Below are positions 1 through 34,846 of a stretch of 34,846 nucleotides of DNA, piece by piece. The first letter of the stretch is position 1; each line of letters starts with the position of its first letter. The notes beneath the pieces are model-generated. The model had not been told where the DNA came from. It saw only the letters and a list, made by a program, of their open reading frames with translations, and made no database searches. Origin of the DNA: an uncultured Gammaproteobacteria bacterium (GTDB taxonomy: Bacteria; Pseudomonadota; Gammaproteobacteria; Pseudomonadales; Porticoccaceae); NCBI GenBank assembly GCA_913060555.1, contig CAJXRS010000021.1, positions 1 to 34,846 on the forward strand, read 5' to 3'. Position numbers and translations under genes: made by a program.

Positions 1-36
1 TAGTCTCGTGGGCTCGGAGATGTGTATAAGAGACAG
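1..36. other. Nextera transposase/i7 adapter remnant (non-biological)
   Basis: Bases 3-36 read GTCTCGTGGGCTCGGAGATGTGTATAAGAGACAG, the Nextera Read 2 adapter; the preceding 'TA' matches the last two bases of the i7 index implied at the other end (CATGCCTA). Confidence 0.98.
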
Positions 37-100
37 CTCTCATTGTCTGTGCCACGCCGCGGGCGGCGATCGGAAATCCGCTTCAGGGATTGCCCTGCAC

Positions 101-757
101 TCAGCCCTCGCCGCGTGCCACCCTGGCTGCCCACTCCTCCATGCTCAGGGTGCCGCCTTCCTGCGCCGCGCGACCGGCGTCCCTGGGCGGCAGGGCGTCC
201 TGCAGAAAATCGATGCGCTTCCACTCCGCGAAGGGGGTTTCACATTCGCTGCGCGGCACATAGCGGGACTGTGCCTCCTTGCGATAGCGGTGGATATAGC
301 GCGGGCAGTTGATCCAGTTCTGGGTCACGGCGACCCGGACGATCAGTTCGGCCTCGGGGTACGCGGCGCGCAATGGGTCTTCGGCGCTCACCGAGGCCGT
401 GCCCTGGATGCGCACCCGCAGCGGATGTTCGAAGTCGATCAGCAGCAGTCCGACCTGGGGGTTGCCGGCGATGTTGCCCATGGACAGGTACATGCCATTG
501 CCGTCATAGCTGGGGAAAGCGATTTCCCGCTCGTTCACCACGCGGAGGAACCCCGGGTCCCCTCCCTTGTAGGACACCGTGGGTCGACCTAGATGGTCGA
601 TGGTGGAGAGGAAGAACATGTCGCGGGCGGCGATGAAGGCCTGGGTCTGCTCGGAGAGGTGATCGTTGACGATGCTGTCCTCGATCCGGTCGGCCAGCGG
701 ACGGGTCTGGAACTGTTGCTGCAGTTCGCGGTGGCGGTCGCCGTAGAGTTCACTCAT
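101..757 (-). CDS. Pyridoxamine 5'-phosphate oxidase (PPOX-fold) family flavoprotein
   Basis: 218 aa from MSELYGDRHRELQ...; FFLSTIDHLGRPTVSYKGGDPGFLRVV, GNIAGNPQVGLLLIDFEHPLRVRIQGTA typical of PPOX-like split-barrel proteins. Start moved downstream of the ORF-track start. Confidence 0.85.
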   Translation of the reverse strand: MSELYGDRHRELQQQFQTRPLADRIEDSIVNDHLSEQTQAFIAARDMFFLSTIDHLGRPTVSYKGGDPGFLRVVNEREIAFPSYDGNGMYLSMGNIAGNPQVGLLLIDFEHPLRVRIQGTASVSAEDPLRAAYPEAELIVRVAVTQNWINCPRYIHRYRKEAQSRYVPRSECETPFAEWKRIDFLQDALPPRDAGRAAQEGGTLSMEEWAARVARGEG

Positions 758-806
758 GGGTGGCTCCTGATGCGGGATGGGACAAGAGTAACCGGAAACC
801 GGGCCT

Positions 807-1472
807 TCAGCCGGTGAAGGCCGGGCCGTCGAAGGTCTCCCGCAGCGCCAACTGCTCGACGGACAGGCGCTTGAGACGGGTGAGCTGGCGCACCGGTTTG
901 CCCAGCGGCACCAGGGCACAGACCGCATGGTGCTGGGGGATGCGCAGCAGACGCTGCAGCGCAGGCTCCTGGGCGGCCGGCAGGGTGGTGATGGTGCCGC
1001 CGAAGCCGGCGGCCCGGGCGCCGAGCAGGACGTTCCAGACGAAGGGGTACACCGAGGCGCCGCCGATCAGGCCGATACGATCGAGTTCCTGGTCCATCGC
1101 CGCCAGGGTGTGGAGATCGACGACGAACACCAACAGGACCTCGGCTTCGGTGTAGGGGGCGAGCAGCCACCCGGGTACCGGGGTGGCGGCGATTTGCTCG
1201 GGCGAGAGGGCGGAGGGCACCACCGTGTTCCAGGGCGCCTCGCCGGCGTCGAGCTGGGCGAGGTAGCGTTTGGCAGCGGGCTCGGCGAGGCGGGCGATCT
1301 CCGCTCGGGTAGCGCGATCGCGGATCAGGATCACCCGCGTTCCCTGGCGGTTGCCGCCGCTCGGTGCAAAGCGCGCGGCATCCAGGATCCGGTAGAGCAG
1401 GGCATCGGGCAGGGGGTCGCCGGTGTACTGGCGGGCGGCAAAGGTGGTGCGCATGGCTTGATCGAGGTCCAT
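807..1472 (-). CDS. Nitroreductase family protein
   Basis: 221 aa from MDLDQAMRTTFAARQYTGDPLPDALLYRILDAARFAPSGGNRQGTRVI..., typical nitroreductase FMN-binding N-terminus; GFGGTITTL C-terminal part. Confidence 0.88.
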   Translation of the reverse strand: MDLDQAMRTTFAARQYTGDPLPDALLYRILDAARFAPSGGNRQGTRVILIRDRATRAEIARLAEPAAKRYLAQLDAGEAPWNTVVPSALSPEQIAATPVPGWLLAPYTEAEVLLVFVVDLHTLAAMDQELDRIGLIGGASVYPFVWNVLLGARAAGFGGTITTLPAAQEPALQRLLRIPQHHAVCALVPLGKPVRQLTRLKRLSVEQLALRETFDGPAFTG

Positions 1473-1492
1473 GGGAGCCTCCGGGGGCAGGG

Positions 1493-2284
1493 TTATTCGT
1501 GACTGGGCAGCTGGGTAAAGTCGGCGGGGCGCTTGTCGCGAAACGCCTGGATGGCCTCGCGGTTGGCCGGCGCACCGATCAGTCGGGCAAAGGCGGCCGT
1601 TTCCCGCTGGCGGGCCGCCATGATCGCCGCTTGCCGGGGTGCTGCCAGCAGCAGCTTGGTCTCGACCAGGGAGCTGATGGGCATGGCCGCGATGGGGCGC
1701 GCCAACGCCTGGGCGGCGCTCAGCAACTCGGCTGCGGGCAGCTTCCGCCGGGCCAGGCCCATGGCCACGCAGGTGTCCGCATCGAGCCATTCCGCGGTGT
1801 AGAGCAGGTGCGCGGCGTTGGCCCAGCCGATGCGTTCGGGCAGCAGGTAGGAGTTGCCGGCCTCGACGGTCACGCCCAGGGTGGCGAAGGGCGCGCGCAA
1901 GCGGGCATCTTCGCTGATCAGCACGAAATCACAATGCGGCAGCAGTGTCAGCCCGATGCCCACGCCGATACCGTTGACCGCGGCGACCAGGGGTTTCGGA
2001 AAGCCGCAGAGCACGTCCATGAAGTAGGGAAAACCGTGGGGTTCGGCGTCCTGGTGGCGGGGCGGGGAAGCCATTTCGGCGAGATCCTGGCCGGCGGTAA
2101 AGGCGCGTCCGGCGCCGGTGAGGATCACCACCGCGACCTTGTCGTCCGCGGCTGCGGCGCTCAGGGCGTCGCCGACGGCGTCGTAGAGAGCATCGTTGAA
2201 GGCATTGAGCGCCGCGGGACGATGCAGGGTCAGGGTGCGGACGCGCTCGGCGTCGTCGATCAGCACCAGCTCCGGGTTTCTCAT
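1493..2284 (-). CDS. Enoyl-CoA hydratase/isomerase (crotonase) family protein
   Basis: 263 aa; VRTLTLHRPAALNAFND, VVILTGAGRAFTAGQDLAEM, AAVNGIGVGIGLTLLPHCDFVLISEDARLRAPFATLGVTVEAGNSYLLPERIG crotonase signatures. Confidence 0.9.
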   Translation of the reverse strand: MRNPELVLIDDAERVRTLTLHRPAALNAFNDALYDAVGDALSAAAADDKVAVVILTGAGRAFTAGQDLAEMASPPRHQDAEPHGFPYFMDVLCGFPKPLVAAVNGIGVGIGLTLLPHCDFVLISEDARLRAPFATLGVTVEAGNSYLLPERIGWANAAHLLYTAEWLDADTCVAMGLARRKLPAAELLSAAQALARPIAAMPISSLVETKLLLAAPRQAAIMAARQRETAAFARLIGAPANREAIQAFRDKRPADFTQLPSHE

Positions 2285-2334
2285 GGTTGTTGTCCGCAGG
2301 CTCCCAGCAGCCAGTGTAGAGGATGGCGCCCGGC

Positions 2335-2370
2335 CATTTCACGGGTCATTTCACGGGTCATTTCATGGGG
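2335..2370. repeat. Three tandem 12-bp direct repeats (CATTTCACGGGT x2, CATTTCATGGGG) in a divergent intergenic region
   Basis: Read directly: cATTTCACGGGTcATTTCACGGGTcATTTCATGGGG; first two units identical, third has 2 differences. Confidence 0.85.
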
Positions 2371-2497
2371 CTTGGCGAGCTGCTGGCGTCGCTGGACTAT
2401 CTGGGGCACCATCGGGTGGCTGCGCCGCGACTTGGCTGCGGATGCGCGAACACCATAAACCGTGAATACCATAACGAAGATACGTGGGGGAACCGAC

Positions 2498-3478
2498 ATG
2501 GCGATCAATTCCGTTCTGGGGCCGATCGAAGTGGAAGATCTGGGCACCACCTTGATTCACGAGCATCTCACCATCGGCTGGCCCGGCTGGGAGATGGACC
2601 ACCGCGATTTCGACCGCGGGAAGGAAGGTACGCGCGTCGCGGGGAAGTTGAGGGAGATGCGCGAGTTGGGCATTCGAAGCATGGTCGATCCCTGTCCCAT
2701 GGAACTCGGCCGCGACCCGGAATTCGCCGCCGAGATGTCTGACAAATCCGGCGTCCACATCGTGGTCGCGACCGGCCTGTACAACGATGCATTGGGTATT
2801 CCGCAGCATTTCCGGCTGATGGAAGTGGATGCCATCGCCGAGGTGTATGTGAAGGAAATCCAGGAGGGCATCGGCAGAACGGGCATCAGGGCCGGCATCA
2901 TCAAGACTGCCTGTGGTGGCATCCACGGCGTGACACCGCCCGGCCAGGGTATCAAGGACACCGAGGTCAAGTGCCTGCGCGCCGCGGCGCGCGCCTGCAA
3001 GGCGACCGGCGCTCCCATCCTGTGTCACAACGACGAATTCGATCCCTACGGCCGCGAGACACTCGATATCTTCGAAGAGGAGCAGGTGGACTTCAACAGG
3101 GTGCTGATCGGCCACGCCTGTGGGGTGGGCGACATGCGCTACTACTTCGACATTCTCGAACGCGGCGCCTGGCTGGGCTTCGACCGTTTCGGCATCGAGT
3201 CGATCGCCTCGGACAAGCTGCGGCTGGCGTCCCTGCTCGGCCTGCTCGCCGTAGGCTATGACCGCATCATGCTGTCCCACGATTCGCTGGAGTGCTGGCG
3301 CGGGCTGGACACCGGCGTGCTGCACGGCATGATGGCGGCCTCGCCGAACTGGAACAAGACGCATATCTCGCGCAATATTTTGCCGGCGATGCGCGAGGCC
3401 GGGGTGTCCCAGGAGGTCATCGATACCCTGATGGTCGGCAATCCCTGCAGCTACTTCGGTACCCACAGTCACGGCTAG
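2498..3478 (+). CDS. Phosphotriesterase-family (amidohydrolase-superfamily) metal-dependent hydrolase/lactonase
   Basis: 326 aa from MAINSVLGPIEVEDLGTTLIHEHL; metal ligands apparent: HEH, GIIKTACGG (carbamylated Lys), LCHNDE, LIGHACG, LSHDSL. Confidence 0.88.
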   Translation: MAINSVLGPIEVEDLGTTLIHEHLTIGWPGWEMDHRDFDRGKEGTRVAGKLREMRELGIRSMVDPCPMELGRDPEFAAEMSDKSGVHIVVATGLYNDALGIPQHFRLMEVDAIAEVYVKEIQEGIGRTGIRAGIIKTACGGIHGVTPPGQGIKDTEVKCLRAAARACKATGAPILCHNDEFDPYGRETLDIFEEEQVDFNRVLIGHACGVGDMRYYFDILERGAWLGFDRFGIESIASDKLRLASLLGLLAVGYDRIMLSHDSLECWRGLDTGVLHGMMAASPNWNKTHISRNILPAMREAGVSQEVIDTLMVGNPCSYFGTHSHG

Positions 3479-3493
3479 CCGCGACCGGTGGTC

Positions 3494-3530
3494 GCCGGGC
3501 GCCGGCCCCTGCCATGGCCGGCGGCCCGGC
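3494..3530. terminator. GC-rich hairpin after the hydrolase gene (possible terminator/attenuator, no T-tract)
   Basis: GCCGGGCGCCGGC (3494-3506) pairs with GCCGGCGGCCCGGC (3517-3530) with a 1-nt bulge; no downstream poly-T. Confidence 0.35.
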
Positions 3531-3636
3531 CTCGGGAATTGCCGTTGCCGATGGTTGGGCTTAGCATCTGACGGCAATTTGTCACAATCAGAAGCCGGTG
3601 GCATTGCCAGGCCACCGGACGCTTGCGGGGGGAAAC

Positions 3637-4860
3637 ATGACCAGGAAACATGTACTGGAAGGGGTGCGCGTACTCGACTTCACCCATGTGCTGGCGGGGC
3701 CCAGCTGTACCCGGCTGATGGCCGAAACCGGCGCCGAAGTGATCAAGGTGGAGGCGGCGCCGGCGGGCGATATGGTGCGCCAGATGCCCGCTCTCAAGAA
3801 CGGGCGCAGCGGCTATTACATCCAGCAGAACCGCGGCAAGCAGTCGCTCTGCCTGAACCTCCGTGACCCGCAGGCCCAGGAGGTCGTGCACAAGCTGGCG
3901 GGCGAGGTCGACGTGGTGGTGGAGAACTTCACGCCCGGGGTGATGAAGCGCCTCAACATCGATTATCCCAGGCTCAGCGAACTCAACCCCGAGCTGATCA
4001 TGTGCTCGATCTCGGCCTTCGGGCAGCGCGGGCCGCTGGCCGACCGCCCGGGCTTCGACTACATCGCCCAGGCCTATGCCGGAGTGATCGACATGATCGG
4101 CGAGGAGAACGGCTCGCCCTATTTTCCCGGCCTTGGCATGGGTGATGTCTCTACCGGCGCCCACGCCTATGGCGCCATCAGCGCGGCGCTCTTCCATCGT
4201 GCCATGGGCGGCGGCGGGCAATACCTGGATATCAGTTTGCTCGACTGCCTGTTCCATTGCCACGAGATCAATGTCCAGGGCTACGACGGCAGTGGCGGAC
4301 AATTGGTGCCGCACCGCTCCGGCGCCCACCACTTTGCGGTGGCGCCCCTGGGCATGTTCAAGGGCAAGGACAAATGGCTGGTCATCATCGCCATTGGCGG
4401 CCAGTGGGCGAATCTGCTCAAGGTCATCGGCCGCGAGGATTTTCTCACCGACCCGCGGTTTGCCGACAATGCCGGGCGCGTCGCCAACAAGCAGCTGTTG
4501 ATCGATGCCATCGAGGCCTGGTTGCAGACCACCGAGAGCGACGCGGAGGCGGTGCGCATCCTCGAGGAGAACCATGTGCCGGTGGCACCCGTGTTGAGTG
4601 TGCCCGAGGCCATGGCCCATCCCCATCACAATGAGCGCCAGACGGTGCGGACCATCAGTGACCGCGCCTTCGGCGATCTGAAGATCCCCGGCGTGCCGCT
4701 CCGGTTCTCTCAGTACCCGGAGTTTCTGCCCCTGCAGGCGCCCTTCCTGGGCGAGCACAATGCCCAGGTGCTGAAAGCCTTGGGTTATTCCGACGACGAC
4801 ATCGCGGCCCTGGCCGCGGCCGGTGTGCTGGCCAGCGAGCCGCTGCCGGCATCCGCCTGA
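3637..4860 (+). CDS. CaiB/BaiF (family III) CoA-transferase, paralogue 1 of 4
   Basis: 407 aa; VRVLDFTHVLAGPSCTRLMAETGAEVIKVE, VENFTPGVMKRL, SISAFGQRGPLADRPGFDYIAQA, GMGDVSTGAHA (catalytic Asp region). Confidence 0.93.
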   Translation: MTRKHVLEGVRVLDFTHVLAGPSCTRLMAETGAEVIKVEAAPAGDMVRQMPALKNGRSGYYIQQNRGKQSLCLNLRDPQAQEVVHKLAGEVDVVVENFTPGVMKRLNIDYPRLSELNPELIMCSISAFGQRGPLADRPGFDYIAQAYAGVIDMIGEENGSPYFPGLGMGDVSTGAHAYGAISAALFHRAMGGGGQYLDISLLDCLFHCHEINVQGYDGSGGQLVPHRSGAHHFAVAPLGMFKGKDKWLVIIAIGGQWANLLKVIGREDFLTDPRFADNAGRVANKQLLIDAIEAWLQTTESDAEAVRILEENHVPVAPVLSVPEAMAHPHHNERQTVRTISDRAFGDLKIPGVPLRFSQYPEFLPLQAPFLGEHNAQVLKALGYSDDDIAALAAAGVLASEPLPASA

Positions 4861-4879
4861 CGCGGCGAGAGGAGCTGTC

Positions 4880-6094
4880 ATGGCCAGCAAGCCGATCCTC
4901 GCGGGGTACCGGATCCTCGATTTCACCCAGTACCTGGCCGGGCCCAGTGCCACCCGCCTGATGGCGGAGATGGGTGCCGAGATCATCAAGATCGAGATGG
5001 CGCCCTATGGTGATCCCAGCCGCGCCTTTCCCTACCGCAAGCACAAGCGCAGTGCCTATTACGTCCAGCAGAATCGCGGCAAGAAAAGCCTGTGTGTGAA
5101 TTTCAAGGACGGGCGCAGCCGAGAGATCGTGCGCGATCTCATCCGCGAATCCGATGTGCTGATCGAGAACTACGCCCCGGGCGTGATCGGCCGGCTCGGC
5201 TTCGGCTGGGAGCAGGTGCGGGCGATCAACCCGCGTGCGGTGATGTGCTCGATTTCGGCGTTCGGCCAGACCGGTCCGCTCAGCCACCTGTCCGGCTTTG
5301 ATTACATCGCTCAGGCCTATGCCGGGGTGACCGCGGTGATCGGTGAGCCGGATCGTCCGCCGAGCCTGCCGATGCTGGCTATCGGCGATGTCACCACCGG
5401 CGTGCACGCCGCCGGTGCGCTGGGCTTCGCGCTGCTCGACGTTCACCGCACCGGGGTCGGTCAACACCTGGATATTTCCCTGCTGGACTGCTATTTCCAT
5501 CATCACGAAGTCAATGTCCAGGCCTACTCGGCGAGTGGCGGCGCGATCGTCCCGCGCCGCGCCGGCGCCCACCACTATGCGGTGGCGCCTACCGGGATTT
5601 TTCGCGGCCCCGAGGGTTACATCATGATCCTCGCCCTGCTGCACCAGTGGCCGGTGCTGTGCAAGGCGATGGGCCGAGAGGATCTGATTGCGGATGAGCG
5701 TTTCAAGACCAATGAATTGCGAGTCGCCAATCAGCAGGCGCTGATCGCCATCATCGAGGCATGGTTGCAGGGCTTTGCCACCGACGCCGCGGCGATCGAG
5801 GCGCTGCAGGCGGTACGGGTTCCGGTGGCGCCCATCCTCACCGTGGCCCAGGCCATCGAGCATCCGCACCACCGGGCGCGGGGCACGGTACGGCGGGTTT
5901 CCGACCGCATGCTCGGCGAGTTCGATATCCCGGGGGTGCCATTGCGCTTTTCGGCGCACCCCGAGCTGCTGGAGTTGCAGGCACCCCTGCTCGGTGAGCA
6001 CAACGGCGAATTACTGACCGCTCTGCTGGGCTACGAGGCTGAGCGGGTGGCGGCCCTGGAGCAGGAGGGTGTGCTGGTGGCCGCGGCGCACTGA
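4880..6094 (+). CDS. CaiB/BaiF (family III) CoA-transferase, paralogue 2 of 4
   Basis: 404 aa; YRILDFTQYLAGPSATRLMAEMGAEIIKIE, IENYAPGVIGRLGFGWE, AIGDVTTGVHA; aligns collinearly with paralogues 1, 3 and 4. Confidence 0.93.
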   Translation: MASKPILAGYRILDFTQYLAGPSATRLMAEMGAEIIKIEMAPYGDPSRAFPYRKHKRSAYYVQQNRGKKSLCVNFKDGRSREIVRDLIRESDVLIENYAPGVIGRLGFGWEQVRAINPRAVMCSISAFGQTGPLSHLSGFDYIAQAYAGVTAVIGEPDRPPSLPMLAIGDVTTGVHAAGALGFALLDVHRTGVGQHLDISLLDCYFHHHEVNVQAYSASGGAIVPRRAGAHHYAVAPTGIFRGPEGYIMILALLHQWPVLCKAMGREDLIADERFKTNELRVANQQALIAIIEAWLQGFATDAAAIEALQAVRVPVAPILTVAQAIEHPHHRARGTVRRVSDRMLGEFDIPGVPLRFSAHPELLELQAPLLGEHNGELLTALLGYEAERVAALEQEGVLVAAAH

Positions 6095-6165
6095 CCGCGG
6101 CGCAACAGCGAGCGGACCGCCCTGTGGTCTGGATCGATAACGGTTTTTGAATCCGGGATTCTGAG

Positions 6166-7383
6166 ATGGTGCCCAAACACGTACTCGACGGCTACCGGGT
6201 GCTGGATTTCACCCAGTATCTGGCCGGCCCCGCTGCCACCAATCTGATGGTGCAGCTGGGTGCCGAAGTGATCAAGCTGGAAATCGGCCCCCACGGCGAA
6301 CCCGTGCGCAACTTTCCCTATTGCCGGGCGGGTCGCAGCGGCTATTTCATTCAACAGAACCGCGGCAAGAAAAGTGTGTGTCTGGATCCGAAACATCCGC
6401 AAGGCCTGGACATCATCAAGCGCCTGCTCAAGCACAGCGATGTGTTCATCGAGAACTTTGCACCAGGAGTGATCGGCCGACTCGGTCTGGGTTGGGAAGA
6501 GGTTCGCAAGATCAACCCGAATCTCATCATGTGCTCGATTTCGGCGTTCGGCCAGGAGGGGCCACTCGCCAGCCATCCGGGCTTCGATTACATCGCCCAG
6601 GCCTATGCCGCGGTCAGCGATCTGATCGGTGAGCCCGACCGCGCACCCTCGATGCCCATGCTGGCCTTTGGCGATGTGGGCACGGGCGTGCACGCGCTGA
6701 CCGCGGTGGGCTATGCGCTGCTCGATCGCGAGCGCAATGGCGCCGGCGGCCAATGGCTCGACATCTCGCTGCTGGACAGTTATTTCCACTATCACGAGGT
6801 CAGTGTTCAGGCCTATTCGGCCAGCGGTGGGCGCATCGAACCCCGACGCAGCGGCTCACACCACTATGCGGTGGGGCCGAGCGGCATCTTCAAGGCCAGG
6901 GAAGGGCACCTGATGATCCTGGCGCTGCTGCACCAGTGGCCCATTCTGTGTCGCGCCATGGGCCGCGAGGATCTGATCGAGGACCCGCGCTTCCGGGACA
7001 ACGACGCCCGCATGGCCCACCGCGAGGCCATGATCGCGCTCATCGAGGACTGGCTGCAGTCGCTGCCTTCGGATGCCGCGGCGCTGGCGATTCTGGAAGA
7101 GGCGCGGATTCCCTGCGCGCCCATTCTGTCGGTACCCGAGGCCATGGCCCATCCGCACCTGATCGAGCGGCGTACAGTGCGAACCATCGAGGATCGCCTG
7201 CTGGGCAAATTGCAGATTCCCGGAATGCCCCTGCGCTTTTCCAAATACGAAGTCGATGAAAATATTCAGGCGCCCCTGCTCGGTGAGCACAACGCCGAGG
7301 TGCTCAAGCGGCTGCTGCTGTGCCCCGCAGAGCAGGTATGGGATTGGGAGCGGCGCAAGGTGCTGTTTGCCAAGCCCGTGTAG
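6166..7383 (+). CDS. CaiB/BaiF (family III) CoA-transferase, paralogue 3 of 4
   Basis: 405 aa; YRVLDFTQYLAGPAATNLMVQLGAEVIKLE, IENFAPGVIGRLGLGWE, AFGDVGTGVHA. Confidence 0.93.
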   Translation: MVPKHVLDGYRVLDFTQYLAGPAATNLMVQLGAEVIKLEIGPHGEPVRNFPYCRAGRSGYFIQQNRGKKSVCLDPKHPQGLDIIKRLLKHSDVFIENFAPGVIGRLGLGWEEVRKINPNLIMCSISAFGQEGPLASHPGFDYIAQAYAAVSDLIGEPDRAPSMPMLAFGDVGTGVHALTAVGYALLDRERNGAGGQWLDISLLDSYFHYHEVSVQAYSASGGRIEPRRSGSHHYAVGPSGIFKAREGHLMILALLHQWPILCRAMGREDLIEDPRFRDNDARMAHREAMIALIEDWLQSLPSDAAALAILEEARIPCAPILSVPEAMAHPHLIERRTVRTIEDRLLGKLQIPGMPLRFSKYEVDENIQAPLLGEHNAEVLKRLLLCPAEQVWDWERRKVLFAKPV

Positions 7384-7430
7384 GCGTGGAACGAAACAGA
7401 GCTAAAGCGCACCAGCGGAGGAGAATCGCC

Positions 7431-8672
7431 ATGCAACCACAGCACATCATGGAGGGCTATCGAGTTCTGGATTTCACCCAGTTTCTCGCCGGTCCCACCA
7501 CCACCCGGCTGATGGCCGAGATGGGAGCAGAAGTCATCAAGGTCGAACTGGCTCCCGCCGGCGATCCCACCCATCTGCTGCCCCACCGCCGTGCCGGACG
7601 CAGCGGCTACTACATTCAGCAAAATCGCGGCAAAAAAAGTGTCTGCGTCGATATCCGCAATCCCAAGGGTCTGGCGCTGATCAAGGAACTGGTCAGGTCC
7701 TGCGACGTGCTGCTGGAAAATTTTTCGCCCGGGGCCATCGGCCGCTTGGGGCTGGGTTGGGAGGTGGTCCACGCCCTGAATCCGGAACTCATCATGTGCT
7801 CGGTGTCGGCCTTCGGCCAGACCGGGCCCTTGTCCAGCCTCCCGGGTTTCGATTACATCGCCATGGCCGTATCCGGGGTCATGGACATGATCGGCGACCC
7901 CGATCAGCCGCCGTATTTCCCCATGCTGGGTATCGGCGATGTCAGCGCCGGGGTCCACGCCCTGGCGGCCATCAATGCGGCGCTGCTCTACCGTTACAAG
8001 ACCGGGCGCGGTCAGTACATCGACATTTCGCTGCTGGATGCCTATTTCCACAGCCACGAAATCAATGTTCAGGCGTATTCGGGCAGCAAGGGGAAGATTC
8101 AGCCCAGGCGCTCGGGCCATCACCACTACGCGGCCGCTCCCCTGGGGCTGTTCCATTGTCGCGATGGTTACCTGTTCATGGTGGTCATGGCGCGCCAGTG
8201 GGGACCTTTGTGCAAGGCGATGGGGCGTGACGATCTCGCCGACAATCCTAACTACGACACCAATCTCAAGCGGGTCGAGCGACGCGCGGAGATCGTTGCC
8301 ATCATCGAGGACTGGCTGCGCGACTACGATCGCGATGACGCGCTGCGCATCCTGCAGGACATGCATGTGCCGGTGGCGCCAGTGCTCAGCGTTCCCGAAG
8401 CCATGGAGCATCCGCACCTGATCGAGCGCCAGGTGGTGCGCACCATCCAGGATCGCGGCTATGGTGAACTGCAGATTCCAGGGATCCCCCTGCGCTTTTC
8501 CGAGTTTCCCGAACCCCTGGATCTCCAGGCCCCTTACCTGGGCGAGCACAACCGCGAGGTGATGACGAAGTTTGGCGGAGTCACTGCACAAGAGGTTGCG
8601 GCACTGGAGGCCGAAGGCGTGCTTCATACCCAGCCGCTGCCAGAGGGTGTGGCCACCGTGGCCGGCCTCTGA
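7431..8672 (+). CDS. CaiB/BaiF (family III) CoA-transferase, paralogue 4 of 4
   Basis: 413 aa from MQPQHIMEGYRVLDFTQFLAGPTTTRLMAEMGAEVIKVE; GIGDVSAGVHA; start preceded by GGAGGAG. Confidence 0.93.
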   Translation: MQPQHIMEGYRVLDFTQFLAGPTTTRLMAEMGAEVIKVELAPAGDPTHLLPHRRAGRSGYYIQQNRGKKSVCVDIRNPKGLALIKELVRSCDVLLENFSPGAIGRLGLGWEVVHALNPELIMCSVSAFGQTGPLSSLPGFDYIAMAVSGVMDMIGDPDQPPYFPMLGIGDVSAGVHALAAINAALLYRYKTGRGQYIDISLLDAYFHSHEINVQAYSGSKGKIQPRRSGHHHYAAAPLGLFHCRDGYLFMVVMARQWGPLCKAMGRDDLADNPNYDTNLKRVERRAEIVAIIEDWLRDYDRDDALRILQDMHVPVAPVLSVPEAMEHPHLIERQVVRTIQDRGYGELQIPGIPLRFSEFPEPLDLQAPYLGEHNREVMTKFGGVTAQEVAALEAEGVLHTQPLPEGVATVAGL

Positions 8673-8687
8673 CGTTTGCCGCCGGGA

Positions 8688-9239
8688 TCAGCGTCCTTTC
8701 GCCACCAGCAGGTCGGCGATCGGGCCCTTGCCGCTGCGGATCTCGGCTTCGCCCAGCCCGACCAGTTCATGGGGGAATACCAGCCAGGCGTCTGTCGTGT
8801 GGAGGTGGTAGTCGGGAATCAGGCCGCAGCGGTTGCGGCCGGGTTTGTACCAGGGGCAGGCCGTGCGCAGCTCCCGCTCCCCAGGCGCCGCGGACAATGC
8901 CGCCAGCAGTGCCTGGAGACTGCGTCCGGTGTCCAGGACGTCATCCACCACCAGCAGGCGGCGGTAGTCGGTGATCTCCTCCAGCAGGCCCGCAAGGCCG
9001 TGGATGGCCACCTGCTCGCGTTGCGCATCGATGCCGGTGTACGCACTGACCCGTACCGGCAGGTGCTCACAGTGATGGCCGTGGAAACTCAGATATTCGT
9101 GGACCGCGATGGCGATGGGCGCGCCGCCGCGCCAGACACCCAGCAGCAGGTCGGGCCGGTAACCGCTGGCGTGGACCAGGGCGCCGAGCCGAAAGCTTTC
9201 CGCGAGCAGGGTTTCGGCGGCGATGAATTGTTTCGACAT
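8688..9239 (-). CDS. Phosphoribosyltransferase family protein (hypoxanthine/xanthine-PRTase-like)
   Basis: 183 aa; PRPP-binding motif LLVVDDVLDTGRSL; LLLGVWRGGAPIAIAVHEYL. Confidence 0.87.
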   Translation of the reverse strand: MSKQFIAAETLLAESFRLGALVHASGYRPDLLLGVWRGGAPIAIAVHEYLSFHGHHCEHLPVRVSAYTGIDAQREQVAIHGLAGLLEEITDYRRLLVVDDVLDTGRSLQALLAALSAAPGERELRTACPWYKPGRNRCGLIPDYHLHTTDAWLVFPHELVGLGEAEIRSGKGPIADLLVAKGR

Positions 9240-9365
9240 GGGGTCGCGACCACCACCGGACCTGGATGCACCTCAGTGTAGCCTGCTCCCGGGCGGCGCG
9301 GTTGCCGGCCGCCGGGCTTTTCCCGACAATACCGGCCCCACGGCCCCGGATCCGATGAGATTGCC

Positions 9366-11039
9366 ATGCAGGCGCACAGTTACGGTTGCGGAACCGCTCA
9401 GGCTCCACTGATCTATCAGACTATCGGCGAATTGCTCGAGCAGATGGCCGTCGAGCACTCCGAGCGCGAGGCCTTGGTAATCCCCCATCAGGGTGTGCGC
9501 TGGACCTACGCCGAGTACCGCCGGGAAATCGATCGTCTCGCCACCGGCTTGCTGGCGCTGGGACTCCAGCCGGGCGATCGGCTGGGAATCTGGGCGCCCA
9601 ACTGCTACGAGTGGTGCCTCACCCAGTTCGCCAGCGCGCGCATCGGCGCCATCCTGGTCTGCATCAACCCGGCCTATCGGACCTACGAGCTCGAATACGC
9701 CCTCAACAAGGTGCAGTGCCGGGCGCTGATCACCGCGGAGTCCTTCAAGACCAGTCAATATCTGCGTATGTTGCAGGAGCTGGCCCCGGAGCTGGACTCC
9801 TGTGTACCGGGCGCGCTGGAAGCCACCCGGCTGCCCCACCTCGAGACCGTGATTCGCATGGGTGAGGCGCAGACCGCGGGCATGTTCAATTTCGGCGCCG
9901 TCTGCGAACTGGGTACCGACGTCGAGTATCGCCGCATGGCCGAGATCGGTGCCCGGTTGTCGCCGGACGATGCCATCAACATCCAGTTCACCAGTGGTAC
10001 CACGGGCAATCCCAAGGGCGCGACCCTGAGCCACTGCAATGTGCTCAACAATGGCAAGATCAATGGCGACATGATGCGCCTGGTGCCGGGCGATCGGGTG
10101 TGTATCCCCGTGCCCCTGTATCACTGCTTCGGGATGGTGATCGGCAATCTGGGGTGCCTGACCCACGCCGCCACCGCGGTGTTCCCGGGCGAGGCCTTCG
10201 AACCCCTGGCGACCCTGAAAACCGTGGCCGAGGAGCGCTGCACTGCGCTCCACGGCGTGCCCACCATGTTTATCGCCGAACTGGATCATCCGGATTTCGA
10301 CCGCTTCGATCTGAGCTCGCTGCGCACCGGCATCATGGCCGGCGCTCCCTGTCCGGTGCAGGTCATGGAGCAGGTGATGGGGCGCATGGGGATCGGGGAA
10401 ATCCTGATCGCCTACGGTCAGACCGAACTCAGCCCGGTGAGCCACATCACGGCCCCGGACGATGCCGTCGACAAGCGGGTCGGCACCGTGGGAAAACCCT
10501 GTCCCTACCTGGAGACCAAGATCGTCGACGACACCAACCTGGTGGTGCCCATCGGCGAAAAGGGCGAGATCTGTACCCGGGGTTACGCGGTCATGCTGGG
10601 GTATTGGGACGATGAGGAAAAGACCCGCGAGACCATCGACCGTGGCGGCTGGCTGCACTCCGGCGATATCGGGGTGATGGACGCCGACGGCTATGTCCAG
10701 GTCACCGGGCGCATCAAGGACATGATCATCCGCGGCGGTGAAAACGTCTATCCGCGCGAGGTGGAGGAGTTTCTCTACAGCCATCCGGGCATCCAGGAGG
10801 TCCAGGTGATCGGCGTGCCCGACGAGAAGTACGGCGAACAAATCTGCGCCTGGATCAAGTGCCGCGAGGGCCATGTGCTCACCGAGCAAGAGGTCCGCGA
10901 CTTCTGCCGCGACCGGATCACCCATTTCAAGGTTCCCCGTCACATCCGCTTTGTCGAGGACTATCCGATGACGGTCACCGGCAAGATCCAGAAGTTCAAG
11001 ATGCGTGAGACCATGATCGAGCAGCTCGGCCTGGGCTGA
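9366..11039 (+). CDS. AMP-binding acyl-CoA synthetase / fatty-acid-CoA ligase family
   Basis: 557 aa; [64 protein letters not shown] (ANL superfamily motifs). Confidence 0.93.
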
Positions 11040-11078
11040 GGCGCATCGCCATTCATCGCCAATCGAGAGGAGTCAGTC

Positions 11079-11849
11079 ATGAATTTGCAGGATAGGGTAG
11101 TACTGGTCACCGGCGGGGCTTCCGGTCTCGGCCGCGCTACCGTCGAGGCGTTCGCCGAGCGCGGCGCGCGGGTGGCGATTTTCGATCTCAATGCCGAAGC
11201 CGGCGCCGAGGTGGTGGCGGCCCTGGGTGCCGAGCGGACGCTGTTCGAAGCCGTCGACGTGGCCTCTGCGACGGCCGTGGAGGCGGCCGTCGACAGGGTC
11301 GTGGACCGTTTCGGTGCGCTCCACGTACTGATCAATTGCGCCGGGATTGGGCCGGCAAAGAAAATCCTGGATCGGGACAACAACCCGATGCCGCTCGAGG
11401 ATTTCACCAAGATCGTCGGCATCAATCTTGGTGGTAGCTTCAATGTCGCGCGCTGTGTCGCGGCCGCCATGGCCAAAAACGAACTGGAAAACGGCGAGCG
11501 CGGCGTCATCGTGCATACCGCTTCGGTCGCGGCCTATGAGGGGCAGGTCGGACAGTGCGCCTATTCCGCCAGCAAGGGCGGCGTGGTGGGTATGACCTTG
11601 CCGATGGCGCGGGATCTCGCCAATCTGGGAATTCGGGTCAATACCATCGCGCCCGGGATCATGGCGACGCCGCTGCTGATGGCGATGCCGGAAAAGGTTC
11701 GCGCTTCGCTGGCGGCCAGCGTGCCCAACCCCTCGCGGCTCGGAGAGCCCGCCGAATACGGCGCGCTGGCGGTCCATATTGCGGAGAATGGCTACATCAA
11801 CGGCGAAACCATCCGGATCGATGGCGCCATTCGCATGCAGCCGCGCTGA
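11079..11849 (+). CDS. SDR family oxidoreductase, 3-hydroxyacyl-CoA dehydrogenase type II-like
   Basis: 256 aa; VVLVTGGASGLGRATVEAFAERGARVAIFDLN, HTASVAAYEGQVGQCAYSASKGGVVGMTLPMARDLANLGIRVNTIAPG (Ser-Tyr-Lys catalytic set). Confidence 0.9.
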   Translation: MNLQDRVVLVTGGASGLGRATVEAFAERGARVAIFDLNAEAGAEVVAALGAERTLFEAVDVASATAVEAAVDRVVDRFGALHVLINCAGIGPAKKILDRDNNPMPLEDFTKIVGINLGGSFNVARCVAAAMAKNELENGERGVIVHTASVAAYEGQVGQCAYSASKGGVVGMTLPMARDLANLGIRVNTIAPGIMATPLLMAMPEKVRASLAASVPNPSRLGEPAEYGALAVHIAENGYINGETIRIDGAIRMQPR

Positions 11850-11899
11850 CCCGGCCCGAGCGGCGGCCACGTCTGCGGCCGCCGATCTCCGCTGCGACC

Positions 11900-13126
11900 A
11901 TGACTGAAATCCTGCTCGTCAATGTGTCCGGCCCCGATCGGCCGGGCGTCACCTGTGCGGTATCCCAGGTGCTCGCCGAGCATGGCGCCACCATTCTGGA
12001 TATTGGCCAGGCCGTGATCCACGACACCCTGAGCCTTGGGCTGCTCGCCGGGGTACCGCGCCCCCAGGAAGTGGAGCCGGCCATGGAGGAATTGCGCGTG
12101 GCGCTGGGCGAGCTGGGGCTCAGGGTGCGCTTCGAGGCGGTGTCCGCAGACGCCTATGAACACTGGGTCGGCCAGCAGGGCAAGCCGCGGCACATCGTCA
12201 CCCTGCTGGGGCGCTCCATTCTGGCCGGGTACATCGCGCAGATCGCCCAGCTCATCACCGGCCACGGGCTCAACATCGACAAGATCACCCGACTCTCGGG
12301 CCGCGTGCCACTGCGCGCGGCCGAGCGGCCGGTGAACGCCTGCGTGGAATTCTCGGTGCGTGGCGGCAGCGGGGATCTGGGCAGTCTGCGCACTTCGCTG
12401 CTGGAGTTGGCCACCGAGCTCGACATCGACATCGCCTATCAGGAGGACAACATCTTCCGCCGCCACCGCCGGCTGGTAGTGTTCGACATGGACAGCACCC
12501 TGATCGAGAACGAAGTCATCGACGAGCTGGCGCAACGCGCCGGGGTCGGCGATCAGGTTGCCGCCATCACCGAGCGGGCGATGCGTGGAGAGCTGGATTT
12601 TCAACACAGCTTCCGGGAACGTTTGGCATTGCTCCGGGGGCTGCCGGAGACTGTGCTCGATGAGGTGTACCAGGGGCTGACCCTCACCGAGGGTGCGGAG
12701 CATCTGATCGCGACACTGAAAGCGCTCGGCTACAAGACGGCCATCCTGTCCGGAGGCTTCACCTGTATCGGCCGGCGCCTCCAGCGGCGCCTGGGCATCG
12801 ATTACCTGTTCGCGAACGAGCTCGAGATTTGCGACGGCCGCGTCACCGGAGCGGTGAGCGGCACCATCGTCGATGCCACCCGCAAAGCGGAACTGTTGCG
12901 CGAACTGGCGGCGCGCGAGGGGATCAGTCTGCAGCAGACCATTGCGGTCGGCGATGGCGCCAACGACCTGCAGATGCTCGGCGTGGCCGGCCTGGGCATC
13001 GCGTTTCGCGCCAAGCCACTGGTGCGGGCCAGTGCCAAGCAGTCCATCTCCCAGCTGGGCCTCGATGGGATCCTCTACCTGATGGGCATCAGCGATCGCG
13101 ATGCCCGACTCATTCCAGCAGGCTGA
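11900..13126 (+). CDS. serB: Phosphoserine phosphatase with N-terminal ACT-like region
   Basis: 408 aa; MTEILLVNVSGPDRPGVT ACT-like start; VVFDMDSTLIENEVIDELA, ILSGGFTCIG, AVGDGANDLQML HAD/SerB motifs. Confidence 0.93.
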   Translation: MTEILLVNVSGPDRPGVTCAVSQVLAEHGATILDIGQAVIHDTLSLGLLAGVPRPQEVEPAMEELRVALGELGLRVRFEAVSADAYEHWVGQQGKPRHIVTLLGRSILAGYIAQIAQLITGHGLNIDKITRLSGRVPLRAAERPVNACVEFSVRGGSGDLGSLRTSLLELATELDIDIAYQEDNIFRRHRRLVVFDMDSTLIENEVIDELAQRAGVGDQVAAITERAMRGELDFQHSFRERLALLRGLPETVLDEVYQGLTLTEGAEHLIATLKALGYKTAILSGGFTCIGRRLQRRLGIDYLFANELEICDGRVTGAVSGTIVDATRKAELLRELAAREGISLQQTIAVGDGANDLQMLGVAGLGIAFRAKPLVRASAKQSISQLGLDGILYLMGISDRDARLIPAG

Positions 13127-15200
13127 ATTCGTAGTCCATGGACTCGGCCGGGCTCTGGATGTAGTAGCCCTGGATGTGATCGACCCCGAGCTTCCACAGC
13201 AGGGGAATGATCGACGCGTCCTCGACGAAGGGCACGATTACGTGTACGCCGGCCTCCTTGGCCGCGGTGATACAGGCGCTGAGCTGCTCGACACCCTCGG
13301 TGCTGGTGGCCGCGCGCAGCACCAGTGATTGATCCGGTTTGACGAATTCGAATCTGGCGTCGGAGAGGATGCGACCCGGCGGGCTCGACAGGCCGTAGTG
13401 TGTCAGCCCCAGCCTCACCTCGAGGTCGGCGAGCTGCTCGGCGAGCGTCCGGGTGGCGTTTACCGCCAGGCTGACGTCTTTTTCCTCGATCTGAAAGATC
13501 AGATTGCGCGGATCGATGCGGGCGGCCTGGAAGGACAGCTTCAGCCAGTCGGCGAAGCCGGGATCCCGTAGCGAAGGCGCGCTGACCTTGAGGAACAGCC
13601 GGGTGCGCGGATGCTGGTCGAGGCGCTCGCGCAGCACCCGGAAGCCTTCCAGGATCGCCCAGCGGTCGAGATCTCCGGCGACGCCGGTGCGAAAGGCACG
13701 CTTGAACAGATCCTGGGGAATGCCGGCGGGCAGCTCGGAGATCGTCTGGCGGGTGAATGCTTCGTAATCCTCGTATTGCTGCTCCTTGAGCGCCACAATG
13801 GGCTGGAAGGCGAGGCCCAACATGCGCTGTTCCAGCATCTGGCGCACGAACTGCTTGATATTGTTCTCTTCGTTGAGCCCGGCGAGGCTTGTGGGATAGA
13901 GATCCTCGAACAGCCGGACGGGGGTGCTGACGCCCGCACTTCCTTCCGTATCCAGGGCGCGTACCGCCTTGAGGCAGCGATCCATCCAGCTGGTGGACTG
14001 CTCGTGATCGTTGTCGATCGCCGTGATACCAATGCTGAAATGCAGGTTGACGCTTTCGTTGCCCAGATCGATGGTTTCCCGATCGAGTTCGGTGCACAGG
14101 TTTTCCGCCATACGGCGGGCGTCGGCCAGCGTATAGTTGGAGGTCAGGAACAGAAAGGCGTTGTCCCGCACCCGGCCCAGCGGCAACTCCGCGCCCAACT
14201 GGCGGCGCAGGAAACGCCAAGCGCCGATCATCGCCTGCTCAGCGGCGTGGACGCCGGCGTCGCCCTGCAGCCGGTCGAACTCGTCCACCCGAGTGTAGTA
14301 GAGCAAACAGGGCTTTTGGGTGTCGACGGTTCCCTGCATGACTTTTTCGATCTGTTCTTTCATCCGCCCCAGATTGACCTGCCGGGCCTCGACGACTTCA
14401 GGGTTGACAGCGGCGCGGTGTTCCGAGGCCATGGCCTCGGTGAGGCCGGATTGCCCGTCGACGCTGGTGTCGGCGACGCGCCAGAGCAGTGCCGGTTCGC
14501 CTTCGTAATCGACCTGATTGATCTGCACTTCCACGTTAATGCTGGTACCGTCTGCGCGTTTGAAGCGCATGGTGCGGCGCTCCGCCGGCAGTGGTTCGGT
14601 GGCCGACAGTGGGCGCAGCAGCGGCTTGAGTTCGTCCTGCATGTCGGTGTCGAGCGCGTCGGCGACCGGCGATAGCAGCGTATCTTCGGCGCTCTGGCCG
14701 AGCATTGCGACATAGACTTGATTGGCATAGATATGAATGCCGTCGGCGATCAATGCGATGGCATCCCGCGAGCTGTCCATCAGTCTTGCGCAGCGCCGCT
14801 CCGAGAGCGTGTGTCGGCGCTGCCAGAAATCGCGTTCGCGGTGCAGTTCCCGTTCGCGGAGCACTCGCCGGATCACATGGAGCAGGTGCTGATCCTCGCC
14901 GAAAGTGATGACGTCGGCGGCGCCGATGCGCAAGCCCTCGGTAACGCGGTCGGGCTCCGGGGTGGCGTGCAACAGGATGACGGGGATGTCGAGCGACAGG
15001 TTGCGGATCTGACTGATCAGCTTTCTCACCAACACCCGGTCGTCATCGCTGTCATAAGCGGCCAGCAACAGCGCCGCGTCCTGGCGGTCGGACTCGATTT
15101 CACCGGCTTCCAGGAGCTGGACATCGACCTGTTGAAAAGCGTCCCGCAACAGGCTGACGAGTCCATCGATCTGGTCAGAGCAGGTGGTGAGTACCTTCAA
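13110..15200 (-). CDS. FimX-like protein: receiver-like/PAS/degenerate GGDEF/degenerate EAL
   Basis: 696 aa; receiver-like N-terminus, PAS-like region (LMDSSRDAIALIADGIHIYANQVYVAMLG), GGDEF position reads GRVRDNAFLFLTSN, EAL position reads YEAFTRQ, DDFG position reads THYG; QGYYIQSP at the C-terminus. Length and adjacency to serB match P. aeruginosa fimX (PA4959, next to serB PA4960). Confidence 0.75.
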   Translation of the reverse strand: MKVLTTCSDQIDGLVSLLRDAFQQVDVQLLEAGEIESDRQDAALLLAAYDSDDDRVLVRKLISQIRNLSLDIPVILLHATPEPDRVTEGLRIGAADVITFGEDQHLLHVIRRVLRERELHRERDFWQRRHTLSERRCARLMDSSRDAIALIADGIHIYANQVYVAMLGQSAEDTLLSPVADALDTDMQDELKPLLRPLSATEPLPAERRTMRFKRADGTSINVEVQINQVDYEGEPALLWRVADTSVDGQSGLTEAMASEHRAAVNPEVVEARQVNLGRMKEQIEKVMQGTVDTQKPCLLYYTRVDEFDRLQGDAGVHAAEQAMIGAWRFLRRQLGAELPLGRVRDNAFLFLTSNYTLADARRMAENLCTELDRETIDLGNESVNLHFSIGITAIDNDHEQSTSWMDRCLKAVRALDTEGSAGVSTPVRLFEDLYPTSLAGLNEENNIKQFVRQMLEQRMLGLAFQPIVALKEQQYEDYEAFTRQTISELPAGIPQDLFKRAFRTGVAGDLDRWAILEGFRVLRERLDQHPRTRLFLKVSAPSLRDPGFADWLKLSFQAARIDPRNLIFQIEEKDVSLAVNATRTLAEQLADLEVRLGLTHYGLSSPPGRILSDARFEFVKPDQSLVLRAATSTEGVEQLSACITAAKEAGVHVIVPFVEDASIIPLLWKLGVDHIQGYYIQSPAESMDYEFSLLE

Positions 15201-15349
15201 AACGCTGTTCCCTATGCTGGGCGCACACCGGGTCCGGGTGCGGATGGCGGTGCCGAAGTGCCTCCTGAGAGGCTGCCGTCATCCTGACGCTTCGGTGGTG
15301 GCGAAGCCTATTCTAAGCAGTTGGGCGAGGGTTGAGAAAGCGCTTCCGC

Positions 15350-16846
15350 TCAGGCAGTGGGCTCCGAGATGATCCGGGCGCTGAAGCGGGCGATGTGAAA
15401 GGTCCTGTCGATCACCGCGGTAAGCGACAGTGAGACCTCGGCGTCCGCGGTGCGGACGCGTACATAGTCGGCCGGCTTGAACAGGCCGCTGGGCAGGAGC
15501 AGTTCAGGATCCTGCCCGGTGGCAGTCCCGGACAGCAGGAAAGCCCGCAAAAAGGGCGCCGGCAGCGACAGGTCGAGACCGCGTACTGCGGCCGGCTCGA
15601 AGTCCTCGGGCAGCCAGTGGACGCCGGCGGCGGTATCGAATTCCGGGGTCAGCTGGGTCCAGCGGAGCAGCCCCAGCCGCCAGCCGGTGGCTTCCAGGGC
15701 TGCCACCAGTTCGCCTGGGGAAATCTGCCCGGGAGTACCGCGGAGCCGCAGCTGGGCGCCGGCCGCGCTGCGGTCCCTGTAGTGCGCGCGCAGCCAGGAG
15801 CCATCCGCGTGCTGTCCGGGAGTTTCGCTGTTCGCCGGCGACAGGTGTTCCGGAAAGCTGTCGTCGTCCTCACAGCCGGTCAGTGCCCGGTGGGCGTGCT
15901 CCAGCCCGATCGCCAAGCGGACCCGGTCGTCAGCGCGGCGGTGCAGTTCGCCGCGCACCTGAGGGCGGGTCCAGTAGCGCCCCAGGTCGCGGACGAGGCG
16001 TGGTACCAGCAGCCCCTGGTTGGTGGCATCTTCGTCCAGCGCCTGCACCAGCCCGCGTACGCAGAGGCGCGAGCAACCGACGATCGCCCGGTTGCCGAGA
16101 TAACCGGGCGGCCGCGCCGAGTCGGGATCGATCAGTAACAGCCCGGTCTTGCCACCGAGGCGGGCGCGGTCGGCGTAGCAATCCAGGAAGGCGGCGATCT
16201 GCTTGATTTCGGCGCTCCGGAAGCGGGTCGGATTGAGGCTGCCCAGCAACAGGGGTTTCAGATAGGCAGAGCGGATCCCGGTCGCGCGCGGATGACTCGC
16301 CCCGGCGTGCTCGATGCACGTGGCGCAGGCGAGCTGGTAAAGGGCGTGCAATTCACTCCAGAGCCGCCCGGGGACAGGCAGTTGCCGCCGCCAATAACCG
16401 AGCAGCAGTTGCCAGAGCGTGACCAGCGCCGCTTCGATGAAGGTGGCCAACAGATCGAAATCCACGCTCGCCCGGCTACAGCTGCGGACCCCGCGCAGCT
16501 CGACCTCGTACTGGGCGTTGAGCAGTGCGATGGGCAACGCGGCGGCTTCGCGGGGGTGCGCCGAGACCGGGTGCGCGAGCAGTTCCTCGGCGGTGGTGAA
16601 GAGCAGCGGCTTGGGATCGAAAAGCCGCTCCCGGTTGGCGCGCGGGTTGTCGGCCAGCGGCAGGTTGCCGCGCAGAATGCGTTCCAGTGCCGCGGCACGC
16701 GCTGCGGGCGTGAGCAGTTCCAAGGCTTCCCAGTGCGGGGAGGATTCGGGCGAGGACAGCGTTCGGGGCGCCGTGCTCCCATCCCGTACCAACCGGTTGA
16801 GAATCCGCTCGAGGTCGTCACCGAGGTGTCGCTGGTGCTGCTCCAT
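15350..16846 (-). CDS. Conserved hypothetical protein (498 aa), function unknown
   Basis: Continuous 498-aa ORF from MEQHQRHLGDDLERILNRLVRD; start overlaps the epmB 3' end by 29 bp and the gene is co-directional with the FimX-like gene. No motif I can name with confidence. Confidence 0.75.
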   Translation of the reverse strand: MEQHQRHLGDDLERILNRLVRDGSTAPRTLSSPESSPHWEALELLTPAARAAALERILRGNLPLADNPRANRERLFDPKPLLFTTAEELLAHPVSAHPREAAALPIALLNAQYEVELRGVRSCSRASVDFDLLATFIEAALVTLWQLLLGYWRRQLPVPGRLWSELHALYQLACATCIEHAGASHPRATGIRSAYLKPLLLGSLNPTRFRSAEIKQIAAFLDCYADRARLGGKTGLLLIDPDSARPPGYLGNRAIVGCSRLCVRGLVQALDEDATNQGLLVPRLVRDLGRYWTRPQVRGELHRRADDRVRLAIGLEHAHRALTGCEDDDSFPEHLSPANSETPGQHADGSWLRAHYRDRSAAGAQLRLRGTPGQISPGELVAALEATGWRLGLLRWTQLTPEFDTAAGVHWLPEDFEPAAVRGLDLSLPAPFLRAFLLSGTATGQDPELLLPSGLFKPADYVRVRTADAEVSLSLTAVIDRTFHIARFSARIISEPTA

Positions 16847-17906
16847 CGGATGATTCTTCCCTGGCTTCGCCGGTCGGTGCGGCAGCCTGTTGTGGGTATT
16901 CGCCAACCGGCACCTTGTGGGGCAACGCCGGGATTTCCTCCACCAAACGGGGGACCAGATAGCCCGGCAGCCGTGCCAGCAATTCTTTGTGCAGCCCGAC
17001 TGCGCGGGATCTCGACACGGAGAAGTGTGCGGCGCCCTGCACGCGGTCCAGCAAGTGTAGATAGTAGGGCAGGATCCCGGCCGAAAAAAGCCCCTCGCTG
17101 AGGGCCGCGAGCCGGTCGGCGCCATCGTTGATGCCGGCGAGGAGCACGGACTGGTTGAGGACGGTGACCCCGGCATGGCGCAATCGCGTGACTGCGGCGG
17201 TCAGTTCGCCGTCGATTTCGTTGGCGTGGTTGATATGCAGCACCAGGGAGGACTCCAGGGTGCTGGCGCCGAGCCAGCTCAGCAGTTCGCGGTCGATCCG
17301 TGCCGGGATCACCACGGGCAGCCGGCTGTGGATCCGCAGGCGGCGGACATGGGGAATAGCCGCCAGCTCATCCGTCAGCCAGGCCAGCATGGCGTCGCTC
17401 GCCGCCAGGGGGTCGCCGCCGCTGTAGATCACTTCGGAGATGGTGGCGTCGCCCCGGATATAGTCGAGCGCCTGCTGCCACCGGCGGCGGCCCGGAGTAT
17501 TGGCGGCATAATCGAAATGGCGGCGAAAGCAGTATCTGCAGTGGATGGCGCAGGCGGGACTGACCAGCAACAGCACTCGGCCCCGGTATTTGTGGATCAG
17601 CCCGGGCGCCGGGTTCGCCTCGCTTTCGCGCAGCGGGTCCGGGCTGTAGCCGGGCGCCGCCGCCAGTTCGCGCGCCGCGGGCAATACCTGGAGCAGCAGT
17701 GGGTCGTCGGGGTTGCCGGGCTCCATGCGCGCCAGATAGGGGCGCGGGACGCGCACCGGGAACTGGTCGGCGGCCGCTGAGGCCATGCCCAGGGCAGCGG
17801 GGTCGAGGTCCAGCAGGCCCGCCAGCTCTAGCGGGTCGCGGATCGCCCGCGCCAGCTCGGTCTGCCAGTCGCACGACTGCCGTACCGCGATGCCCTGCTG
17901 TATCAT
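16818..17906 (-). CDS. epmB: EF-P beta-lysylation protein EpmB (lysine 2,3-aminomutase-like radical SAM)
   Basis: 362 aa from MIQQGIAVRQSCDWQTELARAI; radical SAM motif CAIHCRYCFRRHF; EVIYSGGDPL; LPYYLHLLDRVQGAAHF; divergent from efp. Confidence 0.93.
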   Translation of the reverse strand: MIQQGIAVRQSCDWQTELARAIRDPLELAGLLDLDPAALGMASAAADQFPVRVPRPYLARMEPGNPDDPLLLQVLPAARELAAAPGYSPDPLRESEANPAPGLIHKYRGRVLLLVSPACAIHCRYCFRRHFDYAANTPGRRRWQQALDYIRGDATISEVIYSGGDPLAASDAMLAWLTDELAAIPHVRRLRIHSRLPVVIPARIDRELLSWLGASTLESSLVLHINHANEIDGELTAAVTRLRHAGVTVLNQSVLLAGINDGADRLAALSEGLFSAGILPYYLHLLDRVQGAAHFSVSRSRAVGLHKELLARLPGYLVPRLVEEIPALPHKVPVGEYPQQAAAPTGEAREESSDGAAPATPR

Positions 17907-17945
17907 GGCGGCCCTCGAATCGACCTGGAAAAGGGACGGGTTTGA

Positions 17946-18515
17946 ATGGCTTCCTATTCTACCAATGAATTCCGCGCCGGCCTGAAGGTAATGCTGGATG
18001 GAGACCCCTGCGCCATACTCGAGAACGAGTTCGTCAAGCCCGGCAAGGGTCAGGCTTTCAGCCGTGTGCGCCTGCGCAACCTGCGCAGCGGACGGGTCTG
18101 GGAGCGGACCTTCAAGTCCGGCGATTCCCTGGAAGGCGCAGATGTGGTCGACACCGAGATGCAGTACCTCTACAGCGACGGTGAGCACTGGCACTTCATG
18201 CAGCCCGAGAATTTCGAGCAGTACCAGGCCGATGCCGCAGTGGTGAGGGATGCGCTCCAGTGGCTGAAGGAACAGGATACCTGCGTGGTGACCCTCTACA
18301 ATGGCCACCCGCTGGCCGTGACGCCGCCCAATCACGTGGAGCTGGAGATCGTCGAGACGGATCCGGGTATCCGTGGCGACACGGCCACCGGCGGCACCAA
18401 GCCGGCGCGCCTGAGCACGGGTGCGGTGGTCAAGGTGCCGCTGTTTCTCAATACCGGAGATGTCGTGCGCGTCGACACCCGCACCGGCGAATACCTGAGC
18501 CGGGCACGGGATTGA
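17946..18515 (+). CDS. efp: Elongation factor P
   Basis: 189 aa; [45 protein letters not shown] with the modifiable Lys in PGKGQAF. Confidence 0.97.
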
Positions 18516-18569
18516 TCTCCCCGCCCGTGACGCCGACCCGGTGCCGCCAAACCCGTTGATGGGTGCCGG

Positions 18570-19517
18570 ATGAGCGGCTGGCGGCCGACCGCCAGCGTCC
18601 AGGTGCTGGAGCGCCGGGCAGCGCTGCTCGCCCAGCTTCGCGCCTTCTTTGCCGCCCGGGGGGTGCTGGAGGTGGAGGTCCCGGTGCTGGGGCGCACCGG
18701 AGTGACCGACCTGCACATCGATAATCTGGCGGTGGCGGGCACGCCGACCCGGTTCCTGCAAAGCTCTCCCGAGTACTTCCTCAAACGTCTGCTGGCCGCC
18801 CAGCCGCGGGCGGTCTATTACCTGGGCAAGGCGTTCCGCGCTGGCGAGCGGGGCCGCTGGCACCATCCCGAGTTCACCCTCCTGGAGTGGTATCGCCCCG
18901 ATTGGGATGAGGATCGCCTGACCGAGGAGGTTGCGGAACTGCTGGTTTCGGCGGGCGTCCGCGGGCAGCACCAACGGCTCGATTACAGTGACTGTTTTGC
19001 CGCCGTCCTGGGGCTGGACGCCCATGCCGCCACCGATGACGAACTGCGCGCGCGCGCCGCCGAGGCCGCGGGGCAACCCCGGGCCGAATGGCGGGAACAG
19101 CCCAGGGACATCTGCCTGGACCTGCTGTTCAGCCTCGCGGTACAGCCGGAGTTGCCGGCGGGGATGGTCTTCCTTACCCGTTACCCGGCCTGCCAGGCGG
19201 CGCTGGCACGAATCGACGCGGATCCGCAGGGCAGGCCGGTGGCGCGGCGCTTCGAGGTGTTCGTCGATGGCGTCGAACTGGGCAACGGCTATTGGGAGTT
19301 GACCGATGCCGGAGAGCAGGAGCGGCGCTTCGCTCGGGATATCGAACGGCGGCGAGCCCTGGGCATGCCGGTGCGGGAGCCCGATGGCCGCCTGCTGGCG
19401 GCGCTGCAATCTGGGTTGCCACCTTGCGCCGGGGTCGCGCTGGGTGTCGATCGCCTGCTCATGGTGCTGCTGGGATTGGCGCATATCCGCGAGGCGCTGG
19501 CCTTCGCCGAAGACTAG
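18570..19517 (+). CDS. epmA: EF-P--(R)-beta-lysine ligase EpmA (LysRS-like, GenX/PoxA)
   Basis: 315 aa; class II aaRS core without anticodon domain: FLQSSPEYFLKRLLAAQPRAVYYLGKAFRAGERGRWHHPEFTLLEWYRP, CAGVALGVDRLLMVLLG. Confidence 0.95.
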   Translation: MSGWRPTASVQVLERRAALLAQLRAFFAARGVLEVEVPVLGRTGVTDLHIDNLAVAGTPTRFLQSSPEYFLKRLLAAQPRAVYYLGKAFRAGERGRWHHPEFTLLEWYRPDWDEDRLTEEVAELLVSAGVRGQHQRLDYSDCFAAVLGLDAHAATDDELRARAAEAAGQPRAEWREQPRDICLDLLFSLAVQPELPAGMVFLTRYPACQAALARIDADPQGRPVARRFEVFVDGVELGNGYWELTDAGEQERRFARDIERRRALGMPVREPDGRLLAALQSGLPPCAGVALGVDRLLMVLLGLAHIREALAFAED

Positions 19518-19564
19518 CGGAACGGAGCTCAGCCGGTAGGCGTGGCGCGGCTTCCGCGGGGAGC

Positions 19565-20401
19565 TCAGAGCCCGCTGCAGCCTTCCAGGCTGTGGTCCAT
19601 CTTGCGCGCCGGCTCATCCGTCACCTGGCCGACCACCCGGGCGGGAACCCCGGCGACCACCGCGTGGGCGGGCACCGGCTGCAATACCACGCTGGCAGCG
19701 ATGATCTTGGCGCCCTCGCCGACCTCGATATTGCCGAGAATCTTGGCGCCCGGGCCGATCAGCACGCCGCGGCGGATCTTGGGATGGCGGTCGCCGGTTT
19801 CCTTGCCGGTGCCGCCGAGCGTCACCGACTGCATCATCGACACTCCGTCCTCGACCACCGCCGTCTCGCCGATCACCAGACCGGTGGCGTGGTCGATCAT
19901 GATGCCCTTGCCGATGCGCGCCGCCGGGTGGATATCCACACCAAAGGTCACCGAGACGCGGTTCTGCAGCACCAGGGCGAGATTGCGATGCTGGCGCTGC
20001 CACAGCCAATGCGCCACTCGGTACGCGCTCAGTGCGTGAAAGCCCTTGAAATAGAGCAGGGGAGTGGAGAAATCCCGGCACGCCGAGTCGCGCTCGTAGG
20101 TGGCGATGATGTCGCTGCGCGCACTGTCGATGATCTCCGGCTGGCTGGCAAAGGCGTCGTCGAAGATCTCGCGCAGCAGCAGTGCCGGAGTGACGTCGCT
20201 GTTGAGCTTGTTGGCGAGGTGAAAGCTCAGTGCTGCCGTCAGATCCCGGTGGTTGAGGATGGTGCTGTAGAGAAAGCTGGCGAGCAGGGGCTCCGCCGCC
20301 ACCTGCTCACGCACCTCCGAAACCACGGTTTCCCACAGCGAGGTGTTGCAGGGGTTGTCCCTGGCGTCGGTCGAAATGTACTTGGGGTCGCGTTGTGCCA
20401 T
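19565..20401 (-). CDS. cysE: Serine O-acetyltransferase
   Basis: 278 aa; LbH hexapeptide repeats; GVDIHPAARIGKGIMIDHATGLVIGETAVVEDGVSMMQSVTLGGTGK. Confidence 0.94.
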   Translation of the reverse strand: MAQRDPKYISTDARDNPCNTSLWETVVSEVREQVAAEPLLASFLYSTILNHRDLTAALSFHLANKLNSDVTPALLLREIFDDAFASQPEIIDSARSDIIATYERDSACRDFSTPLLYFKGFHALSAYRVAHWLWQRQHRNLALVLQNRVSVTFGVDIHPAARIGKGIMIDHATGLVIGETAVVEDGVSMMQSVTLGGTGKETGDRHPKIRRGVLIGPGAKILGNIEVGEGAKIIAASVVLQPVPAHAVVAGVPARVVGQVTDEPARKMDHSLEGCSGL

Positions 20402-20424
20402 GGCCCATTATCCGGGTGCCGCGG

Positions 20425-21132
20425 TCAATTTGCCAAGCCGGCGCGGGCCACCGCCCAGACCTCGATGCGCTCGACCCCGGCGCGGTGCAGACAGTCGGCC
20501 AGCGCCGTCACCGTGCTCGCCGAGGTGACCACATCGTCGACCAGTGCCAGGTGGTTGGGCAGCGGCCCGGGGCGCACGCCGAAGGCGGCGCTCAGATTGC
20601 GGCGCCGGAGCTCGCGGGGCAGACCGACCTGGGGGGGCGTGGCGCGCTCCCGGACCACCAGGCGGTCGCGCACCGGTATGCCCAGCGCGCGCCCCAGGGG
20701 CAGGGCCAGTTCCAGGGCCTGATTGAACCCCCGAGCCAGCAGTCGGCGCCAATGCAGTGGCACCGGAACCAGGGCTTCGGGCAGGGGCGCCGAACCTTCC
20801 CGCACCCGCGCCGCCAGCAGGGCCGCCAGTACCCCGGCTTGGGCCAGATCGCCGCCGTATTTGAGGCGATGGATCATGTGATCCACAGGGTGGGTATGGC
20901 GACAGCTGGCGATGCTGGCGACAAAGGGCGGGGGGTGTCGCAGGCAGCGGCCGCAGGTGCCGGGTACGGGCAGCGGCAGGGCACAGCGCTGGCAGGCGCA
21001 GGTGGGTCTGGGCAGGGCGGCGTCACAGGCTGTGCAGAGGTCGAGGGCGCGACGGCTGGGCCGTGCGCAGAGCAGGCACAGGCCGGGGAAAAGTGCAAAG
21101 CCGCATGAGCGCAGCCATGTTGTCCCTGTCAT
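20425..21132 (-). CDS. comF: ComF family protein (double zinc-ribbon/phosphoribosyltransferase fold)
   Basis: 235 aa from ATG at 21132; Cys pairs ([24 protein letters not shown]), [37 protein letters not shown]. The ORF track extends to a TTG at 21138. Confidence 0.9.
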
Positions 21133-21163
21133 GGTCAACCTGCTATCGATCTCCGGTTGACAG
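21132..21163. promoter_or_regulatory. BirA-type biotin operator (TGGTCAACC-N14-GGTTGACAG)
   Basis: Inverted repeat GTCAACC / GGTTGAC with a 14-bp spacer, directly upstream of bioB; resembles the gammaproteobacterial BirA box TTGTAAACC-N14/15-GGTTTACAA (7/9 matches per half-site). Confidence 0.8.
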
Positions 21164-21184
21164 CCGGAGTGCCGGCGCTAAGAT
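21157..21184 (+). promoter_or_regulatory. Putative sigma70 promoter of bioB, TTGACA-N16-TAAGAT
   Basis: Perfect -35 at 21157-21162 inside the right BirA half-site; -10-like TAAGAT at 21179-21184 (4/6 match to TATAAT). Confidence 0.6.
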
Positions 21185-21221
21185 CTGCGGTTCCCGCCCA
21201 GTGCAGCCCGAGACACCATAC

Positions 21222-22252
21222 ATGACCCAGATTCGCCACGACTGGACCCGAGCCGAGACCCTGGCGCTGTTTGCGCTGCCGTTCAACGATCTGCTGTTCC
21301 GGGCCCAGCAGGTGCATCGTGAACGCTTCGACCCCAATGCGGTCCAGGTCAGCACCCTGCTGTCGATCAAGACCGGCGCCTGCCCGGAAGACTGCAAATA
21401 TTGTCCGCAGAGCGCTCGTTACGATACCCGACTGGAGCGCGAAAAGCTGCTCGAACTGGAACAGGTGATCGCCCAGGCGCGCCGCGCCCGCGAGCAGGGG
21501 GCGACGAGGTTCTGCATGGGCGCGGCCTGGCGTTCCCCCCACGACCGCGATCTGCCGCAGGTGCTGGCCATGGTGCGCGAGGTCAAGGCGCTGGGGTTGG
21601 AGACCTGCATGACCCTGGGCATGCTGGCACCGCAGCAGGCGCAGGCGCTGGCCGAGGCCGGGCTCGACTACTACAACCACAACCTGGATACCTCGCCGGA
21701 GTATTACGGCGAGATCATCACCACCCGCACTTATCAGGATCGGCTCGAGACTCTGGAACACGTCCGCAACGCGGGCATGAAAGTGTGCTGCGGGGGTATC
21801 CTGGGCATGGGCGAGGCACTCGCGGACCGCGCCGGGCTGCTGGTCCAGTTGGCCAATCTGTCGGAACACCCGGAATCCGTGCCCATCAACCAGCTGGTAC
21901 GGGTTGCCGGGACGCCACTGGAAAACGCCGAGGCGCTGGACCCCTTCGATTTCGTCCGCACCATCGCGGTCGCGCGGATCATGATGCCGGCCTCTCATGT
22001 GCGCCTGTCCGCGGGCCGCGAGGACATGAATGAGCAGACCCAGGCGCTGGCGTTTTTTGCTGGGGCCAACTCCATCTTTTACGGTGAGCGGCTGCTGACC
22101 ACGCCCAATCCGGAAGCCGACGCCGATCGCCGCCTGTTCCAGCGTCTGGGCATTCATCCCGAACCCGCACCGGCACCCGCCGAAATGGCCTGTCGCACCG
22201 CTCCGCAGCGCGGCGCGGAGCGGCTCTGGTACGAGGCCGCGGTGGGCGGCGG

Positions 22253-22256
<4 letters not shown>
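21222..22256 (+). CDS. bioB: Biotin synthase
   Basis: 344 aa; radical [77 protein letters not shown]. Confidence 0.97.
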
Positions 22257-23449
<1,193 letters not shown>

Positions 23450-23570
23450 GCCGCGGGCAAGCCGCCATAATGACGTTGCGAAGATTCGAGATTTCGGCGT
23501 GCGGGTGACCGTACCGCCGGAATGCCAACCACAGCGCCCGGATGATCCCGGGCGAACAGCGGGAGACACC

Positions 23571-25373
23571 ATGCCGGATTACCGCGTTCCCGTGCGGGAT
23601 ATGAAATTCGTTCGCGAAGAGGTGCTGGACTTCCCGGGCCTGTGGCAGCGCTTGCCGGGTTGCGAGGAGGTTACCGCCGAGCTCGCCAGCGCCATCTACG
23701 AAGCGGTGGCGAAGCTCTGCGAAGAAGTGCTGGCGCCGCTGTGGCGCAGTGGCGACGAGGAGGGCTGTACCTGGAACCCGGAGGGAGTTCGCACCCCGGA
23801 GGGCTTCAAGGAAGCCTATGCCAGGTATGTCGAGGGCGGCTGGCCGGCACTGACGGGCCCGGTGGACTATGGCGGCCAGGGATTGCCGCCCTCGCTGGAG
23901 AGCGTGCTCAACGAATTCGTCGGCACCGCCAACTGGGCCTGGAGCATGTACCCCTTTCTCGCCAAGGGTGGCCGTCTGACGGTGACCGCGCATGGTGACG
24001 AGGAGCTCAAGCGCCAATACCTGGCCAAGCTGATCTCTGGGGAATGGACCGCCACCATGTGCCTGACCGAGGCCCATGCCGGCACGGATCTGGGCATCCT
24101 GCGGACCAAGGCCGAGCCGGACCCCGATGGCAGCTACCGGATCACCGGCACCAAGATCTTCATCTCGTCGGGCGAACACGATCTGGTGGATAACATCCTG
24201 CACATCGTGCTCGCCCGCCTGCCGGACGCGCCGCCGGGCACCAAGGGCATTTCCCTGTTTCTGGTGCCCAAGCGGTTGCCGGACGCCGAAGGCAATGCCG
24301 GGGCGCCCAATGGCGTGTCCTGCGGCAGTATCGAGCACAAGATGGGCATCCACGGCAACGCCACCGCGGTGCTCAATTTCGAAGACGCCAGGGGGTTTCT
24401 GCTGGGCGAGCCCAACCGCGGCCTCAACGCCATGTTCACCTTCATGAACATTGCCCGTATCGGCACCGCGGTGCAGGGTGTGGCCCATGCCGAACTGGCG
24501 CTGCAGGGCGCAGCGCGCTATGCCCGCGAACGTCTGCAGATGCGCGCCGCCAAGGGGCCGGCCAACCCGGAGGGGCCCGCCGATCCGATCATCGTGCATC
24601 CGGACGTGCGGCGCATGCTGTTGACCATCAAGGCGTTCGCCGAAGGTACCCGGCTGCTGATCCAGTCGCTGGCCTATGAGGTCGACCTCTCCTACCTGGC
24701 AGCCGACGTGGAGGAGCGTCAGCGCGCGGAGGACCTGCTGGCGTTGCTGACCCCGGTGGCCAAGGGGTTCTGCACCGAGCTCGGCTTCGAGGCCGCCAGC
24801 CTGGGTATTCAGGTGTTCGGCGGCCACGGCTATATCCGCGAATGGGGCATGGAGCAGAACCTGCGTGATGCCCGCATCGGCATGATCTATGAGGGTACCA
24901 ACGGCATTCAGGCGATTGATCTGCTGGGTCGCAAGGTGTTGGGCAGCGGCGGCGAGATGCTGGCACCCTGGCTGCGCCGCATCGCGGACTTCTGCCGCGA
25001 CTGTGCCGGCGAGGCGGAGATGGCGGCCTTCGTCGAACCCCTCGCTGCGCTGGTGAAGGAGTGGGAGCAGCTCACCCGGGACATCGGCGCCCGCACCCGG
25101 AAGGATGCCGATGAAATGGGTGCCGCGGCCTTTGATTATCTGATGTACGCGGGTTATGTGAGCCTGGCGTATCTGTGGGCGCGGGCAGCACGCGTCGCGC
25201 AGCGTGCCCTGGCCGCGGAAGATGCGGATGCGGAGTTCTACCGCGCCAAGCTGCAAACCGCAGATTTTTACTATCGAAAGATTCTGCCCCGCACCCGTAC
25301 CCTGGTGGCCGGCATCGACAGCGGCGCCGAGCCGCTGATGGGCATGGCTGCCGAAGCCTTCTTGCTGGAGTGA
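23571..25373 (+). CDS. Acyl-CoA dehydrogenase (long form, DmdC-like subfamily)
   Basis: 600 aa; MCLTEAHAGTDLGILRTKA, ITGTKIFISSGEHD, VFGGHGYIREWGMEQNLRDARIGMIYEGTNGIQAIDLLGRKV. Confidence 0.92.
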   Translation: MPDYRVPVRDMKFVREEVLDFPGLWQRLPGCEEVTAELASAIYEAVAKLCEEVLAPLWRSGDEEGCTWNPEGVRTPEGFKEAYARYVEGGWPALTGPVDYGGQGLPPSLESVLNEFVGTANWAWSMYPFLAKGGRLTVTAHGDEELKRQYLAKLISGEWTATMCLTEAHAGTDLGILRTKAEPDPDGSYRITGTKIFISSGEHDLVDNILHIVLARLPDAPPGTKGISLFLVPKRLPDAEGNAGAPNGVSCGSIEHKMGIHGNATAVLNFEDARGFLLGEPNRGLNAMFTFMNIARIGTAVQGVAHAELALQGAARYARERLQMRAAKGPANPEGPADPIIVHPDVRRMLLTIKAFAEGTRLLIQSLAYEVDLSYLAADVEERQRAEDLLALLTPVAKGFCTELGFEAASLGIQVFGGHGYIREWGMEQNLRDARIGMIYEGTNGIQAIDLLGRKVLGSGGEMLAPWLRRIADFCRDCAGEAEMAAFVEPLAALVKEWEQLTRDIGARTRKDADEMGAAAFDYLMYAGYVSLAYLWARAARVAQRALAAEDADAEFYRAKLQTADFYYRKILPRTRTLVAGIDSGAEPLMGMAAEAFLLE

Positions 25374-25382
25374 GGAAACGCC

Positions 25383-25568
25383 ATGCCACAGCGGCCGCAA
25401 TTGTCTGACGAGGACCTCGCCCGTGTGCGCGAGTATCTGGACTCCCCCATACACAGGGTGGAGCGCCAGCCCTTTCGGCCTCTGCGCCTGCTGCTGGTGA
25501 TCTGGGTGGTAATCGGTGTGATCAGCGGTGCCGCGCTGCTGTTCGCCCGTCTGCTGGGCGCGGTCTGA
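25383..25568 (+). CDS. Small single-pass membrane protein, DUF3094-like
   Basis: 61 aa; MPQRPQLSDEDLARVREYLDSPIHRVERQPFRPLRLLLVIWVVIGVISGAALLFARLLGAV: acidic N-terminus then one hydrophobic segment; pattern recalled from Pseudomonas DUF3094 proteins. Confidence 0.7.
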   Translation: MPQRPQLSDEDLARVREYLDSPIHRVERQPFRPLRLLLVIWVVIGVISGAALLFARLLGAV

Positions 25569-25652
25569 GCCGTAGGCCGGCCGGCTTGCCAAGTGCCTTG
25601 CCGACCGCTTGAATGTCGCTGCACAACACCATAATCGACGGAGAACAATCGC

Positions 25653-26831
25653 ATGCAACCATTACAGGGCATTCGCATCGTCGAAGTCACCACCAATGCC
25701 TCGGGGCCGTTCGCGACCGGTGTGCTCGCCGACCAGGGGGCGGACGTGATTCGCCTGGAAACCATCGGCGCCGGCGACCCTTCGCGCCACGTGGGCGGGG
25801 TCCGCGAGGGCGTGACTTCCTATAACGCCAGCATGAATCGCAACAAGCGTTCGCTGGCGGTCGACCTCAAGAACGCGCAGTTGCGCCCGGCGCTGTATGC
25901 GCTGATCCGGACCGCGGACGTCTTCGTGCAGAATTCCCGACCCGGCGCCCTGGACCGCTGCGGCTTCGGTTATCCGGATCTGCACGAGGTGAACCCGGAT
26001 CTGATCTATGTATCCATTTCCGGGTTCGGAGCCGATGGTCCCGCAGCCCATCAACGGGTCTATGATCCGGTGATCCAGGTCACCTCCGGATTCGCGGCGG
26101 TGCAGGGTCACGGCGGCCGGCCGCAACTGGTCAAGACCATCGCCAGCGACAAGATCGCTGCCCTGACCGCCGCCCAGGCGATCTCCTCGGCGCTGTTCGC
26201 CCGTGCCATCGGGCGCACGGGTGGCCATCACGTCGAGTTGTCGATGCTCGACGCCAGCCTGCAGTTTCTGTGGCCGGACGCGTTCTGGAATCATGGTTTC
26301 GTCGGCGGTGACTTTCAGCCCAAGCCGCTGCTTGCCGAGTTCTACCGGGTGTTGGAAACCGCGGACGGCTATGTCACCACCATCGTGGTCGGCGATGAGG
26401 AGTTCAAGGGCGCCTGCCGTGCCCTGGGACTGGAGGCGCTGCTGGACGAGCCCCGCTTCGCCTCCATCTTCGAGCGATTTTCGAACTATGGCGAGCTGTT
26501 GGTGGCCTTTGAAGAGAAGACCCGCAACTTGACCGCCGCCGAAGTCGTCGAACGCATGGACCGCGAGGGCGTGCCCTGCGGCAAGGTGAACACCCTGGAG
26601 GAGGTCATCGAAGACCCCCGGGTGCAGCATTCCGGATCCCTGGTGGAATACGATCACCCTCGGGCCGGCCGCCTGCGTCAGGCGCGGCCGGCGGCGGTGT
26701 TCGCAGGAGAACCCGCACCTGTACCCGGGCCGGCGCCCGGGCTTGGGGAGCATACCGAGCAGGTGCTGAAGTCCCTGGGCTGCTCGGACGCCGAGATCGC
26801 CACCTGGCGGGCGGCGGGCGCCATCGGCTGA
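25653..26831 (+). CDS. CaiB/BaiF (family III) CoA-transferase, divergent fifth member
   Basis: 392 aa; IRIVEVTTNASGPFATGVLADQGADVIRLE, NKRSLAVDLKN, VQNSRPGALDRCGFGYPDL, SISGFGADGP; catalytic Asp region TIASDKIAALTAAQAI. Confidence 0.92.
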   Translation: MQPLQGIRIVEVTTNASGPFATGVLADQGADVIRLETIGAGDPSRHVGGVREGVTSYNASMNRNKRSLAVDLKNAQLRPALYALIRTADVFVQNSRPGALDRCGFGYPDLHEVNPDLIYVSISGFGADGPAAHQRVYDPVIQVTSGFAAVQGHGGRPQLVKTIASDKIAALTAAQAISSALFARAIGRTGGHHVELSMLDASLQFLWPDAFWNHGFVGGDFQPKPLLAEFYRVLETADGYVTTIVVGDEEFKGACRALGLEALLDEPRFASIFERFSNYGELLVAFEEKTRNLTAAEVVERMDREGVPCGKVNTLEEVIEDPRVQHSGSLVEYDHPRAGRLRQARPAAVFAGEPAPVPGPAPGLGEHTEQVLKSLGCSDAEIATWRAAGAIG

Positions 26832-26844
26832 GGGTCAGGCGCGG

Positions 26845-27612
26845 TCAGCCGTCGTTACCGGCCGGGGCCTGCTCGGCCGGGTCCTCCCTGTCCCGATAGA
26901 CCATCCGGCCGAACAGCACGCCGAGCTCGAAGAGCAGCCACATGGGTAGTGCGAGCAGGGTCTGCGAAAAGATGTCCGGTGGCGTCAACAGCATGCCGAT
27001 GCTGAAGCAGCCGACCAGGATGTAGGGCCGCTTACCGGCCAGCTTGGCGGGGTCAACGGCGCCGGTAAGGCTCAGGATCACCACCGCCACCGGGATCTCG
27101 AAGGCGAGCCCGAAAGCAAAGAACAGCTTCAGGACAAAGTCCAGGTAGCGGCTGATATCCGTCATCACGGCAACGTGGGCCGGGCCGGCACTGGTGAAGA
27201 ACCCGAAAACCAGCGGAAAAACCACGTAGTAAGCGAACGCCATGCCGGCGAAGAAGAGGGCGATGCTGGAGGCGAACAGGGGCAGCACCACATGCCGCTC
27301 GCGGCGGTAGAGGCCGGGGGCAACGAATGCCCAGAGTTGGTAGAGGATAAAGGGCATGGCGGCCATGATCGCCAGCACGAAGGTCAGCTTGAACGGTGTC
27401 AGGAAGGGCGCCGCGACATCGGTGGCGATCATGCTCGAACCCTCGGGCAGGTAGACCCGCAAGGGTTCCGATACATAGTCGTAGATGCGGTTGGCGAAGG
27501 GAAACATGCCACCGAACAGCAGGGCGATGATCAGCAGGCTGCGCAACAGCCGGTCGCGCAACTCGATCAGGTGTTCGACCAGTCCGGCCTCGGTCGCCTG
27601 GGTCTCGCTCAT
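26845..27612 (-). CDS. tatC: Sec-independent protein translocase TatC
   Basis: 255 aa; LVEHLIELRDRLLRSL, multiple TM segments, AFGLAFEIPVAVVIL, GMLLTPPDIFSQTLLALPMWLLFELG. Confidence 0.96.
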   Translation of the reverse strand: MSETQATEAGLVEHLIELRDRLLRSLLIIALLFGGMFPFANRIYDYVSEPLRVYLPEGSSMIATDVAAPFLTPFKLTFVLAIMAAMPFILYQLWAFVAPGLYRRERHVVLPLFASSIALFFAGMAFAYYVVFPLVFGFFTSAGPAHVAVMTDISRYLDFVLKLFFAFGLAFEIPVAVVILSLTGAVDPAKLAGKRPYILVGCFSIGMLLTPPDIFSQTLLALPMWLLFELGVLFGRMVYRDREDPAEQAPAGNDG

Positions 27613-27992
27613 GACCGCTCGGGCTTGTCGCGGCCGGCGGCTGTTGTCGGGCCCTCGTCATCGGCGTCGTCGATGAATTCGATCTCCTCCGGGGATTCGC
27701 GGCGTTGTTCGCGCGGCGTCAGCGGCGCTTCCTGTGCCCGTCTCAGGGTTTCAGCAACCTGTTGGCGTTCGCTCTCCAGCTGCTCCAGTAGCAGCTGGTT
27801 GTGGACCTCGCGGCGAATATCGTCGATGCCCAGCTCGCGTTCCATGTCGTTACGGGCATTTTGCAGGCTGCGGCGCAGCTTGCCGATCCAGTAGCCCAGG
27901 AAGCGGGCCGCCTCGGGCAGGCGTTTGGGGCCGATCACGATCAGCGCGATCGCGACCAGGAGGAGGATTTCGGAAAAGCCGATATCGGACAA
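27609..27992 (-). CDS. tatB: Sec-independent protein translocase TatB (probable TTG start)
   Basis: SDIGFSEILLLVAIALIVIGPKRLPEAARFLGYWIGKLRRSLQNARNDMERELGIDDIRREV; only start codon near the conserved N-terminus is TTG at 27992. Confidence 0.9.
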   Translation of the reverse strand: MSDIGFSEILLLVAIALIVIGPKRLPEAARFLGYWIGKLRRSLQNARNDMERELGIDDIRREVHNQLLLEQLESERQQVAETLRRAQEAPLTPREQRRESPEEIEFIDDADDEGPTTAAGRDKPERS

Positions 27993-28026
27993 GCTGGCGC
28001 TCCGGGTCGGGTGCGACGGCTCCGGC

Positions 28027-28287
28027 TCAGGAGTTCTTGCGTTCCGGGGAGCCGGTGTCGACGTGTTCGCGGTGCTCGGTATCCGTCTTGGCTTCGGTTT
28101 CGAGCGAATCCGGCGCTTCCGCCTCGGACTCCGATTTATCCTTGTCGTCGCCCATGGCGCCGCGGAAGCCCTTGATTGCCCCACCCAGGTCGCCACCCAG
28201 ATTACGCAAGCGCTTGGTACCGAAGATGAGCATGACGATCACCAGAATGATGAGCAGCTGCCAGATACTGATTCCACCCAGTCCCAT
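28027..28287 (-). CDS. tatA: Sec-independent protein translocase TatA
   Basis: 86 aa; [48 protein letters not shown]. Confidence 0.95.
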
Positions 28288-28299
28288 TTGCGCCTCCGA

Positions 28300-28629
28300 T
28301 TATCGATTGCGGCTGGCTTTTTCTTCCAGTCCGGACATGCCGAAGCGGCGCGCCAATTCCGCGAGCACGGCGTCGGCATTCTCGCCGAGGTGGGAGAGCA
28401 TTACCAGCGAATGGAACCAGAGATCGGCGGTCTCTGCGACCAGTGCGCTGGTGTCGCCGCTGTGGGCAGCGTCCTTCGCCGCGATCAGCGTCTCGGTACA
28501 TTCCTCCCCGAGCTTTTCGAGGATCCTGTTGAGTCCCTGGTGGTGCAGCCGAGCGACATAAGAACTTTCGGGATTGCGCTGCCGGCGGTCCGCCAGCACC
28601 TGGGTGAGTTCTGCGAGCACGTCGTTCAT
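28300..28629 (-). CDS. hisE: Phosphoribosyl-ATP pyrophosphatase
   Basis: 109 aa; [33 protein letters not shown]...[17 protein letters not shown]. Confidence 0.95.
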
Positions 28630-29033
28630 GAGGATCTCCCGGATGGTGGCTCCGGGCTGTCGGGTTGCCACCCGGTGTCGGTTGGATGCTGGAAAAAGCA
28701 GTTGGGCCTTCCGGTGTGACAGGCGATACCGCCTACCTGTTCCACGATCAACAGCAGGGTGTCGCCGTCACAGTCGAGGCGGATATCGCGCAACAGTTGC
28801 ACATGGCCCGATTCCTCGCCCTTGCGCCACAGCCGCTGCCGCGACCGCGACCAGTACACCGCGCGTCCTTCAACCAGCGTCAGGCCCAGGGCTTCCCGAT
28901 TCATCCAGGCCAGCATGAGCACGGCACCGCTGCCGACATCCTGGGCGATAGCAGGTACCAGGCCGTCGCTGTTCCAGGCGACGGCGTCGAGTACGGCTTG
29001 TGGTGGAGTGGTTCGATCGATCATGGAGCTCAA
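28626..29033 (-). CDS. hisI: Phosphoribosyl-AMP cyclohydrolase
   Basis: 135 aa; [64 protein letters not shown]. Confidence 0.95.
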
Positions 29034-30661
29034 CGCCTGTCGCTCCCATTATCCCAGTTTCGCCTGTACAGCAACAGCAACAGGCCGGCGCCGGCGAGCG
29101 CCACCCCGGCGGCCGGCACTGCGGCCAGTGCCAGCATCCGGTCGGCGATCAGTAGGGCGGTGCCAGCGCCGATGCAGAACACTGCGGCCGTCCCGGACGC
29201 CCCGGAAGCGGCTTTCTCCCGCGCGCCCCGGGTCGCCTCCAGCTCGATGCGCTCCAATCGCGCCAGTGTCCGGTAGGCCAGTTGCGGTAGCTCCGGAAAG
29301 CGTTCCAGCCACTCCGGGCCGTGGCGGCGCAGCCCGCGCAGCAGCCGCGCGGGCTTGAAACGTTCGCGCAGCCAGCGTTCCAGAAAGGGGTGGGCGGTCT
29401 GCCAGAGATCGAGTTGGGGATAGAGTTGCCGACCGAGGCCCTCGATGTTGAGCAGGGTCTTTTGCAGCAACACCAGGGAAGGTTGGATCTCTGCATCGAA
29501 GCGGCGCGCGATCATAAACAGATCCACCAGCAGATGTGCCAGGGAGATGTCCTTCAGGGGGCGCTGAAAACGCGGTTCGCACACCGTGCGCACGGCGCCC
29601 TCCAGCTCGACCACGGGCGTCCCCTCGGGAACCCAGCCGGACAGCAGGTGCAGTTCCGCTACCTGCCGGTAGTCGCGGCGGAAGATAGCCAGCAGATTGC
29701 GCGCCAGGTAGTACTGGTCGCTGTCCGACAGCACGCCGATCACGGCGCAGTCGATCGCCACGTATCTGGGCAGTTGCGGGTCGCCGACATCGACGAAGAT
29801 ATTACCCGGGTGCATATCGGCGTGAAAGAAATTGTGCTCGAACACCTGGGTGAAGAAAATCTCCACGCCGCGCTCGGCGAGCACCCGGAAATCGACCCGG
29901 GCGCGGCGCAGCGCATCGAGGTCGGTGACGGGAATGGCGCGAATCCGGTCCATCACCAGGATCTGGGCATTGGTCAGCGGCCAGTGGATACGCGGCACCA
30001 GCAACAGCGGTGAGTCGGCGAAGTTGCGGCGCAGGATCGCGGTGTTGGCAGCCTCGCGCTGCAGGTCGAGTTCGTCGAGAATGGTGCTGCGATAGTCGCG
30101 GGCGACCTCGACCGGGCGCAGCCGCCGGGCCTCGGCGCTGTAGCGCGCCAGCAGGCGCGCGAACGCCAGCAGCAGCGTGCAATCGAGCTCGATCAGGGAG
30201 CGGATGCCGGGTCGAATCGCCTTGATGACCACCTCGTGGCCATCGGGCAGTGTGGCAGCATGGACCTGGGCCACCGAAGCCGAGGCCAGCGGCTGGCGGT
30301 CGAAGTGCGCGAACGTGGCGTCGGGATCACAGCCCAGCGCCTGGGCCACCAGGTCCGCGAAGACCTCCCCCGGAAAGGGAGGAACCCGGTCCTGCAGTTT
30401 TTGCAGCTCGCTACAAAGGTCCGCGGGGATCAGGTCGGGGCGGGTGGACAGGGTCTGACCGAACTTCACGAACACCGGCCCCAGGGATTCCAGGGCCAGG
30501 CGCAGGCGTTCTCCCCGGGGGCGCCGCGGTTGGGGCAGCAGACGCAGAGCTGCGAAGGGCAGGCGCAGCGGCCAGGGCAGCCGCAACCCGGCCGCCAGGG
30601 TGTCGAGCCGGTAGCGAAAGGCCACGCCCAGGATGTGCAAGCCCCTGAGCGACCGTTTCAT
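29030..30661 (-). CDS. ubiB: Ubiquinone biosynthesis regulatory protein kinase-like UbiB
   Basis: 543 aa; [77 protein letters not shown]-terminal TM segments. Confidence 0.94.
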
Positions 30662-30891
30662 GCCGCTCTCCCGCTTCCGGTCACGCCGGTCGGTCGGTTT
30701 CGCAACCGACGCCGCTGAGCGGACAGCGCTGTCGACAGGTTCCTGTTGTCGCGTTGAACTCTGTCCGTCAGCCGCTCGCACAGGTGCGCGGATGGTTCGC
30801 CGAGGTGTGCGGTGGGGGCTGACTCCCGGTCTGGATCAAGCGCTGCATCGCGCCGGCGCGCGAATCGCGCCCAGGGAAGCGCTTGCATCAT
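30658..30891 (-). CDS. Small hypothetical ORF (77 aa) between ubiE and ubiB, possibly spurious
   Basis: [77 protein letters not shown]; stop overlaps the ubiB ATG by 4 bp (ATGA). Sits where ubiJ is normally found but is far too short. Confidence 0.25.
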   Translation of the reverse strand: MMQALPWARFARRRDAALDPDRESAPTAHLGEPSAHLCERLTDRVQRDNRNLSTALSAQRRRLRNRPTGVTGSGRAA

Positions 30892-30893
30892 GG

Positions 30894-31643
30894 TCAAGGT
30901 TTGCTGCCGATGTGCAGTGCCACGATGCCGCCGGTCATGTTGTGATAGCGACAGTCGTTGAAACCGGCCGCGGCCATCAATTCGCACAGGCGCTCTTGGT
31001 CGGGATGCATGCGGATCGACTCCGCCAGGTAGCGGTAGCTGTCGGCGTCGCCGGTCACCAAGCGGCCCAGACGGGGCAATACCTGGAACGAGTACTGATC
31101 GTAGAGTCTGCCCACCAAGGGGTTGGTGGGGCGGGAGAATTCCAATACCAGCAGGCGGCCGCCGGGCTTGAGCACGCGCTGCATGGCGGCCAGCGCACGC
31201 TCCTTGTCGGTGACGTTGCGCAGCCCGAAGGCGATGGTGGCCAGATCGAAGCAAGCGTCGGGAAAGGGCAGTTGCTCGGCGTCGGCCTGTACCCAGGACA
31301 GGTTGTTGGTCAGGCCGCGGTCGAGCAGTCGGTCGCGGCCCACGGCCAGCATGGCGGCATTGATGTCGGCCAGTACCACCCGACCGGCGGGGCCGACATC
31401 GGCGGCCAGCGCCGCGGCCAGATCGCCGGTCCCGCCGGCCAGATCCAGCACCTGCTGCCCGGGACGGACTGCGGCCATGGTCCGCGCCGCCTGCTTCCAG
31501 ATCCGGTGCAGGCCGGCCGACATCAGGTCGTTCATCAGGTCGTATTTGGTGGCCACCGAGTCGAATACCTGTGCCACCCGCGAGGTTTTTTCACTGCGGG
31601 GTACGCGCTCGAATCCGAAATCCGTGCTGTCTGAATCGTTCAT
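30894..31643 (-). CDS. ubiE: Ubiquinone/menaquinone methyltransferase UbiE
   Basis: 249 aa; [91 protein letters not shown]. Confidence 0.96.
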
Positions 31644-31689
31644 GGGGGTCCGCCGGCTCGCGGACCCCATTGTACACCGGGGCGGAGCC

Positions 31690-33384
31690 CTACTCAGCCA
31701 GATAGCGCTCGCGCCGCGACTTCTTGAGCCGCGCCAGGTCGACGATCACCAGACCGTCGACGCAGTTGCCGAACGCCGGGTCGACATTGAAGGCCGTGAA
31801 CTGTACGCCGCGGATATCGCATAATTCGGCGTACTGTTTGTACAGAGTCGGAATGCTCAGCTTGCGCTCGCCCAACTCGTGCTTGAGGCGCTGGAATTCT
31901 TCCCGGTAACTGTCGCCGGGGTAGCGGGCGTCGAGTTCGGCGCGGCGCTGCGGGCCGATGGTGAAGGGGTTGCGGGGCGTCGCCAGCGGTTGCCAGGCGG
32001 GGAAGTGGCGCTCATAGAAGTGGACGATGAGCTCCAGCGCCTCACGCGGGTAGGCGCTGCTGAGACTGACCGGGCCGAACAGGTAGCGGTATTGCGGGTG
32101 GTCGCGCAGGTAGGCGCCGATGCCGTGCCACAGATAGTCGAGGCTGCGTTTACCCCAGTAACCGGGCTGCACGAAGCTGCGGCCGAGCTCCAGGCCCTGA
32201 GCGAGATAGGGATTCATTCCGGTGGTGAACTCGAACAGCGTGCTGCTGTAGAGCGGCCGGCCGGTGCCCGCCGGACAGATCCGGTAAGCGCCGGCGATCT
32301 CCCACTCCTGCTCGTCCCAGAGCAGCAGATGCTCGTAGTGGGGGTCGAAGTGATCCAGGTCGCGGCGCTGTCCGGAGCCCTCCTCGACCGCGCGAAAGGC
32401 CAGCTCCCTGAGGCGGCCGATCTCCCGCATCACCGCGGAGTCGGCACGGTGATGGTAGAGGTGGATCTGTTTGCCGTCGGCAGTGGCGCCGATCTGGCGA
32501 CAGCTGCGGATTTCGTCACGCAGCTGGCGACGGTGTTCGGGGCGGGCGATCGCCGTCTCGACGGGGAACAGGCCGGGGCGATCGCTGCCGATCCGATAGA
32601 GGTGGCGGCGAAACAGTTTGGCCTTGGCGTGCTTTGGCAGCTGGATGTCCTGGTAGCACCGATGACTGATCGGTTCGCCAATCCTCACGTCCACGCAGCG
32701 CTTGGCCTGCTTGAACATCTCCCGTACCAGCCACAGCGTGGACAGGGGACGGGCCAGGAAGGATAGCGCGTAGAAGAAGGTCGAGTTGCGCCCGTCGATG
32801 AAGACCGGCAGGATCGGCGCCCGCGCACTGGCGGCCACACGCAGAAAACCGGTACGCCAGCGCCCATCGCGGATTCCCTTGGCGCCGAAACGTGACACCT
32901 CGCCAGCCGGGAAGATGATCAGCGCGCCTTCCGACTCCAGGAACTCGCCGAGCGCACGGAGATTCTGGCGCGGCGTATTGCCACTCATGTTGTCGACCGG
33001 CAGCAAGAGGTTGGCGAGCGGTTCGATGGCGGTGAGCAGGTCGTTGGCGATCACCTTGACGTCGGGCCGGATCTCCCGGACCAGTTGCAGCAGCGCCAGG
33101 CCATCCAGGGAGCCTATGGGGTGATTGGCGGCGATCACGATCCGCCCCCGCGAGGGAATGCGATGCCGCTCGCGGTCCCGCAGGCGGTAGGAGAAATCGA
33201 AATAGTCGAGTGCCTGCTCGACGAAGTCGAAGCCCTTCAGGTGTGGGTAGTTGGCGCCGAACTGGCGGATTTCCTTTTCGTGGAACAGCAAACGCAAAGC
33301 GATGAGCAGGGGTTTGGCGAGCAGCGGGCGTTGCAGCAGCAGCTGGGGGTAGCGCTCCTGCACGAAGTGTTCCACGTCGAGCAT
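31690..33384 (-). CDS. Bifunctional acyltransferase: N-terminal PlsC-like plus C-terminal GNAT/OlsB-like (OlsF-type)
   Basis: 564 aa; N-terminal [13 protein letters not shown] and [23 protein letters not shown] (LPLAT), C-terminal [44 protein letters not shown]...[15 protein letters not shown] (OlsB/hemolysin-like GNAT). Confidence 0.85.
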
Positions 33385-33481
33385 GAGGTGGCCGGGTCTG
33401 GGATTACGGCGTCACCTTATAACCGTTCCTTGACCGAACCATGACAGCGACGCGGCGGTCCGGGGGATGGCCGCCGTGTCG

Positions 33482-34285
33482 TCAGCGCAAATGGCTGAGG
33501 TGGCGGCCGATCACCTGCAGGGTCGGTTTGAACACCCGGGGAGTGGCGCCCATCACATGGCCGGAATCAAGGTAGTTGTCGCCGCCCTGGAAGTCGCTCA
33601 CCATGCCCCCCGCTTCCCGCACCAGCAGCACCCCGGCGGCGATGTCCCAGGGTTTGAGATACATCTCCCAAAAGGCATCGCAGCGGCCGGCAGCTACATA
33701 GGCGAGGTCCAACGAGGCCACGCCGAGCCGGCGGATGCCGGCCGAGCCGGTGGCCAATTCGTGCAGGCAGGCGAGATAGGCGTCCATTTCCTCGAAGGGA
33801 TGGCCGCTGAAGGGGATGCCGGTGGCGTAGAGGGCCCCGGCCGCGCCTACCCGACCCGAGACCCGGATGCGACGGCCGTTGAGAAAGGCGCCGTGGCCGC
33901 GGCTGGCGGTGAATTCCTCTCCCTTGGCGGGATCGTAGATCACGCCGTGCAGCAGCCGGCCGCGATGGCGGAAGGCGATCGACACCGCATAGTGGGGGAT
34001 CCCGTAGATGAAGTTGGTGGTGCCGTCGAGCGGATCGATGATCCACTGGCTGTCGGCGTCGCGGCCGCCCTGGGCGCCGGACTCCTCGCCCAGAAAACTG
34101 TGATCCGGGTAGGCGCGGCGCAGCTGCTCGATGATCAGCCGTTCCGAGGCGCGGTCCACTTCGGTGACGAAGTCGTTGTGGCCCTTGGCGTCGACCTGGA
34201 TCCGGTCGAGGCGGCTGCTGGCGCGCTGGATCAGATCGCCGGCTGCACGGGCAGCGCGCAGGGCAATGGTCAGCATGGGTTCCAT
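33482..34285 (-). CDS. suhB: Inositol-1-monophosphatase family protein (SuhB)
   Basis: 267 aa; GEESG, WIIDPLDGTTNFIYGIPHYAVSIA, LKPWDIAAGVLLVREAGG. Confidence 0.94.
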   Translation of the reverse strand: MEPMLTIALRAARAAGDLIQRASSRLDRIQVDAKGHNDFVTEVDRASERLIIEQLRRAYPDHSFLGEESGAQGGRDADSQWIIDPLDGTTNFIYGIPHYAVSIAFRHRGRLLHGVIYDPAKGEEFTASRGHGAFLNGRRIRVSGRVGAAGALYATGIPFSGHPFEEMDAYLACLHELATGSAGIRRLGVASLDLAYVAAGRCDAFWEMYLKPWDIAAGVLLVREAGGMVSDFQGGDNYLDSGHVMGATPRVFKPTLQVIGRHLSHLR

Positions 34286-34402
34286 CGCGGGCTCCGGACG
34301 CTTTGGGGCGCGCATTCTAACAGGGCCGGCGGCTCTGGCAGCGGGGCATGGGTGCTCTGCTACACTGAATGCCGGTATCGGCGTAACGGCGAACGGCAAG
34401 CG

Positions 34403-34797
34403 ATGGCGGGCAGTTTTGCGAAGATTCGCGTGGTGCTGGTCAACACCAGCCACCCGGGCAATATCGGCGCCGCCGCCCGCGCCATGAAAAACATGGGGCT
34501 GGAGCGGCTCTACCTGGTGGCGCCGCGGGATTTCCCCGCGCCGCGCGCTGTTTGGCGAGCGGCGGGTGCCGCCGATGTGCTGGAACGGGCGGTGGTGGTC
34601 GAAAGCCTGGCCGATGCGATTGCCGATTGCGGGCTGGTGATCGGTACCAGTGCGCGGGAGCGGCGCATCCCCTGGCCGCTGCTGGAGCCGCGCGAGTGCG
34701 GGGTGCGTGCCTGGGAGGAGTCGGCGCAGCACGAGGTTGCCCTGGTATTCGGGCGTGAGGATCGCGGGTTGACCAATGAAGAACTCGCCCAGTGCAC
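34403..34797 (+). CDS. trmJ: tRNA (cytidine/uridine-2'-O-)-methyltransferase TrmJ, 3'-truncated by adapter/contig end
   Basis: IRVVLVNTSHPGNIGAAARAMKNMGLERLYLVAP (SpoU family), VALVFGREDRGLTNEEL; divergent from suhB; reading frame runs into adapter. Confidence 0.93.
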
Positions 34798-34846
34798 CTG
34801 TCTCTTATACACATCTCCGAGCCCACGAGACTAGGCATGATCTCGT
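34798..34846. other. Nextera adapter with i7 index (TAGGCATG) and P7 start (non-biological)
   Basis: CTGTCTCTTATACACATCTCCGAGCCCACGAGAC + TAGGCATG + ATCTCGT: Nextera read-through followed by an index matching N706 and the P7 tail. Confidence 0.98.

Follow-up and report, generated by a model that had tools for sequence, protein, structure and literature searches.

A conserved four-gene array of family III CoA-transferases and its co-distributed partner genes in Porticoccaceae-type gammaproteobacteria

In family III CoA-transferases an active-site aspartate attacks the donor acyl-CoA, giving an acyl anhydride and free CoA, after which an aspartyl-CoA thioester is formed and the CoA passes to the acceptor acid. 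Intramolecular CoA transfer and lyase activity also exist in this family, as in Mct and IaaL. The described enzymes which most resemble the four genes reported here (C1–C4) are SUGCT (succinyl-CoA:glutarate/hydroxymethylglutarate CoA-transferase) and a Brucella formyl-CoA transferase-like protein (PDB 10uh/9zav; TM 0.86). Both share with C1–C4 the fold, a collinear full-length alignment and the catalytic Asp, but they are the products of single genes with approximately 33–36% identity over the structural alignment, whereas C1–C4 form a four-gene cassette. In gene arrangement the nearer parallel is BbsEF, a family III enzyme likewise specified by adjacent paralogues within one catabolic operon. 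BbsE and BbsF are, however, two subunits of one enzyme, whereas the quartet comprises four copies, all with the Asp and one of them dispensable in a related genome. A third likeness is found in SAR202 (Chloroflexota), where an expansion of CaiB/BaiF paralogues accompanies one of luciferase-like (FMNO) enzymes (PMC5395668, PMC6306507); the available portions of these reports describe no fixed, ordered four-gene cassette, while the gammaproteobacterial family considered here has one across genera.

The window, that is, the whole stretch of 34,846 nucleotides which was analyzed, was originally predicted to carry four complete CaiB/BaiF genes on one strand. The ORFs bore this out in coordinates and sizes (Table 1), and each product covers the PF02515 (CaiB/BaiF) profile from 1 to 366 of 366, at scores to be read against a cut-off of 23.3 bits. 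The genes are separated by 19, 71 and 47 bp. All of the motif blocks quoted in the prediction are present and collinear in an alignment of C1–C4, including the Asp region, which reads GDVSTG, GDVTTG, GDVGTG and GDVSAG in C1 to C4, respectively. Retention of the catalytic residue was likewise confirmed: all four carry Asp in the column of Frc Asp169, as do 42 of 42 quartet proteins when the members of the related arrays are aligned.

Table 1. Coordinates of the quartet, its flanking genes and the broken C4 orthologue
Feature	Sequence	Coordinates	Strand	Remarks
Phosphotriesterase-family hydrolase	Window	2498..3478	+	PF02126 E 2e-57; PDB 3f4c E 1.5e-62
C1, family III CoA-transferase	Window	3637..4860	+	407 aa; PF02515 380.6 bits, E 1e-113
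C2, family III CoA-transferase	Window	4880..6094	+	404 aa; PF02515 365.5 bits, E 4e-109
C3, family III CoA-transferase	Window	6166..7383	+	405 aa; PF02515 363.0 bits, E 2e-108
C4, family III CoA-transferase	Window	7431..8672	+	413 aa; PF02515 383.7 bits, E 1e-114
Acyl-CoA (AMP) ligase, PRK12583 type	Window	9366-11039		Downstream of array
Broken C4 orthologue	L032	12500-13700		Internal deletion, frame change, in-frame stop

A pattern scan for the array covered 85,000 species, each represented by a single genome, with the best 80 loci taken; it was also sought in 112 genomes, representing 14 genera, of the window's own family (Porticoccaceae-type). Together these yielded 13 arrays with the order C1-C2-C3-C4 (the window, L024–L034 and L038), all from metagenome-assembled genomes and some of them interrupted by contig ends or gaps, and within the family the quartet is confined to three of the 14 genera. 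Among 35 genomes drawn evenly from other gammaproteobacteria, no matches at E<=1e-70 formed a run longer than a tandem pair. Two arrays depart from the pattern. L038 has a fifth, more distant CaiB gene between C2 and C3, and in L032 (genome G007) C4 is broken, approximately 90 codons including the QQNRGKKS block being gone, with a change of frame and a later in-frame TAG; C1–C3 of the same array are intact and not fast-evolving. An apparent loss of C1 in L029 was ruled out, as the break coincides with an assembly gap of 100 N. A search of the open-access literature for CaiB in Porticoccaceae or for a four-gene array found no description, which is weak evidence; within the literature searched, what is new is the conserved four-gene arrangement of a known enzyme family together with its co-distributed partner genes.

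Pairwise identity among C1–C4 is 54.6–61.4% at the protein level and only 45–52% at third codon positions, so that the four must have split long ago. In maximum-likelihood trees each array position forms its own orthologue clade with one member per genome (support 99–100, and 100 for each of C2, C3 and C4). Non-array paralogues are interleaved among the four clades. In the quick tree a single exclusive clade of C1–C4 was rejected (AU p=0.0009, at a cost of 86 log-likelihood units) while a clade of C2, C3 and C4 was not (AU p=0.215). The sister of C1 (support 99) consists of a seven-gene array in G007 and four copies in G018, and single copies from elsewhere in the window's genome also fall in the clade grouping with C1. 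All four copies nevertheless belong to one supported subfamily, and the C2-C3-C4 clade is not rejected, so that they cannot be regarded as unrelated acquisitions. Recent tandem duplication or gene conversion is ruled out by the third-position divergence, the orthologue clades and the AU test. The trees and divergences thus indicate that the quartet is an old cassette within a repeatedly duplicating subfamily and not a fresh amplification.

The original prediction of local amplification therefore stands as regards common ancestry within the subfamily and fails as regards a recent time scale. Separate, distantly related clades had been named as the outcome that would speak for independent acquisition; the clades are separate and old, but they lie within one subfamily. 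Its further proposal, that function has been retained, agrees with the Asp in every copy, the persistence of the array across genera and pairwise dN/dS values of 0.04–0.12 for each of C1–C4 wherever dS could be estimated. Each copy is under purifying selection.

The two multicopy relatives of C1 were observed at L134 9944-19501 (G007:C46), which holds seven consecutive CaiB/BaiF genes of the quartet subfamily, and at G018:C162 (L136), where four related CaiB copies stand at a contig end. Although of the same subfamily, they comprise different paralogues with different neighbours, and the window's genome has no array of them.

An AlphaFold2 model of C1 (pLDDT 88.1, pTM 0.86) matched the family III fold when compared with the PDB, the best solved structure being human SUGCT [9br6, TM 0.88]. 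None of the NCBIfam equivalog cut-offs within the CoA-transferase family was reached by C1–C4, which scored 240.6–269.2 bits against the Frc model [TIGR03253, cut-off 504.2], 223.3–258.0 bits against the succinate:glutarate CoA-transferase model [NF052585, cut-off 750] and far below the cut-off of the Mct model. The position of Frc Gln17 is Leu in all four. Across the arrays 27 columns are invariant within each orthologue group yet differ between groups; several of them lie near catalytic positions of Frc, including those aligned with Frc 15, 22, 44, 172 and 174. This pattern would fit copies with differing substrates without proving it, and may also arise with no change of substrate.

Two further genes track the quartet. 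A divergent Amidohydro_3 gene, in one to three copies, adjoins C1 in the two sister genera, and in most of their arrays two luciferase-like (LLM) genes also lie beside C1. The Amidohydro_3 protein is most similar to D-aminoacylase, while the nearer of the two luciferase-like proteins scores above the cut-off for TIGR03617, an F420-dependent subfamily. Among the 112 family genomes, each of the 13 that carry a C3 orthologue also has an orthologue of the Amidohydro_3 gene (77–100% identity), as does G041, and no other genome has one; the LLM orthologue (74–100%) occurs in 12 of these 13 and in G041, a genome with one high-scoring CaiB match. More distant Amidohydro_3 paralogues (47–58%) are found only in the quartet-bearing genera. 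Throughout the window's genus both partner genes are unlinked from the quartet; in the window's genome they are located on contigs C54 (Amidohydro_3, 16007-17722) and C20 (LLM, 16303-17337). Much of the co-distribution reflects shared descent, as the three genera may belong to a single clade. A single functional module is best supported by a joint absence within genus g7: neither G107 nor G108 has the quartet, either partner orthologue or cofD, all of which are present in the five other genomes of the genus, this within-genus loss amounting to two genomes, of which G108 is 82% complete.

A complete F420 biosynthesis cluster (npdG, cofE, cofD, cofC and cofGH), with each gene above a curated equivalog cut-off, is present on contig C19 of the window's genome (L148 4544-11258; about 22.5–29.3 kb of G000:C19), beside an F420-type LLM gene. 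The cofD gene occurs in 21 of the 112 family genomes, of which 12 belong to the 13 with the quartet and nine do not. In its 2.95 Mb the window's genome also contains 22 PF02515 genes, with a further fragment at a contig end, and 29 luciferase-like PF00296 matches, an expansion like that of SAR202 in a gammaproteobacterium.

We would put at about even the chance that the quartet is a catabolic cassette of long standing, inherited together and made up of four specialised, probably homodimeric transferases serving one F420/LLM-linked pathway. Each of C1–C4 would be an interlocked homodimer in which the conserved Asp attacks an acyl-CoA donor to give a mixed anhydride; judged by the closest solved relatives, succinyl-CoA is the best guess for this donor. 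The anhydride would give way to the aspartyl-CoA thioester, from which CoA would be transferred to a specific carboxylate with no expenditure of ATP. Each of the four copies would act upon an acid of its own, the acids probably following one another in a single pathway which would also employ the D-aminoacylase-like amidohydrolase and the TIGR03617-type, probably F420-dependent, luciferase-like oxidoreductase. We infer the homodimers, the donor, the difference in substrates and the type of pathway (one for organic acids that are alicyclic or recalcitrant in some other way), the breakdown of recalcitrant or alicyclic matter being suggested by the likeness to SAR202. Enlarged CaiB/BaiF and luciferase-like families turn up repeatedly, and without explanation so far, in bacteria regarded as degraders of refractory dissolved organic matter; a fixed-order cassette with two tracking partners offers a defined unit for study, of four CoA-transferases, an amidohydrolase, an LLM oxidoreductase and F420.

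The original prediction had offered either a hetero-oligomer or specialisation of the copies, and of the two specialisation fits better. That the quartet products assemble with one another in the manner of BbsE and BbsF, whether in pairs or all four together, would be in keeping with the fixed gene order and the co-inheritance of the copies, and BbsEF [9fn0], itself a two-protein family III enzyme, has a matching fold with a TM of about 0.83. We regard such assembly as unlikely. An obligate four-part complex is made less probable by the break in C4 of L032, where C1–C3 are intact and conserved, and because all four copies keep the catalytic Asp none of them looks like a non-catalytic partner. 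By sequence and fold, moreover, the nearest enzymes are SUGCT and the formyl-CoA transferases rather than BbsEF, which scores 113–153 bits against the quartet as compared with about 241–249 for SUGCT, a distance gauged from scores and fold.

One or more copies might instead be intramolecular CoA-transferases or lyases, independent of a donor, which shift CoA from one end of a diacid to the other or expel a leaving group; we consider this quite unlikely. Mct and IaaL provide precedents within the family, and in the alignment the region of the Frc 259–263 loop is missing from C1–C4. The glycine loop is missing in Mct as well, but also in CaiB and SptAB, which are intermolecular (PMC11659651), and its absence is therefore no guide to the one mode or the other. 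For the SAR202 paralogues, too, a new type of lyase reaction has been proposed. The low scores of C1–C4 with the Mct model speak against the intramolecular reading. That all four copies catalyse a single reaction, their number serving dosage or regulation, as their tandem placement, common active-site Asp and a generally paralogue-rich genome might suggest, appears distinctly improbable for copies just 55–61% identical, each a separate lineage conserved across genera, with alignment columns that are fixed within each orthologue group.

An extension of the specialised cassette is a relay, in which four active transferases, associated or channelling, would pass CoA along a series of acids of one F420/LLM-dependent pathway from one initial thioester. 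If so, a whole recalcitrant molecule could be degraded at the cost of that single thioester. We know of no described multi-transferase CoA relay of this kind, and think it hardly probable here.

With regard to the flanking genes, the hydrolase upstream of the array, on the same strand, has PTE-like lactonases/organophosphorus hydrolases as its nearest solved relatives. Only the nearest relative, L038, shares it at this position, and its inclusion in the core cassette is unsupported. The downstream ligase, which sits between phosphoribosyltransferase and SDR genes, was ruled out as a part of the cassette; neither L024 nor L038 has it at that place. Predicted promoters and terminators between the quartet genes occurred at the level of shuffled sequence and were uninformative, and no RNA element in the window attained its gathering score. 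A distant fifth PF02515 gene (25653-26831), outside the quartet subfamily, lies among housekeeping genes. Lastly, an exact 19-base Nextera mosaic-end sequence occurs at 18-36 (+) and 34798-34816 (-) of the window; it is adapter left at the contig ends, and yields the peptide MCIRDS within ORF 8-592.
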